This document shows positions 1 through 64,000 of a DNA stretch of 64,000 bases, one piece after another. Both the position numbers and the translations under genes were made by a program. The stretch is from the NCBI RefSeq assembly GCF_014191255.1, contig NZ_JACHWH010000001.1, positions 124,001 to 188,000 on the forward strand, in the 5' to 3' direction. The stretch is from Amycolatopsis bartoniae (GTDB lineage Bacteria; Actinomycetota; Actinomycetes; Mycobacteriales; Pseudonocardiaceae). Below the pieces are notes generated by a model. The model saw only the letters and a program-made list of their open reading frames with translations. It had not been told where the DNA came from and did no database searches. Position 1 is the stretch's first letter. Each line of letters begins with the position of its first letter.

Positions 1-24
1 GGAAAACTGCCCTCCGGGTACCGG

Positions 25-63
25 GTGGGGAAGGCGCGGCGGGGCGCCTTCCCCACCTTTTTT
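25..63 (+). terminator. Rho-independent terminator of a gene lying before the window
   Basis: A 13-bp perfect stem (25-37 with 44-56, loop GGCGGG) is followed by six T at 58-63 on the plus strand. The T-tract points to termination of a plus-strand gene that ends before base 1. The hairpin also lies just beyond the stop of the minus-strand gene at 68, so it may serve both. Confidence 0.8.
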
Positions 64-67
64 CGTG

Positions 68-448
68 TCAGCTCCGGAAGACGGCGCAGGCCACGGCCAC
101 GTAGGACTTCTGCGGCGCCCGCCACGTCACCTCGGCCCACCGGTTGTCGGTCACCTGCTTGCCGTCCGTTCCCACGCAGGTGTACTGCCCGCCGGTCACG
201 TACGGCCCACACGGCGTGTCCGCCGCCGTACCGGCGCAGGTGGTGTAGTTCGTGCAGTTCAGCGTGCCGAGCAGCGTCGAGCCGACGTCCGAGCCCGCCC
301 GCACGTTGAGCTTGCACTCGTTCTGCGGTGAGGCGTGCACCAGCACCGGCTGGGTTTCCGCGGCGTCCGCCGCCGGCGGCAGGACCAGCATCGCGCCCGC
401 GACACCCGCACACGTGAACAGCACCTTGGCGGGCGACCACTCAGTCAA
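68..448 (-). CDS. Small secreted SH3-like protein
   Basis: A 126-residue protein with an N-terminal signal peptide (hydrophobic residues about 9-29, likely cleavage after ADA or AAE). The mature part resembles bacterial SH3-type secreted domains: 'LNVRAGSDVGSTLLGTL' near residue 48 matches the usual 'lNVRsGpstsy-vvGtl' start, and it ends with a tryptophan/valine-rich strand region. It has six cysteines, probably disulfide bonded after export. The start is TTG at 448, chosen because GGGAGG lies about 8 nt upstream. Such domains bind cell wall or other proteins, but the partner is unknown. The VanW-family envelope protein gene lies upstream on the same strand. Confidence 0.7.
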   Translation of the reverse strand: MTEWSPAKVLFTCAGVAGAMLVLPPAADAAETQPVLVHASPQNECKLNVRAGSDVGSTLLGTLNCTNYTTCAGTAADTPCGPYVTGGQYTCVGTDGKQVTDNRWAEVTWRAPQKSYVAVACAVFRS

Positions 449-502
449 GACAACAACCTCCCGAACGCAGAGTTACAACTCGCGACTGAGCGTATCGGCC
501 GG

Positions 503-2344
503 CTAGCAGAACACGATCGGGCGAGGCTGGTAGGTCGTCGAGCGGGAGTCGCGACGGACCTCCGCTCCCGTGCCGAGGTCGTAGAGCACCCGCGTGTCCG
601 TGACCGTGAAACCGAGCGAGCCGGAAGAGGGCAGGCAGCCGGGCGGGCCGGGCTGGACGGCGGGCGGCGTGAAGTCGGTGCGCTGGCCCGTGTCGCCTTC
701 GACGCGGTACTGCCGCGTGCCCCAGATCCGCACGGTGACCGTCGAACCGGACGAGCTGGCTTCGATCGCGACCCCGCTCGCGAGGCTGTCGGTGAACTTC
801 AGGTCCACCGGCGAACCGTCGTCCCGGATCGCCTGCGCGTCGCGGCCCGCCGGGTAGCGGTCGAGGTAGTACGGCTGCGGGGTGTGCCCGGCGTCGGTCA
901 GCCCGGCGAGGTACGCGGCGTTGTACAGCGTGGTCGCGAACTGCGAGACGCCACCGCCGGTGACCGACGGACCGGTCCCGTCCTCGTTCGCCGGAGCGGA
1001 CACGAAACCGGAAGCGAACGAGCCCGTCCGCGCCAGCAGGCTGAACGTCTCGCCGGGCTTGAGCACCGTGCCGTTGACCTTCGCCGCCATGATGCTGACG
1101 TTCGTCGCCCCCGGACCGTCGAGACCGCCCGTGGAGAACTGCGCGACGACCTCCTTGACACCGAGCGCGTTCGCGTCGTCGGTGCTCAGCGCGGGTTTGC
1201 TCGTGCGGTACTTCACCTGCAGGTCACGCCCGTCGCTCCTGGTCAGGACGGTCATCAGCGGGGCGAAGGTGGGTGACCAGTCGATCCGGCGGGCGTCCTC
1301 CGACGGCCGCACGACGGGTGCGCCACCGGCGAACACGATCTGCGCGTCCTTGCCCGCCGTCTCCGTGCCCGCCAGCTGCGGTTGCAGGTTCTGCCGCAGC
1401 TTGGTGGAGTCCAGGCGCACGTCGAGCCCGCCGTCGTCGCGGGGCGCGAACTGCATCGCGTCGGCGATCGTGACGGGCTGGAGCACGCCGTCCGCGCCGT
1501 CCCCGTGCACGATCACCGGGCTCGCGACCGCGGGCAGCACCACGGTGTCGAGCGCCGTGTGCACCCCGGCCGAAGTCGCCTTCACGGGCGCGAAGGTCAT
1601 CGGCAGCCGCACGCCGGTCTTGTCCAGCCACCGGCTCTTCACGAGGTTCGCCGCGCCCTGGACGTCCGTGAGCGTCTGCCCCGTGCGCGGTTCGATCGCG
1701 AACGGCGTAACGCCGCTGCCGTCCGACGCCGCGTGGAAGCCGATCCCGCCTTCGGTCGCCGGATGGTCGAGCGTCGTGCTCGCGAGGTTCCGCACCGACT
1801 GGACCAGTGCATCGGGATCCACCGTGGTCACCACGTCGACCTGGCGCTTCGTGAAGAACGAGCGGATGCGGTCGATCGGGTCGAGCGGCTGGTGCCCGGC
1901 CTGCGCGAGGGTGGCCGACCAGTCCAGGCCGAGCCCCGAGCGGACGGGGTCGAGGTTCGCCACGACGTCACCCGCGGTCACGGGCACCGGCTCGGTCAGC
2001 CGCGGTTCGAGCTCGCGGCGCAGTTTCGCCTCGGCGTCCGCCCGGCTCAGCCCGCCGACGTCCACGCCCGCGACGACGACGCCGCGCGGCACTTCACCGG
2101 CGCTGAGCATCAGGTCGACCGTGTACAGCAGCACGCCGAGGATGAGCACGGCACCGGTGCCCATCAGCACCTTCGCGAGGAAGCGCTTTCCCGGCGGAGG
2201 GGGCAGGGGAGCGACCCGGTCACCTTCGAGGAGCTCGTCGAAGAGGGCGTCCTCCTCGGGCGGGTACTCCTGCGGCAGCCCGGGAATTCGGTCGGTGGCC
2301 TGGGAGTCGTGGTCCCAGGCCGGCCAGTAGTGCTCCTCCCGCAC
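503..2344 (-). CDS. VanW-family envelope protein (putative peptidoglycan binding)
   Basis: A 613-residue membrane-anchored protein. It has an acidic cytoplasmic N-terminus, one transmembrane helix at about residues 56-80, then extracytoplasmic repeats of the PG_binding_4 (YoaR-like) type and a VanW domain at about 400-540, with 'EVVAQFSTGG' and 'VTGGGVSQFATTLYNAA' as typical blocks. VanW proteins occur in some vancomycin-resistance clusters, but most actinobacterial members are chromosomal and of unknown wall-related function, and no van genes are nearby. The GTG start at 2344 has GGGAGG a few bases upstream. The last residues end in Cys, perhaps disulfide bonded to C-terminal Cys 'GPPGC'. 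Confidence 0.85.
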   Translation of the reverse strand: MREEHYWPAWDHDSQATDRIPGLPQEYPPEEDALFDELLEGDRVAPLPPPPGKRFLAKVLMGTGAVLILGVLLYTVDLMLSAGEVPRGVVVAGVDVGGLSRADAEAKLRRELEPRLTEPVPVTAGDVVANLDPVRSGLGLDWSATLAQAGHQPLDPIDRIRSFFTKRQVDVVTTVDPDALVQSVRNLASTTLDHPATEGGIGFHAASDGSGVTPFAIEPRTGQTLTDVQGAANLVKSRWLDKTGVRLPMTFAPVKATSAGVHTALDTVVLPAVASPVIVHGDGADGVLQPVTIADAMQFAPRDDGGLDVRLDSTKLRQNLQPQLAGTETAGKDAQIVFAGGAPVVRPSEDARRIDWSPTFAPLMTVLTRSDGRDLQVKYRTSKPALSTDDANALGVKEVVAQFSTGGLDGPGATNVSIMAAKVNGTVLKPGETFSLLARTGSFASGFVSAPANEDGTGPSVTGGGVSQFATTLYNAAYLAGLTDAGHTPQPYYLDRYPAGRDAQAIRDDGSPVDLKFTDSLASGVAIEASSSGSTVTVRIWGTRQYRVEGDTGQRTDFTPPAVQPGPPGCLPSSGSLGFTVTDTRVLYDLGTGAEVRRDSRSTTYQPRPIVFC

Positions 2345-2359
2345 GCACCCTCCCGTGAG

Positions 2360-2692
2360 CTACAGGTACAGCCCCGTTCCGTGCTCCGTGCGCTCCGTAG
2401 CGACCGCGTGGATGTCGCGCTCCCGCATGACGAGGTACGCCTCGCCCTGCACCTCGACCTCCAGCTGGTCCTCCGGGTTGAACAGCACGCGGTCGGAGAC
2501 CTTCACGTTGCGCACATTACTGCCTACACCGAGTACATCGCCCCACGCGAGCCTTCGCGCCACCTGGGCTGTCGCCGGGATCACGATGCCGCCGCTGCTG
2601 CGGCGCTCACCCTCCTCGGCGGACAACCGGACCAGTACCCGGTCGTGCAGCATCTGAATCTCGAGCTTCGGCACGGTGGTCGGTTCGGACAC
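2360..2692 (-). CDS. GroES/Cpn10-fold protein
   Basis: A protein of about 110 residues related to the GroES co-chaperonin fold ('MLHDRVLVRL...SSGGIVIPATAQ...GDVLGVGSNV...VSDRVLF'). It is not the groES of a groESL operon: no groEL is adjacent, and the mobile-loop region differs. Similar stand-alone Cpn10-like proteins are conserved in actinomycetes without a proven role. The start is uncertain: GTG at 2692 (VSEPTTVPK) is preferred to GTG at 2710, because 2710 would overlap the upstream gene; neither has a strong Shine-Dalgarno. It lies 15 bp upstream of the VanW gene and may be cotranscribed with it. Confidence 0.75.
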   Translation of the reverse strand: MSEPTTVPKLEIQMLHDRVLVRLSAEEGERRSSGGIVIPATAQVARRLAWGDVLGVGSNVRNVKVSDRVLFNPEDQLEVEVQGEAYLVMRERDIHAVATERTEHGTGLYL

Positions 2693-2702
2693 GCGGGTAA
2701 TG

Positions 2703-4070
2703 CTACGCACCCGAAGTGGCGCCTACCGGCTGACGCCTGCCCTCCAGCTCGAAGTCCTCGGTGCGCGTCGCGCCCTCGCGGACGAGGATCCGGCGCACGG
2801 TCGAGTACCGGCCGGGAGCCGACACCACGAGGTCCACGAACTGCTGGGAAAGGCCCGCCACCGCATACGAACCGTCGTGGTCGGCGACCGTGCGGACGAG
2901 CTGCTGGCCACGCGTGTCGGTCACGGTGATCGCCGCACCGCCCACCGGCTCGCCGTCGGGCGTGCGGACGGTGCCGTTGACCACCGGAACCAGCTGGCCG
3001 AAGTGGTGGTGACGCGCCGGCACCGCGGTGGGCCGGGGCATTTCCAGCGTCGGGTCCTCGACCGGCGCTTCGACGACGGCCGCGTCGGCCTGCGCCCGGC
3101 GCTTCTGCCACAGGGCGTGCCCCGCGATGAGCGCGATGCCGACCAGCAACCACGCACACAGCACGAGGATCGGGCGCAGGATGCCGACGCCGTGGAAGTA
3201 GAAGACACCCCGCGCGGCCTCGATGAGGTTGCCCATCGGCATGATCGGATGCAACGCGCGGAAGAACCCGGGCACGAGCTGGATCGGGATGGCGCCGCCG
3301 CTGGACGGCATGCTCAGCAGCACGAACAGGCCCATGGCGACGCCGGGGAAGAACTGCTTCGCGAACGGCACGAGACCGAACGACGTCAGCGAGATGCCGA
3401 GGCTGAGCAGGAACGCCAGCGGCATCACCGCGGGCTCGTTCGGGATGACGTGCATCGCCAGCCCGGCGAGGTAACCGGCGACGCTGAGGAACGCGCCCCA
3501 GCCGACGAGGGTGAGGATCTTCGTGCGACGGCTCATGGTGACCGCGCGCAGCAACATCATGACCACGACGTAGCTCGGGATGTTCCACACCAGCACCAGG
3601 TAGAACATGCCGGTGCCCATCGGGTCGCCGCTCGCGGTGGGCGCGAGGTCGACGACGGCGAGGGTGCCGCCGCCCTGCGCCGCGATCGGCGTGAAGGTCT
3701 GGGTCAGGATCGATTCGAGCATGGAGCCGTCGGCCTTGGCGACGTACAGCGTCGGGTGAGCGGGGTCGGCGGAAAAGCCGGCCGTGGTGTCGCGGTCGAG
3801 GACGGACTGACGGGCCGCGTCGCCGTTCGGCACGGGCACGATGTCGAACCCGCCGGGGCTGGCCTTGTCCAGCGCGGTCTCCAGCTTCGCCGCCGTGGCG
3901 GGGTCGGCGACCGCGACCTTCACGTGGTGCGGCGTCGGCTGGTGGAACGCCAGCAGATAGCAGACCAGGAAGCCGCAGAAGAAGAACACGGGAAACCAGA
4001 GGGTTTCCGCCAGGGTTCGGGCCAGGGGTTGCTTCGTCTCGTTCGTCTTCGTCTCCACTTCATCCGCCAT
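2703..4070 (-). CDS. DUF3533 / YhgE-Pip-like membrane protein with C-terminal carboxypeptidase-regulatory-like domain
   Basis: A 455-residue integral membrane protein. One N-terminal helix (about 25-45) is followed by a large extracellular segment and five or six helices between about 150 and 320, the layout of ABC-2-type/YhgE-Pip/DUF3533 proteins. Unusually, it carries a soluble C-terminal domain of about 90 residues ('VNGTVRTPDGEPVGGAAITVTDTRG...DGSYAVAGL') that looks like a carboxypeptidase regulatory-like beta-sandwich. ATG at 4070 is chosen because an AGGATGG sequence lies 6-8 nt upstream; ATG at 4079 or a start at 4136 is also open. It is divergent from tetR at 4127, which very likely represses it. 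Family members are linked to export or phage/toxin interaction, but the substrate here is unknown. Confidence 0.75.
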   Translation of the reverse strand: MADEVETKTNETKQPLARTLAETLWFPVFFFCGFLVCYLLAFHQPTPHHVKVAVADPATAAKLETALDKASPGGFDIVPVPNGDAARQSVLDRDTTAGFSADPAHPTLYVAKADGSMLESILTQTFTPIAAQGGGTLAVVDLAPTASGDPMGTGMFYLVLVWNIPSYVVVMMLLRAVTMSRRTKILTLVGWGAFLSVAGYLAGLAMHVIPNEPAVMPLAFLLSLGISLTSFGLVPFAKQFFPGVAMGLFVLLSMPSSGGAIPIQLVPGFFRALHPIMPMGNLIEAARGVFYFHGVGILRPILVLCAWLLVGIALIAGHALWQKRRAQADAAVVEAPVEDPTLEMPRPTAVPARHHHFGQLVPVVNGTVRTPDGEPVGGAAITVTDTRGQQLVRTVADHDGSYAVAGLSQQFVDLVVSAPGRYSTVRRILVREGATRTEDFELEGRRQPVGATSGA

Positions 4071-4087
4071 GTTGACCATCCTACTCT

Positions 4088-4118
4088 TTTTTGCAGGCAG
4101 TGCAAAAATGCAGTACTG
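4088..4118. promoter_or_regulatory. Probable TetR operator between DUF3533 gene and tetR
   Basis: TTTTTGCA (4088-4095) and TGCAAAAA (4101-4108) form a perfect 8-bp inverted repeat with a 5-bp spacer. A second perfect palindrome, CAGTACTG, lies at 4111-4118. Both overlap the tetR promoter and precede the divergent membrane protein gene. This is the arrangement expected for a TetR repressor controlling itself and its neighbour. Confidence 0.7.
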
Positions 4119-4119
4119 T
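4091..4119 (+). promoter_or_regulatory. Promoter of tetR (leaderless)
   Basis: The -35 TTGCAG (4091-4096), a 17-bp spacer and -10 TACTGT (4114-4119) place the transcription start at about 4126-4127, which is the GTG start codon. No Shine-Dalgarno precedes it. Confidence 0.6.
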
Positions 4120-4126
4120 AAGAAGC

Positions 4127-4720
4127 GTGACAGCAACGGGGCTTCGTGAGCGGAAGAAGGAAGCGACGCGGGAGGCGCTGCGGCACGCCGCGGTCACCCT
4201 CTACCGCGAGCGCGGTCCGCACGCGGTGACGGTCGAGGACATCTGCGCGAAGGCCGGAGTCTCGCCCCGCACGTTCTTCAACTACTTCGAGACCAAGGAC
4301 GAGGCCGTGCTGGCGCTCGACGTCAGCGCCGAGGCGTTGTACGAGCGGATCGTGGAGCGGCCCGCCGACGAGGACCCGTTGACAGCCCTGCGTGCCGTCT
4401 ACGCGGCCCGCTTCGCGGAGCTGATGCAGAGCGAGACGTTCCGCGAGCGCACCCTGCTGCTGCGTGAACACCCCGAGCTGGCCAAGCGGCTGACGCACAG
4501 CAACAAGGCGTTCGAGGAGACGGTGGCACGCGGCATCGCGACACGCACCGGGCTGCCGAGCGAGGACATCTACGTGCGCACCACGGCGGCGGCCGCGTTC
4601 GCCGCCAACCGCAGCGCGCTGGTGTGCTGGCAGCCGGGCTCCGGTCCCGGCCTGGTGGCGCTCCTGCACCAGGCCATGGACGTCCTGGAGCGGGGCCTTA
4701 CGCCGTCCCGGCCAGAATGA
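4127..4720 (+). CDS. TetR/AcrR-family transcriptional regulator
   Basis: A 197-residue repressor. The N-terminal helix-turn-helix covers about residues 10-55 ('REALRHAAVTLYRERGPHAVTVEDICAKAGVSPRTFFNYFETKDEAV'), followed by a variable ligand-binding helical domain. The 'SPRTFFNYF' recognition helix resembles the MftR/AcrR group. GTG at 4127 is chosen because it coincides with the predicted transcription start and gives a normal TetR N-terminus. The gene is divergent from the DUF3533 membrane protein, its most likely target. Its 3' end overlaps the convergent thioredoxin/NHL gene by 23 bp. The ligand cannot be told from sequence. Confidence 0.9.
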   Translation: MTATGLRERKKEATREALRHAAVTLYRERGPHAVTVEDICAKAGVSPRTFFNYFETKDEAVLALDVSAEALYERIVERPADEDPLTALRAVYAARFAELMQSETFRERTLLLREHPELAKRLTHSNKAFEETVARGIATRTGLPSEDIYVRTTAAAAFAANRSALVCWQPGSGPGLVALLHQAMDVLERGLTPSRPE

Positions 4721-6539
4721 GCCGCAGCTGCGCCGAGCCGTCGGGCTCCAGGCGCACCGGCACGCCCCAGTCCTGACGCGTCACCCGGCACACCGGGTGC
4801 TCGGCGGCGGAGTCACAGCTCGCGGCCTGCGCGACGACCTGCAGCACGCCTTCGGTCACGCCGTCGGCCAGCCGGATCCTGCGGGTCAGGTCGGTGCCCG
4901 TGCCGCCGCCGTCGACCAGCAGCTCGGGCGGGGAAGCGCTGATCTCCAGCCGCGTCGACGGGCCGAACCGGTCGTCCAGCTTCTCGCCCGGTGGCGGGGT
5001 GAACACCACCGTCAGCTCGACCTCGCCCGCTTTGAGCACGCTCGGCGGCCGCCGGACGGCGTGCGCGTCGCCCGCGACCTCGGCCGCGTCGGCGGTCAGC
5101 GGCAACGGCGTGAGCCGGTGCGCGGCCGACTCGACCACGACCAGCGCCTCGTCGGTGACCAGCAGCCCGGAGGGTTCGGCCAGTCCGTCGGCGATCGTGG
5201 CGAGCGTGCCGATTTCCGGGTCGTAGCGGCGGATCGCGCCGTTGTAAGTATCGGCGACCGCGATCGTCCCGTCGGGCAGCGCGGCGACGCCGAGCGGGTG
5301 CTGCAGCAGCGCGTCGGCGGCTTCGCCGTCCTTGTGCCCGAAGGTGAACAGGTCGTACCCGACGGCCGTGTGCACCTCGCCGTCCTCGATCCAGCGCAGC
5401 GCCGAGCTTTCCGCGTCGGCGAGCCAGAGGCGGTCACCCTGCACGGCGAGGCCGGAGGTCTGCGCGAAGAACGCTTCGGCGAGCGCGCCGTCCCGCAGAC
5501 CCTCGACGGTGGTCCCGGCGTAGCGGGAGATCGTGCCCTCGACCGGGTCGAACAGGCCGAGCGTGTGGTTGCCGGCCATCGCGACGACGACGCCACCGGC
5601 GACGTCCCACCATGCGACGTCCCACGGGCTGGTCAGGTCGATCTCCCGGCCCGGACCGTCGGTCGGGCCGTCGCGCCACTGCTTCCCGGTGCCGGCGACG
5701 GTGGAGACCTCGCCGTTGATCAGGTTGACGCCGCGCAGCAGGTGCCCGGCGGTGTCCGCGACGAGCAGGTGGTAGCCGGCGCGCTCGGCGACCTCGGCGG
5801 GCAGCAGTGTCAGGCCCGAGGGCTCGGAGAAGCTCGCGACGTCGAAGGCACCGTCGGCGGCACCACGCTCACCACTGCCGAAGCGGCGCACGACGGTCTC
5901 CCCGTCGGAGGCGAACTCGACGATCGAGTGGTGTGCCGTGTCGGCGACGAGGATGCGGCCTTCGGCGGTCGCGACGGCCTTGCTGGGGAAGGAAAGTTCG
6001 TGCTGCTGCTCCTCGGGAGCGACGTAGAGGCTGCCGCCGCGGCGGAGCGTGCCCTTGGCCTCGTGCTCGGCGACGAGCCCGGTGATGACGCGGCGCAGCG
6101 CCTCGGCGTGCCCCTCACCGGCGGCGACGTGCACGACGTAACCCTGCGGGTCGACGATGACGAGGGTCGGCCAAGCCTTGACGGCGTACTGCGACCAGGT
6201 CTTCATCTCGGGGTCGTTGAGCACGGGGTGGTGCACCTCGTACCGCCGCACGGCGCCCTCGATCGCGGCGGCCTCACCCTCGTGCAGGAACTTCGGCGAG
6301 TGCACGCCGATGGTGACGAGCACGTCGGCGAACTCCTCCTCCAGCGGGCGCAGCTCGTCGAGCACGTGGAGGCAGTTGATGCAGCCGGAGGTCCAGAAGT
6401 CGAGCAGCACGATCTTGCCGCGCAGCCCGGCCAGGGTGGGCCGCTCGCCGCCGGTGTTGAGCCAGACGTCCCCGGTCAGCTCGGGGGCGCGCACTCGGGC
6501 CTGGCGTTGCACAGAGGTCACGTCAGGGGCAACGAGCAC
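4698..6539 (-). CDS. Thioredoxin-like / NHL-repeat protein
   Basis: A 613-residue protein with two parts. Residues about 15-160 are a TlpA/AhpC-like thioredoxin fold with redox motif C53-I-N-C56 after 'VLLDFWTSG'. Residues about 180-510 carry repeated NHL-type beta-propeller blades ('ILVADTAHHSIVEF', 'LWLADAESSALRWI', 'IAVADTYNGAIRRYD'). The C-terminal 100 residues form a further beta domain. The architecture matches the NHLRC2 family, found from bacteria to animals, whose substrate is unknown. No signal peptide is visible, so it is probably cytosolic. GTG at 6539 or GTG at 6524 could be the start. It is convergent with tetR and divergent from the P-loop kinase. Confidence 0.85.
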   Translation of the reverse strand: MLVAPDVTSVQRQARVRAPELTGDVWLNTGGERPTLAGLRGKIVLLDFWTSGCINCLHVLDELRPLEEEFADVLVTIGVHSPKFLHEGEAAAIEGAVRRYEVHHPVLNDPEMKTWSQYAVKAWPTLVIVDPQGYVVHVAAGEGHAEALRRVITGLVAEHEAKGTLRRGGSLYVAPEEQQHELSFPSKAVATAEGRILVADTAHHSIVEFASDGETVVRRFGSGERGAADGAFDVASFSEPSGLTLLPAEVAERAGYHLLVADTAGHLLRGVNLINGEVSTVAGTGKQWRDGPTDGPGREIDLTSPWDVAWWDVAGGVVVAMAGNHTLGLFDPVEGTISRYAGTTVEGLRDGALAEAFFAQTSGLAVQGDRLWLADAESSALRWIEDGEVHTAVGYDLFTFGHKDGEAADALLQHPLGVAALPDGTIAVADTYNGAIRRYDPEIGTLATIADGLAEPSGLLVTDEALVVVESAAHRLTPLPLTADAAEVAGDAHAVRRPPSVLKAGEVELTVVFTPPPGEKLDDRFGPSTRLEISASPPELLVDGGGTGTDLTRRIRLADGVTEGVLQVVAQAASCDSAAEHPVCRVTRQDWGVPVRLEPDGSAQLRLILAGTA

Positions 6540-6597
6540 TTCGCGGGAGGTTGTTCCCGGCGCCCGGCATGTGGAACTTCACACGCATAATCGCCCG

Positions 6598-7119
6598 ATG
6601 CGGATCGCAGTCGTGGGATGCAGCGGAGCGGGCAAGTCGACACTCGCGCGGCGCCTCGGGGTCCTGCTCGACATTCCGGTGACCCACCTCGACCGCCTCT
6701 TCTGGCGGCCCGGCTGGGTGGCCGCGCGGGACGACGAGTTCCGCGCGGCACAGGAGACCGCGGTCTCGGCACCGGCGTGGGTGATCGACGGGAACTACCG
6801 CCGCTCGATGGACCTGCGCTTGCCCACGGCCGACCTCGTCGTGTTCCTCGACTTCCCCCGCTGGCGGTGTTTCACCCGGGTGGTGAGCCGGATCGTCCGC
6901 GAGCTGGGGCAGGACCGGCAGGCCGAAGGGTGCCCCGAGCGCTTGGACCTCGAATTCCTGCGGTGGGTCTGGCGCTGGCACCGAGACCACCGGCCGTTGA
7001 CACTCGAAGCTATCCGGCGCCACGGGGCTCCCGCGCGGCAGATCCTCCTGTCCAGCCCGCGCGAGGTGGAGTGGTTCCTCACGAGCCTGCGGGATCAAAC
7101 GGGCAGCCCCGAGCGTTGA
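6598..7119 (+). CDS. P-loop kinase-like ATPase (topology-modulation / adenylate-kinase-like)
   Basis: A 173-residue protein with a Walker A loop 'GCSGAGKSTLARRL' at residues 8-21 and 'THLDRLFWRPGW', the signature of the 'topology modulation protein' or FlaR group of adenylate-kinase-like ATPases. A lid-like stretch with many Arg/Trp residues follows. The substrate is unknown. ATG at 6598 is preferred: a CATAAT hexamer at 6586-6591 ends 6 nt before it, suggesting a leaderless mRNA. FxsA follows 6 bp downstream. Confidence 0.8.
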   Translation: MRIAVVGCSGAGKSTLARRLGVLLDIPVTHLDRLFWRPGWVAARDDEFRAAQETAVSAPAWVIDGNYRRSMDLRLPTADLVVFLDFPRWRCFTRVVSRIVRELGQDRQAEGCPERLDLEFLRWVWRWHRDHRPLTLEAIRRHGAPARQILLSSPREVEWFLTSLRDQTGSPER

Positions 7120-7125
7120 GGGGGT

Positions 7126-7548
7126 ATGGCTGTCCTCTTCCTGCTCTACGTCGTCGCCGAGGTGGCGGCCGTCTGGGCGGTGAGTTCTGTCGTCGGTGTG
7201 CTGGGCACCCTCGGGCTGCTCATCGCCGGCGCGCTGCTCGGCTCCTGGCTCGCCCGCCGCGAAGGTGCTCGTGCCGCCCGTGCGTTCATGAGCGCCGCCC
7301 GGGCGGGGCGGTCCCCGCAGGCCGAGGTCACCGACGGGATGCTCGTCGCGTTCGGCGGCGTGCTCATCCTCGTGCCCGGCTTCCTCAGCGACGTCGCCGG
7401 CCTGCTCCTGCTGCTGCCGCCGACCCGCGGGATCGTCCGGCGGGCGTGGCTGCGCCGCGTCGAGAAGCGCACCAGTCCCCGCGTGATCGTGGTGGACAGC
7501 GAGGTCGTGCCCGACGACCGCGCCCACCCGGTCATCGAGGGGCGTTAG
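7126..7548 (+). CDS. fxsA: FxsA-family membrane protein
   Basis: A 140-residue protein with an N-terminal transmembrane helix, a 'GLLIAGALLGSWLARREG' helix, and the conserved 'DGMLVAFGGVLILVPGFLSDVAGLLLLLPPTR' block near residues 70-105 that defines FxsA. E. coli FxsA is a cytoplasmic membrane protein linked to suppression of F-plasmid exclusion of phage T7; the actinobacterial function is unknown. A GAGGGGG stretch lies directly before the ATG. The 3' end overlaps the convergent SCP2 gene by 17 bp. Confidence 0.88.
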   Translation: MAVLFLLYVVAEVAAVWAVSSVVGVLGTLGLLIAGALLGSWLARREGARAARAFMSAARAGRSPQAEVTDGMLVAFGGVLILVPGFLSDVAGLLLLLPPTRGIVRRAWLRRVEKRTSPRVIVVDSEVVPDDRAHPVIEGR

Positions 7549-8092
7549 GGATGTCGAAGTAACCCGGCAGGCGCACCGCCGGGGCGTACTCGCCCTTCAC
7601 GCGCACCTTCCCGGTCACGAACATCGTGGCCACGGCGGCGTTGCCCGTCGCGATGCGGAAGAAGTCCTCCGCCGCGACCGTGATCGTGGTGTCCGGCTCG
7701 CGGCCAAGGTCCTCGCCCGAGACGCACCGCCCGTCCTCGATCACCGTCTGGAACCGGTCGTAGCCGCCGTCCCCGTCGCCGCCGGAAAACCGCCAGTTGA
7801 CCACCACGGACGAGTACTTCGCCTTTTCGGGCAGGAAATGATCCGACATCCGGCGAAAGATCTCCTCCAGGAACACCTTCCGCAGCTCCGGGTGCTCGGC
7901 GACGGCCCGCAGCTGGTCCTTCGACGCCCGGCCCACCACGTCGACCAGGGTCTCGGTGTCCATCTCCCGCAACTGCACGCCCGCGCCGGCGGTGCCGAGC
8001 ATGTGCAGCGTCTCCAGCAGCCGGATGAACTGCTCCGCGCTGAGCCTCGCGAAGTCGAGCCGGCGCGCCAGTGCGTCGATCACCGAAGACAC
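7532..8092 (-). CDS. SCP2 sterol-transfer-domain protein
   Basis: A 186-residue protein. Its C-terminal half (about 85-180) has the SCP2/ACBP-like lipid-carrier pattern ending in 'FFRIATGNAAVATMFVTGKVRVKGEYAPAVRL', typical of sterol carrier-like domains. The N-terminal half is helical. Such proteins bind acyl chains or sterols, which fits the lipid genes just to the right. A TACGAT hexamer (8099-8104, minus strand) ends 6 nt before the GTG, suggesting a leaderless transcript divergent from the tetR at 8137. Confidence 0.8.
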   Translation of the reverse strand: MSSVIDALARRLDFARLSAEQFIRLLETLHMLGTAGAGVQLREMDTETLVDVVGRASKDQLRAVAEHPELRKVFLEEIFRRMSDHFLPEKAKYSSVVVNWRFSGGDGDGGYDRFQTVIEDGRCVSGEDLGREPDTTITVAAEDFFRIATGNAAVATMFVTGKVRVKGEYAPAVRLPGYFDIPNAPR

Positions 8093-8136
8093 GGAACGAT
8101 CGTACCGGCGGAAGGCCGAGGGGGTAGCTTCTCACT

Positions 8137-8790
8137 GTGACCGAAGACGTGAAATCCTCGCCGCCCCGGTCCCGGCGCCTGCCCAGGGCCGTGCGGGAAC
8201 GGCAGATCCTCGACGCCGCCGTGGAGGTCTTCTCCCGCCACGGCTACCACTCCGCGTCGATGGACGAGATCTCCGAGGTCGCGGGCGTCTCGAAACCGAT
8301 GATCTACTCCTATCTGGGCGCCAAGGAGGACCTGTTCGCCAAGTGCATCCGCCGCGAAGCCGCCCGGATGCTCGAAGCCGTGCGCCAGGGGGTGCGCTCG
8401 GAGCTGCCGCCGGACATGCAGCTGTGGCACGGCCTGCGCGCGTTCTACCGCTTCGTCGCCGAGTACCGCGACTCCTGGACGGTCCTGCACCGTCAGGCGC
8501 TCACCGTCGGCGGGCAGTTCGCCGGCGAGGTGAACCTGTTGCGCAGCAGGGCGATCGACATGGTCTCCGCCCTCGTCGTCACCGCGGGCACGAAGAAGGG
8601 GCTCGGCCAGGTGGCCGAGTTCTCCGGGCCCGCGCTCGCCGTCTCCCTCGTCGGCGCCGCGGAGTCGCTCGCCGACTGGTGGCTCGACCACTCCGACGTG
8701 TCCGACGGTGTCCTCGCGTCGTGGCTGATGAACCTCGTGTGGATGGGGTTCAACGACCTCATCGAGGGCGACGTGTGGCAGCCGCGGTGA
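8137..8790 (+). CDS. TetR-family regulator of the lipid module
   Basis: A 217-residue regulator. The helix-turn-helix at about residues 22-65 ('ILDAAVEVFSRHGYHSASMDEISEVAGVSKPMIYSYLGAKEDLF') is followed by a ligand-binding domain with 'WTVLHRQALTVGG'. The position beside htdX-fabG4-fadA2 matches the Rv0238 region of M. tuberculosis. A TAGCTT hexamer at 8125-8130 ends 6 nt before the GTG, so the mRNA is probably leaderless. The last 32 bp overlap the convergent htdX. It may act at the palindrome 10979-10994, but this is inference. Confidence 0.9.
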   Translation: MTEDVKSSPPRSRRLPRAVRERQILDAAVEVFSRHGYHSASMDEISEVAGVSKPMIYSYLGAKEDLFAKCIRREAARMLEAVRQGVRSELPPDMQLWHGLRAFYRFVAEYRDSWTVLHRQALTVGGQFAGEVNLLRSRAIDMVSALVVTAGTKKGLGQVAEFSGPALAVSLVGAAESLADWWLDHSDVSDGVLASWLMNLVWMGFNDLIEGDVWQPR

Positions 8791-9610
8791 TCGTGCCTTC
8801 CAGGTGGGGCTTGGGTTTCCGCGCGTTCCACAGCTCGAAGGCCCAGCCCTCATCCGTCTGCCACGACGTGAACGCGACCTTCGCGGGCAACAGCACGGGC
8901 AGCTTGAACCGCACGTCCACCGTGTAGGCGTCGGGGAGCCTGCCCTCGAACGCGGCGAGCGCGCGGGCCTTGGTCCACATGCCGTGCGCGATCGCCGAGG
9001 GGAAGCCGAACAGCCTCGCCGTCAGCGGGTGCAGGTGGATCGGGTTGCGGTCGCCGGAAACCTCGGCGTACCGGCGGCCGATGTCACCCGGCACCCGCCA
9101 GATCGCGTTCGGCGCCGGCGCGGTGAGCTGCCTGCTCTGCGAAGACCCGGAACCGCCACCGCGCCGCAGGTACGTCGACACCTCGCTCCACACCACACCG
9201 TCCGATGTGGACAGTTCGCTGAGCACGTCGAACTGGCGGCCCTTCTCGTGTGGCCGGAGGTTCTCCGCGCGCACCCGCACCGTGACCGGCTCGCCGAGGC
9301 GCACCGGACGGTGCTGGGTGATCCGGTTCGCCACGTGCACCATGCCCAGCAACGGGAACGGGAAGTCCGGCTGCGTCATCAGCGCCATCTGCAACGGGAA
9401 CGCGAGCATGTGCGGATAGGTCGCGGGCAGCTCGTCGCCCAGCGGGAAGCCGCACACGTGGTTGTACTCGGCCACGTGCCGCGGGTCGATCTCGACGGCC
9501 GAACGCACGTATTCGGTGTCCGGCAACGACTTTCCCTCGGCGGAGGGGAGCAGCGCCTTCGCGTACAGCGGCGCGAGCCGGGGCGCGGAGTGCAGTTCCT
9601 TCGTCGCCAT
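8759..9610 (-). CDS. htdX: MaoC/HtdX-like (3R)-hydroxyacyl thioester dehydratase
   Basis: A 283-residue double-hotdog dehydratase. The C-terminal half carries the hydratase-2 motif 'YAEVSGDRNPIHLHPLTARLFGF' (catalytic Asp/His) at about 190-212, followed by 'AIAHGMW'. The N-terminal half is a degenerate hotdog. It should dehydrate 3-hydroxyacyl-CoA or -ACP in fatty acid metabolism. ATG at 9610 overlaps the fabG4 stop (TGATG), so the two are translationally coupled. The synteny with mycobacterial htdX-fabG4-fadA2 supports the name. Confidence 0.88.
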   Translation of the reverse strand: MATKELHSAPRLAPLYAKALLPSAEGKSLPDTEYVRSAVEIDPRHVAEYNHVCGFPLGDELPATYPHMLAFPLQMALMTQPDFPFPLLGMVHVANRITQHRPVRLGEPVTVRVRAENLRPHEKGRQFDVLSELSTSDGVVWSEVSTYLRRGGGSGSSQSRQLTAPAPNAIWRVPGDIGRRYAEVSGDRNPIHLHPLTARLFGFPSAIAHGMWTKARALAAFEGRLPDAYTVDVRFKLPVLLPAKVAFTSWQTDEGWAFELWNARKPKPHLEGTITAAATRRPR

Positions 9611-10953
9611 CACGCCCCCAGCAGTGCCTGGCCGCACACGCGGACCACGTTGCCGTTCACCGCGGCGGACGCCGGGTTCGCGAACCAGGCGATGGTTTCC
9701 GCGACGTCCACCGGCAGCCCGCCCTGGCCGAGGCTGGACAGCCGCCGCCCGGCCTCGCGGATGAACAGCGGGATCGCGGCCGTCATCTGCGTCTCGATGA
9801 ACCCGGGCGCGACGGCGTTGATCGTGCCGCCGTACTCGGCGAGCTTCGGCGCGGAGTCGTTGACCATCCCGATCACGCCGGCCTTGCTGGTGGCGTAGTT
9901 GGTCTGCCCGACGTTGCCCGCGATCCCGGCCATCGACGAAACCCCGATGATGCGGCCGTTCTTGCGCAGCACCTTGTCCGCGAGCAGCTTGTCGTTCACG
10001 GCGAGCTGGGCGGCGAGGTTCACGGTGAGCACCGCGTCCCAGGCGCCTTCGGTGAGGTTGCCGAGCGTCTTGTCGCGGGTGATGCCCGCGTTGTGCACGA
10101 CGATGTCGACGCCGTCGTGGCGCTCCTTGAGGTAGCTCGCGAGCTTCTCCGGCGCGTCGGCGGCGGTGATGTCGAGCTGCAGCGCCGAGCCGCCGATCCG
10201 GTTGGCCACGGCGGAGAGATCCGCACCCTGCGCGGGGATGTCCAGCGCGACCACGTGCGCGCCGTCGCGCGCGAACACCTCGGCGATGGAGGCACCGATC
10301 CCGCGCGAGGCACCGGTGACCAGCGCGACCTTGCCCGCCAACGGCTTTTCCCAGCTCTCCGGCCGGGGCACCTCCGGAATCCCTTCGGTGCCGACGCGGA
10401 CGACCTGCCCGTCGACGAACGCGGACTTCGCCGACAACAGGAACCGCAGCGTCGACTCGGCGGCCTCCTCCGCGCCCGGCGCGACGTAGACCAGCTGCAC
10501 GGTGGCGCCGCGCTTGAGCTCCTTGCCCACCGACCGGGTGAAGCCTTCGAGCGCCCGCTGGGCGATGCGCTCGCGACCCTCGACCAGCTCCGGCGGCGTG
10601 CCGAGCACGAGGACGCGGCCGGACGCGCCGACCTTGCGGATCACCGGGTGGAAGAACAGGTACAGCTCACGCAGCTGCTTCGGGTCGGTGATGCCCGTGG
10701 CGTCGAAGACGAGCGCGCCGTAGCGCTGGTCGTCCACCGGCTCGGTCAGCACGTCGATCCCCGCGTCGGCCAGCTGGATCTTGACGGTCTTCTCCAGTCG
10801 TCCGCCGGGCGCGGCGCCGAAAAGTGCGGGACCATCGAGGGGAGCCTGTCCCGGCTGGTAGCGGCGCAGCACGGCGGGACTGGGCAGGCCGAGCTTCGGC
10901 ACCAGGAACTTCCCGACGGGGGACTTGGTGAACTGCTGATAGCGGTCGGCCAT
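9610..10953 (-). CDS. fabG4: FabG4-type 3-oxoacyl-(ACP/CoA) reductase
   Basis: A 447-residue high-molecular-weight FabG. About 200 N-terminal residues form the extra Rossmann/flavodoxin-like domain of FabG4; a classical SDR domain follows with cofactor motif 'VTGASRGIGASIAE', 'HNAGITRD' and catalytic Ser...'YATSK' (Tyr-x3-Lys). It reduces 3-oxoacyl thioesters, by family usually NADH-dependent. ATG at 10953 is chosen because AAGGAGG lies 6-7 nt upstream. It is divergent from fadA2 across an 85-bp region holding a perfect palindrome, and coupled to htdX downstream. Confidence 0.92.
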   Translation of the reverse strand: MADRYQQFTKSPVGKFLVPKLGLPSPAVLRRYQPGQAPLDGPALFGAAPGGRLEKTVKIQLADAGIDVLTEPVDDQRYGALVFDATGITDPKQLRELYLFFHPVIRKVGASGRVLVLGTPPELVEGRERIAQRALEGFTRSVGKELKRGATVQLVYVAPGAEEAAESTLRFLLSAKSAFVDGQVVRVGTEGIPEVPRPESWEKPLAGKVALVTGASRGIGASIAEVFARDGAHVVALDIPAQGADLSAVANRIGGSALQLDITAADAPEKLASYLKERHDGVDIVVHNAGITRDKTLGNLTEGAWDAVLTVNLAAQLAVNDKLLADKVLRKNGRIIGVSSMAGIAGNVGQTNYATSKAGVIGMVNDSAPKLAEYGGTINAVAPGFIETQMTAAIPLFIREAGRRLSSLGQGGLPVDVAETIAWFANPASAAVNGNVVRVCGQALLGA

Positions 10954-10978
10954 CAGGCCCTCCTTGCGTCGCACACAA

Positions 10979-10994
10979 CCTACTCATGAGTAGG
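10979..10994. promoter_or_regulatory. Perfect 16-bp palindrome between fabG4 and fadA2
   Basis: CCTACTCATGAGTAGG is its own reverse complement. It sits in the divergent region, 26 bp from the fabG4 start and 45 bp from fadA2, immediately before a TACACT hexamer (10996-11001) that could be the fadA2 -10. The position fits a shared operator for a lipid-responsive TetR. Confidence 0.75.
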
Positions 10995-11038
10995 TTACAC
11001 TGTTTCCAGCGTTCCACCATCCGCGCGGGAGGAAACCC

Positions 11039-12310
11039 ATGGACGTCCGCAAGGTCGCGATTCTCGGCGGCAACCGTATCCCGTTCGCGCGCTCGAACGG
11101 CCCCTACGCCAGTGCGTCCAACCAGGACATGCTGACCGCGGCCATCGACGGGCTGGTCAGCCGGTTCTCGCTGCAGGGCGAGCGGCTGGGCGAGGTCGCC
11201 GCGGGCGCGGTGCTCAAGCACGCACGCGACTTCAACCTGGCGCGCGAGGCCGTGCTCGGCAGCAAGCTCTCGCCCGAGACCCCTGCCTCCGACGTGCAGA
11301 TGGCCTGCGGCACGGGGTTGCAGGCGATCGTCAACGTCGCCAACAAGATCGCGCTCGGCCAGCTGGACTCGGCCATCGCCGGCGGTGTGGACACCACGTC
11401 GGACGCGCCGCTCGCGGTGAACGACGACCTGCGCCGCATCCTGGTCCGGGTCAACTCGGCCAAGTCGCTCGGCGAGCGGCTGCGCCTGCTCACGAAGATC
11501 CGGCCGGGCCAGATCGTGCCGGAGATCCCCCGCAACGCCGAGCCGCGCACCGGCCTGTCGATGGGCGAGCACGCGGCGCTGACGGCCAAGGAGTGGGAGA
11601 TCTCCCGGGAGGCGCAGGACGAGCTGGCCGCGACGAGCCACCAGCGCCTGGCCGCGGCGTACGAGCGCGGGTTCTTCGACGACCTGATGACGCCGTTCCT
11701 GAAGCTGACCCGCGACCAGAACCTGCGCCCGGACTCGACGCCGGAGAAGCTGGCCAAGCTCAAGCCCGTGTTCGGCGGCCCGGACGGCACGATGACCGCG
11801 GCGAACTCGACCCCGCTCACCGACGGCGCCTCGACGGTGCTGCTGGCCAGCGAGGAGTGGGCGAAGGCGCACAAGCTGCCGGTGCTGGCGTACCTGACGT
11901 TCGCCGAGACCGCGGCGGTGGACTACGTGCACGGCCGCGAAGGGCTGCTGATGGCGCCGGCGTACGCCGTGCCGCGGATGCTCGCGAAGGCCGGGCTCAC
12001 GCTGCAGGACTTCGACTTCTACGAGATCCACGAGGCGTTCGCGTCGCAGGTGCTCGCGACGCTGAAGGCCTGGGAGGGCAAGGGTTTCGCGAAGGAGAAG
12101 CTGGGGCTGGACGAGCCGCTCGGGTCGATCGACCGCGCGAAGCTGAACGTGAACGGCTCCTCCCTGGCGGCGGGCCACCCCTTCGCGGCCACCGGCGGGC
12201 GGATCGTCGCCACGCTGGCGAAGCTCCTGCACGAGAAGGGCTCCGGCCGCGGGCTCATCTCGATCTGCGCCGCCGGCGGCCAGGGCGTCACCGCAATCCT
12301 GGAGAAGTAG
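11039..12310 (+). CDS. fadA2: Acetyl-CoA acetyltransferase / thiolase (FadA2-like)
   Basis: A 423-residue thiolase. The nucleophilic Cys lies in 'DVQMACGTGLQAI' (about residue 90); the C-terminal motifs are 'YEIHEAFASQ', 'NVNGSSLAAGHPFAATGGR' and 'ISICAAGGQG', giving the His and second Cys of the active site. It cleaves or forms acetoacetyl/3-ketoacyl-CoA, in line with beta-oxidation and the neighbouring fabG4/htdX. GGGAGGAAA precedes the ATG. It is divergent from fabG4 and likely shares the palindromic operator. Confidence 0.92.
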   Translation: MDVRKVAILGGNRIPFARSNGPYASASNQDMLTAAIDGLVSRFSLQGERLGEVAAGAVLKHARDFNLAREAVLGSKLSPETPASDVQMACGTGLQAIVNVANKIALGQLDSAIAGGVDTTSDAPLAVNDDLRRILVRVNSAKSLGERLRLLTKIRPGQIVPEIPRNAEPRTGLSMGEHAALTAKEWEISREAQDELAATSHQRLAAAYERGFFDDLMTPFLKLTRDQNLRPDSTPEKLAKLKPVFGGPDGTMTAANSTPLTDGASTVLLASEEWAKAHKLPVLAYLTFAETAAVDYVHGREGLLMAPAYAVPRMLAKAGLTLQDFDFYEIHEAFASQVLATLKAWEGKGFAKEKLGLDEPLGSIDRAKLNVNGSSLAAGHPFAATGGRIVATLAKLLHEKGSGRGLISICAAGGQGVTAILEK

Positions 12311-12320
12311 GCGTCAAAGG

Positions 12321-12356
12321 GCGGCGGTGCCGGTCGACGACAACCGGCACCGCCGC
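12321..12356. terminator. Bidirectional terminator hairpin between convergent fadA2 and doxX
   Basis: A perfect 14-bp stem (12321-12334 with 12343-12356) with an 8-nt loop lies between the two convergent stops. It has no T-tract, which is common in high-GC actinomycetes. Confidence 0.7.
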
Positions 12357-12368
12357 TTGAAAATGTCG

Positions 12369-12905
12369 TCACACCGGCAGGACGTCGCGGGCAGCGCCTG
12401 CCGTGTTGGCCACCTGCTTGCGGGCCGCGCCCGCCGTGCTGGACACCTGCTTCGAGGTCTTCGCGGCGGCGCGGCGGGCCCGCCAGCCCAGTGAGGGTTT
12501 GCCCTCCGTGTCCGCGGCGGCGATCAGCAGGCCGCCGACGAGGCCGACGTTCTTCAGGAAGTGGATGATCTGCTCCTGCTTGTCGGCGTCCTTGGCCTCC
12601 CAGAACGCGTGCCCCGCCGCCGTGGTCGGCACGAGGCTCCCGACCAGCGCGAGCGACGACAGGCGCGGGAACTTGCCGAACGCGAGCGCCGTGCCCGCGA
12701 CGATCTTCACGCCCGCGTCGATCTTGACGAGCGTCACCGGGTCGGTGGGCACCTGGTCGGGCAGCTTGTCCTGCTGCTGCCCGACCGTCTTGTCGAGCAG
12801 CGGTTTCGCCACCTCGGCGTGCCCTTCCGCGTGACGCAGGGCGTTGATGCCGCCGTAGATGAAGATGGACGCCAGCATGGGACGGGCCAGTCGACGCAGA
12901 ATCAC
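12369..12905 (-). CDS. DoxX-family membrane protein
   Basis: A 178-residue protein with about four hydrophobic helices. 'RPMLASIFIYGGINALRHAEGHAE' at the N-terminus is the DoxX signature, and the C-terminal 45 residues are Ala/Lys/Arg-rich and probably cytoplasmic, with two imperfect 'STAGAARKQVANTAGAA' repeats. GTG at 12905 is chosen because GGAAGG lies 8 nt upstream; a longer form from 12968 would run into the repeat array. DoxX proteins in actinobacteria take part in redox/thiol homeostasis complexes, but nothing nearby ties this copy to one. Confidence 0.8.
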   Translation of the reverse strand: MILRRLARPMLASIFIYGGINALRHAEGHAEVAKPLLDKTVGQQQDKLPDQVPTDPVTLVKIDAGVKIVAGTALAFGKFPRLSSLALVGSLVPTTAAGHAFWEAKDADKQEQIIHFLKNVGLVGGLLIAAADTEGKPSLGWRARRAAAKTSKQVSSTAGAARKQVANTAGAARDVLPV

Positions 12906-12950
12906 GGTCGTCGCCTTCCTAGGTTGCCTTCTCGATGCGCCGGAAGTACC

Positions 12951-13020
12951 CACTAGCGTCCTCTTCAATGCTCTAGCGCTTTATCGCACACACGCTAGAG
13001 AACGCTAGAGAGCCCTAGCG
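12951..13020. repeat. Phased CTAG-octamer array upstream of the AAA+ ATPase gene
   Basis: Octamers related to CTCTAGCG or its complement CGCTAGAG lie at 12951 (CACTAGCG), 12971 (CTCTAGCG), 12993 (CGCTAGAG), 13003 (CGCTAGAG) and 13013 (CCCTAGCG). Start-to-start steps are 20, 22, 10 and 10 bp, so the copies fall on nearly the same DNA face. A further CTAG is at 13061, and a perfect 12-bp palindrome GATACCGGTATC is at 13028-13039. CTAG is otherwise rare in DNA of this composition. Two more octamers lie after the gene at 14301-14320. Confidence 0.75.
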
Positions 13021-13086
13021 ACACGCCGATACCGGTATCTCGGCAAATATCAGGTCAGTCCTAGAAAGCCCGATAGCGTCGTAGGG

Positions 13087-14283
13087 ATGGATCCCATCCG
13101 CAACCCCTTCGCGCCGGGGGCCGGGCAGCGGCCGCCCGAGCTGGCCGGCCGGGAACGCGAGCTGACCGCCTTCGAGGTGGTGCTGCAGCGCGTCGCGCGG
13201 GGGCGGCCCGAGCGGAGCCTGATCCTCACCGGCCTGCGGGGTGTCGGGAAGACCGTGTTGCTGGGCGAGCTGCGTTCCATGGCGGTCAAGCACGGCTGGG
13301 GCGCGGGCAAGATCGAGGCCCGGCCGGACGCCGAACTGCGGCGCCCGCTGTCGGCCGCGCTGCACCGCGCGATCCGCGACCTCGCGGTGCGCCACCGCGC
13401 GCCGGACCGCGTCGACCAGGTGCTGGCGGTACTCAAGGCGTTCGCGCTCAAGGCCAGCAAGCCCGACGCGAAGCTGCGTGACCGCTGGCAGCCGGGCATC
13501 GATGTGCCCGCCGCACAGGGCCGGGCGGACTCCGGCGACATCGAGATCGACCTGGTCGAGTTGTTCACCGACGTCGCCGAGCTGGCCGCGGACGTCGGCA
13601 CCGGCGCGGTGATCCTGATCGACGAGATGCAGGACCTCAAGGCGGCCGACGTGTCGGCACTGTGCGCGGCGTGCCACGAGCTTTCGCAGTCCGGCGCGCC
13701 CCTCGTAGTGGTCGGCGCCGGGCTGCCGCACGTGCCCGCGGTGCTGTCGGCGTCGAAGTCGTATTCCGAGCGGCTGTTCCGCTACGCCCGCATCGACCGG
13801 CTCGACCGGGACGACGCCGACCGCGCGGTGATGGCTCCCATCGAACGCGAGGAAGCCGGGATCGAGCCAGAGGCGCTGGATGCCCTGTTCGACGCGTCCG
13901 GCGGCTACCCGTACTTCATTCAGGCGTACGCGAAGGCGGCGTGGGACGCCGCGCCCGCGGACCCGATCACGGTGAAGGACGTGCAGGTCGCCGCCCCCGA
14001 GGCCGAGCAGGAGCTGGCCGTCGGGTTCTTCGGCTCCCGCTACGAGCGCGCGACTCCCGCCGAGCGCGAGTACCTGCTGGCCATGGCGGAGCTGACGCAG
14101 GGCCGCGACGAGGGCGCGGGCACCTCGGACATCGCCGTCTACCTGGGCCGCAAGCCGTCTTCGCTGTCGCCGGCGCGGGACAGCCTGATGAAGAAGGGCC
14201 TGGTCTACTCCGCCGAGCGCGGGCTGATCGCCTTCACCGTGCCGCACTTCGGGCACTACCTGCTCAGCCGCAACGAGGATTGA
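13087..14283 (+). CDS. AAA+ ATPase with C-terminal winged helix (Orc1/Cdc6-like)
   Basis: A 398-residue protein: Walker A 'LTGLRGVGKTVLLGEL' at about 47-62, Walker B 'AVILIDEMQDL' near 174-184, a sensor-like 'VVVGAGLPHVP' segment, and a C-terminal region ('EYLLAMAELTQGRD...AVYLGRKPSSLSPARDSLMKKGLVY') that looks like a winged helix-turn-helix. This is the AAA_16/Orc1-Cdc6-like layout of DNA-binding ATPases of unknown role. TAGCGT at 13074-13079 ends 7 nt before the ATG, so it is probably leaderless. It is flanked on both sides by CGCTAGAG-type octamers, suggesting it or a partner binds them. Confidence 0.8.
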   Translation: MDPIRNPFAPGAGQRPPELAGRERELTAFEVVLQRVARGRPERSLILTGLRGVGKTVLLGELRSMAVKHGWGAGKIEARPDAELRRPLSAALHRAIRDLAVRHRAPDRVDQVLAVLKAFALKASKPDAKLRDRWQPGIDVPAAQGRADSGDIEIDLVELFTDVAELAADVGTGAVILIDEMQDLKAADVSALCAACHELSQSGAPLVVVGAGLPHVPAVLSASKSYSERLFRYARIDRLDRDDADRAVMAPIEREEAGIEPEALDALFDASGGYPYFIQAYAKAAWDAAPADPITVKDVQVAAPEAEQELAVGFFGSRYERATPAEREYLLAMAELTQGRDEGAGTSDIAVYLGRKPSSLSPARDSLMKKGLVYSAERGLIAFTVPHFGHYLLSRNED

Positions 14284-14300
14284 TCGCATCCTCTAAGGGT

Positions 14301-14320
14301 TTCTAGCGTTTCGCCTAGAG
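14301..14320. repeat. Two CTAG octamers downstream of the AAA+ ATPase gene
   Basis: TTCTAGCG (14301-14308) and GCCTAGAG (14313-14320) face each other as an imperfect inverted pair, 18 bp after the ATPase stop. They match the array upstream of the same gene. Confidence 0.65.
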
Positions 14321-14392
14321 ATCGACATCGTCCGCGATATGCGCCTTTCGCCGATGAATCATCGGCAAGTGCGCCACATCACCGGACGATCG

Positions 14393-14422
14393 TTGGCGAG
14401 CTTGTGAAAAAAGGTGCATACT
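14393..14422 (+). promoter_or_regulatory. Promoter of the 49-residue basic protein gene
   Basis: TTGGCG (14393-14398), an 18-bp spacer and CATACT (14417-14422). The leader of about 35 nt includes GAGGGGAT before the ATG. Confidence 0.5.
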
Positions 14423-14463
14423 AGAAGCACAACCACCGGACATCTGAGGGGATGCGAAAACCC

Positions 14464-14613
14464 ATGAGCAACATCGCCGCCAAGCTTCGTGCCCGCCGCG
14501 CGCAGGCCCGGACCCGTCGCGCGGTGAACCGGGCGATCGAGACCGCGGCCAGCCCGACCGTGCGCCAGGAGCTCGTCGCCATCGCGCAGGCGCACCAGGT
14601 GCACATGCGCTGA
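14464..14613 (+). CDS. Small basic protein, 49 residues
   Basis: ATG at 14464 is preceded by GAGGGGAT and a plausible promoter, and the frame closes with TGA at 14611-14613. The product begins MSNIAAKLRARRAQ and is Arg/Ala-rich in its first 25 residues ('RARRAQARTRRAVNRAIE'), then becomes a neutral amphipathic helix. A clear terminator follows, so this is a complete single-gene unit. Function is unknown; the basic helix could bind nucleic acid or membranes. Codon third positions are strongly G/C, as in real genes of the window. Confidence 0.7.
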   Translation: MSNIAAKLRARRAQARTRRAVNRAIETAASPTVRQELVAIAQAHQVHMR

Positions 14614-14679
14614 AGTGATCCAGACCACATAATGGTCTCGGTGTAACGCCGAAGGGAAACCCGGCGATACCCCTTATGA

Positions 14680-14726
14680 CCCCGTGATGCTGGCGGACCC
14701 CCGACCTGGCAGCATCACGGGGTTTT
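14680..14726 (+). terminator. Rho-independent terminator
   Basis: A 13-bp perfect stem (14680-14692 with 14710-14722) followed by TTTT at 14723-14726. It ends the 49-residue protein transcript. Confidence 0.85.
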
Positions 14727-14763
14727 CCATTGCCCGGAACCCCGTTGACGGCCTCGCTACTCT

Positions 14764-14776
14764 TTGACCAAGTCAA
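14764..14776. promoter_or_regulatory. Possible MarR operator
   Basis: TTGAC-CAA-GTCAA, a 5-bp inverted repeat with a 3-bp spacer, lies 20 bp before the start of the MarR-GNAT fusion gene. The size and place fit autoregulation. Confidence 0.45.
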
Positions 14777-14796
14777 CGAAGTGGTTGAGGTGGGCA

Positions 14797-15726
14797 ATGA
14801 ACGATCAGCAGCTGCTGGACCGCGTCGCCCGGGTCCGCGCGTTCAACCGGCTCTACACCGGAGTCATCGGCGTCCTCGACGAGGGGCTCGTCGGCACCGA
14901 GTACTCCCTGAGCGAGGCCCGCGTGCTCTACGAGCTGGAGCAGCAGGGGGTCACCGAGGTGACGGAGCTGCGCCGGCGGCTCGCCCTCGACGCCGGGTAC
15001 GCCAGCCGTCTGCTGGGGAAGCTCGAACAGCGGGGCCTGCTGGTCCGCGAACGCTCCGGCAGCGACGCCCGTCGCCAGGTCATTCGCCTCACCGACGCCG
15101 GCCGCGCCGCGCAGCACTCGCTCGAACAGCGGACCGTCGAGCAGATCGGCGAGCTGCTCGGCCGCTTCACCGACGAGGACCAGCACCGGCTGCTGAAGTC
15201 CATGCAGGCCATCGGCGAGGTCGTCGGCGAACGGAACAGCGACGCCACCATCGTGCTGCGCCCGCCCAGGCCCGGCGACTTCGGCTGGGTCGTGCAGCGC
15301 AACGGCGCCGTGTACGCGCAGGAGTACGGCTGGGACGCGACGTACGAGGCGCTCGTCGCGCGCATCGTCGCGGACTACGTCGAGCACCAGGTGCCCGCGA
15401 AGGAAGCGGCGTGGATCGCCGAGGTCGACGGCGAGCGCGCGGGCTGCGTGTTCTGCGTACGCGGTTCGGACGAGCACACGGCGAAGCTGCGGCTGCTGCT
15501 CGTCGAACCCGCCGCGCGCGGGCGCGGGCTCGGCAAGCGGCTCGTCGCCGAGTGCGTCGCGTTCGCCAAGGCCCACGGGTACCGCGCGATGGAGCTGTGG
15601 ACCAACGACGTACTCACCGCCGCCCGGGTGATCTATGCGAAGGCCGGTTTCCGGCTGGTGGCAAGCGAACCGCACCACAGCTTCGGCGCGGACCTGGTGG
15701 GCGAGACCTGGCGGCTGGAGTGGTGA
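14797..15726 (+). CDS. MarR-type helix-turn-helix / GNAT acetyltransferase fusion
   Basis: A 309-residue fusion. Residues about 1-145 are a MarR winged helix ('LSEARVLYELEQQGVTEVTELRRRLALDAGYASRLLGKLEQRGLLVRE' with wing 'GSDARRQ'). Residues about 150-308 are a GNAT acetyltransferase with the acetyl-CoA loop 'LLVEPAARGRGLGKRLVAECVAFAK' and 'ARVIYAKAGFRLV'. Such fusions are common in actinomycetes and may acetylate small molecules or proteins while regulating transcription; the substrate is unknown. ATG at 14797 gives the standard MarR N-terminus, with GAGGTGGG a few bases upstream. Confidence 0.88.
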   Translation: MNDQQLLDRVARVRAFNRLYTGVIGVLDEGLVGTEYSLSEARVLYELEQQGVTEVTELRRRLALDAGYASRLLGKLEQRGLLVRERSGSDARRQVIRLTDAGRAAQHSLEQRTVEQIGELLGRFTDEDQHRLLKSMQAIGEVVGERNSDATIVLRPPRPGDFGWVVQRNGAVYAQEYGWDATYEALVARIVADYVEHQVPAKEAAWIAEVDGERAGCVFCVRGSDEHTAKLRLLLVEPAARGRGLGKRLVAECVAFAKAHGYRAMELWTNDVLTAARVIYAKAGFRLVASEPHHSFGADLVGETWRLEW

Positions 15727-15727
15727 C

Positions 15728-15982
15728 GTGCTGGTCGTCTCCTGCCCGATCTGCAAGCGCCGGACGCTGCTGGGCGTCGACGAGGTGGAGTTCGTCGACA
15801 ACCTCGCGCCGGGCGTGATCTCGGTGTCGGCCACCTGCCCGCGCGGACATCCGGCGGTGATCCTGACCGGGGATGCGTTCACGCCGCACGAAGACCCGCG
15901 ACGCTGGCAACCCCCGGCGTGGCGACGAGTCACGCGACACTGGTGGACACGCTTCTACCGCGCCTGGCGACCCATCCCGTAG
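15728..15982 (+). CDS. Small zinc-ribbon-like protein with duplicated 3' end
   Basis: An 84-residue protein starting at GTG 15728, one base after the stop of the MarR-GNAT gene. It has a CPIC pair near residue 6 and CPRGH near residue 38, a four-ligand zinc-ribbon pattern, then an Arg/Trp-rich tail ('WRRVTRHWWTRFYRAWRPIP'). Function is unknown. The DNA for the tail is repeated about 160 bp downstream, so the gene lies inside a tandem duplication. It is probably cotranscribed with the fusion gene upstream. Confidence 0.65.
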   Translation: MLVVSCPICKRRTLLGVDEVEFVDNLAPGVISVSATCPRGHPAVILTGDAFTPHEDPRRWQPPAWRRVTRHWWTRFYRAWRPIP

Positions 15983-16003
15983 AACTCCGGATTCGGGCGC
16001 AGC
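15881..16003. repeat. Direct repeat, copy 1 (123 bp)
   Basis: It matches 16042-16164 at an offset of 161 bp with three mismatches. It covers the last third of the zinc-ribbon gene and, on the other strand, a stray copy of the end of the AhpD-like gene. A shared TCCTGACCGG (15861 and 16018) extends the duplicated unit leftwards, with divergence between. Confidence 0.95.
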
Positions 16004-16038
16004 ACCCCGACCCACCATCCTGACCGGCACAGCGCCCC

Positions 16039-16143
16039 ATGACGCCGCACGAAGACCCGCGACGCTGGCAACCCCCCGCGTGGCGACGAGCCGCGCGACA
16101 CTGGTGGACACGCTTCTACCGCGCCTGGCGACCCATCCCGTAG
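16039..16143 (+). pseudogene. Duplicated C-terminal fragment of the zinc-ribbon gene
   Basis: A 34-codon frame begins with ATG at 16039 and repeats the parent's tail (MTPHEDPRRWQPPAWRRAARHWW...) with two substitutions. It lacks both Cys pairs. There is no convincing Shine-Dalgarno. It overlaps the end of the convergent AhpD-like gene. It is most simply a duplication remnant rather than a gene. Confidence 0.6.
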
Positions 16144-16164
16144 AACTCCGGATTCGGGCGCAGC
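16042..16164. repeat. Direct repeat, copy 2 (123 bp)
   Basis: Second copy of 15881-16003. This copy contains the true 3' end of the AhpD-like gene on the minus strand. Confidence 0.95.
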
Positions 16165-16682
16165 GCGGTGAGGTGCGCGAGTCGGTTCGACATCGCGAAC
16201 AGCGCCGTGATCGCGCCGACGTCCCAGATCTCGTCCTCGGTCAGGCCCGCTTCGCGTGCGGCCGCGAGGTGGTCCTCGCCGAACAGGTGCGAGTCGCGCG
16301 CCAGCGCGAGAGCGAGGTCGACGATCGCCCGCCCCCGCGCGTCCAGCTCCACCTGCCACGGGTTGGCCGCCACCCCGTCCGCCAGCTGCGGGTCCTTCGC
16401 CCTGATCCGCAGGATCGCCCCGTGCGCCACCACGCAGTACGTGCAGTGGTTCGCACCCGAGGTGGCGACGACGACCAGCTCCCGCTCCGCCTTGGACAGT
16501 CCTTCGGGCCGGTCCATCAGCGCGTCGTGGTAGTCGAGGAACGCGCGCAGCTCCGCCGGGCGGTGACCGAGCGCACGGAAGATGTTCGGCACGAACCCCG
16601 ACTTCTCCGCGATCGCCCCGACGCGCTCGCGCAGGTCGTCCGGCAGGTCTTCCGGCTCTACAACGGGAAAGCGGCTCACCAC
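16116..16682 (-). CDS. AhpD-like / carboxymuconolactone-decarboxylase-fold peroxidase-related protein
   Basis: A 188-residue protein of the peroxidase-related AhpD-like group. The catalytic segment 'ERELVVVATSGANHCTYCVVAHGAIL' (about 67-92) supplies the proton-relay Glu, the C-x2-C pair and His. Members reduce peroxides or partner thiols. GTG at 16682 lies just after the symporter stop on the same strand, so the gene ends the DUF3311-symporter operon. The last 15 codons are duplicated at about 15955-16000 as an orphan fragment. Confidence 0.85.
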   Translation of the reverse strand: MVSRFPVVEPEDLPDDLRERVGAIAEKSGFVPNIFRALGHRPAELRAFLDYHDALMDRPEGLSKAERELVVVATSGANHCTYCVVAHGAILRIRAKDPQLADGVAANPWQVELDARGRAIVDLALALARDSHLFGEDHLAAAREAGLTEDEIWDVGAITALFAMSNRLAHLTALRPNPEFYGMGRQAR

Positions 16683-16683
16683 G

Positions 16684-18348
16684 TCAGTGCACCCCGATCG
16701 CTCGAAGGTCCTTGTCGTGCTCGTCGGCGTGGTAGTCGGTGCCCTCGGTGTCGTCGGTGCCGTTGAAGATCTTCAACTGCCGCGCGATCACCGTGCCGAT
16801 CACCGCCACCACGAGGTTCGCCACCAGCGCCACGAAACCCGGGTAGATCTGCGTCGCGATGCCCGAGAACGGGTGCCAGCCGAAGATCGACAGGTTGCCC
16901 AGCGGCATCGCCGAACCACCGAAGTGCGCCTTGCCGTTGCTGGGGTTCGGGATGTTGTAGAGCATGATCAGGCCCCAGCCCATGCCGACGACCCAGCCCG
17001 CGATGAGCCCCCACCGGTGCAGCCAGCGCGTGTACAGCGCGATGGCCACGGCGGGCAGCGTCTGCAGGATCAGTACACCGCCGATCAGTTGCAGGTCGAT
17101 GGAGAACTGCGGGTCGATGAACAGGATGAACGCGACCGCGCCGAACTTCACCACCAGCGACGCGAGCTTCGCCTGGGTCGCCTCCTGCTTCGGCGTCGCG
17201 TCCCGCTTCAGGTACTCCTTGTAGATGTTGCGGGTCCACAGGTTCGCCGCCGCGATCGACATGATCGCCGCAGGCACCAGCGCGCCGATCCCGATCGCGG
17301 CGAACGCGATGCCCGCGAACCAGGACGGGAACTGCAGGTCGAACAGCACCGGGATGACGGTGTTCGAGTCCGCGTTGCCGGTGGCGGCGTTGGTGATCGG
17401 CTTGACGCCCGCCGCGATGGCCACGTAACCCAGCAGCGCCAGCAGGCCCAGCAGGAACGAGTACGCGGGCAACGCCATCATGTTCCGCTTGATCACACTG
17501 CGCCCGCGCGAGGCCAGCACGCCGGTGAGCGAGTGCGGGTAGAGGAACAACGCGAGCGCCGAGCCCAGCGCCAGGGTGATGTACTGCAGCTGGTTGGTGC
17601 CGGTCAGCAGGACCGACCCGGCGGGCTTGCCCGTCTTCGGGTTGGGCTGCGACAGCTTCGCCGCCGAGACGTCGATGATGTGCGACCAGCCGCCGAGCTT
17701 CGCGGGCAGGTAGAACACCGCCACCAGGATCACCACGTAGATCAGGCCGTCCTTGACGAACGCGATCAGCGCGGGCGCCCGCAGGCCGGACTGGTAGGTG
17801 TAGAGCGCGAGGATGATGAACGCGATCAGCAGCGGCAGGTGCCCGACGATGCCGGAGCCGTTGAGGCCCATCGTGCGCAACACCGCTTCGAGGCCCACCA
17901 GCTGCAGCGCGATGTACGGCATCGTCGCGACGATGCCGGTGATCGCGATCAGCAGCGCGAGCGTCGGCGAGCCGTACCGGCCGCGCACGAAGTCCGCCGG
18001 GGTCACGTAGCCGCGGGAGCGGGACACCGACCACATCCGCAGCGCGGGCAGGAAGACGATCGGGTACAGCACCACCGTGTACGGCAGGGCGTAGAAGCCC
18101 AGCGCTCCGGCACCGAAGACCAGCGCGGGCACGGCGACGAACGTGTACGCGGTGTAGAGGTCACCGCCGACGAGGAACCACGTGATCCAGCCGCCGAACT
18201 TGCGGCCACCGAGGCCCCACTCGTCGAGGTGGTCGAGCGACGCCGCCGCCTTCCAGCGCGCCGCCAGGAACCCGAGGACGGTCACGAGCAGGAACAGCAC
18301 CACGAAGATGCTCAGTTCCGTCCACTGCAGTCCACTGCCCGGAGTCAT
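16684..18348 (-). CDS. Sodium:solute symporter (SSS family)
   Basis: A 554-residue integral membrane protein with about 13 transmembrane helices. 'YTAYTFVAVPALVFGAGALGFYALPYT' and 'RSRGYVTPADFVRGRYGS' are typical of the monocarboxylate/acetate-like SSS subgroup (MctP/ActP relatives). The last 25 residues are hydrophilic and acidic/basic mixed. ATG at 18348 overlaps the stop of the DUF3311 gene (ATGA) and has GGGGAGC upstream, so the two are translationally coupled. DUF3311 small proteins are regular partners of these symporters. The transported solute is probably a carboxylate. Confidence 0.88.
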   Translation of the reverse strand: MTPGSGLQWTELSIFVVLFLLVTVLGFLAARWKAAASLDHLDEWGLGGRKFGGWITWFLVGGDLYTAYTFVAVPALVFGAGALGFYALPYTVVLYPIVFLPALRMWSVSRSRGYVTPADFVRGRYGSPTLALLIAITGIVATMPYIALQLVGLEAVLRTMGLNGSGIVGHLPLLIAFIILALYTYQSGLRAPALIAFVKDGLIYVVILVAVFYLPAKLGGWSHIIDVSAAKLSQPNPKTGKPAGSVLLTGTNQLQYITLALGSALALFLYPHSLTGVLASRGRSVIKRNMMALPAYSFLLGLLALLGYVAIAAGVKPITNAATGNADSNTVIPVLFDLQFPSWFAGIAFAAIGIGALVPAAIMSIAAANLWTRNIYKEYLKRDATPKQEATQAKLASLVVKFGAVAFILFIDPQFSIDLQLIGGVLILQTLPAVAIALYTRWLHRWGLIAGWVVGMGWGLIMLYNIPNPSNGKAHFGGSAMPLGNLSIFGWHPFSGIATQIYPGFVALVANLVVAVIGTVIARQLKIFNGTDDTEGTDYHADEHDKDLRAIGVH

Positions 18349-18623
18349 CGCTGCTCCCCCTCGTCCAGCTCTTCCGCGGCGAGCCGGTCCGGCTTGCCCT
18401 TCACGACGGGCGCGCCCTTGGTCATCACGTACACCACGGCCACCGACGCGACCCCGATGATCACGAAGAGGAACTGGAACCAGTAGAAGAACGGCAAGCC
18501 CAGCAACCTCGGCTTGTCGAAGTTGAACCACGGGGTGACCAACATCAACAGGGGGATCAACAGGAACAGGTTCCAGGGGCTCACCTGTAGCCCTGTGACC
18601 TTCCCGGCCGCTTTGCCAGACAT
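18345..18623 (-). CDS. DUF3311 small membrane protein, symporter partner
   Basis: A 92-residue protein with two transmembrane helices: 'WNLFLLIPLLMLVTPWFNFDKPRLLGLPFFYWFQFLFVIIGVAS'. This is the DUF3311 pattern. ATG at 18623 is chosen because it leaves a short Lys-rich N-terminus; a weak AGGTC precedes it. Its stop overlaps the start of the symporter gene, as in many actinobacterial operons, so it is likely a small subunit or assembly partner. Confidence 0.8.
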   Translation of the reverse strand: MSGKAAGKVTGLQVSPWNLFLLIPLLMLVTPWFNFDKPRLLGLPFFYWFQFLFVIIGVASVAVVYVMTKGAPVVKGKPDRLAAEELDEGEQR

Positions 18624-18734
18624 CGGACCTCGCTTGAGAGTTCGGACAGCCGTCAGCACCTTAAGTCCTGCGAGCAGCAAGGTCACGACCGCCCGAGGTA
18701 TCGATTCGGGCAGGAAACGCCCGACTAAGGCAGG

Positions 18735-18763
18735 TTGCCCGGATCCTGCCCGCCCGATAGGAA
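18735..18763 (+). promoter_or_regulatory. Possible promoter of the secreted hydrolase
   Basis: TTGCCC (18735-18740), a 17-bp spacer and TAGGAA (18758-18763). A 6-bp inverted repeat TCGGGC/GCCCGA (18706-18724) lies just upstream of it. Confidence 0.35.
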
Positions 18764-18792
18764 GGTGCGACTGCTGAACCGAAGGGGCGAGC

Positions 18793-20391
18793 ATGAAGTC
18801 AATGCGCTACGCGGTGGTGATCCCGGCACTGGCCGGCGCCCTGCTGGCGGGCAGCACGGTGGCCTCGGCCGCCACCGTCGCGCCGTTGAACTCGACCGGG
18901 ATTCCCGGCAAGTACGCGAACCAGGTGCTCGGCTGGCACACCTGCTCCACCGACGAGCTGTCGGGGCAGGTGCCGCCCGCGGGTGCGGAGGGCATCGAGT
19001 GCGCCACCTACCAGACCCCGCGTGACTGGTACCACGCGAACGCGAACGTCGACCTGACCATCGCCGTCAGCCGCCTGAAGGCGACCGGGAACGCGACGGC
19101 GAGCGTGCTGGTCAACCCCGGCGGACCGGGGGCGCCGGGCCGCATCTTCCCGTCCCGGCTGCGCAACCAGCCGAAGCTGCGCGAGCACCAGGAGATCGTC
19201 GGCTTCGACGTCCGCGGCACCGGCAAGAGCACCAACATCACGTGCGGTGGTGCGATCGGCACCGGCAGCAACCTCGACCCGCGTGACCGCAGCCGCTCCA
19301 ACCTCAACCTGATCCTCGACGCGACGAAGTACGCGGCGGACTCGTGCCAGGTGAAGTCGGGCGACCTCGGGCCGTACATCACCACCGACCAGACGGTGCA
19401 CGACCTCGACCTGCTGCGCGTGCTGCTGGGCAGGCAGAAGGTCAACTGGGTCGGGTACTCGGCGGGCACGTGGCTGGGCGCGCACTACGCGCAGGAGTTC
19501 CCGAACCGCGCCGAGCACTTCGTGCTGGACTCGAACACCGAGTTCACCACCACGTGGCAGAAGTCGTTCGACTGGCAGCCGCTGGGCTTCGAGCGCCGCT
19601 GGCGGGAGGACTTCCTGCCGTGGCTGGCGAAGTACGACAGCGTCTACCACTTCGGCACCACCGGTGAGGCCGCGCGGCAGACCTACGAGCAGGTGCGCGC
19701 CGCGCTGGCGAAGCAGCCGGTGGACGTCGACGGCGCGCCGCTGTCGGCCAACGAGCTGGACTCGTTCATCGCGTCGGAGCTGTACAACAAGAAGTCGTTC
19801 CCGGCGCTGGCCGACTACCTCGTGAACGTCCGGACGCTGACCCAGGCCGCGCCCGCCGACCAGCAGGTGCGGGCCAAGCGCGAGGTCGAGGCTGAGCACG
19901 CCGACGAGACGGCGCTCGGCCCGCAGCCGCTGGTCGTGCCGAGCGACTACGACGACGCGTACGACGCCAGCTTCTGGACGATCCCGTGCAACGAGGGGCC
20001 GTGGTTCGGCACCACGCAGTCCGCCATCCACCAGTCGGACCAGCTGGGGCCGAAGTACCCGCTGCTGGGCTGGGGCTGGTTCATCCAGCCGTGCCTGTTC
20101 TGGAAGCACCAGCCGGTGCCGTTGCCCGTGCTCAACGGGCGGGGCGTGGCGCCGGTGCTGATGGTGCAGTCGACGCACGACCCGGCGACGCCGTACGAGG
20201 GGGCGCTGCGGGCGCACCAGGCGTTCCAGGGCTCGCGGATGATCACCGTGACCGGCGAGGGCGACCACGGCATCTACGCCGGCGGGAACGCGGCGGTGGA
20301 CAAGGTTGTGGAGGACTACCTCGTCGACGGCATCGTGCCGAAGGACCAGACGCTGCCGGGCATGCCGCTGCCGGTGCCGCCGGGCGCGTGA
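18793..20391 (+). CDS. Secreted alpha/beta hydrolase (tripeptidyl-aminopeptidase-like, S33)
   Basis: A 532-residue exported protein with a signal peptide cleaved near residues 24-26 (VASA). The alpha/beta hydrolase core has 'LVNPGGPGAPG' as oxyanion region, nucleophile Ser in 'VGYSAGTWLG' at about residue 222, and a C-terminal TAP-like domain with the Asp ('STHDPATPYEGALRA') and His ('EGDHGIYAGG') of the triad. This is the family of Streptomyces secreted tripeptidyl aminopeptidases (SlpD/E). It probably acts on peptides outside the cell. It is divergent from the DUF3311-symporter operon. Confidence 0.9.
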   Translation: MKSMRYAVVIPALAGALLAGSTVASAATVAPLNSTGIPGKYANQVLGWHTCSTDELSGQVPPAGAEGIECATYQTPRDWYHANANVDLTIAVSRLKATGNATASVLVNPGGPGAPGRIFPSRLRNQPKLREHQEIVGFDVRGTGKSTNITCGGAIGTGSNLDPRDRSRSNLNLILDATKYAADSCQVKSGDLGPYITTDQTVHDLDLLRVLLGRQKVNWVGYSAGTWLGAHYAQEFPNRAEHFVLDSNTEFTTTWQKSFDWQPLGFERRWREDFLPWLAKYDSVYHFGTTGEAARQTYEQVRAALAKQPVDVDGAPLSANELDSFIASELYNKKSFPALADYLVNVRTLTQAAPADQQVRAKREVEAEHADETALGPQPLVVPSDYDDAYDASFWTIPCNEGPWFGTTQSAIHQSDQLGPKYPLLGWGWFIQPCLFWKHQPVPLPVLNGRGVAPVLMVQSTHDPATPYEGALRAHQAFQGSRMITVTGEGDHGIYAGGNAAVDKVVEDYLVDGIVPKDQTLPGMPLPVPPGA

Positions 20392-20420
20392 ACGGCGGAT
20401 TTTCTCGATGAAGCCAGTGC

Positions 20421-20458
20421 TCCACAACCTGTGCACAGAGTTGTCCACAGGTTGTGGA
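20421..20458. promoter_or_regulatory. 13-bp inverted repeat containing a DnaA-box-like TTGTCCACA
   Basis: TCCACAACCTGTG (20421-20433) and CACAGGTTGTGGA (20446-20458) are perfect complements with a 12-nt loop. The loop edge holds TTGTCCACA (20441-20449), identical to the high-GC actinobacterial DnaA-box consensus. It lies between the hydrolase stop and the XRE gene, so terminator, XRE operator or DnaA site are all possible. Confidence 0.6.
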
Positions 20459-20482
20459 GTATTTGGCGGATAGACTGTGGAC

Positions 20483-20725
20483 ATGGTGCGTGTGCCGCTG
20501 ACCGAAGCCGAACGTGCCCGCGGTGAGCGGCTCGGCGCCGTCCTGCGGGAAGCGCGGGGCTCCCGCAGCATGGTTGAGGTGGCCGCGGAGGCCGGAATCT
20601 CGGTGGAAACGCTGCGCAAGATCGAGACGGGCCGCATCCCGACCCCGGCGTTCTTCACGGTGGTAGCGGTCGCCGACGCGGTCGGCCTGCCGCTGGAAGC
20701 CCTCCGCGGCGCGGTACCCGCTTAG
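20483..20725 (+). CDS. Small XRE-family helix-turn-helix regulator
   Basis: An 80-residue protein that is almost only an HTH_3/XRE domain: 'RLGAVLREARGSRSMVEVAAEAGISVETLRKIETGRIPTPAFFTVVAVADAVGL'. ATG at 20483 is chosen because TAGACT (20471-20476) ends 6 nt before it, indicating a leaderless mRNA. The inverted repeat just upstream may be its operator. No toxin gene is adjacent, so it is not an obvious antitoxin. Confidence 0.82.
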   Translation: MVRVPLTEAERARGERLGAVLREARGSRSMVEVAAEAGISVETLRKIETGRIPTPAFFTVVAVADAVGLPLEALRGAVPA

Positions 20726-20792
20726 CGCGCTGTCGTCCGCGCGGGTCACCGCAGCGTTGGCTGTCCGCGGTCACCGGCTTCCTCGGCGAGTC

Positions 20793-21620
20793 CTAGCTCA
20801 GGTACTCGATCACCGACGCGAAGGCGTCCATGCTCGGTTCCAGCACCGTCACGTACGAAAGTCCCAGCTTCTCCCGGTGCTCGCTGAGCTGCTGCGCGAT
20901 CTGCGCCGGCGTGCCCACCAGCAGGGTGGGGATCTCGCCCAGCTCGTCGGGGCTCAGTTCGGGCGCGTAGGGCGCCGCCTGTTCCAGCACCGAGCGGCGG
21001 TCCTCCGTCAACACGACCCGCTGCACCAGGACGTTGAACTCCGCTTCCCGCTCACCCAGCGCGGCCCGCACGAACTCCACCCGTTCGCCGAACTTCGCCA
21101 GACCCGCCAGGGTGGTGAGCCTGCCGTCCCGGTGACTCGCCGTGCCGGTGAAGCCGACGATCGAGGCGCGGCGGGCCGCGAGGGTCAGCATCCGGTCACC
21201 CCAGCCGCCGACGAGCACCGGCAGACCATCCGTGTCGAGCTCGGCCAGGGTGCGCTCCAGGTGGTCGATCCGCTCGCCCGGGCTCGGCCACGGCAGTCCG
21301 GCGCGGTCGAACTCCTCCTTCGCGTACCCCGTGCCCACACCCAGTTCGAGCCGGTTGCCGATCAGCGCCCGCGCGGTCGAGACCTGGCGGGCCAGCAACG
21401 CCGGCGGGTAGAACCCCGCGTTCAGCACGTACGGGCACAGCCGCGGCCGCTCGGTGTACTCGGCGGCGAGCAGCAGCGAGGGGAAGGGATCCGGCATGTC
21501 CAGATGGTCGGGGACGCACAGGACGTCGTAGCCGAGGTCCTCGGCGGTGCGGCACTTGTCGATCCACTCGGCCCGCGAGGCCGAAACGGTCAGGTTCACT
21601 CCGAAGCGGAAGTCGCCCAC
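20793..21620 (-). CDS. LLM-class F420-dependent oxidoreductase
   Basis: A 275-residue luciferase-like TIM barrel. 'FRFGVNLTVSASRAEWIDKCRTAEDLGYDVLCVPDHL' and 'RLELGVGTGYAKEEFDRAGLPWPSPGERIDHLERTL' are typical of the actinobacterial F420-dependent subgroup. The substrate is unknown. The start is GTG at 21620, with TAGGGT (21629-21634, minus strand) ending 8 nt before it. It follows pckG on the same strand but is separated from it by a strong terminator, so it has its own promoter. Confidence 0.88.
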   Translation of the reverse strand: MGDFRFGVNLTVSASRAEWIDKCRTAEDLGYDVLCVPDHLDMPDPFPSLLLAAEYTERPRLCPYVLNAGFYPPALLARQVSTARALIGNRLELGVGTGYAKEEFDRAGLPWPSPGERIDHLERTLAELDTDGLPVLVGGWGDRMLTLAARRASIVGFTGTASHRDGRLTTLAGLAKFGERVEFVRAALGEREAEFNVLVQRVVLTEDRRSVLEQAAPYAPELSPDELGEIPTLLVGTPAQIAQQLSEHREKLGLSYVTVLEPSMDAFASVIEYLS

Positions 21621-21644
21621 ACCCGCAGACCCTAGCGTGAAAAC

Positions 21645-21680
21645 AGCCGGTTCTTCCCCCGGTCGGGGGAAAAACCGGCT
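21645..21680 (-). terminator. Rho-independent terminator of pckG
   Basis: AGCCGGTT (21645-21652) pairs with AACCGGCT (21673-21680), and an inner TTCCCCC/GGGGGAA stem closes a 4-nt loop. On the minus strand the hairpin is followed by GTTTTC. Confidence 0.85.
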
Positions 21681-21694
21681 GCTTTCCGCATACC

Positions 21695-23518
21695 TCAGCC
21701 GAGCCGCTGCTTGAGCAACTCCAGCTCATCCCGCAGGTTGGACGGGACCCTGTCGCCGATCTTCGCGAACCACTCCTCGATCAGCGGAATCTCCTCGCGC
21801 CACTCCTCGGGCTTCACGTCCAGCGCCGCCTGGATGTCCTCCAGCGGCTCCTTCAGCCCGTCGGTGTCGAGGTCCTCGGCGCGCGGCACGAAACCGATCG
21901 GCGTCTCGACCGCATTGGCCTTGCCCTCGATGCGCTCCACGACCCACTTCAGCACGCGCGAGTTCTCGCCGAAGCCCGGCCACAGGAACCGCTTGTCGTC
22001 GCCGCGGCGGAACCAGTTGACGTAGAAGATCTTCGGCAGCTTCATGCCGTCGGCCGCCTTGCCCAGCTCGATCCAGTGCTTGAAGTAGTCACCGGCGTGG
22101 TAGCCGAGGAACGGCAGCATCGCCATCGGGTCGCGGCGCACCTCGCCGACCTTGCCCGCCGCGGCCGCGGTCTTCTCCGACGACATCGTGGCGCCCATGA
22201 ACACGCCGTGCTGCCAGTCGCGCGCCTCGTTCACCAGCGGCACCGTGGTGGCGCGACGACCGCCGAACAGGATCGCCGAGATCGGCACGCCCTTCGGGTC
22301 GTCCCACTCCGGCGCGAGGATCGGGCACTGTGACATCGGGGTGCAGTAGCGCGAGTTCGGGTGCGCCGCCTTCTCCTCCGACTCCGGCGTCCAGTCCTGC
22401 TTCTTCCACGACGTCAGGTGCTCGGGCTTGGAGTCCATGCCCTCCCACCACACGTCACCGTCGTCGGTCAGCGCCACGTTCGTGAAGACCGTGTTGCCCT
22501 GCTCGATGGTGCGCATGGCGTTCGGGTTGGTGTGCCAGTCGGTGCCCGGCGCGACGCCGAAGAAACCGAACTCCGGGTTCACCGCGTACAGCCTGCCGTC
22601 CTCGCCGAACCGCATCCACGCGATGTCGTCGCCGAGGGTTTCCGCGCGCCAGCCCGGGATCGTCGGCTGCAGCATCGCCAGGTTCGTCTTGCCGCACGCG
22701 CTGGGGAACGCCGCGGCGATGTAGTACGCCTTGTCCTCCGGCGAGATCAGCTTGAGGATCAGCATGTGCTCGGCCAGCCAGCCCTCGTCGCGGGCGATCA
22801 CCGAGCCGATGCGCAGCGAGTAGCACTTCTTGCCCAGCAAGGAGTTTCCGCCGTAGCCCGAGCCGTAGCTCCAGATCTCGCGGGTCTCCGGGAAGTGCGA
22901 GATGTACTTGGTGTCGTTGCAGGGCCAGGGCACGTCCTGCTCGCCCGGCTCCAGCGGCTTGCCGACCGAGTGCAGCGCGGGCACGAACTCGCGCTCGGTG
23001 CCGTCCTCGGTGACGAACCGGTCCAGCGCGGACTTGCCCATGCGGGTCATCACGCGCATCGAAGCGACGACGTAGGCGAAGTCGGTGATCTCGATGCCGA
23101 GCTTCGGGTCGTCCGCGTCGAGCGGGCCCATGCAGAACGGGATGACGTACATCGTCCGACCGCGCATGCACCCGCGGTACAGCTCGGTCATCGTCGCCCG
23201 CATCTCGTCGGGGTGCGTCCAGTTGTTGGTCGGCCCGGCGTCCTCCTCGCGCTCGGAGCAGATGAACGTCCGCTCCTCGACGCGCGCGACGTCGCTCGGG
23301 TCCGACGCGGCCCAGAACGAGTTCGGCTTGGCCTCCAGTGGAACGAAGGTGCCGGCCGCCACGAGTTCGGAATTGATCCGCGCGGCCTCTTCCTCGGAGC
23401 CGTCACACCACACCACTCGGTCAGGAGTGGTGAGCTCGGCGACTTCCCGCACCCACGCGAGCACACGGCTGTGTGAGGTCGGCGCCTTGTCCAGTCCCGG
23501 GATGGCTACTGCAGTCAT
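21695..23518 (-). CDS. pckG: Phosphoenolpyruvate carboxykinase (GTP)
   Basis: A 607-residue enzyme, the usual length for GTP-dependent PEPCK. The P-loop '[13 protein letters not shown]' with the hyper-reactive Cys is at about residue 270; '[31 protein letters not shown]' provides the kinase-2/metal region, and '[25 protein letters not shown]' the C-terminal nucleotide-binding part. It interconverts oxaloacetate and phosphoenolpyruvate at the gluconeogenesis/anaplerosis node. ATG at 23518 has GGAGAAGGA upstream. It sits in a long 5' region with a hairpin (23610-23632). Confidence 0.97.
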
Positions 23519-23609
23519 TCCTTCTCCTGACTTCGACGGGAGGAGCCCGCGACCGGACCCGACTGGATGTCCTGACGCGGGCTCCATCGCCGGCGACCGA
23601 ATGGCTTCA

Positions 23610-23632
23610 CACACCGGCTGGCGACCGGTGTG
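23610..23632. promoter_or_regulatory. Inverted repeat in the region upstream of pckG
   Basis: CACACCGG (23610-23617) and CCGGTGTG (23625-23632), 7-nt loop, lie 92 bp before the pckG start. The 348-bp gap from 23519 to 23866 also holds GAATCGATTC at 23720-23729 and the terminator of the next gene, but no gene that can be supported. Confidence 0.4.
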
Positions 23633-23816
23633 CTGGAAATTGGGATTCCTTGAGAGTAGCCAAGGCGTGGCCCCGTAACCGAGCCCTGAGCTGTCGGTTC
23701 TCTCACAAGAACGATCAGGGAATCGATTCAGATATCGCTGAACCGGCCTAGCCGAGAAATTTTTCCCGCGTCGCCGTGATCTACCCGATACCTGACTTCC
23801 AGGCGGCACACAGCAA

Positions 23817-23848
23817 AAGACCGGCTTTCCGTGTGGAAAGCCGGTCTT
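23817..23848 (-). terminator. Rho-independent terminator of the Asp-rich protein gene
   Basis: A 14-bp perfect stem (23817-23830 with 23835-23848) with a GTGT loop. On the minus strand it is followed by TTGCTG after a run of four T that begins in the stem. Confidence 0.85.
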
Positions 23849-23866
23849 GCCCGGATCGGGAACCCG

Positions 23867-24544
23867 TCAGTTCTGCGAGATCCACTGCCCCGTGCCGGAG
23901 TCGATGCGCGCGACCCCTTCCACGGTGTCGCGTCCCGGGGCACCCCACAGCGCGTCGCTGTCCGCGCGGACCCCGCTGCCCGCGGTCTCGGTCCACTCGC
24001 CGTGGCCGGTGTGCTCGTAGGTGTGCGACTCGCCCTCGGGCGTGATGATCGTCTGCACGTCGGCGCTGCCGTCACCGTCGGTGTCGGTGAACAGGCGCGT
24101 GTTGCCGTCGGCGTCGGTGACGACCGCCGTGTCGGCCGTGCCGTCGTTGTCGCTGTCGACGGTGGCGTGGCCGAGGTCGACCGTGCCGTCCGCCAGGTCG
24201 GCGGTGAGGTCGCCCTGGTGACCCGCGTCGCTGCCGGCATCCGTGGTGCCCGGCTCGCCGGAGGCCACCCACTCGCCGGTCGCGGAGTCGAAGCGCGCCG
24301 CCTCGACGACGTTGCCCTCGGTGTCGGTGTGCAGGTACTCGTCGGCCTGCCCGTCGCCGTCGGAGTCGACGTACGCCGTCATCGTGCCGTCCTCGTTGTC
24401 CAGCCGGACGGCGTCGTCGTGCCCGTCGTGGTCGATGTCGAAGTTCTCCTCGGCGCTGTACGTCTGGCCCTCGACGGAGATTTCCAGCTCGCCGTCGTGC
24501 CCGGTGTCGGTCGCCTCAGCGCCACCAGTCTCGTCGATCCACAC
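23867..24544 (-). CDS. Asp-rich DUF6802-like protein
   Basis: A 225-residue, very acidic protein with repeated 'DxDGxGxADE'-like segments ('VDSDGDGQADEYLHTDTEGNVVEAARFDSATGEWV', 'VDSDNDGTADTAVVTDADGNTRLFTDTDGDGSADVQTII'). The repeats resemble calcium-binding Asp/Gly loops but lack the helices of EF-hands. The protein appears to be two copies of a unit of about 100 residues ending in 'FDSATGEWV'/'IDSGTGQWI'. No signal peptide is visible. GTG at 24544 is preferred for its GGGAGAAG upstream; an ATG-less start at 24595 would add 17 residues. Function is unknown. Confidence 0.7.
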   Translation of the reverse strand: MWIDETGGAEATDTGHDGELEISVEGQTYSAEENFDIDHDGHDDAVRLDNEDGTMTAYVDSDGDGQADEYLHTDTEGNVVEAARFDSATGEWVASGEPGTTDAGSDAGHQGDLTADLADGTVDLGHATVDSDNDGTADTAVVTDADGNTRLFTDTDGDGSADVQTIITPEGESHTYEHTGHGEWTETAGSGVRADSDALWGAPGRDTVEGVARIDSGTGQWISQN

Positions 24545-24643
24545 GGCCCGCTTCTCCCTGCTCTCCGAGGTAGTGATCTCAGACCTTCGACTCACCGTAG
24601 GCCGCTTCGGTTCCCCGGCACAACCGGCCGTCCCCGATCGGCA

Positions 24644-26470
24644 TCAGGGCTGGTCGCGGACGGTCCGGATCCGGGAAAGCAACTGCTCGGCGCGTTCCCG
24701 GCCCTCGGCGGTCTCCCGCAGGCGCCGGTTCAACTCGGCGAGCCTGCGGGAGCGCTCCTGCGTGTCCATCTTGATCGCCTTGTCGACTTCCTTCAGCTCC
24801 GCCTCGATGGCTTCGATGCGGCGGCCGAGCGCGTCGTCGAGCGCGAGCGACAGCTGCTGCTCGGCCTCGATGAGCTGCTCGGCGATGAGCTGGTCCAGCG
24901 TCGAGCGGGCGTCGGCGATCGACTCCACGAGCCACTGCTTCATGTGCTGCTTGTCGGCCGCGTGCCGCCGGGTGCGCGCCATCCACCAGCCCGCGCCGAG
25001 CCCGATCACGATCGTCGCGGGCAGCACCACCGGGTTCAGCAGCGCGACGCCGGCCAGCGGCAACGCGGCGATCTTGCCCGCGCCGACGCCACCGGAGACA
25101 CCCATGAACACGAGCAGCTTGTCCTCCGGCGTGGGCGGCCGCTTGTCCGGCGGGCGCAGCACGACGGGCGGGCCGCCGCCCCGCAGGAACTGGGCGCGAA
25201 TGACGTCCAGCTCCTCGGCGGAGAACAGGTCGGCCAGCGCGATGTCGGTGACGCGGTTCAACCGGTACGCCAGCGTCGCCGAAACCCGCTGGGAGGCCAT
25301 CCGCAGCGCCGCGTCGACCTGCTGCGGCAGCGCGTGCAGCTGCTCGCGCTTCGCGGCCTCGATCTGCTGGCGGAACCAGGACTGGGCGTCGCGCATCTGC
25401 CTGCTGGACTCGTGCCCGAGGTCCACGCGCGCCCGCTGGATCTCGCCGCGCAGCTTGAGCTGCCAGCCGCGGGTGGACGACCGGCGCTCGGTGGCGAGCT
25501 GGTCGCGACGGTCCCGCAGCGCCTCGGCCTCGGCCTCGCCGGAGGAAAGGGCACGCTGTTCGGCGGCGAGCCGGGCGTGCTGCTCGCCGAGCGCCGTGGC
25601 GAGCGCGCGCAACGTGTTGGCCTCGCCGAGCATCGCCGACCGGCCGAGCAGCTGCTCCTGCACCGCCGTCTGCAGCACGCTCACGCCGGACTGCTCGCGC
25701 AGCAGGGTCGCGGCCTGCTCGCTGGGCGCGCGGGCGGCCAGCTCGAAGATCCGCGCCGACACGGGGTGGAACACGCTTTCGGCGAACCTGGGCGCATGCT
25801 CGGCCAGCAGCGCGCGGTCGGCTTCGAGCACCTCTCGCCAGCCGCGGAATTGGTCCGTTTTGGACAGTGCGAACAGGACCGTCTCGACGCGGTCGCCGAC
25901 GCGGCGCAGGAAGTCCAGCTCGCTCGCGGTGAAGGGCGCCGAGGCGTCGACGACGAACAGCAGCGCGGTGGCCCCGGCCGCCGCCTCCATCGCCAGCTCG
26001 CCGTGCGCCGAGTCGAGGCCACCGACCCCCGGCGTGTCCACTATGGACACCCGTTCGAGGATCGGCACGGGCCCGGTGACCTCGACGTAGCGGGGCGGGA
26101 GCTGGCCTTCGGGCAACTCGTGCGCGGCGGAGACCCAGCGGGGCAGCTCGGGCAGCGGGATCCCGACCGGGGCGAGCTGGCCCGGGTAGCACGCCTGCGC
26201 TGTCCACTCGTCGGAGTGGTCGAACACCAGGTACGTCGCCGTCGCCACATCCGCGTCGACCGGGGACAGCCCCGGCGTGGCGAGCAGCGCGTTGACCAGT
26301 GAACTCTTGCCCCGGTTGGTCTCGCCGACCACCACGATCGACGGCTTGCGCGGCCGGGCGCGGCGGATGTCGGCGACCCACTTCGCGGCCTGCGGGTCGT
26401 TCTCCCGCAGGAGCGCCAGCAGCGCGTCCCGGGCCTGCTTGACCTGCGCGGGCAGTGCGGTGACTGTCAT
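24644..26470 (-). CDS. Dynamin-family GTPase, second of a pair (IniC/DynB-like)
   Basis: A 608-residue protein. The GTPase domain has P-loop 'VVGETNRGKSSLVNAL' at about 49-64, switch region 'ATATYLVF', 'SIVDTPGVGG' (G3) and 'LSKTDQF' (G4). A long helical stalk follows, then two hydrophobic stretches near residues 440-490 ('VFMGVSGGVGAGKIAALPLAGVALLNPVVLPATIVIGLGAGWW'), and a C-terminal coiled coil. This fits a membrane-bound bacterial dynamin. ATG at 26470 overlaps the stop of the GrpE-like gene (ATGA). Paired bacterial dynamins remodel or repair membrane (M. tuberculosis IniA/IniC; Streptomyces DynA/DynB). Confidence 0.87.
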   Translation of the reverse strand: MTVTALPAQVKQARDALLALLRENDPQAAKWVADIRRARPRKPSIVVVGETNRGKSSLVNALLATPGLSPVDADVATATYLVFDHSDEWTAQACYPGQLAPVGIPLPELPRWVSAAHELPEGQLPPRYVEVTGPVPILERVSIVDTPGVGGLDSAHGELAMEAAAGATALLFVVDASAPFTASELDFLRRVGDRVETVLFALSKTDQFRGWREVLEADRALLAEHAPRFAESVFHPVSARIFELAARAPSEQAATLLREQSGVSVLQTAVQEQLLGRSAMLGEANTLRALATALGEQHARLAAEQRALSSGEAEAEALRDRRDQLATERRSSTRGWQLKLRGEIQRARVDLGHESSRQMRDAQSWFRQQIEAAKREQLHALPQQVDAALRMASQRVSATLAYRLNRVTDIALADLFSAEELDVIRAQFLRGGGPPVVLRPPDKRPPTPEDKLLVFMGVSGGVGAGKIAALPLAGVALLNPVVLPATIVIGLGAGWWMARTRRHAADKQHMKQWLVESIADARSTLDQLIAEQLIEAEQQLSLALDDALGRRIEAIEAELKEVDKAIKMDTQERSRRLAELNRRLRETAEGRERAEQLLSRIRTVRDQP

Positions 26471-26919
26471 CGCTTCGTGTAGACCGTGACGATCGGGGCG
26501 CGCAGCAGCTGGTCGTGGTCGGCGAACCCGACCACCTCCGTCTCCGCGACCACCCCGTCGAGCGCCGGGTCGTCGGTGGCCACCGCGCCGCCCGCTTCGT
26601 GCCGCGAGGGGTCGAACCGCTGCCCGTCCGGGCGCACGGCGGTGACGCCGATCCCGGCCAAGCCCTGCTCTATGCGCTCGACAACACCGCCGCTGCGCGC
26701 CCGGTCGAGCGCGTAGAGGCAGAGCTGAATGAGCGCCTGGCGGTCGGCCAGCGCCCGCTCCAACACGGAGTTCACGTCGTCGTTCGACGCACCCGGAGCG
26801 GCTTCGGTTCCGTCGGCCTCCTCGATGAACCTGCTCATGTGCTCGGCCGGGATCTGCCCGGTCGGATCCTCGGTGTCCGGGTCCGGCTCCCGGCGAAACC
26901 ACGACGGCACCGCACTCAC
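26467..26919 (-). CDS. GrpE-like nucleotide-exchange-type protein
   Basis: A 150-residue protein. The C-terminal part ('VRPDGQRFDPSRHEAGGAVATDDPALDGVVAETEVVGFADHDQLLRAPIVTVY') has the pattern of the GrpE beta-domain ('...G..FDP..HEAv....-.....-.tV...-..GY.--.-.lRpA.V.V'). The N-terminal part is a helix of about 40 residues ('DDVNSVLERALADRQALIQLCLYALDRA'), shorter than in housekeeping GrpE. No dnaK is adjacent. It is coupled at both ends (GTGA and ATGA overlaps) to the two dynamin genes, so it probably works with them. Confidence 0.78.
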   Translation of the reverse strand: MSAVPSWFRREPDPDTEDPTGQIPAEHMSRFIEEADGTEAAPGASNDDVNSVLERALADRQALIQLCLYALDRARSGGVVERIEQGLAGIGVTAVRPDGQRFDPSRHEAGGAVATDDPALDGVVAETEVVGFADHDQLLRAPIVTVYTKR

Positions 26920-28457
26920 CCCCGGTTCTCGCGCAGCTGCTGCCAGATCAGGAAGTACGCGCGGTGCACCACGTGCGCCACCCGGCTCTGGGCCGGCGTC
27001 GCGCCGAACGACGCGAACGAGCGCCACCAGCCCGCGCGTTCCAGTGCGTGCGCGGCCAGCTCTGCGCGAGTGCCGCCGGGCAGCCCGAGCTGCGCGTCGA
27101 CCACCGCGTTGCTCCCCACGCGCAGCACCTCCTCCGCCAGGTCCTCCGGCATGTCGACCGCTCCGCCGACGACCAGGGTCAGCGCCTCCAGCAGCCGCAA
27201 CTGGTGGGCCTCCGGGCGGGCCAGCAGCACCTCGATCGCGTCGTGCACGCGCTGCCGTTCCGCCGGATCGCCCGACGCGTGCGCCAGCGCTGTCACCGAC
27301 GCGAGCGCGGCGGCGGCCTTGATGCCGTCGGCGCGGGCCGCGAACACGACGCTCAGCCGGGCCCGAACCGACGCCAGGCCGGACGCGTCGAGCAGGATCC
27401 GGCGCAGCGCACCGGCCGGGATACCCGGGTCGGCGCGGATCGCGTCGATCGCGCAGCGGATGCCGTACAGGTCCAGCTTCTCCAGCAACCGCAGGCGCGT
27501 GCCCGTCGGCACCTCGCACTCCCAGCTGGTGAAGATGTCCGCCGCCATCAGCATGGTCTCCAGCGTCGCCTCGTCGACCGCCGCCAGCTTGCGCAGCGCC
27601 TCGGCGTCCGCGGAGGTGAACTGGCCGGACTCGGTGGTCTCGGCGAGCAGCCCGATCACCGGCAGCACGTCGGCGACCCTGGGCTTGAGCAGCGCGGCCT
27701 GCTTCTCGGCGAGGATCGTGGCCGCCTTCCACACGTCACCGCCCGCGCCCTGCACCGACTCGGGCGCGACGGTGTCGGCCTTGTTCAGCACCGCGATCGC
27801 GTTGACCGGACCCGCCTCGCGGCTCGCGGTGGCGGCGGTGAACGCGGCGAGCGCCTGGTGGTCGTCGGCCCGCACGCCCTGCGTCACCACGTACAACACG
27901 GCCTCGGCACCGGCGACGGCGTTGCGCGAGGTGTCGTCGAGGTCGTCGGAGCCTTCGTCCTGCTTCGCGGCGCCCAGCAGCTCCTCGGTGCGCGACACCG
28001 ACGCGGCGTCGAGCGAACCGAGACCTGGCGTGTCGATGACCGTCATGCCCTGCAGCACCGCGCTGGTCAGGTAGGCCTCCAGGTGCGACACGGCGGAGAT
28101 GTCCACGCCCAGGTCCGCCGGGATGCTCCCGTCCGCCGCGAACGGCAGCACCTGCTTTCGCCCGTTGGTGAACACCACCTCGATGCGGTCCACGGTGCCG
28201 TACTGGAAGCGGGTGACCAGGCGCGTGCACTCGCCGACGTCGGTGGGCGCGACCCGCCGCCCGATCAGCGCGTTGACCAGCGTGGACTTACCGGACTTGA
28301 TGCGCCCGGCGACCGCGACCTGCAGCGGCGCGCCGAGCCTGCGGACCACCTCGGCGAAACCGGCGGCGGTGCGCGCGGAGACCTGGGGCTGCAACCGGCG
28401 GCACAGGGCGGCCACCGACATCGACAGGGGGCCCGCCAGGCGGCTCTGGTCAGTCAC
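26916..28457 (-). CDS. Dynamin-family GTPase, first of a pair (IniA/DynA-like)
   Basis: A 513-residue protein. P-loop 'VAVAGRIKSGKSTLVNALIG' lies at about residues 45-64, T at 'GECTRLVTRFQYG', G3 'MTVIDTPGLGSL', G4 'VLNKADTVAP'. The rest is mainly helical, with no obvious membrane segment. It opens the three-gene dynamin - GrpE-like - dynamin operon; its stop overlaps the next start. GTG at 28457 is chosen because longer versions run through the divergent kinase promoter and an AAGGGGCG sequence lies upstream. Confidence 0.87.
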   Translation of the reverse strand: MTDQSRLAGPLSMSVAALCRRLQPQVSARTAAGFAEVVRRLGAPLQVAVAGRIKSGKSTLVNALIGRRVAPTDVGECTRLVTRFQYGTVDRIEVVFTNGRKQVLPFAADGSIPADLGVDISAVSHLEAYLTSAVLQGMTVIDTPGLGSLDAASVSRTEELLGAAKQDEGSDDLDDTSRNAVAGAEAVLYVVTQGVRADDHQALAAFTAATASREAGPVNAIAVLNKADTVAPESVQGAGGDVWKAATILAEKQAALLKPRVADVLPVIGLLAETTESGQFTSADAEALRKLAAVDEATLETMLMAADIFTSWECEVPTGTRLRLLEKLDLYGIRCAIDAIRADPGIPAGALRRILLDASGLASVRARLSVVFAARADGIKAAAALASVTALAHASGDPAERQRVHDAIEVLLARPEAHQLRLLEALTLVVGGAVDMPEDLAEEVLRVGSNAVVDAQLGLPGGTRAELAAHALERAGWWRSFASFGATPAQSRVAHVVHRAYFLIWQQLRENRG

Positions 28458-28572
28458 CTCGCGCCCCTTCCCTTCGCGGTCCGAATCCTGCCACGGATCG
28501 TCCCCGAGTCGCACCGAAGGTGCTACCGCCGGCTGACGCGGTCGCGGGCCCCGGCGGCCTACGGTGAACCCC

Positions 28573-29760
28573 GTGCGGCGACTGAGCATGTGGATGCGGG
28601 CGCACCCCATGGTGGGCGACAGCCTGCTCGCCGTGTTGCTGGCGCTGCTGGACCTGCTGGTCTTCGCGATCAACGCGGCGGCACCGTTCCCGAAGGTCCA
28701 CCCGTGGTACGTCACGGTCCCGATGGACCTGGTGATGGTCCTGCCCCTGGTGTTCCGGCGGCGCGCCCCGGTTCTCACGGCGTACGCCGTGCTGGCGGTG
28801 AGCATTCCGCACAGCGTGCTGCAGCTCGGCGTCGGCAGCCTCTTCGCGAGCGCGATCGCCCTGTACACGCTGGTCGTCTACGTCGGCCGCAAGCAGGCAG
28901 CCTGGTACCTCGCGGCGCAACTGGTCTCGACGGGGGCGCAGACGGCGCTGATGTGGCGTACCCAGACCGTGTCGGCGCTCATCCTCTTCACCGTGACGTT
29001 CGCCTTCTGCTGGTTGCTCGGGGAGTTCGTCGGCGCGCGGCGGGCGTACCACACCGAGGTCGAGGCACGACTGCACCTGCTGGAGACCGAGCGCGACCAG
29101 GCGAGCCGCATCGCGGTCGCGGAGGAGCGCGGGCGCATCGCGCGCGAGCTGCACGACGTGGTGGCGCACGCGGTGAGCGTCATCGTCGTGCAGGCGGACG
29201 GGGCGTCGTACGCCGTGCGCAAGGATCCGGACCTGGCCGAACGCGCGGTGCACACCATCTCGGCCACCGGCCGGGAGGCGCTCGGCGAGCTGCGGCGGCT
29301 GCTGGACGTGCTGCGGAACGAGGACGGCATCGACGTGCCGCGCACCCCGCAGCCGGACGCGCAGTCGCTGGCCGACCTGGCCAACCGGGTGAGTGAAGCC
29401 GGCGTGCCGGTGCGGCTGCAGGTCGAAGGCAACCTCGCCGGGCTGCCCACCGGCGTGTCGCTCGGGATCTACCGCATCGTGCAGGAGTCGCTGACCAACA
29501 CTCTCAAGCACGCCGGGCCCGGCGCACGGGCCCACGTGAGGATCGAACGAAGGGAAGACGTGATCGAGGTGACGGTCACCGACGACGGAGCGGGCCGGGC
29601 ACGGGCACTGGTGCCCGCGGACGGCCCGTTGCCCGGCGGGAACGGCGTGATCGGCATGCGGGAGCGGGCGCACGTGTACGGCGGCTCGCTCGACGTGGGC
29701 CCGCTGCCCGGTGGCGGCTGGCGGGTGCGGGCGTCGCTGCCGGTCGGGTCGGCGCCGTGA
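28573..29760 (+). CDS. NarL-type sensor histidine kinase
   Basis: A 395-residue kinase with five hydrophobic segments in the first 150 residues and no obvious extracellular sensor. A coiled-coil linker leads to HisKA_3 with phospho-acceptor His in 'IARELHDVVAHAVSVIVVQ', then HATPase_c ('VQESLTNTLKHAGPG', 'VTDDGAGRA', 'GNGVIGMRERAHVYGG'). Its stop overlaps the start of the response regulator gene. GTG at 28573 is preferred since TACGGT (28560-28565) ends 7 nt before it (leaderless); GTG at 28564 is the alternative. It is divergent from the dynamin operon. Confidence 0.9.
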   Translation: MRRLSMWMRAHPMVGDSLLAVLLALLDLLVFAINAAAPFPKVHPWYVTVPMDLVMVLPLVFRRRAPVLTAYAVLAVSIPHSVLQLGVGSLFASAIALYTLVVYVGRKQAAWYLAAQLVSTGAQTALMWRTQTVSALILFTVTFAFCWLLGEFVGARRAYHTEVEARLHLLETERDQASRIAVAEERGRIARELHDVVAHAVSVIVVQADGASYAVRKDPDLAERAVHTISATGREALGELRRLLDVLRNEDGIDVPRTPQPDAQSLADLANRVSEAGVPVRLQVEGNLAGLPTGVSLGIYRIVQESLTNTLKHAGPGARAHVRIERREDVIEVTVTDDGAGRARALVPADGPLPGGNGVIGMRERAHVYGGSLDVGPLPGGGWRVRASLPVGSAP

Positions 29761-30407
29761 TCCGCGTGGTGGTGGTCGACGACCAGGAGCTGATGCGGGC
29801 CGGGTTCCGGATGGTGCTCGGCGCGCAGGACGGCATCGAGCTGTCCGGGGAGGCGGGCAACGGGGCGGAGGCGATCCGGCTCGCGGAGGAGCTGCGGCCG
29901 GACGTCGTGCTGATGGACGTGCGGATGCCCGTGCTCGACGGTGTCGAGGCGACCAAGCGCATCGTCGCCGCGGGCACGTCGCGCGTGCTGGTGATGACCA
30001 CTTTCGACCTCGACGAGTACGTGTACGCGGCCTTGCGCGGCGGGGCGAGCGGGTTCCTGCTCAAGGACACGCCACCCGCCGACCTGGTGTCCGCCTTGTA
30101 CGCGGTCGCCAGCGGGGACGCGGTCGTGTCGCCGTCGGTGACCCGGCGCCTATTGGACCGGTTCGTCAGCGCGGGCGCGCCGCGGGACGAAGCCGTGCTG
30201 GATCCGCTGACCGACCGTGAGCGCGAGGTCCTCGTGCTGATCGGCAGGGGACTGTCGAATGTGGAAATCGCCGGGACCCTGTTCCTCTCCGAGGCTACGG
30301 TGAAGACGCACGTCGGCCGCATCCTGGCGAAGCTCGGGCTGCGCGACCGCGTGCAGGCGGTGGTGCTGGCCTACGAGACCGGCTTGGTCCGTCCGGGTCA
30401 GGGCTGA
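29757..30407 (+). CDS. NarL/FixJ-type response regulator
   Basis: A 216-residue regulator: receiver with acidic pair 'VDDQELMR', phospho-acceptor Asp in 'DVVLMDVRMPVLDGVEA' (about residue 54), Thr in 'VLVMTTFD' and Lys in 'GFLLKDTPP'; then a LuxR helix-turn-helix 'LTDREREVLVLIGRGLSNVEIAGTLFLSEATVKTHVGRILAKLGLRDRVQAVV'. GTG at 29757 overlaps the kinase stop. The ABC exporter pair 170 bp downstream is its most likely target. Confidence 0.93.
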   Translation: MIRVVVVDDQELMRAGFRMVLGAQDGIELSGEAGNGAEAIRLAEELRPDVVLMDVRMPVLDGVEATKRIVAAGTSRVLVMTTFDLDEYVYAALRGGASGFLLKDTPPADLVSALYAVASGDAVVSPSVTRRLLDRFVSAGAPRDEAVLDPLTDREREVLVLIGRGLSNVEIAGTLFLSEATVKTHVGRILAKLGLRDRVQAVVLAYETGLVRPGQG

Positions 30408-30575
30408 AAGCTCAGGGGGCACTCAGGGTCATTCCCGAGTGCGCCACTCGCTCGGGCGGAGGAAGCTACTACCGCAGTCGGGTGCAAGTTCGACCCGCAG
30501 GATGACGCGCCAGCACCGCCCGATCGGAAAAGATGGGGCACCAGGGGCAAACGGGCCTGACACAGGGGAGCAGTC

Positions 30576-31517
<942 letters not shown>

Positions 31518-31531
31518 GGGAGACGGAAACC

Positions 31532-32302
31532 ATGACTCTGCTCGCAGTGGAACGCATCAAGCTGTTCACCACGCGCTCACCGTGGTGGTGCGCGCTGATC
31601 GCGCTCGTCGTCACCATCGGCTTCTCGGCGCTCGTCGTCGGCAACGCGAACGACAACACGTTCCCGGCCACCGTCTCGTCGACGCAGTTCGGCTACAGCT
31701 TCGGCATGGCCGTGATCATGGTGCTGGCGGCGCTGTCGGTCACCACCGAGTACCGCTTCGGCACCATCCGCACCACCTTCCAGGCGGTGCCCCACCGCGC
31801 GTCGGCGCTGCTGGCGAAGACCACGGTGGTCGCGGTGCTCGCGCTGGTCGTCGGCGAGCTGAGCGCGTTCGGCTCGTGGGCGCTGGCCAACGTGCTCAAG
31901 CCCCACGCGGACCTGGCGCTCAACAGCGGGGCCGACTGGATCAACGTCGCCGGGGTGGGCGTGCTCTACGCCGTCGCCGCCGTCATCGCGATCGCCGTCG
32001 GCATCCTGCTCCGGCACAGTGCGGGCGCCATCGCGCTGCTGCTCATCTACATGCTGGCGGTGGAGAACCTCATCCGGCTGATCCCGAGCATCGGGGACGA
32101 CATCTACAAGTGGATGCCGTTCAACGTGGCCGAGAAGTTCCTGACCGGTTCGGGCGCCACGAACGCGGGCCGGGACGCGGCGGCGGGCGCCCCGCTGTCC
32201 ACCTCGCCGCTGGACCAGGGGTGGGCGCTGCTCTACTTCGCCGGCATCGCGGCCGTCCTGCTCGCGATCGCCATCAGCGTCGCGAAGCGCCGCGACGCCT
32301 AG
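31532..32302 (+). CDS. ABC-2-type permease
   Basis: A 256-residue membrane protein with six predicted transmembrane helices, starting 'LLAVERIKLFTTRSPWWCALIALVVTIG', which is the usual opening of ABC-2 permeases paired with such ATPases. GGGGAGACGG precedes the ATG. A strong terminator follows. The substrate cannot be told. Confidence 0.88.
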   Translation: MTLLAVERIKLFTTRSPWWCALIALVVTIGFSALVVGNANDNTFPATVSSTQFGYSFGMAVIMVLAALSVTTEYRFGTIRTTFQAVPHRASALLAKTTVVAVLALVVGELSAFGSWALANVLKPHADLALNSGADWINVAGVGVLYAVAAVIAIAVGILLRHSAGAIALLLIYMLAVENLIRLIPSIGDDIYKWMPFNVAEKFLTGSGATNAGRDAAAGAPLSTSPLDQGWALLYFAGIAAVLLAIAISVAKRRDA

Positions 32303-32333
32303 GACCTTCCACAGGGGAACCAGGGGAAGAAGA

Positions 32334-32371
32334 AAGGCCCGGGCCGCCGATCGGGGGGCGGCCCGGGCCTT
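32334..32371 (+). terminator. Strong terminator after the ABC operon
   Basis: A 15-bp perfect stem (32334-32348 with 32357-32371) ends in TT. It closes the two-gene ABC operon. Nothing else is evident up to the next start except TGCTCA-GT-TGAGCA at 32475-32488. Confidence 0.85.
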
Positions 32372-32534
32372 CGTCCGTTCGGCGCGCGTCATCGATTAAT
32401 TGCGGGTGACCGTTAGCCGATTCAGGTTAAGAGGTCGTTAATGATCTGTGTGCGGGCTCACAGGGAGCGGACATTGCTCAGTTGAGCAGGAATCATGGGT
32501 GTCACCACGTCAGGAAACCCCCTGGAGGTGCCCC

Positions 32535-33110
32535 TTGACGGTGGACGTCGGACGCGAAATCGGTATCCCCGTTCCCGCCCCGCGCAGCGTTGCGTATCCC
32601 CCGCTACTCGAACCACTCGACGGGCTGCAGTGGTCGCAGGCGATCGAGCTGCCCCGCGACGCCGCGATGGCGACCAGACCCGCGGAGATCCGCCGCGCCT
32701 GGATCCACCGCGCCCCGGAGGCCGAGGTCCTGAGCCTGTACCGCGCCGTGCGCGCGAGCGGGGAGACGATCCCGTGCCCGTGGTGGCTGCGTGCGCTGGC
32801 CGAAGGCAGGCTGGCGTCGCGCGCCGACGGGTTCCGGGTCGAGGACCGCATCGCGCAGCTGCTGTCGCGTCGCCCGGGCTGGGAGTACGTGCCGTGGGTC
32901 GCCGACGGCGAGTCCGGCTACTGGGAGTTCCTGCCGTCCGAACGCGGTCGCTCCGGCCACAGCATCCCGACGACGCTGCTGAACACGAGCAGGCACGACG
33001 GCTGGATCGACGTGCTGCCCGCGCACAACGGCACCACCCCGGCGCCCATCGCCGTCGCCGGACTGGCGGGGCTGCGCTCCCGCCTGGGGGAGTTCGAGGC
33101 GGTGCGCTGA
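32535..33110 (+). CDS. Conserved hypothetical protein, 191 residues
   Basis: A soluble-looking protein with no domain I can name. Features are a Pro-rich N-terminus, 'ELPRDAAMATRPAEIRRAWIHRAPEAEVLSLYRAVRASGETIPCPWWLRALAEGRL' and a Trp-rich middle ('GWEYVPWVADGESGYWEFLP'). The start is set by GGAGGTG at 32524-32530: TTG at 32535 or GTG at 32541 fit; an upstream start at 32448 has no such site. Coding is supported by strong third-position G/C. It lies before trmB on the same strand. Confidence 0.6.
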   Translation: MTVDVGREIGIPVPAPRSVAYPPLLEPLDGLQWSQAIELPRDAAMATRPAEIRRAWIHRAPEAEVLSLYRAVRASGETIPCPWWLRALAEGRLASRADGFRVEDRIAQLLSRRPGWEYVPWVADGESGYWEFLPSERGRSGHSIPTTLLNTSRHDGWIDVLPAHNGTTPAPIAVAGLAGLRSRLGEFEAVR

Positions 33111-33293
33111 CCTCGACCGCGTGAAGTGTGGGCCGTCCACCGGCACCGCCGCGGGTTCTCAGGCGTCCTCTCGCGAGGACAGCGCCGACGTGGTGAATTG
33201 GCATTCATGAGGAGGCGATCCCGGAGCGAGAGGGCGGCTGAGGTTCCGCTACCTGCACCGCTACGCCAATCGGACTCTGGGTAGCTTGTGCTG

Positions 33294-33995
33294 GTGGAGA
33301 GCGAGCAACAACCGCGGCTGCGCAGCGTCGTCAGCTACGTGCAGCGTGGCGGGCGGATGACCGTCGGGCAGCAGCGGGCCTGGGAGCAGCACTGGCCGGA
33401 GCTCGGCCGCGAGGTGGCGCAGCTGCCCGAGGGCCCGATCGACTTCGCCGCGTGGTTCGGCCGGTCCGCTCCCGTGCTGCTGGAGATCGGCTCCGGGATG
33501 GGCGAGACCACCGCCCAGCTCGCCGCCGCGGAGCCGGAGGTCAACTACGTCGCCGTCGAGGTGTACGAGGCGGGCCTCGGCCAGCTGATGCTGCGGGCGG
33601 AGAAGCTCGCGCTGGAGAACCTGCGGCTGCTGCACGGGGACGCCGTCGTGCTGCTGACCGAGCACATCGCCCCCGAGTCGCTGTCCGGGGTGCGGATCTT
33701 CTTCCCCGACCCGTGGCCGAAGAAGCGGCACCACAAGCGCCGACTGGTCCAGCCGAAGTTCATCCACCTAGTGGCGTCGCGGCTCGCACCCGGCGGGATG
33801 CTGCACCTGGCCACCGACTGGGCGCACTACGCCGACCAGATGCTGGAGGTGTGCAGCGGTGAACCGTTGCTGCGCAACAGGTTTCCGGACTGGGCGCCGC
33901 GCCCGAGCTGGCGTCCGGTGACGAAGTTCGAGCAGCGCGCGAACGAAGAAGGCCGGATCAGCCGCGACCTGATCTTCGAGCGGCTGCCGGCCTGA
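33294..33995 (+). CDS. trmB: tRNA (guanine-N7-)-methyltransferase
   Basis: A 233-residue SAM-dependent methyltransferase that makes m7G46 in tRNA. SAM motif 'VLLEIGSGMGETTAQLA' lies at about 60-76, 'VNYVAVEVYEAGL' is motif II, and the TrmB signature 'RIFFPDPWPKKRHHKRRLVQ' is near 142-161. GTG at 33294 is chosen because TAGCTT (33282-33287) ends 6 nt before it; GTG at 33288 is the alternative, two codons longer. Confidence 0.95.
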   Translation: MESEQQPRLRSVVSYVQRGGRMTVGQQRAWEQHWPELGREVAQLPEGPIDFAAWFGRSAPVLLEIGSGMGETTAQLAAAEPEVNYVAVEVYEAGLGQLMLRAEKLALENLRLLHGDAVVLLTEHIAPESLSGVRIFFPDPWPKKRHHKRRLVQPKFIHLVASRLAPGGMLHLATDWAHYADQMLEVCSGEPLLRNRFPDWAPRPSWRPVTKFEQRANEEGRISRDLIFERLPA

Positions 33996-34002
33996 CCGGA
34001 GC

Positions 34003-34030
34003 CGCCGCCTTCCCCCGACGAAAGGCGGCG
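34003..34030. terminator. Hairpin between convergent trmB and ABC permease genes
   Basis: CGCCGCCTT (34003-34011) pairs with AAGGCGGCG (34022-34030). No T-tract is present. Its place between two convergent stops suggests bidirectional termination. Confidence 0.55.
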
Positions 34031-34046
34031 ACCCCGACCAGCCCCC

Positions 34047-36257
34047 TTACTCGTCGGCCAGCGGCTCCGCCCGCACCCGCCGAAGAGCGGGCGTGCAGAC
34101 CGACGCGGCGAGCACGGCCACCCCGAGGCCGAGCACCACCGGCGCCAGCAACCACGGCGTCAGCACCGCCGACGCCCTTTCGTGCCCCTCTTTGATCATG
34201 CTGAACAGCCCGAGGCCGACGAGCATTCCCATCGCGCCCGCACTGATCGTCGCGACGAGCGCGGGCAGTGCGGCTTCCGCGCGCAGCGCGCGGGAGAGCA
34301 ACCGCACCGGAGTGCCCGCCGCCATCAGCGCCCCGAACGTGCGGCGGCGGTCCATCACCGAGCCCGCGGTGGCGATCGCGGCGCTGCACCCCGCCAGCAC
34401 GGCGGCCGCCACCAGCCCGATGATCGTCACGCGGCGCAGGTCACCCAGCTCGGACTGCTGATCCGCCAGGTAGACGTCCCGGCTGTACACACTCCCGCCG
34501 CTCACGCTGAGCGCCGTCCGCACCACCTCGGGGTCGCTGCCGTCAGTCGTCGCGGCGACCGCGAAGAACTCGGGCACGACACCCGCGGGCAAGGCGGCCG
34601 GGTCGAGCACCGCCCGCACCGACGCGGCGGAGTCCTCCGGTGCGAGCGGGCGGCTCTGGACGCCGGGAGCCAGCGGCACGCCCGGCTCGCCGCTGAGCCC
34701 GCTGACGCGCCAGCCCGCCAGGTTGTCCACTCCGTACACCGCCGGCCCCGGCTGGCACCGCAGGTTCAGCCGCAGCAGCTGCGTCGCCTGGTCACACGGC
34801 ATCACCATCGCGACGATGTCGCTGCCGTTCACCGACGACAGCCTCACCTCGCCGATCTCCGTGGCGCGCGCCCGCTGCCCGTACGCCGCGAGCCGCTCGT
34901 TGGCCTGTGCCGTCAGCGCCGCCGCCTGGTCCGGTGCGACATCCAGCGACAGCACCGAGTCCCGGTAGGTACCGCCGCCCCCGGCCATGCCCTCGAAGCT
35001 CGGCATCAGGGTGAGCGCCATCGAACCGATGAGCACGGCCAGCACCACGCCCGCCGACGCCCGGTACGCGCCTCGCGGGTCGTCCAGCAGTCGCCGTCCG
35101 GCCAGCAGCCCCGCCGGTTTCCGCCAGCGCTGCACGAAGATCCGGCCCACCGCGAAGGTGAGCCACGGCCCGACGACCACCGCCGAGCCGACCACCAGCA
35201 GCAGGCCGAGCAGCACCGGCAGCCCGCTCGACGAGTGCCCGGTGACCGCGAAGAAGAAGACCAAGCCCGCGACGGGCAGGGCGAGCAACCGCCACGCGCG
35301 CAGCGGTTTCGGCGTGTGCGCGGCGACCGCCCCGACCGGGTTGCTCACCACACGGCGCAACCCGGCGACCGCGGCGACCAGGACGAGCACCGGCATCGCC
35401 ACCACCAGCAGCACCGTCACCCCGGCGGGCAGCTGGAAGTCGGACGCCTGCCAGGTGCCACCGCCCCACGGCACGAGAGTCGCCAGCCCGTGCAGCACCG
35501 GGCTCACCGCGAGCCCGAGCAGCGCACCGACCACCGCGGCGATCCCCGTCTCCGCCGCGACGATCCCGGTGACCTGCCCCGGCGTCGCGCCCGCCAGCCG
35601 CAGTGCGGCGAGCCGCCGTTCCCGCCGGGCCGCGGTCAGCCGCGACGAAGACGCGACCAGCACGAGGCTCGGCACGACCAGGACCACGACCCCGACCCCG
35701 GCCAGCAGCCCGAGCAGCGGGTCGACCTCGGCGTCGGTGGCCGGGCGGAAACCGTTCGTCTGGTAGGCACCGGTGGGCATCGTCTCGGGCGCGTGCCCGA
35801 CCAGCGCGACGAGCTGGTCCGGATACTCCAGCGCGTCGTCGGTGAGGGTGCCGACCACAGTGCCGGGAAACCGGTCGGCCAGCTCGGCCGCGGGCAGCGC
35901 GTGCATCCGCTCGAACAACGCGGGCGACACCAGCACCTCGCCGGCACCGGGGAACCGCGGCACCCCGGCCGGCAACGCGATTGGACTGTCCGAAGTGGAC
36001 GCGACGTCGACGCGGACGATCTGCTCGCCGTGGCTGATGTCGGTGGCCTGCGTGATCAGCATCGACGAGCCGCTCGAACGGTAGTCCGGCTCCTGCCAGA
36101 TCGACCGCTCCGCCCTGGCCTGCGTCGCGAACGGCAGGCTGACCAGCAGCAGCACCAGCCCGGTCGCGACCGCGACGCCGACCGCCATGAGGATCGTCGA
36201 GGTCCGGGTGCGGCCGTCCACCCGCAGCACCCGGAACGCGAGCTGGACCGGGTTCAC
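34047..36257 (-). CDS. FtsX-like ABC permease (MacB/LolC type)
   Basis: A 736-residue membrane protein with an N-terminal helix, a large extracytoplasmic domain, and two FtsX-type transmembrane bundles ('DPLLGLLAGVGVVVLVVPSLVLVASS' near 185; 'VTIIGLVAAAVLAGCSAAIATAGSVMDRRRTFGALMAAGTPVRLLSRALRAEA' near 625), 8-10 helices in all. GTG at 36257 overlaps the stop of the ATPase gene. With that ATPase it should form a mechanotransmission or exporter complex under control of the divergent two-component system. Confidence 0.9.
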   Translation of the reverse strand: MNPVQLAFRVLRVDGRTRTSTILMAVGVAVATGLVLLLVSLPFATQARAERSIWQEPDYRSSGSSMLITQATDISHGEQIVRVDVASTSDSPIALPAGVPRFPGAGEVLVSPALFERMHALPAAELADRFPGTVVGTLTDDALEYPDQLVALVGHAPETMPTGAYQTNGFRPATDAEVDPLLGLLAGVGVVVLVVPSLVLVASSSRLTAARRERRLAALRLAGATPGQVTGIVAAETGIAAVVGALLGLAVSPVLHGLATLVPWGGGTWQASDFQLPAGVTVLLVVAMPVLVLVAAVAGLRRVVSNPVGAVAAHTPKPLRAWRLLALPVAGLVFFFAVTGHSSSGLPVLLGLLLVVGSAVVVGPWLTFAVGRIFVQRWRKPAGLLAGRRLLDDPRGAYRASAGVVLAVLIGSMALTLMPSFEGMAGGGGTYRDSVLSLDVAPDQAAALTAQANERLAAYGQRARATEIGEVRLSSVNGSDIVAMVMPCDQATQLLRLNLRCQPGPAVYGVDNLAGWRVSGLSGEPGVPLAPGVQSRPLAPEDSAASVRAVLDPAALPAGVVPEFFAVAATTDGSDPEVVRTALSVSGGSVYSRDVYLADQQSELGDLRRVTIIGLVAAAVLAGCSAAIATAGSVMDRRRTFGALMAAGTPVRLLSRALRAEAALPALVATISAGAMGMLVGLGLFSMIKEGHERASAVLTPWLLAPVVLGLGVAVLAASVCTPALRRVRAEPLADE

Positions 36258-36952
36258 GCGACCGCCCCCACGGCCTGCGAGATCCGCCCGTCGCGGATGG
36301 TCACGGTGCGCGGCAGGGACGCGGCGAGCTCCCTGTCGTGGGTCACGATCAGCACCGACGCACCACCGTCGGCGGCCGCGACCAGCAGCGCGTCCATCGT
36401 CTCCTTGCCGGTGCGCGTGTCGAGCGCGCCCGTCGGCTCGTCGGCGAAGATCACCTTCGGCCGGTGCGTCAGCGCCCGCGCGATCGCGACCCGCTGCGCC
36501 TGCCCGCCGGACAGCTCACCCGGCCTGCTGCCGCCCCGGCCACCGAGGCCGAGCCGCTGCAGCCACTCGCGCGCCGTCCCCAGCGCCTGCTTGCGCCCGA
36601 CGCCCCCCAGCAGCATCGGCAGCGCCACGTTCTCCTCGGCCGTCAGCTCCGCGACCAGCATGCCCTGCTGGAACACGAACCCGAACTCGCTGCGCCGCAG
36701 CTCGCTGCGCTTCTTCTCGGACAGCTGGTCGACGCGCTGCCCGGCGAGCTTGATCTCACCCTCGTCGGGCCGCAGGATCCCGGCCAGCACGTGCAGCAAC
36801 GACGTCTTGCCCGACCCGGAGGGACCGACGATCGCGATCGCCTCCCCGGCCAGCACGTCGATGTCCACCCCCGCCAGTGCGAACTGCGTGCCGTACCGCT
36901 TCACCAGACCCCGTCCGGACAACACGGCCCGGTCGTTCCACTGTGGATTCAT
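36254..36952 (-). CDS. ABC transporter ATP-binding protein (LolD/MacB type)
   Basis: A 232-residue ATPase: Walker A 'GPSGSGKTSLLHVLAG', Q-loop 'GFVFQQGMLV', signature 'LSGGQAQRVAIARAL', Walker B 'VIFADEPTGALD', H-loop 'LIVTHDRELA'. It is the partner of the FtsX-like permease, coupled through a GTGA overlap. It is divergent from the histidine kinase at 37062, separated by a perfect 18-bp palindrome. Confidence 0.93.
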   Translation of the reverse strand: MNPQWNDRAVLSGRGLVKRYGTQFALAGVDIDVLAGEAIAIVGPSGSGKTSLLHVLAGILRPDEGEIKLAGQRVDQLSEKKRSELRRSEFGFVFQQGMLVAELTAEENVALPMLLGGVGRKQALGTAREWLQRLGLGGRGGSRPGELSGGQAQRVAIARALTHRPKVIFADEPTGALDTRTGKETMDALLVAAADGGASVLIVTHDRELAASLPRTVTIRDGRISQAVGAVA

Positions 36953-36987
36953 GCCGACCAGGCTGGCAGCCGGGCCGACGGGCCCGG

Positions 36988-37005
36988 ATCGGCCGATCGG
37001 CCGAT
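36988..37005. promoter_or_regulatory. Perfect 18-bp palindrome between ABC operon and histidine kinase
   Basis: ATCGGCCGATCGGCCGAT is its own reverse complement and is built of the tandem unit ATCGGCCG. It lies 36 bp from the ABC start and 57 bp from the kinase start. It is a good candidate site for the NarL-type regulator encoded at 38777. Confidence 0.7.
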
Positions 37006-37061
37006 GTGGGGTGGCCGCCCGGCCAAGGTGCGGACGCCTCCGGATCCTCTACCGTTCCGGT

Positions 37062-38780
37062 GTGCCGTTTTCCGATCGTGTCTCTGCGGCCTGGCGCTGG
37101 CTGGGTCTCGAAGGCGTCGTGCTGCTCGCGGCACTGTTCGTCGACGTGCTGATCGTGCTGTCGGCCGCGTTCGACGACGCCGGCCCACGCGGGCGCGATC
37201 TGGTGCTGCTGCCCGGGATCTTCGCCATCTCGGCGTGTGCGCTGTGGTCCCGAGAGCACCCCGCACGCGGGTCGTTCGGCGGCGCCGCGGTGCTCGTCGG
37301 TTCGACGGTGCTGATCCGGATCACCCACGCCACGGCGTACTCGACGCTGCTCAACGACCTGTCGCTGACCGAGACGGTCGCTGGGGTGGAGCTGGTGTTC
37401 TTCGCGGTGCGGCGGCTGCGGCCGAACCTCGCGTTCGCCGCGGTGAGCAGCCTGGTGGTCGCGGCGTTGTTCGCCGCCGAGCTGCGCAGCGGCACGAACT
37501 TCCACTCCGACCGGATGGTCCTCACGCTGCTGCTCGGCGCGGTGCTGCTCGCCGCCTCGGTGACCGCCGGACTCCGGCTGCGCAAACAGGCCGCCACCAC
37601 CAAGGAGCCCAACGCGCTCAACCGGCTGCTCCGCGACCAGTGGCCGCTGATCGGCGTGCTGTGCCTGCCGCTGTTCCTGGAGCTGTCGGAGGCGCTGGAC
37701 TCCGGCCCGCGCGCCTACCTCCTCCTGCTGTGCTCGATCGCGAGCGCGGCGCTCGTCGTCTACGCCACGCAGCGGCCGATCCTCGCCGGAGTGCTGCTCT
37801 CGGGCGTGATCCTGCTGTCCGGCGTGCTCCACTGGCTCGCCCCGAGCTCGTACGACCTGCCCTTCCGGGCGTTGCCGCTGACCGAGATCGCCGCGGGCAC
37901 CGTCTTCGTCGTGCTGCTGGTGCGCACGGTCCGGCCGCGACAGGCGTGGACCGTCATCGGGCTGCTGTCGGTCGCGGTCGGCCTCACCACCACGGCGAAC
38001 GTCTACTCGCACAACAGCTTCTACCTCCTGAACAACCTGCGTGACCTCGCGCTGGCGGCACTGCTGGTGCTGGGCATCGCGGTCGCGGTCGGGCTGTACT
38101 TCCGCGCGCGGGACTCCGAACGCGCCAAGGTGGTCGAGGCCGCGGTCACCGAGGCGCAGACGTCCGAACGCATGGCGCTCGCGCGCGAGCTGCACGACGT
38201 CGTCGCCCACCACGTGACCGGAATCGTCGTGCAGGCGCAGGCGGCGAAGCTGATGGGCGACCGCAACCCGGCGCTGGCGATGGACGCGCTGGGCCGCATC
38301 GAGGAGGCGGGCGCCGAGGCGCTGGTGGCGATGCGGCGCCTGGTGCGCAGCATGCGCAGCGCCGCCGACGCCACCGAGCAGGCCACCACCGACCTGGAGG
38401 CGGACCTGCGCAAGCTGGTCGACACCGGTCACCACGGCGTGCCGACAGCGCTCACCATGCGCATCCCGCCGAACATCCCGCAGGAGGTCGCGCGGTCGGC
38501 GTTGCGGCTGGTGCAGGAGTCCCTCACCAACGTCGGCAGGCACGCGAAGGGCGCGACGCAGGCGCTGGTGGTGGTCGACGTGATCGACGGTGAACTGCAC
38601 ATCCGGGTGAGCGACAACGGGCAACTGGAGCACCAGCGGCCCGCCGAGGGATCGGGGGGCTACGGTCTCGTCGGAATGCGGGAACGGGTCGAGCTGCTGC
38701 ACGGCCGCCTCTCGGCCGGTCCGGTCGCGGGAGGCTGGGTCGTGGAAACGTGGTTGCCGCTCGAAGGGGAGAACGAATGA
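37062..38780 (+). CDS. NarL-type sensor histidine kinase with many transmembrane helices
   Basis: A 572-residue kinase. The first 320 residues hold about ten hydrophobic segments without a large extracellular loop, so it senses in or near the membrane. HisKA_3 follows ('MALARELHDVVAHHVTGIVVQAQ'), then HATPase_c ('VQESLTNVGRHAKGA', 'RVSDNGQLE', 'GGYGLVGMRERVELLHG'). GTG at 37062 is chosen: TACCGT (37050-37055) ends 6 nt before it (leaderless), and the protein then begins directly with a normal N-terminus. The stop overlaps the regulator's start. Confidence 0.9.
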   Translation: MPFSDRVSAAWRWLGLEGVVLLAALFVDVLIVLSAAFDDAGPRGRDLVLLPGIFAISACALWSREHPARGSFGGAAVLVGSTVLIRITHATAYSTLLNDLSLTETVAGVELVFFAVRRLRPNLAFAAVSSLVVAALFAAELRSGTNFHSDRMVLTLLLGAVLLAASVTAGLRLRKQAATTKEPNALNRLLRDQWPLIGVLCLPLFLELSEALDSGPRAYLLLLCSIASAALVVYATQRPILAGVLLSGVILLSGVLHWLAPSSYDLPFRALPLTEIAAGTVFVVLLVRTVRPRQAWTVIGLLSVAVGLTTTANVYSHNSFYLLNNLRDLALAALLVLGIAVAVGLYFRARDSERAKVVEAAVTEAQTSERMALARELHDVVAHHVTGIVVQAQAAKLMGDRNPALAMDALGRIEEAGAEALVAMRRLVRSMRSAADATEQATTDLEADLRKLVDTGHHGVPTALTMRIPPNIPQEVARSALRLVQESLTNVGRHAKGATQALVVVDVIDGELHIRVSDNGQLEHQRPAEGSGGYGLVGMRERVELLHGRLSAGPVAGGWVVETWLPLEGENE

Positions 38781-39427
38781 TCCGGGTGCTCATCGCCGAC
38801 GACCAGAGCATGGTGCGCACCGGGTTCCGCATGATCCTGGAGAGCCAGGACGACATCGAGGTGGTCGCCGACGTGCCGGACGGCGTCGCGGCCGTCGGCA
38901 AGGCGCGTGAGCTGCGCCCCGACGTGTGCCTGCTCGACATCCGCATGCCCGGGCTCGACGGCTTGGAGGTCACGCGGCAGCTGGCCGGCCCGGACGTCGC
39001 CGACCCGTTCAAGGTCGTCGTGGTGACCACGTTCGACCTCGACGAGTACGTCCACACTGCGCTGCGCAACGGCGCGAGCGGCTTCCTGCTCAAGGACGCG
39101 GGCCCGGCGCTGCTGATCGAAGCCGTGCGGGCGGCCGCGCGCGGGGACGCGCTGGTGTCGCCGCAGATCACCGTGCGGCTGCTCAAGCACTTCAACGGCG
39201 GCGGGGCCCGGCGGGACGTCGAGCAGCCAAAGGAACCGCTGACCGCACGGGAGCTCGACGTGGTCCGGGCCACCGCGCGCGGGCTGACCAATACCGAGAT
39301 CGGCGCCGAGCTGTTCCTGTCGCTGTCCACGGTGAAGACGCACCTGGCCGCCGTGCAGGGCAAGATCGGTGCCCGCAACCGCGTGGAGATCGCGGCGTGG
39401 GCGTGGCGCAGTGGTTTGATGGACTGA
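38777..39427 (+). CDS. NarL/FixJ-type response regulator
   Basis: A 216-residue regulator: 'IADDQSMVR' acidic pair, phospho-acceptor Asp in 'DVCLLDIRMPGLDGLEV', Thr in 'VVVTTFDL', Lys in 'GFLLKDAGP', then a LuxR domain 'LTARELDVVRATARGLTNTEIGAELFLSLSTVKTHLAAVQGKIGARNRVEIAAW'. ATG at 38777 overlaps the kinase stop (ATGA), and its own TGA overlaps the amidohydrolase ATG (TGATG), so three genes are coupled. Probable targets are the divergent ABC operon and its own operon. Confidence 0.93.
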   Translation: MIRVLIADDQSMVRTGFRMILESQDDIEVVADVPDGVAAVGKARELRPDVCLLDIRMPGLDGLEVTRQLAGPDVADPFKVVVVTTFDLDEYVHTALRNGASGFLLKDAGPALLIEAVRAAARGDALVSPQITVRLLKHFNGGGARRDVEQPKEPLTARELDVVRATARGLTNTEIGAELFLSLSTVKTHLAAVQGKIGARNRVEIAAWAWRSGLMD

Positions 39428-40734
39428 TGCCGTCGAGATACACCGCTCCTGTTGTCCTGCCCTGTGATCCCGCCTGTTCCGTCGTGCACGACGGCGCGGT
39501 GGACGTCGACGACTCCGGCCGCATCACCTACTGTGGCCCGGTTTCCGCGGCGCCGGCCGCACCCGTTGCCGTCACCGCGTTGTCCGGGATCCTGTTGCCG
39601 GGCTTGGTGAACACGCACGCGCACAGCCCGATGACGTTGCTGCGCGGCATGGGCGGCGACCTGCCGCTGCTGCGGTGGCTCAACGAGATCATCTGGCCCG
39701 CCGAGGCGAAGCTGCGCGCCGAGGACGTCCGCGCGGGCATGGTGCTCGGCTCGCTGGAGATGCTCGGCCACGGCGTCACCACCAGCGCCGAGATGTACTT
39801 CCACCCCGAGGAGATGGCCGACGCGGTGCTCGCCACCGGTGCCCGCGCGGTACTCGGCGGCCCGATCATCGACCTGCCCGGCATCGACTGGCACGCGATG
39901 ATCCGCGCGGCCGAACGCTGGATCGACGCCGACGGCCTGCGCTTCGGGCCGGGCGAGCGCATCGAGCTGTCGTTCGCCCCGCACTCGGCGTACATGCTGC
40001 CGCCGGAGGCGTTGCGGCTGACGGCGGAAGCCGCGGCGGCGCGCGGTGCGCTGGTGCAGATCCACGTCGCCGAGGCGGCGAACGAGGACGAGCAGCAGCG
40101 CGCGGAGCACGGTTCCGTGCCGCGGCTGCTGAAGGAGACCGGTTTGCTCGACGGCAGGCTGCTCGCGGCGCACGCGATCCACCTGTCCGATGAGGACGTC
40201 AAGCTGTTCGCCGAGCACGGCACGGGTGTCGCGCACTGCCCCGGCTCGAACGGGAAGCTGGCGTCGGGCATCGCGCGGCTGGCGGACCTGCGGGCGGCCA
40301 CCGTGCCGGTCGGTCTCGGCACCGACGGCCCGGCCAGCAACGACGACCTGGACCTGTGGGAGGAGATCCAGCTCGCCGCCATGCTCGCTCGTCTGTCCAC
40401 ACAGGACTCGGCCGCGCTGGACGCGGCGAGCGCACTGCTGATGGCCACCCGCGGCGGCGCGGACGCGCTGGGGCGGGACGACATCGGCGCGCTGGAGCCG
40501 GGCCGGTGGGCCGACCTGGTGCACGTCGAGACCGACGGCTTCGCCTTCGCGACGGGCCTGGACGTGCCCGACCCGCAGCTGCTGTCGAACCTGGTGTGGG
40601 CCGCGGGCTCCCACCGGGTGCGGGACGTGTGGGTCGCCGGTGAGCAGGTGCTCGCCGACGGCGAGCCCACCCGCTACGACCGCGACAAGGCGTACGCCGA
40701 AGTGCGCGAATCGGCGGCCAGGATCCGGGGCTAG
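39427..40734 (+). CDS. Amidohydrolase (S-adenosylhomocysteine / methylthioadenosine deaminase-like)
   Basis: A 435-residue metal-dependent hydrolase of the ATZ/TRZ-MtaD group. The metal site is 'LVNTHAHSPMT' (His-x-His, about 62-64), 'QIHVAEAANE', 'AAHAIHLSDED' and 'GTDGPASNDDLDLWEE' (Asp). It probably deaminates an adenosine-type or other purine/pyrimidine-like compound. The ATG shares one base with the stop of the upstream response regulator, so it is translated from the same mRNA, an unusual cargo for a two-component operon. Its stop is shared in a CTAG with the convergent SDR gene (both stops are TAG). Confidence 0.85.
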   Translation: MPSRYTAPVVLPCDPACSVVHDGAVDVDDSGRITYCGPVSAAPAAPVAVTALSGILLPGLVNTHAHSPMTLLRGMGGDLPLLRWLNEIIWPAEAKLRAEDVRAGMVLGSLEMLGHGVTTSAEMYFHPEEMADAVLATGARAVLGGPIIDLPGIDWHAMIRAAERWIDADGLRFGPGERIELSFAPHSAYMLPPEALRLTAEAAAARGALVQIHVAEAANEDEQQRAEHGSVPRLLKETGLLDGRLLAAHAIHLSDEDVKLFAEHGTGVAHCPGSNGKLASGIARLADLRAATVPVGLGTDGPASNDDLDLWEEIQLAAMLARLSTQDSAALDAASALLMATRGGADALGRDDIGALEPGRWADLVHVETDGFAFATGLDVPDPQLLSNLVWAAGSHRVRDVWVAGEQVLADGEPTRYDRDKAYAEVRESAARIRG

Positions 40735-41420
40735 CGGCGCCGGGGGCGGACCACCACTTCGGTCGGATGGGCGTCCGGCGTGGCGGTCACCGCGCCGAGC
40801 ACCGCGGCGGCCACCGACTCCGGGCGCAGGTACTGCTCCGGGTGGTACTCGAGCCCCTCGGCGGCGGTCACCGCCTCCTGCATCCCGGTGGCCGTCCGCC
40901 CGGGGAACACCGACGTGACGCGCACGCCGTTCGGCTCCTCCTCCAGCCGCAGCGTGTCGGCGAAGGCGCGGGCCGCGAACTTGCTCGCCGCGTACGCGCC
41001 CCAGCTCGCCTTGGCGTTCATCCCCGACCCGGAGTTGATCACCACCACGTGCCCGTGCGCCGCTCGCAGCGCGGGCAGCAGCAGGCGCGTCAGCTCCGCG
41101 ACGGCGACCACGTTGACCTCGAAGTGCCGGCGCCACGACTCGGCGTCCGTCTCCTCGACCGTGCCCAGCTGCGCCACGCCGGCTGAGTGGACCAGCACGT
41201 CCAGCCGCTCGATGCCGGCCACGGCCTCGCGCAGCGCGGCGAAGTCGGTCAGCTCCACCGGCCAGGCCGTCGCCCCCGGCAGGTCCGCGGCCTGCTTCTC
41301 GAGCGCCTCGGCGTCCCGGCCGCCGAGCAGGAGACGATAGTGCGGCTGGAGGGCGCGGGCGGTCGCGGCGCCGATGCCTCGGGAGGCGCCGGTGACCAGT
41401 GCGAGGGGAGATTCCGACAT
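40731..41420 (-). CDS. Short-chain dehydrogenase/reductase
   Basis: A 229-residue classical SDR: 'LALVTGASRGIGAATARAL' cofactor loop at residues 5-24, 'LVHSAGVAQ' (NAG-like), catalytic Ser in 'VVINSGSGM' and 'YAASKFAARAF' (Tyr-x3-Lys). The substrate is unknown. TACCGT (41427-41432, minus strand) ends 6 nt before ATG 41420, so it is probably leaderless. It is divergent from the MFS gene over only 56 bp. Confidence 0.9.
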   Translation of the reverse strand: MSESPLALVTGASRGIGAATARALQPHYRLLLGGRDAEALEKQAADLPGATAWPVELTDFAALREAVAGIERLDVLVHSAGVAQLGTVEETDAESWRRHFEVNVVAVAELTRLLLPALRAAHGHVVVINSGSGMNAKASWGAYAASKFAARAFADTLRLEEEPNGVRVTSVFPGRTATGMQEAVTAAEGLEYHPEQYLRPESVAAAVLGAVTATPDAHPTEVVVRPRRR

Positions 41421-41440
41421 ACCCCCACGGTAATCGGTCC

Positions 41441-41469
41441 TTGACGGACGGACCGGGGTGCCATGAAAT
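41441..41469 (+). promoter_or_regulatory. Promoter of the ACS-family MFS gene (leaderless)
   Basis: TTGACG (41441-41446), a 17-bp spacer and TGAAAT (41464-41469) place the start at about 41476-41477, which is the ATG. It faces the SDR promoter. Confidence 0.6.
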
Positions 41470-41476
41470 GCCATGC

Positions 41477-42814
41477 ATGTCGACGAAGACCACCGGCGCG
41501 GGCGACCGCGTACTCACCAAGGTCGCCGTTCGGGTCATGCCCTTCCTGGCGCTGCTGTACTTCGTGAACTACCTCGACCGCGTGAACATCGGGTTCGCGG
41601 GCCCGAACGGGCTGAACAAGGAGCTGGGGCTCACCTCCACCGCGTTCGGGTTCGCCTCCGGCATCTTCTTCCTCGGTTACCTGATCCTGGAGGTGCCGAG
41701 CAACCTCGCGCTGCACCGGTTCGGCGCCCGCCGCTGGCTCGCCCGGATCATGATCACGTGGGGGATCGTCGCGACGGTGCTGGCCTTCGTGCCGAACCCG
41801 ACGACGCTGGTGATCCTGCGGTTCCTGCTCGGCGTGGCCGAGGCCGGGTTCTTCCCAGGCATCATCCTGTATCTGACGTACTGGTTCCCGGCGGCGCAGC
41901 GGGCGCGGGCGGTCGCGCTGTTCATGACCGCGATCCCGGTGTCCTCGGCGCTCGGTTCCACGATCTCCAGCCTGCTCATCGCCCACGGACACGGGATCTT
42001 CGGGCTGTCCGGCTGGCGGTTCATGTTCCTCGTCGAGGGGATTCCCGCGATCCTGCTCGCGTTCGTCACCTGGTTCTACCTCACCGACCGGCCCGAACAG
42101 GCGAAGTGGCTGACCGTGGAGGAGCGGCAGTGGCTCACCACGGAGCTGGACCGCGAGCGTCAGGCGAAGGAGACCGAGTTCCACTGGCCGCTGAAGAAGG
42201 CGCTCACCCACCCGCGGATCCTGACGCTCGCTTTCGTCTACTTCGCGATCGCCTACGGCCTGTACGCGCTGGGGTTCTTCCTGCCCACGATCATCGCCGG
42301 GTTCGGTGCGCAGTTCGGTACCAAACTGTCGATCGTCCAGTCCGGACTGGTCAACGCGATCCCGTACGTCGTCGGCGCGGTGGTGATGGTGTTCTGGGCG
42401 CGGCACGGCGACCGTACCCGCGAACGGAAGTGGCACGTCGCGCTGCCGATGTTCATCGGTGGCGCCGCGATCCCGATCGCGCTGTACCTGGGCAACCCGT
42501 ACGCGGCGATGGTCGCGGTGACCGTGTGCGCGGTCGGCGTGTGCTGCGCGCTGCCGACGTTCTGGGCGCTGCCGTCGACGTTCCTCAGCGGTGCGGCGGC
42601 CGCGGGAGGCATCGCATTGATCAACTCGCTCGGCAACATCAGCGGGTTCGTCGCGCCGTACCTCACCGGCTGGCTGCGCGACCTGACCGGCACCCAGCGC
42701 ACGGGCCTGTGGGTCGTCGGCGCCTGCATGGTCGCCGGGGCCCTGGTGGCCGTCGCGCTGGGTGCCAGGCCGTCAGTCGCGCCAGACCGAGGCGATGGCG
42801 GGACGCGCGAGTGA
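41477..42814 (+). CDS. MFS transporter, anion:cation symporter (ACS) family
   Basis: A 445-residue, 12-helix transporter. 'FLALLYFVNYLDRVNIGFAGP' and 'FFLGYLILEVPSNLALHRFGARRWLARIMITWGI' are hallmarks of the ACS family (tartrate, glucarate, phthalate, nicotinate or sialate uptake). It probably imports an organic anion. ATG at 41477 is chosen by promoter position and by the family's short Thr/Ser N-terminus. The 3' end overlaps the convergent PhoX gene by 42 bp. Confidence 0.9.
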   Translation: MSTKTTGAGDRVLTKVAVRVMPFLALLYFVNYLDRVNIGFAGPNGLNKELGLTSTAFGFASGIFFLGYLILEVPSNLALHRFGARRWLARIMITWGIVATVLAFVPNPTTLVILRFLLGVAEAGFFPGIILYLTYWFPAAQRARAVALFMTAIPVSSALGSTISSLLIAHGHGIFGLSGWRFMFLVEGIPAILLAFVTWFYLTDRPEQAKWLTVEERQWLTTELDRERQAKETEFHWPLKKALTHPRILTLAFVYFAIAYGLYALGFFLPTIIAGFGAQFGTKLSIVQSGLVNAIPYVVGAVVMVFWARHGDRTRERKWHVALPMFIGGAAIPIALYLGNPYAAMVAVTVCAVGVCCALPTFWALPSTFLSGAAAAGGIALINSLGNISGFVAPYLTGWLRDLTGTQRTGLWVVGACMVAGALVAVALGARPSVAPDRGDGGTRE

Positions 42815-44788
42815 GGTCCCGCCGTCCGGCCAGTGCGAGGTCGGCGCGGTCGGCGTGCCGTTCTCACCGGGGTGCTGCACGGCCACCACGACGAAGTCGC
42901 TGGTGACCACCGGGCCGCACGTCTCGGCGCCGATCGGCACGGTGAGGAACTGCTTGACGTGGCCGCGCTCGGCGCCGGCGACGGGCACCGAGAACAGGCC
43001 GTCGTTGGAGCCGAGCGCGTTGCCGTCGGTGGAGATCCACAGGTTGCCGTACGGGTCGAACGCCACGTTGTCCGGGCAGGAGATCGGGCTGACCTGGTCC
43101 TTCGGGAAACCGCCGAAGTAGGTGTCCGCCGTCTTCGGGTCACCGCAGACCAGCAGCAGGCGCCACGCGAACTTCGTGGCCGCCGCGTCGCCGCGGGCCT
43201 CCTCCCACTCCAGCACGTGCCCGTTCTTGTTGCCGTTGCGCGGGTTCACCTCGTCCACGCCGGCCTTGCCCGCCGCACCGCGGTCGGTGTTGTTCGTCAG
43301 CGCGGCGTAGATGCGGCCGTTGACCGGGTTCGGCTCGATGTCCTCGGGCCGGTCCATCTTCGTCGCGCCCGCCTTGTCCGCGGCCAGCCGCGTGAAGACG
43401 TAGACCTCCTCGGCGGTGAAACCGTCCACAAAGGACTTGTTTCCGCTCACGAGCGGGATCCACTCGCCGGTGCCGTCGAACTCGCCGTCCTCGGGCAGCT
43501 TGCCACTGCCGTCGAACTCGCTCGCCGGGCTGTCCCCGGTGAACTTCGCGACGTACAGCGTGCCCTCGTCGAGCAGCGCCATGTTGTGGCGGCGGGCCAG
43601 CGCGCTGTTGCCGGGCTTGTACCTGCCCTTCGAGACGAACTTGTAGATGTAGTCGAAGCGCTCGTCGTCCCCGGAGTAGACGGCGACGCGGCCGTCCTTG
43701 GTGATCTTGACGTTGGCGGCCTCGTGCTTGAAGCGGCCCAGCGCGGTGTGCTTGACCGGCGTCGAGTGCGGGTCGTTGGGGTCGATCTCGACGACCCAGC
43801 CGAACCGGTTGGGCTCGTTGGGCTCCTGCGAGACGTCCCAGCGCTTGTCGAAGCGCTCCCACTTGCGGGTGCTGGTGCCGGTGCCGACGCCGTAGCGCTT
43901 GAGCCGTGCCTGCGTGACCGGGTCGGTCACCTTGTCGGAGTTGGCGAAGTACTGGTGGAAGTTCTCCTCGCCGGACAGCACGGTGCCCCACGGGGTCACG
44001 CCACCCGAGCAGTTGTTCTGTGTGCCGCGCACGCGGCGGCCCGTCCGGTCGGCGGAGGTCTTCAGGTACTTCGAGCCCGCCGCGGGACCGCGGACCTCGA
44101 ACTCGGTGTCCAGCGTGATGCGGCGCCCGTATCGGCTCGGCACCACCTTCAGCCCGCCGTGGCGGTCCTTCTCCACCTGCACCACGGAGAGCCCGTGCGC
44201 CGCCCACGCGACCTCGACCTGCTCGCGGGTCGGGTTCGCCTCGTCGTACTGGCCGGCGGGGAACATCTGGACCTCGGTCGTGTACTCGTGGTTCACGACC
44301 ATCAGCCAGCGGTCGTGCCCGTTCGGGATGAGACCGACGAAGTCGTTGTTGTAGCCGAACTGCTTGGCCTGCGCGGCCGCGGTCTGCTTCGCCGGGTCGA
44401 ACTTCGGCGCACCGGTCACCACCGGGTCCCCCCAGCGGATCACGACGTTCTGCCGGTAGCCGGGCGGCACGGTGAGCGCGTCGGCCCGGTTCGGCGCGAC
44501 GGGCGTGAAGTCCGTGCCCGGCACGGGACGACCCGGCCGGGTGAGCGCGACGGGGGAAGCGGCGGCCGGTGCGGTGGTCCCGGACAGCGCGGCGAACCCG
44601 CCCGCGGCGGCCGCCATCACGGCACCGGCCTTGAAGACCCCGCGGCGGGAGAGGACGTTCTTGGCGACGTCGCCGAAGTACTCGTTGTCGGAGGTGTTCG
44701 GCGCCTCGTGGGCACAGGCGTTGCCGCAGCGGTACTCGCAGGTCACCGACGATCTGCCGGAGTGCGCGAACAGGGGCAGAGACAGCAC
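42773..44788 (-). CDS. PhoX-family phosphatase (DUF839), Tat-exported
   Basis: A 671-residue secreted enzyme of the PhoX family, which uses iron and calcium to hydrolyse phosphate esters. The N-terminus has the conserved 'CEYRCGNAC' segment, then a twin-arginine signal 'SRRGVFKAG' at about 47-55 with a hydrophobic core 'AVMAAAAGGFAALSG'. The body carries 'NCSGGVTPWGTVLSGEENFHQYF' and 'MDRPEDIEPNPVNGRIYAALTNN', typical PhoX metal-site blocks. It likely serves phosphate scavenging. A possible PHO-box-like repeat lies upstream near 44850-44870. Confidence 0.93.
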   Translation of the reverse strand: MLSLPLFAHSGRSSVTCEYRCGNACAHEAPNTSDNEYFGDVAKNVLSRRGVFKAGAVMAAAAGGFAALSGTTAPAAASPVALTRPGRPVPGTDFTPVAPNRADALTVPPGYRQNVVIRWGDPVVTGAPKFDPAKQTAAAQAKQFGYNNDFVGLIPNGHDRWLMVVNHEYTTEVQMFPAGQYDEANPTREQVEVAWAAHGLSVVQVEKDRHGGLKVVPSRYGRRITLDTEFEVRGPAAGSKYLKTSADRTGRRVRGTQNNCSGGVTPWGTVLSGEENFHQYFANSDKVTDPVTQARLKRYGVGTGTSTRKWERFDKRWDVSQEPNEPNRFGWVVEIDPNDPHSTPVKHTALGRFKHEAANVKITKDGRVAVYSGDDERFDYIYKFVSKGRYKPGNSALARRHNMALLDEGTLYVAKFTGDSPASEFDGSGKLPEDGEFDGTGEWIPLVSGNKSFVDGFTAEEVYVFTRLAADKAGATKMDRPEDIEPNPVNGRIYAALTNNTDRGAAGKAGVDEVNPRNGNKNGHVLEWEEARGDAAATKFAWRLLLVCGDPKTADTYFGGFPKDQVSPISCPDNVAFDPYGNLWISTDGNALGSNDGLFSVPVAGAERGHVKQFLTVPIGAETCGPVVTSDFVVVAVQHPGENGTPTAPTSHWPDGGTSLARPAIASVWRD

Positions 44789-44872
44789 AGGGCCTCCATC
44801 ACTCAGTCAGGGGAACGCCCGTGACGGTAAGCGACGAAGGCCTAGTGCACTCAAACTGAAGGTAAACGAAGT

Positions 44873-46090
44873 CTAAAGCTCCTCGCCGATCAGTGCTGCT
44901 TCCTGTGGGACTTCGCGAGGATCCCTTGACTTCTCCTTGACGAACAGCAGCCCGCCCGCGATCACGCAGAGCACCGCCGCGACGAGGAACGGGGCGTGCT
45001 GCGAACCGAGCCAGTCGGCGACGTGCCCGACGAGGGTCGCGGCCACCGCGCCACCGAGCCAGCGGCAGAAGTTGTAGCCCGCGCTGGCCACCGGCCGCGG
45101 CGCGTCGCTGATCGACATCGCGGTGCCCGTGAACAGCGTGTTCAGCAGGCCCGAGATGAGCCCGGACACGATCACGCCGACCACGACGACCGGCTTGCTC
45201 GGCACCGCGAGCACCAGCATCAGCACCGCGTACCCGAGCACCGACACCGCGGTCGCGTGCCGCTCGCCGAGCCGGTGGGCCAGTTTCGGCGCCAGCACCA
45301 CGCCCGCGACCGCGACGCACAGGCCCCACCCGCAGAAGATGAGGCCGACCGCGACCGCGCCCCAGCCGAGCACGAACGGGGTCCACGCCAGCACGGTGAA
45401 GAACGCGGCGGTGTAGAGCGCCGAGCCGATCGACGTGCGCAGCAGGCCCTTGTGGGCCAGCGCCCGCAGCGGGTCGGACAGCCGGATCTTCGGCCGCTTC
45501 TCGTGCGCGTCGCGGTTCAGGAAGATCGAGCACAGCACCAGCGCCGCGGCCATCAGCACCGCGGTGCCGACGAACGGGCCGCGCCACGAGATGCTGCCCA
45601 ACAGCGCGCCGAGCAACGGCCCGACCGCGAGCCCGACCCCGAGCGCGGCTTCGTACAGCAGGATCGCGCCGGCCTGCCCGCCCGTGGCGGCACCGACGAT
45701 CACCGACAGCGCGGTCGCGATGAAGAACGCGTTGCCGAGACCCCACACCGCGCGCAGCGCGACGAGCTGGGTGATCGAGCCCGCGGCCGCACAGAACGCC
45801 GTCGCGAGAACGATCAGGACCAGTCCGGAGAGCACCGTGCGCTTGGGCCCGAACCGCGCGCTCGCGGCGCCGGTGACCAGCATGGCCAGCACCTGGACGC
45901 CGAGGTACGACGAGAACAGCAGCGTGACCTGCGACGCCGTGGCGTGCAGGCCGTCGGCGATGGACAGCAGGATGGGGTCGACCAGCCCGATGCCCATGAA
46001 CGCGATCACCGCCGCGAACGCGGTGATCCAGACCTGTTTGGGCTGGCCCTTCACCGCGTCGAGCAAGCTCCCATGAGCCTTACCGCTCAT
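44873..46090 (-). CDS. MFS transporter, probable drug exporter
   Basis: A 405-residue, 12-helix transporter with 'FMGIGLVDPILLSIADGLHATASQVTLLFSSYLGVQVLAMLVTGAASARFGPKRTVLSGL', the loop 2-3 motif A and helix 1 pattern of DHA1-type exporters. It starts at ATG 46090 inside the end of the marR gene (11-bp overlap), so it is cotranscribed with and very likely repressed by that MarR protein. The exported compound is unknown. Confidence 0.88.
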   Translation of the reverse strand: MSGKAHGSLLDAVKGQPKQVWITAFAAVIAFMGIGLVDPILLSIADGLHATASQVTLLFSSYLGVQVLAMLVTGAASARFGPKRTVLSGLVLIVLATAFCAAAGSITQLVALRAVWGLGNAFFIATALSVIVGAATGGQAGAILLYEAALGVGLAVGPLLGALLGSISWRGPFVGTAVLMAAALVLCSIFLNRDAHEKRPKIRLSDPLRALAHKGLLRTSIGSALYTAAFFTVLAWTPFVLGWGAVAVGLIFCGWGLCVAVAGVVLAPKLAHRLGERHATAVSVLGYAVLMLVLAVPSKPVVVVGVIVSGLISGLLNTLFTGTAMSISDAPRPVASAGYNFCRWLGGAVAATLVGHVADWLGSQHAPFLVAAVLCVIAGGLLFVKEKSRDPREVPQEAALIGEEL

Positions 46091-46535
46091 CCAGCAACTC
46101 CTCCTTCTTGGCTGGATCGATCAGCCTCCGCAGGGCCGGCAGCGCGGTGTCGATGGCCGCGCGCTCGGCCGGGTCCAGAGCGGCGAGGCGCTCCCGTAGG
46201 AACTCCTCGCGGGCGACGACGACCTCTTCGAGGTAGCGCCTGCCCGCGTCGGTCGCCTCGACGAGCACGGCGCGCCGGTCCTCGGGATCACCGGTCCTGG
46301 TGACCAGCCCGAGCCGTTCGAGGCGGCGCACCAGGTCGGTCATCGACGGCTGGCGTACGCCTTCGAGCTCGGCGAGCACGCTCATCCGGCGCGGCCCGCC
46401 GGTGACCAGCTCGGTCAGCACCGAACCCTGGGTGAGGGTCAGCTGGTGCTGGGGAGTGAGACGGCGAACCATGTAGTACAGGCGAAAGACGAGGGGGCGC
46501 AGTTCGTGCGCGAGCTCGTGCACTCCGGACTTCAC
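46080..46535 (-). CDS. MarR-family regulator
   Basis: A 151-residue MarR protein with 'LTLTQGSVLTELVTGGPRRMSVLAELEGVRQPSMTDLVRRLERLGLVTRTGDPEDRRAVLVEAT' as winged helix (about 34-98). GTG at 46535 is preceded by TAGACT (46542-46547, minus strand) ending 6 nt before it, so it is probably leaderless. The promoter is overlapped by an inverted repeat. It forms an operon with the MFS exporter, the classic self-repressed efflux arrangement. Confidence 0.9.
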   Translation of the reverse strand: MKSGVHELAHELRPLVFRLYYMVRRLTPQHQLTLTQGSVLTELVTGGPRRMSVLAELEGVRQPSMTDLVRRLERLGLVTRTGDPEDRRAVLVEATDAGRRYLEEVVVAREEFLRERLAALDPAERAAIDTALPALRRLIDPAKKEELLDER

Positions 46536-46549
46536 TTAGCTAGTCTAAG
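46535..46549. promoter_or_regulatory. Probable MarR operator
   Basis: CTTAG-CTAGT-CTAAG, 5-bp arms with a 5-bp spacer, covers the -10 hexamer and start codon of marR. Adjacent A/T-rich TTAG/CTAA half-sites continue to about 46563. Confidence 0.6.
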
Positions 46550-46623
46550 CAATATTAGTTAGGGTGTCGAAGTAATTCGACTCACAGGAAGGCCGCTTTT
46601 CGGACAGCGCTACCCTTCCCGCC

Positions 46624-47271
46624 GTGCCGACACCCTCGTTCCCCCCGGACACCCTCGACCCCGAGGGCACGCCGCTCTGGATCGCCGAACTGGCGAACGA
46701 CGACCCCAACCACGCCCTGCACGTCGTGCGCGGCCTCGAACCGGCCGAAGTGCTGGACGCACTGGGCGTCAAACCCCACCTGGTCCGCCCATGCGAGTTA
46801 CCGGCCGAGAAGCCGGACGAGTGGACCTCGCTGCCCGGCGCCGCCCTCGGCGTCAAACCGGGCACCGCCGCAGCACTGGTCGCCGGCCGCGTGGGCGAGT
46901 GGACCTTCGTCTACGACGACTCGGGGCACACCGTGTCCGACGAGGAGACGGTCGCGCTGTCCGTCGGCGGCCGGGCGGCGGCCACGAGCGTGTTCACCAT
47001 CAACGCGGACACCAGCCTCGTCTACGCCGTCGACGGGGAGGAGGTCGCGAACATCAACGGGGACAACCTCGACCTGGCGGAGGACCTGCCCGGCCTGCCA
47101 CCCGAGCTCCGCACGGCGTTCGAGGTCGCGGGCACAGTCGAACTGGACTACCTCGAACCGGGGGAGCCCGACTACGACATCCTGATGCGCGCGATATGCG
47201 CGCTGGCCGGGCTGACGTTCACCCCCGACGAGCTGCGGCGGCTCCCGCTACTGGGCGCGATCCTCGGTTGA
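46624..47271 (+). CDS. DUF6461-like hypothetical protein
   Basis: A 215-residue acidic protein. 'GEWTFVYDDSGHTVSDEETVALSVGGRAAATSVFTINADTSLVYAVDGEEVANING' resembles the DUF6461 core of actinomycetes (a beta-rich domain of unknown function); the assignment is tentative. TACCCT (46611-46616) ends 7 nt before the GTG. The HAD gene follows 19 bp later and may be read from the same or its own promoter. Confidence 0.65.
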   Translation: MPTPSFPPDTLDPEGTPLWIAELANDDPNHALHVVRGLEPAEVLDALGVKPHLVRPCELPAEKPDEWTSLPGAALGVKPGTAAALVAGRVGEWTFVYDDSGHTVSDEETVALSVGGRAAATSVFTINADTSLVYAVDGEEVANINGDNLDLAEDLPGLPPELRTAFEVAGTVELDYLEPGEPDYDILMRAICALAGLTFTPDELRRLPLLGAILG

Positions 47272-47290
47272 CGCCGGTACCGTGCCGGTC

Positions 47291-47926
47291 ATGGATGCGG
47301 TGGTGTTCGACCTCGACGGCGTGCTCGTCGACTCCGAGCGGACGTGGGACGAGGTGCGGCGGTCGGTCGTCGCGGAGCACGGCGGGCAGTGGACCGGCGA
47401 AGCGACCCGCGCGATGCAGGGGATGAGCACCCCGGAGTGGGCGCGCTACCTGGTGCACGACCTCGGCGCGAAGCTCACCCCCGAGCGGATCGCCGAGGTC
47501 GTGGTCGAGGAGATGGCCCGCCGTTACGCCGACGGGCCGCCGGTCCTGCCGGGCGCGGAGGACACCGTCCGCGCGGTGGGCGAGCGGTATCCCGTGGCGA
47601 TCGCCAGTTCGTCGCCACCGGTGCTGATCAGGGCTTTCCTGGAGGCCACCGGACTGACCGGGCTCGTCCGCGTCGCCGTGTCGAGCGAGCAGGTCGCTGC
47701 GGGCAAACCCGCGCCGGACGTCTACCTCCGTGCCGCCGAGCTGCTGGCCGTGCGACCGGAGACGTGCGCGGCGGTCGAGGACACCACCAACGGGCTGCGT
47801 TCGGCGCTCGCCGCGGGCATGGCCGTCTACGCCGTGCCGAACCCGCACTTCCCGCCCGACCCCGCAGTGCTCGCCGAGGTCGCGTTCGTGCTCGGCGATA
47901 TCTCGGAACTACCGGCCAAGCTCTAA
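47291..47926 (+). CDS. HAD-family phosphatase (beta-phosphoglucomutase-like)
   Basis: A 211-residue HAD hydrolase. Motif I 'VVFDLDGVLVDSE' at residues 4-16, motif II Ser in 'IASSSPP', motif III Lys in 'AAGKPAPDVYL', motif IV 'AVEDTTNGLRSA'. The helical cap places it in subfamily I with beta-phosphoglucomutases and sugar phosphatases. ATG at 47291 is preferred (TACCGT at 47278-47283 ends 7 nt before it); GTG at 47282 adds three codons. Its end overlaps the convergent TetR gene by 4 bp. Confidence 0.88.
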   Translation: MDAVVFDLDGVLVDSERTWDEVRRSVVAEHGGQWTGEATRAMQGMSTPEWARYLVHDLGAKLTPERIAEVVVEEMARRYADGPPVLPGAEDTVRAVGERYPVAIASSSPPVLIRAFLEATGLTGLVRVAVSSEQVAAGKPAPDVYLRAAELLAVRPETCAAVEDTTNGLRSALAAGMAVYAVPNPHFPPDPAVLAEVAFVLGDISELPAKL

Positions 47927-48573
47927 AAGCCGCGGTCGATCGCCCGCAACCGCCCGACGGGCTGCGGCTCCTCGCCTGACAACGTTGTCGCGGGCGGTGA
48001 CAACCCGTAGGTGCCGTACAACCACCGCCGCACTCGCTCGACCGGGTACTGCGGGCCGTAGACCACGGCCTTGTAGATGACCCCTTCGAGCACACTGCGC
48101 AGCATGACCTCTTCGAGCGCCGGATCCGCCGCGCCCCGCCGCTCGAACAACCCGCGCAGGTTGTCCTCCAGCTCCCGGAGCCGCTCCTCCTTGCGGGCCT
48201 CGACCTCGGCGAAGATCCGGTGCGTCGACGGCTGCACCACCAGTCCCAGGATCACGCCCTGCACCGGGAGGTTCCCGACCAGCCCGCGGAGCACGCCGTC
48301 GATGATCGCGGCCAGCCGCTCGTCCGGCGTCCCCGGTACGTCGATGATCGCGGCGACCCCGTCCAGGTAGGCGTCGACCAGCTCACCGACCAGCAGGTGC
48401 TTGTTCGGGAAGTAGTAGGACGCGAGGCCGCGGGACACCCCGGCCCGCCGCGTGATCTCCGTGATCGTCGCGCCGTGGTAGCCCTTCTCGGCGAACACCT
48501 GCAGAGCCGCGGCCAGGATCTTCTGCCGCGACTCCGCCCGCATCTCCTCGTTCAGGCTCGCCGACCGGGGCAC
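47923..48573 (-). CDS. TetR-family regulator
   Basis: A 216-residue TetR protein, helix-turn-helix about 15-60 ('ILAAALQVFAEKGYHGATITEITRRAGVSRGLASYYFPNKHLLVGEL'). The C-terminal part looks like TetR_C_6-type ligand domains ('VVQPSTHRIFAEVEARKEERLRELE', choline/BetI-like group). It starts at GTG 48573. The palindrome TGTACGTACA about 95 bp upstream is a possible operator. The neighbouring inositol synthase gene is on the same strand but upstream, so a regulatory link is unproven. Confidence 0.85.
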   Translation of the reverse strand: MPRSASLNEEMRAESRQKILAAALQVFAEKGYHGATITEITRRAGVSRGLASYYFPNKHLLVGELVDAYLDGVAAIIDVPGTPDERLAAIIDGVLRGLVGNLPVQGVILGLVVQPSTHRIFAEVEARKEERLRELEDNLRGLFERRGAADPALEEVMLRSVLEGVIYKAVVYGPQYPVERVRRWLYGTYGLSPPATTLSGEEPQPVGRLRAIDRGF

Positions 48574-48666
48574 CGCACTCCTTCACTGACGGAAAAAACC
48601 GGCGCTCGCCGGCAGACCCCCTCTTCACTGCCTGCCGGAGAGCACCGGAGCCCGGACCCGTTTGAC

Positions 48667-48676
48667 TGTACGTACA
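48667..48676. promoter_or_regulatory. Palindrome TGTACGTACA upstream of the TetR gene
   Basis: A perfect 10-bp palindrome inside TTTGACTGTACGTACATCC. It lies between the TetR gene and the ino1 stop. This is a typical core for a TetR operator. Confidence 0.5.
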
Positions 48677-48696
48677 TCCAGTGGACCAGGCCGCCG

Positions 48697-48729
48697 CCCT
48701 CCCCCGGCCGGGTGAGGACCGGGGGAGGG
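48697..48729 (-). terminator. Terminator hairpin of ino1
   Basis: CCCTCCCCCGG (48697-48707) pairs perfectly with CCGGGGGAGGG (48719-48729), 7 bp after the ino1 stop. No T-tract is present. Confidence 0.7.
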
Positions 48730-48735
48730 AGCGGG

Positions 48736-49827
48736 TCAGCGCTCGAGGTCGCCGCGGATGAACGCCTCGACGGAGTCGCGCGCCTGCGAGTCGTTGTACT
48801 GCTCCGGCGGCGACTTCATGAAGTAGGAGGAAGCGGACAGCAGCGGGCCACCGATGCCGCGGTCCAGCGCGATCTTCGCGGCACGGACGGCGTCGATGAT
48901 GATGCCCGCCGAGTTCGGCGAGTCCCACACCTCGAGCTTGTACTCCAGGTTCAGCGGCACGTCGCCGAACGCGCGACCCTCCAGCCGGACGTAGGCCCAC
49001 TTGCGGTCGTCGAGCCACTGCACGTAGTCCGACGGGCCGACGTGCACGTTGGCCTTGCCCATGTCGCGGTCGACCTGCGAGGTGACGGCCTGGGTCTTGG
49101 AGACCTTCTTGGACTCCAGCCGCTCCAGTTCCTTCATGTTCTTGAAGTCCATGTTGCCGCCCACGTTCAGCTGCATGGTGCGGTCGAGCTGGACGCCGCG
49201 GTCCTCGAACAGCTTCGCCAGCACGCGGTGCGTGATGGTGGCGCCGACCTGGGACTTGATGTCGTCACCGACGATCGGCAGGCCCGCGTCGGTGAACTTC
49301 TGCGCCCACTCCGGGTTGGAGGCGATGAACACCGGGATCGCGTTCACGAACGCCAGGCCCGCGTCGATCGCGCACTGCGCGTAGAACTTCTGGGCGGCCT
49401 CGGAACCCACCGGCAGGTACGACACGAGCACCTCGGCGCCCGACTCGCGCAGCGCGGCGACCACGTCGACCGGCTGCTCGTCGGACTCCTGGATGGTCTC
49501 CTGGTAGAACCGGCCCAGCCCGTCCATGGTGTGCCCGCGCTGCACCGGCACGCCCATCGGCGGCACGTCCGCGATCTTGATGGTGTTGTTCTCGCTGGCC
49601 AGGATCGCCTCGGACAGGTCACGCCCGACCTTCTTGGCGTCCACGTCGAACGCCGCGACGAACTCCACGTCCCGCACGTGGTAGGGGCCGAACCGCACGT
49701 GCATCAGGCCGGGGACCCGGGCGCTCTCGTCGGCGTCCCGGTAGTAGTGCACCCCCTGCACCAGTGATGCCGCGCAGTTGCCGACGCCAACGATGGCCAC
49801 CTTCACGCGGCCGCTGTTGTCGCCCAT
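48736..49827 (-). CDS. ino1: Inositol-3-phosphate synthase
   Basis: A 363-residue NAD-dependent enzyme converting glucose 6-phosphate to inositol 1-phosphate (L-myo-inositol 1-/1D-myo-inositol 3-phosphate), the first step to phosphatidylinositol and mycothiol in actinobacteria. '[18 protein letters not shown]' is the NAD loop; '[21 protein letters not shown]' and '[11 protein letters not shown]' are family blocks. ATG at 49827 has GAAGGAGAAA upstream. It follows padR on the same strand, as in mycobacteria. Confidence 0.97.
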
Positions 49828-49898
49828 GCCGGTTTCTCCTTCGGTCGTTTCTTGACAGGTCAGTGCTGCTCGTCCGCAGAAATGAGGGTGCGCGGCGG

Positions 49899-50462
49899 TC
49901 ATTTCTGCATGCCGCGCTGTTCGGCCTGCTCGTGCGCGATCAGCTCGTTGAGCCAGCGGACTTCGCGCTCACTGCTCTCCAGGCCGAGCCGGTGCAGCTC
50001 GCGCGTGTAGCGGTCGATCTTCTCCTCGGCTCTGGCCATGGCGGCCCGTAGACCTTCCCGGCGCTCCTCCACGCGCCGGCGCCGGCCCTCCAGGATGCGC
50101 ATCCGCACGTCCGCCGGGGTCCGGGAGAAGAACGCGAGGTGCACCCCGAAGCCTTCGTCGTCCCAGGTCTGGGGGCCGGCGTCGCCGAGCAGCTGGGCGA
50201 AGTGCTCCTTGCCTTCGGCAGTGAGCTTGTACACCCTCCTCGCGCGCCGGACCCTGCTCCTGGACTGTGGCTTCGCGTGCTCACCGACCTCATCGGCCTC
50301 CTCGACGATGAAGCCCGCCCGCTGCAGCCTCCGCAGAGTCGGATACAGCGAGCCGTAAGAGAACGTGCGGAACATGCCGAGCGTCTCGTGCAGTCGTTTG
50401 CGCAGCACGTACCCGTGCATCGGCGCCTCGTGCAGCAGCCCGAGTATGGCGAACTCCAGCAC
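49899..50462 (-). CDS. PadR-family regulator upstream of ino1
   Basis: A 187-residue PadR protein: winged helix '[51 protein letters not shown]' and a C-terminal dimerisation coiled coil with '[19 protein letters not shown]'. GTG at 50462 is chosen because GGAAGGGGG lies upstream and it gives the standard PadR start. It lies 71 bp upstream of ino1, the same order as in M. tuberculosis (Rv0047c-Rv0046c), so it probably controls its own operon. Confidence 0.9.
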
Positions 50463-50515
50463 GGTGCACCCCCTTCCGGGCGACAAACGACGGCATAACG
50501 TCAACCTAACGCCGG

Positions 50516-50534
50516 ATTATATCGGGCCGATACA
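50516..50534 (-). promoter_or_regulatory. padR-ino1 promoter with operator-like inverted repeat
   Basis: A consensus -10 TATAAT lies on the minus strand at 50516-50521. It is overlapped by TATATCGG-G-CCGATACA (50518-50534), an inverted repeat with one mismatch. The overlap suggests repression of the padR-ino1 transcript at this site. Confidence 0.6.
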
Positions 50535-50698
50535 TCGAAGTGGCGTAACTAACGATCCGGATCACCCGGGGTTCACCCGAAACGAGTGGTGAAGTTCACC
50601 GAGGAGTTATCGAACCGTCGGCGTGTTCCTCCACCCCGACGAGACCTTTCGGCAGAACAGCTCATGGCGACCGTACGCCGGGCACGTACTCTGTCCTC

Positions 50699-51097
50699 GT
50701 GCAGAAGCAGCGACACGTCGTGGACTACGGCTTGCAACGCCGCGCGTTGCTGACCGATTTCCGCGCCGGTCGCCTCGGTAGGAAGGACGTCTGCGACGCG
50801 GACCCGTACCTGCTCAGGGCGGCGAAGTTCCACGGAGAGCCGGCGCAGGCGGAGTGCCCGGTCTGCCTCTCCGCAAACCTGATGGAGGTCTCGTGGGTCT
50901 ACGGCGACGAGCTCAAGCACGTCGCCGGGTCGGCGAGGACCCCGGACGAGCTCTCCCGCATGGAGGGCCTGTTCGGTGAGTTCACCGTCCACGTCGTCGA
51001 GGTCTGCCGGGCGTGCCGATGGAACCACCTGGTGCTGTCGTACGTCCTGGGCACGGGAACACCACACGGCCCGACGAAGAGGACCGCCGGGCAGTGA
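50699..51097 (+). CDS. DUF5318 zinc-ribbon protein
   Basis: A 132-residue protein conserved next to ponA1 in actinobacteria. 'AECPVCLSANLMEVSWVYGDEL' and 'EVCRACRWNHLV' supply two C-x2-C pairs, probably one zinc site. 'QRRALLTDFRAGRLGRKDVCDADPYLLRAAKFHG' is the family's N-terminal block. Function is unknown. TACTCT (50687-50692) ends 6 nt before GTG 50699, so it is probably leaderless. The PBP gene follows 63 bp later. Confidence 0.88.
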   Translation: MQKQRHVVDYGLQRRALLTDFRAGRLGRKDVCDADPYLLRAAKFHGEPAQAECPVCLSANLMEVSWVYGDELKHVAGSARTPDELSRMEGLFGEFTVHVVEVCRACRWNHLVLSYVLGTGTPHGPTKRTAGQ

Positions 51098-51160
51098 CCG
51101 GAGGACAACCGTGACCGCACCAGCGGCGTACCCCGAACCGCCGTTCTGGGAGGCTCATCA

Positions 51161-53788
51161 GTGAACGACCAGTACAACCGCTCCTGGCCAGGTCAGGAGC
51201 CTGAGGAACCGCGCCCTGGGCAGCGCCCGGGTGGCGCTCCGCGACGTCCGGGCGGCGAACCACCGCGCCCGCCGCAGGGCGGCCCGCAGTGGCCCGGTGA
51301 TGGGCAGCAGCCGCAGTGGCCCGGCGGGGGCGACCCCGACGGCGGGCCGACGCAGCGGCGCGTCCCGGCCGCCGGTGGCCGTCCGGTGCCGCCCCGCCGG
51401 CCAGGACCGCCGCCTCCTGGTCCGCAGAACCGCGGGGACCACCGCCCGCCGCCTCCGTCCGGCCCGCCGAACCGCGAGCCCGGGCTGCTCACGCACAGCC
51501 CGCTCGGCGGTCCCGGCCCCGTCGACGACTACCCGGACGACGACTACGACGACGAGCAGCAGGACAGGTTCGCCGAGTTCGGTCCCGAGGACGAGCCGGG
51601 CGAGGACGAAGGCGACAAGAAGGGCAAGGCCGCGCTGACGCCGCGCCAGCGGAAGAAACGCCGGTGGAAGATCGTCCGGCGCACGCTGTACGCCCTGTTC
51701 GGCCTGTTCGTGATCGTGCCCGCCGTCGCGTTCACGATCTCGTACTTCCTCGTCGACGTGCCCACGCCCGAGGAGGTGCTGGCGCAGCAGAGCCAGGTGG
51801 TCACGTACTACTACGCGGACAACTCGGTGATGGGCAAGGAGGTCCCCGACACCGGGAACCGCGAGATCCTCAAGCCCGGACAGATCCCCGACACGGTCAA
51901 GCACGCGGTGTACGCGGCCGAGGACGCGACGTTCGAGACCAACAACGGCTTCGACGTCCTCGGTATCGCGCGGGCGGTCTACAACAACCTCACCGGCGGC
52001 CAGGGTGGTGGTTCGACCATCTCCCAGCAGTACATCAAGAAGGCCACGGAGAACGAGGCGCCGACGCTGTCCCGCAAGGCCACGGAGCTGGTCAAGTCGT
52101 TCAAGATGAACCAGACCCAGCCCAAGGAAGACATCATCACGGCGTACCTGAACATCGTCTACTTCGGACGCAACGCCTACGGCATCCAGGCGGCTTCGCA
52201 CGCGTACTTCAACAAGGACGCCTCGCAGCTGACCCCGTCCGAGGCGGCGTTGCTGGCCGGGCTCATCCAGGGCCCGAGCAAGTCGGAGAACACCGAGTAC
52301 GTCCAGTGGCGCTGGAACTACGTCATGGACAACATGGTCAAGTACAACTGGCTGCCCGCGGCCGAACGCCAGGCGGCGCAGTTCCCGACGCCGCTGCCGA
52401 AGGACCAGACCAAGCCGCAGGCGATCAAGGGGCCGGAGTCCTTCATCCAGAACCAGGTTGAGGACGAACTGGACGCCGCGGGCTACTCGAAGGAAAAGCT
52501 CCAGTCGGGCGGCTACAACATCTACACCACGATCGACCCATCGGCGCAGAAGCTGATGGAGCAAACCGTCGACGAGGTGATGAAGGGGCAACCTCAAGAG
52601 TTGCGTGACGCAATGGTCGCGGTCTCGCCGAAAGACGGCAGCGTCGTGGCTTACTACGGGGGCCCGAACACACCGGGCGTGAACGAGCGTGACTGGGCAG
52701 ACACGGCCCGCAACCCCGGATCTTCCTTCAAGCCGTTCGACCTCGTCGCGTTGCTGCAGACAGGGAAAGGCCTCGGGACGACCTACGACGGGACCTCACC
52801 ACAGCAATTCGGCGAGAACGCCGACGGCACACCCCGAATCGTCACCAACGCGGGCGCTTCCAACAGTTGTTCAAGCGAATGCACCGTGGCCGAAGCCATG
52901 AAGATCTCCGCCAACACAGTGTTCTACGGCATGGTGTATAACGACGGCACGCCGCAGCACAAGGGACTCGGCTACGGTCCGGTCGTGAAGGCAGCCGAAG
53001 CGGCCGGCATCTCGACGGTGAAGAACGTTCAGGACGTCAATATCTCCATCGGTGGTGGCACGACCCAAGCCACTCCGCTGGAAATGGCGAGCGCCTATGC
53101 GACCTTCGCCGGTGACGGCGTACGTCACGACGAGCACTTCGTCCAGAAGATCACGACCCCGGGCGGGGACGTCGTCTACCAGGCACCGACCGAGAACACG
53201 CCGGCATTCGCCTCCTCCGCCGACAAGTCCAAGCAGATCAGCGGCAACGTCACCATGGCGTTGAAGCCGGTCATCGGGTTCACCAAGCTCGAATGCCCGA
53301 CGGGCCACGAATGCGCGGGCAAGACCGGCACCCAGCAGTACAAGGACACCGGCATGAACAGCGACGTGTGGATGGTCGGTTACACGCCATCGATCGCCGT
53401 CTCGTCCTGGGTGGGCACGGCGACACCAGGACCGATCAAGGACAAGAACAACAAGCCGATCTCCAGTAGCGGTCTACCGGCGCAGCTGTGGCAGAAGTTC
53501 ATGGACGACTACCTCAAGGACAAGCCGGCGGAGAAGTTCTCGACAGTGGATCCGATCGGCAAAACTGCGACGGCGACAGACACGCCGTCCACGAAGCCGA
53601 CGCCCACCTCGTCGGCGCGGCCGACGACGTCGTCGCCGACGACGACATCCACTCCACCCCCGGTGACCAGCACTACGGAGTCCCCGACCTCCAGTGTGTC
53701 GAGGCCGAGCGGCCTGCCCACGGGCATCTCGTGGCCGAACCGGAACAACTTCGGGACGGGTGACTCGACGACGAACCCGGATGGCTGA
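51161..53788 (+). CDS. ponA: Class A penicillin-binding protein (PonA1-like)
   Basis: An 875-residue bifunctional peptidoglycan synthase. The first 165 residues are cytoplasmic and Pro/Arg/Gly-rich, then acidic; one transmembrane helix lies at about 175-197. The GT51 glycosyltransferase has catalytic Glu in 'AAEDATFETNNGFD' (about 252) and 'GGSTISQQYIKKA' (about 282). The transpeptidase has 'NPGSSFKPFDL' (S-x-x-K, about 520), 'ISANTVF' (about 583) and 'GKTGTQQY' (about 720). The C-terminal 85 residues are Thr/Ser/Pro-rich. GTG 51161 has GGGAGG upstream. From about base 52562 the third-position G/C drops, suggesting that the transpeptidase half has another history. Confidence 0.95.
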   Translation: MNDQYNRSWPGQEPEEPRPGQRPGGAPRRPGGEPPRPPQGGPQWPGDGQQPQWPGGGDPDGGPTQRRVPAAGGRPVPPRRPGPPPPGPQNRGDHRPPPPSGPPNREPGLLTHSPLGGPGPVDDYPDDDYDDEQQDRFAEFGPEDEPGEDEGDKKGKAALTPRQRKKRRWKIVRRTLYALFGLFVIVPAVAFTISYFLVDVPTPEEVLAQQSQVVTYYYADNSVMGKEVPDTGNREILKPGQIPDTVKHAVYAAEDATFETNNGFDVLGIARAVYNNLTGGQGGGSTISQQYIKKATENEAPTLSRKATELVKSFKMNQTQPKEDIITAYLNIVYFGRNAYGIQAASHAYFNKDASQLTPSEAALLAGLIQGPSKSENTEYVQWRWNYVMDNMVKYNWLPAAERQAAQFPTPLPKDQTKPQAIKGPESFIQNQVEDELDAAGYSKEKLQSGGYNIYTTIDPSAQKLMEQTVDEVMKGQPQELRDAMVAVSPKDGSVVAYYGGPNTPGVNERDWADTARNPGSSFKPFDLVALLQTGKGLGTTYDGTSPQQFGENADGTPRIVTNAGASNSCSSECTVAEAMKISANTVFYGMVYNDGTPQHKGLGYGPVVKAAEAAGISTVKNVQDVNISIGGGTTQATPLEMASAYATFAGDGVRHDEHFVQKITTPGGDVVYQAPTENTPAFASSADKSKQISGNVTMALKPVIGFTKLECPTGHECAGKTGTQQYKDTGMNSDVWMVGYTPSIAVSSWVGTATPGPIKDKNNKPISSSGLPAQLWQKFMDDYLKDKPAEKFSTVDPIGKTATATDTPSTKPTPTSSARPTTSSPTTTSTPPPVTSTTESPTSSVSRPSGLPTGISWPNRNNFGTGDSTTNPDG

Positions 53789-53790
53789 TG

Positions 53791-53835
53791 GATCGGGGTG
53801 TCGTCACGGAAGGCCTCTGTGACGACACCCCGATC
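53791..53835 (+). terminator. Terminator hairpin of ponA
   Basis: A 17-bp perfect stem (53791-53807 with 53819-53835) with an 11-nt loop starts 3 bp after the ponA stop. There is no T-tract. Confidence 0.75.
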
Positions 53836-53925
53836 TCGTCCTGCGTCAGAACCAGTCCTGGTAGATGTCGTTGATGTTGCACCCGACCATGCGCAGTTCA
53901 CCCCAGGAACTTTCCTGCATGCAGT

Positions 53926-54431
53926 TCATAGGTGTCGGAGATGTCTCCAGTCCTCGACTGACAGCGCCGCGACCGGATCGACCAATCCGAAGCCGTACTG
54001 TGGGTCCCGGCCAGGGAGCCCCAAGTCGACAGCAGACTGAACAAGCCTGGCCGCCACTTCGTCCGCCGAAAGATTCGGAGATGGGGCGGGACCAGCGCCA
54101 CCACGCCTGACACGATTGCCGCGGCCTGCCTGGTTCCGGATGTCGGGGCTGACTCTCCCCATCGGGAAGTCGTGATCTCAACGCCGGGGGCGGCCAAAGT
54201 CACTTCCGGTCCCTCGACACTGATCTCCGGTCTGAATCGCCCCGCGCGATCCACCGCCGAGACCGACCATGCGCGGTCGATGTCGAGCTGTCCGATCCAG
54301 TACGCGTCTCCGGCATCAGCGATCAAACCGCACAAACACCCAGCCAGCTCTCGCGACACCGGACATTTCGGACAGGACCGGTTCGGGGGCATGCCAGGGC
54401 TGCTCCTTTCGTGCAATGAGGCCGCTCTCAC
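53926..54431 (-). pseudogene. Broken subtilase (S8, mycosin-like) gene fragment
   Basis: Two minus-strand frames together resemble the C-terminal half of a type VII-associated subtilisin-like protease. The first frame reads '[34 protein letters not shown]...SGTRQAAAIVSGVVALV', the second continues 'SPNLSADEVAARLVQSAVDLGLPGRDPQYGFGLVDPVAALSVE'. A frameshift lies near 54080-54095. The Asp and His part of the triad is missing, and the Ser of the usual 'GTSxAAPxVSG' is Arg. It is therefore dead. The gap 53836-54466 holds nothing else that can be supported. Composition is less G/C-rich than neighbours. Confidence 0.75.
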
Positions 54432-54466
54432 TGTGGCGCGACCCCACTGCCCGTAACATCGCGCGC

Positions 54467-55990
54467 GTGTCCAGCCCGACCGAACCCGTGCCTGCGTCGC
54501 TGAATCCCGAGGAGCGGATAGCGCCCAGCCGCACCGAGCCGCTCGTCGCCGCGGCCAGCAGACCGCTCGGCGGGCCGCTGGGGGAGCACGCGGCGGTGGG
54601 GCGGCACTGGTTCTGGTCGCCGCAGCGCGTCGGGCTCGCGATGGCGACGCTGGCGCTGCTGCTGTGCTGGTTCGGCAAGGCCAGCTGCATCCAGCAGTAC
54701 ACCGACGACAACGGGCAGAACCAGCTCGACTGGCGAGCCGGCCGCCCGTACGTCGCGATGTGCTACTCCGACATCGTGCCGCTCTACAGCGCCGAGCGGC
54801 TCGACCAGGCGGGCACGTTCCCGTACCGCACGAGCTGGACCGACAACGCGGGCACGCCGAACGCCACCACCCGGTACATGGAGTACCCGGTGCTCACCGG
54901 GCTGTTCCAGTGGGTCAACGCGAAGCTCACCGCGGGCTGGCTCGCCGTGCACGACGTGGGCTGGCTCCCCGGCGCGCTACCGGTCGCGGTGTACTTCGAC
55001 ATCACCGCCTTCTGGCTCGCGGTGGGGTGGCTCGTCACGGTGTGGGCGGTGGGCCGCACGGCGGGACGCAGACCGTGGGACGCGACGCTCGCCGCGCTCT
55101 CCCCGCTGGTGTTGGTGCACGCCTTCACCAACTTCGACACGGTCGCCACCGGGTTCGCCGCCGCCGGACTGCTCGCGTGGGCCCGCCGCAAACCGGTGCT
55201 CGCCGGCGTGCTGCTCGGCCTCGGCGCCGCGGCCAAGCTGTACCCGTTGTTGCTGCTCGGGCCGCTGCTGGTGCTGTGCATCCGCGCGGGCCGCGTGCGG
55301 CAGTGGGCGCAGACGGCGGGCGCGACGGTGGCCGTGTGGCTCGCGATCAACCTGCCGGTGGCGCTGACGCTCAACGCGGGCTGGCGGGAGTTCTTCCGGC
55401 TCAACGGCCAGCGCGGGATGGACCCTGACTCCCTCTACAACGTCATCTCGTACTTCACCGGCTGGACCGGGTTCGACGGGCTGCTGCAGCCGGGGCAGAC
55501 GCCGACGTGGCTCAACATCGTGAGCGGCGGGCTGTTCCTGCTCTGCTGCGCCGGGGTCGCCTACGTCGGGCTGACCGCGCCGGTGCGTCCGCGGCTCGCG
55601 CAGCTGTGCTTCCTCGTCGTCGCCGCGTTCCTGCTGACCAGCAAGGTGTGGAGCCCGCAGTACTCGCTGTGGCTGGTGCCGCTGGCGGTGCTGGCGATCC
55701 CGCGCTGGCGGCTGCTGCTGAGCTGGATGCTCATCGACGCGCTGGTCTGGGTGCCGCGGATGTTCTACTACCTCGGCGTGGACCACAAGGGCCTGCCGGA
55801 GGACTGGTTCCTCGGTTTCGTCGTGGTCCGGGACGTCGCCGTGGCCGGGCTGTGCCTGCTGGTGCTGCGCGAGATCTACCGCCCGGCGCTGGACAAGGTC
55901 CGCCTGGTGGGCGACGACGACCCGGCGGGCGGCGTGCTCGACAGGGCGCCGGACGTGGTGGGGCTGGGCTCCCGGGTCGCGGTCAGCTGA
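54467..55990 (+). CDS. GT87-like polyprenol-sugar-dependent glycosyltransferase (membrane)
   Basis: A 507-residue membrane protein with about 10-11 helices, beginning with a cytoplasmic Pro-rich stretch of about 45 residues. '[20 protein letters not shown]...[13 protein letters not shown]' is the first large loop with the acidic residues expected for a GT-C mannosyl/arabinosyl-type enzyme; '[20 protein letters not shown]' and '[23 protein letters not shown]' are GT87/DUF2029 blocks. The counterpart near ponA1 in mycobacteria is Rv0051. TAACAT (54454-54459) ends 7 nt before GTG 54467 (leaderless). Substrate unknown. Confidence 0.88.
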
Positions 55991-56756
55991 GCGCTTCGCG
56001 CAGGTAGGCGATGTCGTCGGCCTGGCCGTCGGACGGGGTTTCGACCACCACCGGCGCCCGGGCCTCCTTCGCCACCGCCGCCAGTTGCTCCGGGTCGATC
56101 GTGCCGCCGCCGTGCACGACGTTCGCGTGCCGGTCGCGGGTCGAGCCGAACTCGTCGCGCGAGTTGTTCAGGTGCACCAGGTCGATCCGGCCGGTGATCG
56201 ACCTGATCTTCGCCACCAGTCCGTCCAGTTCCCAGCCCGCGGCGAACGCGTGGCAGGTGTCGAGGCAGAACCCGGCGCCGTGCTCGCCGACCACGTCCCA
56301 CAGCCGCGCCAGCATGTCGAGGTGGCGGGCCATCGCCCCGTCCCCGCCCGCGGTGTTCTCGATCAGGATCGGCACACCGAACCCGCCGTCCTCCGCCTGC
56401 CGCTCGAACAGCTTTCCCCAGTTGAGCAGGCCCTGCTGCGGGTCCTCGTCCTTGCGGACGTGCCCGCCGTGCACGATGAGCCCCTTCGCGCCGATCTCGG
56501 CCGCCGCCGCGGCGTGCTGCGCGACCGCCTTGCGTGACGGGATGCGGATGCGGTTGTTCAGCGAGGCCACGTTCACCACGTAGGGCGAGTGGATGAAAAC
56601 GGAGACCCCGGCCGCCTCGATGTCAGCCGCGCTGGGCGCGGGCACCGGCTTCTTCCAGCCCTGCGGGTCGGCCAGGAAGAACTGCACGACCTCGGCGTTC
56701 CGCTCGCGTGCGGCGGACAGCGGGTCGTCATCGCGGACGTGGGCACCGATCTGCAT
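55983..56756 (-). CDS. nfo: Endonuclease IV (deoxyribonuclease IV)
   Basis: A 257-residue AP-endonuclease-2-fold enzyme for base excision repair. Metal-ligand blocks are visible: '[12 protein letters not shown]', 'LIVHGGHV', '[11 protein letters not shown]', '[13 protein letters not shown]', '[25 protein letters not shown]' and 'VVETPSDGQ'. It cuts DNA 5' of abasic sites. TAGCGT (56763-56768, minus strand) ends 6 nt before ATG 56756. It overlaps the convergent GT87 gene by 8 bp. Confidence 0.92.
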
Positions 56757-56792
56757 GGCGCCACGCTACCGCGCTCCCGCCCGCGTCCCCGT

Positions 56793-56808
56793 TACTGCAG
56801 ATGCAGTA
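56793..56808. promoter_or_regulatory. 16-bp palindrome between nfo and the first surface-protein gene
   Basis: TACTGCA-GA-TGCAGTA, 7-bp arms around a 2-bp centre, in the divergent region. The same GACTGCATTGCG core recurs partly at 56812-56823. It is an operator candidate for either gene. Confidence 0.5.
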
Positions 56809-56860
56809 GCGTGACTGCATTGCGTACGCGAGCCGACACGCCGTGGAAACAGGGGGAAAG

Positions 56861-57601
56861 ATGCACAAGATCGTGAAGCGGAGCCTCGCGCTGGGCTTCT
56901 TCCTCGCCGTTTCCGGGGGTTTCGCCCTGCCCGCCGCGGCCGATCCGACGCTGTCCGGCGACTGCGCCGCGACGCTCGGCGAGCCCGGGCAGCCGCTGGC
57001 GCTCGACGCGGGCCCGCTCACCGTCGGCACCGGCCCAACCATCCCGGAACCGCTCGTCACGGTGGACGTCGCCGATTCCGCGAAGGCGTTGCACGTCAGC
57101 GAAGTTCCCGGCAGCGGCGCGGTCCGGGTGTTGTGCGCGGACGCGCAGGGCGCGGTGAACACGCTGCTCAGCGACGACGACACGACGGCAACCCCGGCGC
57201 CTTCCACCCCGCCCGTGACCGTTCCGCAGCCGGTTCCGGCTCCCGCGCCCACTCCTTCGGCTGAGACTCCGGTGGAGCCCGGCCTGAGCAGCGTGGAGTT
57301 CACGTCGTTCCCGGTCGAGGCCCTGTCACCGCTGACGGTGGGCGACCTGCCCGACCTCTCCGACCTCTCCGACCTGCTCCCGCCGCTCGCCGTCGTCGCG
57401 CCGGACGCCCCGGGCCTGCCGCAGGACGTTCCGCCGACGGGCACCAGCCCCAGCATCGTCACCCAGAACTCCGGCAGCGCACAGGCACTGCCCGCCAGTT
57501 CGGTTGCGCCCGCGAAGGGCCCGCTGCTGCTCGCCGCGGTCGCGCTCGCGCTGGCCGGAGCGGGGCTCGCGCACACCTGGCTGCGTCGCCGGTTGGGCTG
57601 A
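56861..57601 (+). CDS. Surface protein 1 (signal peptide, Pro-rich stalk, C-terminal membrane anchor)
   Basis: A 246-residue exported protein: signal peptide at residues 1-27 (ALPAAADP), a small domain with two Cys, a Pro/Thr-rich stretch ('TPAPSTPPVTVPQPVPAPAPTPSAETPVEP'), a 'DLPDLSDLSDLLP' run and a C-terminal helix followed by 'HTWLRRRLG'. ATG 56861 has GGGGGAAAG upstream. The C-terminal helix plus Arg tail resembles those of the next two proteins. No sortase LPxTG is present. Function is unknown. Confidence 0.7.
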   Translation: MHKIVKRSLALGFFLAVSGGFALPAAADPTLSGDCAATLGEPGQPLALDAGPLTVGTGPTIPEPLVTVDVADSAKALHVSEVPGSGAVRVLCADAQGAVNTLLSDDDTTATPAPSTPPVTVPQPVPAPAPTPSAETPVEPGLSSVEFTSFPVEALSPLTVGDLPDLSDLSDLLPPLAVVAPDAPGLPQDVPPTGTSPSIVTQNSGSAQALPASSVAPAKGPLLLAAVALALAGAGLAHTWLRRRLG

Positions 57602-57684
57602 CGAAATCCGGCCATCCTGCACGCGTCACTCCGCTGGGTTACGTTCGTTATCTCAGTGAGTGATGCCGCCACTGGAGGCTTCGA

Positions 57685-58563
57685 ATGCAGGGTCGAACGC
57701 GAAAGGTCGCGGCGGTCGGAGCGACCGCCTTCGTACTGGCCGGCTCCGCGGTGCTGGCCACGCCCGGCACCGCGAGTGCGGCGGAGACCGTCACCGCCAA
57801 GTGCGGGGACACGGTCACGGTGCACCCCGGGGACAAGATCCAGAGCCCGCTCGGCCTCCAGACCGTCACCGACGGGCTGACGTCGATCGTCGGCGGCCTG
57901 CTGTCGGGGCTGTGCAAGATCACGGTGAACGTCGTGGACACCGTGGTCGCGCCGGTGCCCGTCGTCGGCGCGCCGGCCGCCGGAGCGCTCGACAACACGG
58001 TGGCCGGAGTGACGAACGGTGTCACGTCCGGCGTGCAGGGCGCGGCGGGAGCCCTGCCCGGCGGGAACAAGCAGGGCCAGCCGGCGCCGCAGAACCCGCC
58101 GGCCAACGGAGGCGCCCCGCAGTCCGGCCCGTCGGGCGGCAACACCGGCGCGCCCAGCGGCAACCTGGGCAACCTCATCCCCGGTTCGAGCAGCCCGGTG
58201 CTGTCCGGCGGCGACGCGGCGATGTTCGACCTCCTGCCGTTCGGTTCCTCGGGATACGCGCCGATGCGCGACTACAGCGACATCCCCTACGCGCTCGCCG
58301 GGCTGTTCGCGCCTTCGCCGGGCGTGCGGTACGGCGGGCAGATCCCCGGTTACGCCCCGGAGGTCGGCGCGCTGGGCGACGGTTCGGGCCAGCAGGGCCG
58401 CGCGGTGCAGAACGCGGGCGAGGCGCAGGCACTGCCGGGTGACGGGCACAGCAGCCTGCCCGGTGACGTCGGTCTCCCGATGCTGATCGCGGTGCTGGCC
58501 CTGTCGGGCGTCAGCGCCGCGCTGGTACGTACCTGGGTTCTGCGCGGGACTGCTACTAGCTAG
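57685..58563 (+). CDS. Surface protein 2 (paralogue of protein 3)
   Basis: A 292-residue exported protein: signal peptide to about residue 33 (TASA), a small domain with Cys residues ('KCGDTVTVHPGDKIQSPLG', 'GLCKITVNVVD'), a Gly/Pro/Gln-rich spacer, the block 'YAPMRDYSDIPYALAGLFAPSPGVRY', and C-terminal anchor 'LPMLIAVLALSGVSAALVRTWVLRG'. GGAGG precedes ATG 57685. It shares the anchor and the 'APMRDY..IP' block with protein 3, so they are tandem paralogues. Function is unknown. Confidence 0.72.
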   Translation: MQGRTRKVAAVGATAFVLAGSAVLATPGTASAAETVTAKCGDTVTVHPGDKIQSPLGLQTVTDGLTSIVGGLLSGLCKITVNVVDTVVAPVPVVGAPAAGALDNTVAGVTNGVTSGVQGAAGALPGGNKQGQPAPQNPPANGGAPQSGPSGGNTGAPSGNLGNLIPGSSSPVLSGGDAAMFDLLPFGSSGYAPMRDYSDIPYALAGLFAPSPGVRYGGQIPGYAPEVGALGDGSGQQGRAVQNAGEAQALPGDGHSSLPGDVGLPMLIAVLALSGVSAALVRTWVLRGTATS

Positions 58564-58630
58564 TATCTTCGGGGTCTGCTCCTCGTTGTCCCCTCACGGA
58601 CGACGACCGCGATCTTGGAGGACAGCACCC

Positions 58631-59515
58631 GTGCGCATGCCAACGCGGACCGACCTGACCAGGACGACGCGACGGGTACTCACGGCCGGCGCGCTCGCGG
58701 CCGTCTTCGGTGGCCTCGCGTTCCAGGGCACGGCGTCGGCCAGCACCGTCCTCGCGCAGGGCTGCACCGGCAGCGTCGTGGGCAACATCGGCGACCAGGT
58801 GGCCGTGCAGGGCAAGGACCTCGCCGACCTGGTCAAGACCGGGGCGAAGGAGCAGGAGATCTTCCTGCACCTCAACGGCGTCGACCCGGACGGGCTCGCC
58901 GACACGATCACCAAGGCGGGTGCGCTGCCCGTCGGTTCGGTGCCCAACGCGGCCAACGGCACCATCACGGGGCAGAACGTCGCGGCCGTCGTGAGCCAGG
59001 CGCTGCAGAACAACAGCGGGCTCGGCGTCACCCCGGACCAGAAGCAGAAGACGCTCACCTCGATCACCAACAAGGTGGCGGGCAACTGCGGCATGACGAC
59101 GTACGCGGGCAACTACTCCACCGCCACAGCCCTGCCCTCGGCGGGCACCGGCGGAACGACGGGTGCGCCGGGCACCACCGCGCCGGGCACGACGCTGCCG
59201 GGCACCGGCACCGCGACCGCCCCGATGCGCGACTACGGCAACATCCCGGCGGCCGTGCCGGGTGTCGGCATCGCCGTCTCACCCGGAACGCGCTACCCGT
59301 CCTCCGCGCCGGTCGCCGGCCTGCCGACGCCGGAACTGCTCGGCGGCAGCGCCAGCGGCGGGCAGAATGACGTGCGCAACACGGGGAACGCCGACGCGCT
59401 GGCCTCCGACACGTCGTCGAACACCGTGCAACTGCCCATGCTCCTCGCGGTCGTCGCGCTGGCCGGCGTGAGCGCCGCGCTGGTCCGGACCTGGGTGCTG
59501 CGAAAAGTGTCGTAG
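58631..59515 (+). CDS. Surface protein 3 (paralogue of protein 2)
   Basis: A 294-residue exported protein: signal peptide to about residue 38 (TASAS), an alpha-rich domain with two Cys ('GCTGSVVGNIGDQVAVQGKDLADL', 'NCGMTTYAGNYSTA'), Gly/Thr spacer, 'TAPMRDYGNIPAAVPGVGIAVSPGTRYPS', and anchor 'LPMLLAVVALAGVSAALVRTWVLRK'. GTG 58631 is chosen because GGAGGA lies 9-10 nt upstream; ATG 58637 is the alternative. It lies 79 bp before rpsF. Confidence 0.72.
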   Translation: MRMPTRTDLTRTTRRVLTAGALAAVFGGLAFQGTASASTVLAQGCTGSVVGNIGDQVAVQGKDLADLVKTGAKEQEIFLHLNGVDPDGLADTITKAGALPVGSVPNAANGTITGQNVAAVVSQALQNNSGLGVTPDQKQKTLTSITNKVAGNCGMTTYAGNYSTATALPSAGTGGTTGAPGTTAPGTTLPGTGTATAPMRDYGNIPAAVPGVGIAVSPGTRYPSSAPVAGLPTPELLGGSASGGQNDVRNTGNADALASDTSSNTVQLPMLLAVVALAGVSAALVRTWVLRKVS

Positions 59516-59594
59516 CGGCCCGTTAGGCTGGTACCCGACAAACCCTCCTGCCACGGACAGTCCGTGGCCGCGAGCCCACAGGAGGTGAGTGGTT

Positions 59595-59918
59595 GTGTCA
59601 CGCCATTACGAGGTAATGGTCATCCTCGATCCCACGCTCGACGAGCGCACGGTCGCCCCGACGCTGGACACGTTCCTCAACGTGATCCGCCAGTCCGGCG
59701 GCAGTGTCGAGAAGGTCGACGTGTGGGGCCGGCGGCGCCTGTCCTACGAGATCAAGAAGCACGCCGAGGGCATCTACGCCCTGCTCGACGTGAACTCCGA
59801 GCCCGACGCGGTCAAGGAGCTCGACCGGCAGCTGTCGCTGCAGGAGAACATCCTCCGCACCAAGGTCGTGCGCAAGGTCGCTCCGCGCAAGGCCGCCAAG
59901 GTCGCGGCGAAGGCCTGA
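59595..59918 (+). CDS. rpsF: 30S ribosomal protein bS6
   Basis: A 107-residue bS6 with the opening '[15 protein letters not shown]' and '[24 protein letters not shown]'. It binds 16S rRNA with bS18. GTG 59595 has GGAGGTGA 6 nt upstream. It opens rpsF-ssb-rpsR-rplI, a conserved operon, with 7-36-bp gaps. Confidence 0.98.
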
Positions 59919-59925
59919 GGCGACC

Positions 59926-60411
59926 ATGGCCGGAGACACCGTCATCACCGTGGTCGGCAACCTCACCGCCGACCCGGAACTGCGCTTCACCCCGTCCGGT
60001 GCGGCGGTCGCGAACTTCACCGTCGCGTCCACCCCGCGCACCTTCGACCGCGCCAGCGGTGAGTGGAAGGACGGCGAGGCGCTGTTCCTGCGCTGCAACA
60101 TCTGGCGCCAGGCCGCGGAGAACGTGGCCGAGAGCCTGACCCGCGGCGCGCGCGTCGTGGTGCAGGGTCGGCTCAAGCAGCGGTCGTTCGAGACCAAAGA
60201 AGGCGAGAAGCGCACGGTCGTCGAGCTCGAGGTCGAGGAGATCGGCCCGTCGCTGCGCTACGCCACCGCCAAGGTCAACAAGGTCAGCCGGGGTACCGGC
60301 GGCGGCGGTGGTGGCGGCGGTTACGGCGGCGGCGCGCCCGCCGACGACCCGTGGGGTTCGGCCCCGCCTGCCGGGGGCGGCGGCGGTTTCGCGGACGAGC
60401 CCCCCTTCTAA
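59926..60411 (+). CDS. ssb: Single-stranded DNA-binding protein
   Basis: A 161-residue SSB. The OB fold covers residues 1-110 ('[39 protein letters not shown]'), then a Gly-rich linker, and the acidic C-terminal tip 'FADEPPF' that contacts partner proteins (DDPF variant). It protects single-stranded DNA in replication and repair. It lies in the usual place between rpsF and rpsR. Confidence 0.98.
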
Positions 60412-60447
60412 CCAACCACTCTTTTCGGAATTACCAGGAGCAGCACC

Positions 60448-60696
60448 GTGGCCAAGCCACCCATTCGCAAGCCCAAGAAGAAGGTCTGTGTGTTCTGCAA
60501 GGCGGAGCAGAAGGGCCGTCCGGAACTCATCGACTACAAGGACACCAACCTGCTGCGGAAGTACATCTCCGACCGCGGCAAGATCCGTGCCCGCCGGGTG
60601 ACCGGCAACTGCAGCCAGCACCAGCGTGACATCGCCATCGCGGTCAAGAACTCCCGTGAGATGGCGCTGCTGCCCTACACCTCGACCGCGCGCTAA
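60448..60696 (+). CDS. rpsR: 30S ribosomal protein bS18, zinc-binding form
   Basis: An 82-residue bS18. It is the C+ form: 'CVFCK' and 'NCSQHQRD' keep the Cys/His zinc ligands (Actinobacteria often also carry a Cys-less copy used under zinc starvation). GTG 60448 has CAGGAGCA upstream. Part of the rpsF operon. Confidence 0.97.
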
Positions 60697-60709
60697 GGGA
60701 GGCACGTCA

Positions 60710-61168
60710 ATGGCGAAGATCATTCTGACCACCGACGTGGCCAACCTCGGCGGCCCCGGCGACATCGTCGAGGTCAAGGACGGGTACGCGCGCAACTACC
60801 TGCTCCCGCGGGGCTACGCCATCGTGGCCACCAAGGGTGCGGAGAAGAACGTGCAGACCATCCGGCGCACGCAGGAGTCGCGCCGGATCCGCGACCTCGA
60901 CCACGCCAAGGAGGTCAAGAACCAGCTGGAGCAGCTGGGGACGGTCCCGCTGAAGGCGAAGGCGGCCGAGGGCTCGAAGAAGCTGTTCGGCTCGGTCACC
61001 ACGGGCGACATCGCCGCGGCGATCAAGGCCGCCGGTGGCCCGCTGCTGGACAAGCGCATCCTCGAGACCGACGGCCACATCAAGACCGTCGGCAAGCACC
61101 AGGTGAGCGCCCGCCTGCACCCGCAGGTCCAGGCGTCGGTGCGGGTCGAGATCACGGCCGGGGAGTAA
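60710..61168 (+). CDS. rplI: 50S ribosomal protein bL9
   Basis: A 152-residue bL9 with N-terminal 'MAKIILTTDVANLGGPGDIVEVKDGYARNYLLPRGYA', the long connecting helix and the C-terminal domain ending 'HPQVQASVRVEITAGE'. ATG 60710 has GGGAGG 8 nt upstream. It ends the operon, followed by a strong terminator. Confidence 0.98.
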   Translation: MAKIILTTDVANLGGPGDIVEVKDGYARNYLLPRGYAIVATKGAEKNVQTIRRTQESRRIRDLDHAKEVKNQLEQLGTVPLKAKAAEGSKKLFGSVTTGDIAAAIKAAGGPLLDKRILETDGHIKTVGKHQVSARLHPQVQASVRVEITAGE

Positions 61169-61192
61169 CTCCCGCTGGTTTGCCAGGCCCCG

Positions 61193-61226
61193 AAAAGCCC
61201 TCTTCCGGTTGCGGAAGGGGGCTTTT
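61193..61226 (+). terminator. Rho-independent terminator of the rpsF operon
   Basis: A 15-bp stem with one G-U pair (61193-61207 with 61212-61226), GTTG loop region, ending in TTTT and followed by CCCTTTC. Confidence 0.9.
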
Positions 61227-61320
61227 CCCTTTCGACCACGGGAACCGGACCGGCTGCGCTAGCATCCAACACACTGATCTCGCGCGGTGGGGACGCGAGA
61301 CGGAGAGAAGGGGACGGCCG

Positions 61321-61731
61321 ATGACTCAACCGACGTCGGCGAACACGCCGGTGGACACACTGACCTCCGTCCCCCCACCGGCCCCCATCCAGGTGGGCAG
61401 CAACGGCACCCCCGGCGGGTATCGCTTCGACCCGGACCAGGTGCAGTCGGTGATCCAGAAGTGGCAAACGCTGCTGGACGGCGTTGAGAGCGACATCTAC
61501 CAGGCCGAGTTCATCGCGAACGTACGAGCGCCCGGCGCCGAGCCCGCCAGTAAGACCTTCATCGCGCAAGGCGCAGGGCCGTCTGGCTCTACCCTGCTCG
61601 AACAGCACAAACGCATGCGGACCTACATCCAGAACTACATAGCCGCACTCCAGCAGGCAAGCGGGAAGATCGCGCAGTCCGACGACGACGCACGGCAGGC
61701 CGCCGCGAAACAAGGACAGGGAATCGTATGA
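61321..61731 (+). CDS. Type VII secretion substrate-like protein
   Basis: A 136-residue mostly helical protein. After a Pro/Thr-rich N-terminus, 'GGYRFDPDQVQSVIQKWQTLLDGVESDIYQAEFIANVRAPGAEPASKTF' and a second helix 'LLEQHKRMRTYIQNYIAALQQASGKIAQSDDDARQAA' form the helical hairpin common to ESX/WXG100-related proteins. A 'Y-x3-D/E'-type tail is not clear. GAAGGGG lies upstream of ATG 61321. Its stop overlaps the DUF3558 lipoprotein start (ATGA). It opens the ESX-type cluster that runs off the window. Confidence 0.75.
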   Translation: MTQPTSANTPVDTLTSVPPPAPIQVGSNGTPGGYRFDPDQVQSVIQKWQTLLDGVESDIYQAEFIANVRAPGAEPASKTFIAQGAGPSGSTLLEQHKRMRTYIQNYIAALQQASGKIAQSDDDARQAAAKQGQGIV

Positions 61732-62342
61732 GCAAGACCCGGGCCTTCCAGCTCGGTGCGGCCGTGCTCGCGGCCGCCGCTGTGCTGTCCGCCTGCTCCG
61801 GAGGTGGTGGTGGAGGCAGTGTGATCCCCACCCTCAACCCGACCTCTGGCTCGGCCGCCACGAGCAGCTCCGCAGCGCAGCTCGCGCCTTCGGTGCCCAA
61901 CCCGCTGCCGACAGACGCGCTGGTGGCGGATCCGTGCAGTGCGCTTTCCGCCAGCCAGGTCACTCAGATCGGCCTGACCGGCTCCGGTGACGTCACTCAG
62001 AACGACGCGGGTTCGAGTTGTACATGGAAGTCGGCCACCTCGTCGCTGAACTCGGTCTTCGTCGCGCCCCTGAAGGCCAACAAGAACGGGCTCGGCGACA
62101 TCTACGCGAACAAGGCGAAGGACCAGTATTTCGAGCCGACGACCATCAGCGGCTATCCCGCTGTCTACGCCGGTATCTCGGACACGCGCTCCGATGGTGA
62201 CTGCTCGCTGTGGGTCGGGGTGACCGATGAACTCGCGGTCAACGTGCAGACCCAGATCGGCAGTGGCCCCAACAAGTCCAATCCCTGTCCGGTCACCGAG
62301 CGGGTCGCCACCGCGATGATCCAGCACCTGCAGAGCTCCTAG
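61728..62342 (+). CDS. DUF3558 lipoprotein
   Basis: A 204-residue lipoprotein. The lipobox 'VLSAC' puts the lipidated Cys at about residue 23, followed by a Gly/Ser-rich linker. The DUF3558 domain covers about 65-200 ('DPCSALSASQVTQIGLTGSGDVTQNDAGSSCTWKS' to 'NPCPVTERVATAMIQHLQ'), with two likely disulfides. DUF3558 lipoproteins accompany ESX-type gene clusters in Pseudonocardiaceae. Coupled to the previous gene by ATGA and 15 bp from the next. Confidence 0.87.
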   Translation: MSKTRAFQLGAAVLAAAAVLSACSGGGGGGSVIPTLNPTSGSAATSSSAAQLAPSVPNPLPTDALVADPCSALSASQVTQIGLTGSGDVTQNDAGSSCTWKSATSSLNSVFVAPLKANKNGLGDIYANKAKDQYFEPTTISGYPAVYAGISDTRSDGDCSLWVGVTDELAVNVQTQIGSGPNKSNPCPVTERVATAMIQHLQSS

Positions 62343-62357
62343 GAGGGGATGAGCAGC

Positions 62358-63710
62358 ATGGGTAACGGCGCGTTGATCGGGCAGACCGTCGGCAACGTGG
62401 TCATGCCCGGGGCGGGCGGGATCCTCGGCACGATGGCCGGTGGGCTCTACGACCTCTTCTCCGGGCCGGAGGCTCAGCATCAGCAGTCGAACGTCGGCGG
62501 GCAGACCATCGACGCGCGGCAGATCTGGGAGCAGATCCACCCCGGCAGCTCCGACTCGCTGCACGAGGGCGCCGGTGCGGCGGGCACTCTGCAGTCGGTG
62601 CACGACCAGCGCTCCCAGCTCATCGACGAGATCAACAAGGCGATGGACGCCGCCTGGCAGGGGGATGCCTCGCAGCAGGTGCAGGCCGGTGCGCACCCGC
62701 TCGGCATCTGGCTGCGCGACTCCGCCAGCAACCTCACCAAGAGCCAGGGCTACCTGACCTCCCAGGCCGACGCCTTCGACACCGTCCACGCGAAGGTCGA
62801 GGAGATCGCCGCCGATCCGCCGCACTCCGGGTTCCTCGACGACATCAACCCGTGGAGCGACAAAGACGACGAGATCCGCAAGTACAACGAGCAGGGTCAG
62901 ACGAACGTCAACGCCTTCAACGCCTACTACCAGGCCAGCGCCCAGAACGCGGCTGGCATGCCGCAGTTCAGTGCCTGGCAGGGCAACAACTTCTCCGACG
63001 GCACCGGAACCGGCAACACGGGCAACACCCCCGGCACCGGTCACACCGGCAACGTCCCCGGCACGGGCAACGTCCCCGGCGGCTTCCAGCCGTCCAACGT
63101 CGGCAGCATCACCGGTGGCAACGTCGGCAGCATCCCCGGCAGCTCGAACACGAACCTCCCCGTGGGATCCAACTCGCAGACCGGTACCGGCAACACCGGC
63201 ATCGGAACGACCACCGGCTACCAGCCCAACGTACCCGGCTACAAGTCGCCCACCTGGGACGACAGCACCACCGCCGCGGGCTATGCGCCCAGCACCTCCG
63301 GTACCGACTTCACCAGCGGTTTCGGCCCGACCGGCTCCGGCTACAGCCCCGGCAGCGCTTCCGGCGGCTTCGGCGCGGGCGGCAGCGGCAGCGGGGGCGG
63401 AATCGGCTCGATCGGCGCCGCGGGCTTCGGCCCCGCCGGGTCGGGTTCGCTAGGCGCGGGTTCGAGCACGGGTGCCGGGGCCGGCGGCAGTGCCGGTGGC
63501 GCCGCGGCCGGTCGTGGCCTGGCCGGTGCCGGGGCGGCGGGTGCCTCCGGGCGGGCCGGTTCCTCCGGCATGGGCGGCATGGGTGCGCACGGCGGTCGCG
63601 GCAAGGGCTCCGACGACGAGGAGCACCAGACCAAGTACCTGGTCAGCGAGGACCCCAACGAGCTGTTCGGCACCGACGAGCTGACCGCGCCACCCGTGAT
63701 CGGCGAGTGA
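62358..63710 (+). CDS. WxG/PPE-like Gly-rich protein, probable ESX substrate
   Basis: A 450-residue protein. The N-terminal 200 residues are helical, with 'DEINKAMDAAWQGDASQQVQAGAHPL' giving the W-x-G turn, like WXG100/PPE-type ESX substrates. Residues about 210-420 are Gly/Ser/Thr/Asn-rich with repeated 'GTGNTGN' and 'GNVPGTGNVPGG' units; the end is acidic ('VSEDPNELFGTDELTAPPVIGE'). ATG 62358 is chosen because AGGAGG is 9 nt upstream; ATG 62349 would be too close to it. It lies between DUF3558 and an EspG-like gene. Confidence 0.8.
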   Translation: MGNGALIGQTVGNVVMPGAGGILGTMAGGLYDLFSGPEAQHQQSNVGGQTIDARQIWEQIHPGSSDSLHEGAGAAGTLQSVHDQRSQLIDEINKAMDAAWQGDASQQVQAGAHPLGIWLRDSASNLTKSQGYLTSQADAFDTVHAKVEEIAADPPHSGFLDDINPWSDKDDEIRKYNEQGQTNVNAFNAYYQASAQNAAGMPQFSAWQGNNFSDGTGTGNTGNTPGTGHTGNVPGTGNVPGGFQPSNVGSITGGNVGSIPGSSNTNLPVGSNSQTGTGNTGIGTTTGYQPNVPGYKSPTWDDSTTAAGYAPSTSGTDFTSGFGPTGSGYSPGSASGGFGAGGSGSGGGIGSIGAAGFGPAGSGSLGAGSSTGAGAGGSAGGAAAGRGLAGAGAAGASGRAGSSGMGGMGAHGGRGKGSDDEEHQTKYLVSEDPNELFGTDELTAPPVIGE

Positions 63711-63711
63711 A

Positions 63712-64000
63712 GTGCTGAACGCTCCCATCAAGCTCGCCACCCCGATCCTGCTGAACCTGATCCGCCGCCGCGGGGGCGAGCCGCACCCGACGCTGTCCGG
63801 CAAGGCCGTCTGGTACGACGAGAGCGCCCAGCGCGCCGTCGACCAGGAGGTCAACTCGCTGCTCACGAAGCACGGGCTGATGGGCCCGCGCGGGATGGAC
63901 CGCGGCCTGCTCGACGCCATCGAGTCGATCTCGCGCCCGCAGGTCGAGTACTACGGCTGGTTCGACGGCCAGTTCCCCGGTACGCCCGGCAACTTCACGG
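63712..64000 (+). CDS. EspG-like ESX chaperone, partial
   Basis: The first 96 codons of a gene cut by the window edge, starting at GTG 63712 one base after the upstream stop. The product begins VLNAPIKLATPILLNLIRRRGGEPHPTL and has 'RPQVEYYGWFDGQ', the EspG-family opening. EspG proteins bind PE/PPE-type substrates for type VII secretion, which fits the neighbour. It has no stop inside the window. Confidence 0.75.
   Translation, partial: MLNAPIKLATPILLNLIRRRGGEPHPTLSGKAVWYDESAQRAVDQEVNSLLTKHGLMGPRGMDRGLLDAIESISRPQVEYYGWFDGQFPGTPGNFT

Follow-up and report, generated by a model that had tools for sequence, protein, structure and literature searches.

A symmetric CTAG operator with a 10-bp step accompanies an origin-proximal AAA+ ATPase gene and may serve its autoregulation

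Partition loci of the parS/parC kind have repeated sites beside an NTPase gene, and in partition operons autoregulation comes as a by-product. The locus described here surrounds an AAA+ ATPase gene in a 64-kb stretch of DNA (the window). It resembles the partition loci in that its sites are repeated beside an NTPase gene, lie close to the origin and presumably serve self-regulation, but it differs from them in that one polypeptide holds both the ATPase and the presumed DNA-binding domain and the sites are nearly confined to the gene. With autoregulated DNA-binding proteins that have multi-site operators it shares a symmetric operator, conserved with the gene and lying over the −10 box. Unlike the usual operators of that kind, its presumed reader is an AAA+/STAND-type ATPase, its half-sites follow one another every 10 bp outward from a dyad, and almost no other targets are present in its own genome. 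The archaeal ORC2 and Cdc6/Orc1 proteins with their origin boxes differ from the locus, which has no strongly AT-rich region and lies on a chromosome with a bacterial dnaA; other folds score higher against the ATPase, and its score in the Orc1/Cdc6 family TIGR02928 is 18.3 bits against a cut-off of 181.3. The nearest folds are PABY2304 (2qen) and SSO1545 (2fna), yet these are only 18 and 12% identical to the ATPase, and we know of no cognate DNA array for either. BrxC and BrxD of BREX systems are ORC/Cdc6-clade ATPases, BrxC with a winged helix after the ATPase, as described in PMC12839542, and on that description they belong to the same broad AAA+ clade as the ATPase studied here. In contrast to BREX, no further gene is common to all 98 neighbourhoods compared, and the ATPase had no match in PADLOC, on which ground a defence system was set aside. 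No publication on the octamers or on the pairing of ATPase and sites was recognised in the open literature, as far as searched. The locus is real and conserved and probably of the self-regulating DNA-binding kind, with the ATPase as its likely reader and an unusual operator grammar. The array occurs mostly at a single genomic location; through it the ATPase probably controls its gene and perhaps also organises the surroundings of the origin.

The ATPase gene (13087..14283, + strand) is present in a single copy in the host genome and encodes 398 amino acids from an ATG start. The protein scored 86 bits in AAA_16 (PF13191; gathering cut-off 32.6) and 21.1 bits in ATPase_2 (PF01637), under the gathering cut-off of 33.2; its match to TIGR02928 is limited to the N-terminal residues 16–60. 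An AlphaFold2 model (pLDDT 88.8) predicts an AAA+–lid–winged helix fold, with helix 357–370 in the recognition position and strands at 373–377 and 380–383, and several winged-helix residues are invariant among 64 homologues. PABY2304 and SSO1545, the top two solved structures by Z, are archaeal ATPases other than Orc1, which we take to be ATPase_2 (PF01637) structures; archaeal ORC2 and Cdc6/Orc1 are also near and rank below these two among the structures listed. The arrangement predicted by the model is thus found both in archaeal Orc and in the solved archaeal members of ATPase_2 (2qen, 2fna). It bears out the AAA+ ATPase with a winged helix that the first-pass annotation had proposed. The same annotation had called the protein Orc1/Cdc6-like, a description that stands in so far as archaeal ORC2 and Cdc6/Orc1 are among the near folds and falls at the family cut-off, which is far from being reached.

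Sixty-one genomes, including that of the host, were compared. An ATPase match at E ≤ 0.001 was found in 52, of which 48 were counted as having true orthologues (47 complete and one, in G029, partial), the other four matches being distant or partial. In a class sample of 118 genomes, an orthologue of at least 60% identity was present in 32, in two of them in fragments only. A tree of 80 named orthologues requires six changes of family label, the least possible number, and this agreement with the family labels indicates that descent of the ATPase was mainly vertical. A second ATPase subfamily (L085, P0122–P0241) of about 40% identity has a different recognition-helix sequence, and no operator match was found in G058, the genome that carries L085.

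The upstream array (12951..13020, unstranded) consists of five CTAG octamers, CACTAGCG at 12951, CTCTAGCG at 12971, CGCTAGAG at 12993 and 13003, and CCCTAGCG at 13013, and the class of its spacings is conserved in relatives. The octamer starts are separated by steps of 20, 22, 10 and 10 bp, and their offsets of 0/20/42/52/62 fit one DNA face at about 10.5 bp per turn, in agreement with the phasing claimed in the first-pass annotation; the CTAG at 13061, in the promoter, is out of this phase and lies 46 bp beyond the upstream octamers. A downstream dyad, TTCTAGCG-N4-GCCTAGAG (14291..14322, unstranded; octamers at 14301 and 14313), begins 18 bp past the stop codon, and a 12-bp CTAG pair within 260 bp downstream of the ATPase gene is present in 12 of 30 family loci, that of the host included. 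The octamer, palindrome and CTAG coordinates and the steps reported by the first-pass annotation were all correct on recount. The 12-bp palindrome GATACCGGTATC (13028–13039), which had been noted after the octamers, was dropped as an element of its own; it overlaps one conserved half-site and is incidental, distant orthologues having no conserved palindrome of this form.

CTAG is rare in this DNA, as had been claimed: the window contains 24 copies against 66 expected from dinucleotide shuffles, and 10 of the 24 fall in 12919–14424. The background rate, taken outside the locus, amounts to 0.224 per kb. Six copies lie in 12953–13064, where 0.03 are expected, and the Poisson probability of six CTAG within 120 bp is 5e-13, or 3e-10 when scaled to the window. 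The 7.76-Mb genome contains the octamer CGCTAGAG 22 times, with three copies in the array, compared with 1088 occurrences of the reversed control word. A second CTAG cluster is present in the host genome at G000:C1:2236170-2236263, where the operator profile described below had no match.

The promoter of the ATPase gene is overlapped by an operator (13036..13080, + strand) that was recognised by column conservation and by a profile match of 30.5 bits (E 2.9e-6 in the whole genome). Its half-sites are TCT at 13038–13040, TAT at 13048–13050, AGA at 13063–13065 (within CTAGAA) and ATA at 13073–13075, the last of which overlaps the −10 hexamer TAGCGT (13074–13079), seven bases before the ATG. In aligned relatives a −10-like TAC-GT is found at a constant distance from the promoter site, which suggests that the ATPase transcript is leaderless; the leaderless start put forward in the first-pass annotation is thus supported by comparison of sequences. 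The distance from the beginning of CTAGA to the start codon is 24–28 bp in 80 of the 106 non-redundant upstream regions and 45–47 bp in six more; the remaining 20 have no CTAGA in the 60 bp that precede the start codon (L085, L086 and L087 were excluded from the 127 upstream regions). Further upstream, GACAC (13020..13024, + strand), which corresponds to the WhiA motif, forms the start of an element GACACGCC (13020–13027); 79 of the 106 non-redundant orthologues have GACACG no farther than 110 bp upstream.

The spacing of the sites is quantised. Among CTAG pairs at most 40 bp apart in 62 non-redundant loci, 108 of 117 were spaced by 10, 12, 20, 22 or 32 bp, whereas random placement put a mean of 13.7% of pairs at such spacings, with a maximum of 36% over 2000 draws. 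Alignment on the promoter site showed conserved T-M-T at −23 and −13 and A-K-A at +2 and +12, with symmetry about −4.5. Strict dyads (TCTAG-N8-CTAGA) were collected from all loci examined, giving 108 non-redundant cases. The A-K-A at 7–9 bp from the axis is demanded by the search itself; it recurs at 17–19 bp (A 83%, K 91%, A 69%) and, partially, at 27–28 bp (A 73%, K 84%). The symmetric recurrence of these triplets every 10 bp indicates that the element consists of a dyad and of like-oriented half-sites repeated outward from it at intervals of 10 bp. In 9 of 123 dyads at least 12 of the 17 outer arm positions pair; one of these dyads is in G026 and the others are in L148, L243, L163, L098, L078, L097, L103 and L153.

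Across 80 named loci, CTAG density was 11.5 per kb in the 200 bp upstream of the ATPase gene and 5.5 per kb in the 150 bp downstream, compared with 0.15 per kb inside the gene and 0.33 per kb more than 1 kb away. Upstream CTAG was present in 75 of the 80 loci, and downstream CTAG (150 bp) in 31, with none in 49. Conservation of the octamers upstream of orthologues, on which the first-pass annotation had made its proposal depend, was checked: CTAG lies within 200 bp upstream in all loci of five families, namely Pseudonocardiaceae (42/42), Micromonosporaceae (14/14), Jiangellaceae (3/3), Geodermatophilaceae (6/6) and Nocardiaceae (8/8). In Thermomonosporaceae, it was found at this distance in one of six loci and within 260 bp downstream in all six, and the upstream regions mostly have degenerate TCTACG-like half-sites (by eye). 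CTAG was absent within 260 bp downstream in Micromonosporaceae (0/14) and Geodermatophilaceae (0/6), so arrays flanking the gene on both sides are not general. The ATPase gene is the only one common to all 98 neighbourhoods (L085 and L086 left out); the next commonest family occurs in 28.

A profile of 46 columns was built from 38 promoter operators, five Nocardiaceae rows of the 43 (L139, L145, L148, L149 and L167) being left out because of their differing layout, and matches on both strands at one place were counted once. At E ≤ 1, it matched 47 of 48 genomes with an orthologue, the exception being G046, and none of the 13 without (up to 102 candidates scored per genome). The concern that the octamers might be equally dense without the ATPase was therefore not borne out. 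At the same threshold in the class sample (up to 52 candidates scored), matches were found in 28 of 32 genomes with an orthologue of at least 60% identity (G066, G079, G100 and G137 had none) and in 5 of 86 others, namely G092, in which a 50% homologue has a site upstream, and four genomes at E 0.18–0.76. Some of the 28 matches are weak (E up to 0.84) yet adjacent to the ATPase gene. In the host genome, where the best 150 of 391 candidates were scored, only three places were found at E ≤ 10: the promoter operator (13036–13080), 12972–13005 in the upstream array (E 0.34) and the downstream dyad (14291–14322, E 1.7). A genome-wide regulon was rejected, since the profile found no second locus among these scored candidates. 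Because the profile was trained on sites upstream of the ATPase gene, the presence half of the co-occurrence is partly circular; what is informative is that sites are absent where the orthologue is, and that few stand elsewhere, both among the candidates scored. The 61 genomes contain 54 strict dyads; 35 are at most 5 kb from the ATPase gene and the other 19 are not. Perfect dyads without the ATPase occur in G053, inside an apparent coding sequence, and in G059, and three similar dyads far from the ATPase in G030 look like copies of one repeat.

Our inference, which we regard as the probable explanation, is that the array is bound by the ATPase, which thereby represses the promoter of its gene. 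The C-terminal winged helix would recognise the half-site (consensus CGCTAGA, core TAKA), and two oppositely oriented protomers or short oligomers would nucleate at the dyad TCTAGS-N6-SCTAGA, 12 bp from CTAG to CTAG. Further protomers could then join outward every 10 bp, one helical turn each, on two to three half-sites per arm. As the outer right half-site overlaps the −10 box, a filled operator should block RNA polymerase, which would result in negative autoregulation of the presumably leaderless transcript. Arrays flanking the gene on both sides, as in the window, may raise the local concentration or join by looping, and the ATP state probably sets oligomerisation. Against this explanation, winged helices in the class of ATPase concerned can serve protein contacts. 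A self-regulated nucleoprotein switch was among the options listed in the first-pass annotation and is the best supported of them: the sites stand in phase, accompany the ATPase across the class and form a symmetric, conserved operator positioned over the gene's own promoter. The ATPase, which is widely conserved in Actinobacteria, carries only the database names 'ATP-binding protein' or 'AAA family ATPase', and now has a precise candidate DNA target whose symmetry and step are defined. Should it be the binder, nucleotide-controlled DNA assembly of a bacterial STAND/ORC-clade protein would be open to direct study.

It is also conceivable, although unlikely, that a transcription factor encoded elsewhere binds the array, with the ATPase gene as its main or only target and the ATPase itself having no role in DNA recognition. 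The element has the shape of a transcription-factor operator over a promoter, and some genomes have similar sites at a DoxX-like gene, gyrA, rpsF-ssb and, weakly, dnaK (labels by eye). Were an unlinked regulator to disappear along with the ATPase, the same pattern of co-occurrence would result. However, the sites of such a factor would have to be missing in all 13 genomes without the orthologue, the factor would have essentially one target locus in its own genome, and the ATPase has, in the model, a winged helix of its own.

In the host genome, dnaA lies 98 kb away from the locus, and the ATPase gene is within 300 kb of dnaA in all 31 genomes that have both on one contig. A short contig can show short distances only, but 15 of the 31 are on contigs longer than 4 Mb; the other 16 complete orthologues are outside this count. 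In 30 of the 31 the ATPase gene is 55–298 kb upstream of dnaA in dnaA's orientation, in one it is 8 kb away on the other side, and in 26 the two genes are co-oriented. In genomes with the ATPase, the profile has 14 secondary matches, over 5 kb distant from the gene or on other contigs; nine of them lie no farther than 120 kb from the ATPase, where chance predicts 5% (P 4e-9), but four are on other contigs and most are weak (E 9e-6 to 0.92). The names given to their neighbours (rpsF, ssb, gyrA, gyrB, dnaK, LigD-like, sigma factor) were assigned by eye from translations. One secondary site lies upstream of rpsF-ssb in G037, and a weak one precedes dnaK in G022. In one ATPase-bearing genus (L246, L247, L248 and L249), operator-like dyads are found in the gyrB-gyrA spacer upstream of gyrA. 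They are clear in G121 and G136, consist of one full CTAG and a degenerate partner in G103 and are degenerate in G150, and the profile itself reported only those of G121 and G103; no such dyad was found in G085 and G161, sister-genus genomes without the ATPase. A dyad in G026 (L199 4786–4825) has 18-bp perfectly inverted arms around 4 bp and lies between two convergent genes, one read by eye as coding for an ECF-type sigma factor and the other for a LigD-polymerase-like protein, an arrangement that makes promoter control unlikely there. Pure autoregulation does not need these sites away from the ATPase gene.

Such sites and the position near dnaA speak for an origin-domain nucleoprotein or a partition-like module, in which ATPase-bound arrays would organise, mark or move the origin region and autoregulation would be a by-product. 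If so, the locus would be a chromosome-organising element beside ParABS. We consider this reading rather improbable: a place near the origin can be inherited, the array occupies a single locus in its own genome among the candidates scored, 13 of the 61 genomes lack the orthologue, and the secondary matches have the weakness and scatter given above. Equally doubtful is a more specific proposal, that of a one-gene nucleoprotein centre near oriC, in which a STAND/ORC-type AAA+ ATPase would polymerise from dyads, one protomer per 10 bp, on the arrays beside its gene and also, in certain lineages, on satellite sites of the origin region (gyrB-gyrA, rpsF-ssb). Such a centre would couple the ATP state, or the topology of the DNA, to how the origin domain is built, would use autorepression as its gauge, and would be a bacterial counterpart of the archaeal Orc-gene/origin-box locus without being an origin.

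That the locus is itself an archaeal-type replication origin, or a plasmid-like replicator captured in the chromosome, is very improbable. The ORC2-like fold, the iteron-like sites flanking the gene and the place near the origin are compatible with it, but the array region (12940–13086) has 55% GC and 48% in its lowest 50-bp stretch, in a window of 70%, and is thus not strongly AT-rich; the ATPase is far under the Orc1/Cdc6 cut-off, and the chromosome has its normal dnaA. A replication origin was given little weight on the first two of these grounds, and the replication-type or partition module suggested by the first-pass annotation is not supported by the family score or by the two nearest folds. 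Chance, or RNA-level features such as terminator hairpins or mutational relics of CTAG avoidance, deserves almost no credence, because the few dyads that are long inverted repeats are outweighed by the quantised spacing and the conservation across families, and the upstream copies precede the promoter.

The genes that adjoin the ATPase gene were also compared. In the window, a gene for a DoxX-like small membrane protein (12369..12905, − strand; PF07681, 32.7 bits for the longer ORF, start codon by eye) is divergent from the ATPase gene and shares the upstream array with it. By single-linkage BLAST, the DoxX-like gene neighbours the ATPase gene in 16 of 98 loci. In G027 and G032 the two genes are separated and a dyad lies upstream of the DoxX-like gene. 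It is possible that the ATPase and the DoxX-like protein form a functional pair. In seven Micromonosporaceae loci (L130, L131, L133, L140, L150, L156 and L164) the DoxX-like gene is found closely 3′ of the ATPase gene, while in Amycolatopsis the two are divergent.

Downstream, a gene for a 49-aa basic protein (14464–14613) occurs in 24 of 98 neighbourhoods, and its product had no match in Pfam. The first-pass annotation had listed this gene after the downstream octamers, and it probably does not belong to the unit: in G028 and G034, genomes of the host's family without the ATPase, the gene is kept with no CTAG upstream, and the small protein was rejected as a partner. This evidence is weak, as several ATPase-bearing genomes also lack downstream sites. 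By eye, GCCGATGAATCATCGGC, CACCGGATAATCG and TTGTGAAAAAAGGTGCATACT are strongly conserved upstream of the 49-aa gene. Just downstream of it, Rfam identified an F6 sRNA (RF01791) at 14673–14729 (+ strand; 65 bits, E 3.7e-11). The upstream thiolase resembles fadA2, which adjoins F6 in M. tuberculosis, and the ATPase block would lie between the two here.
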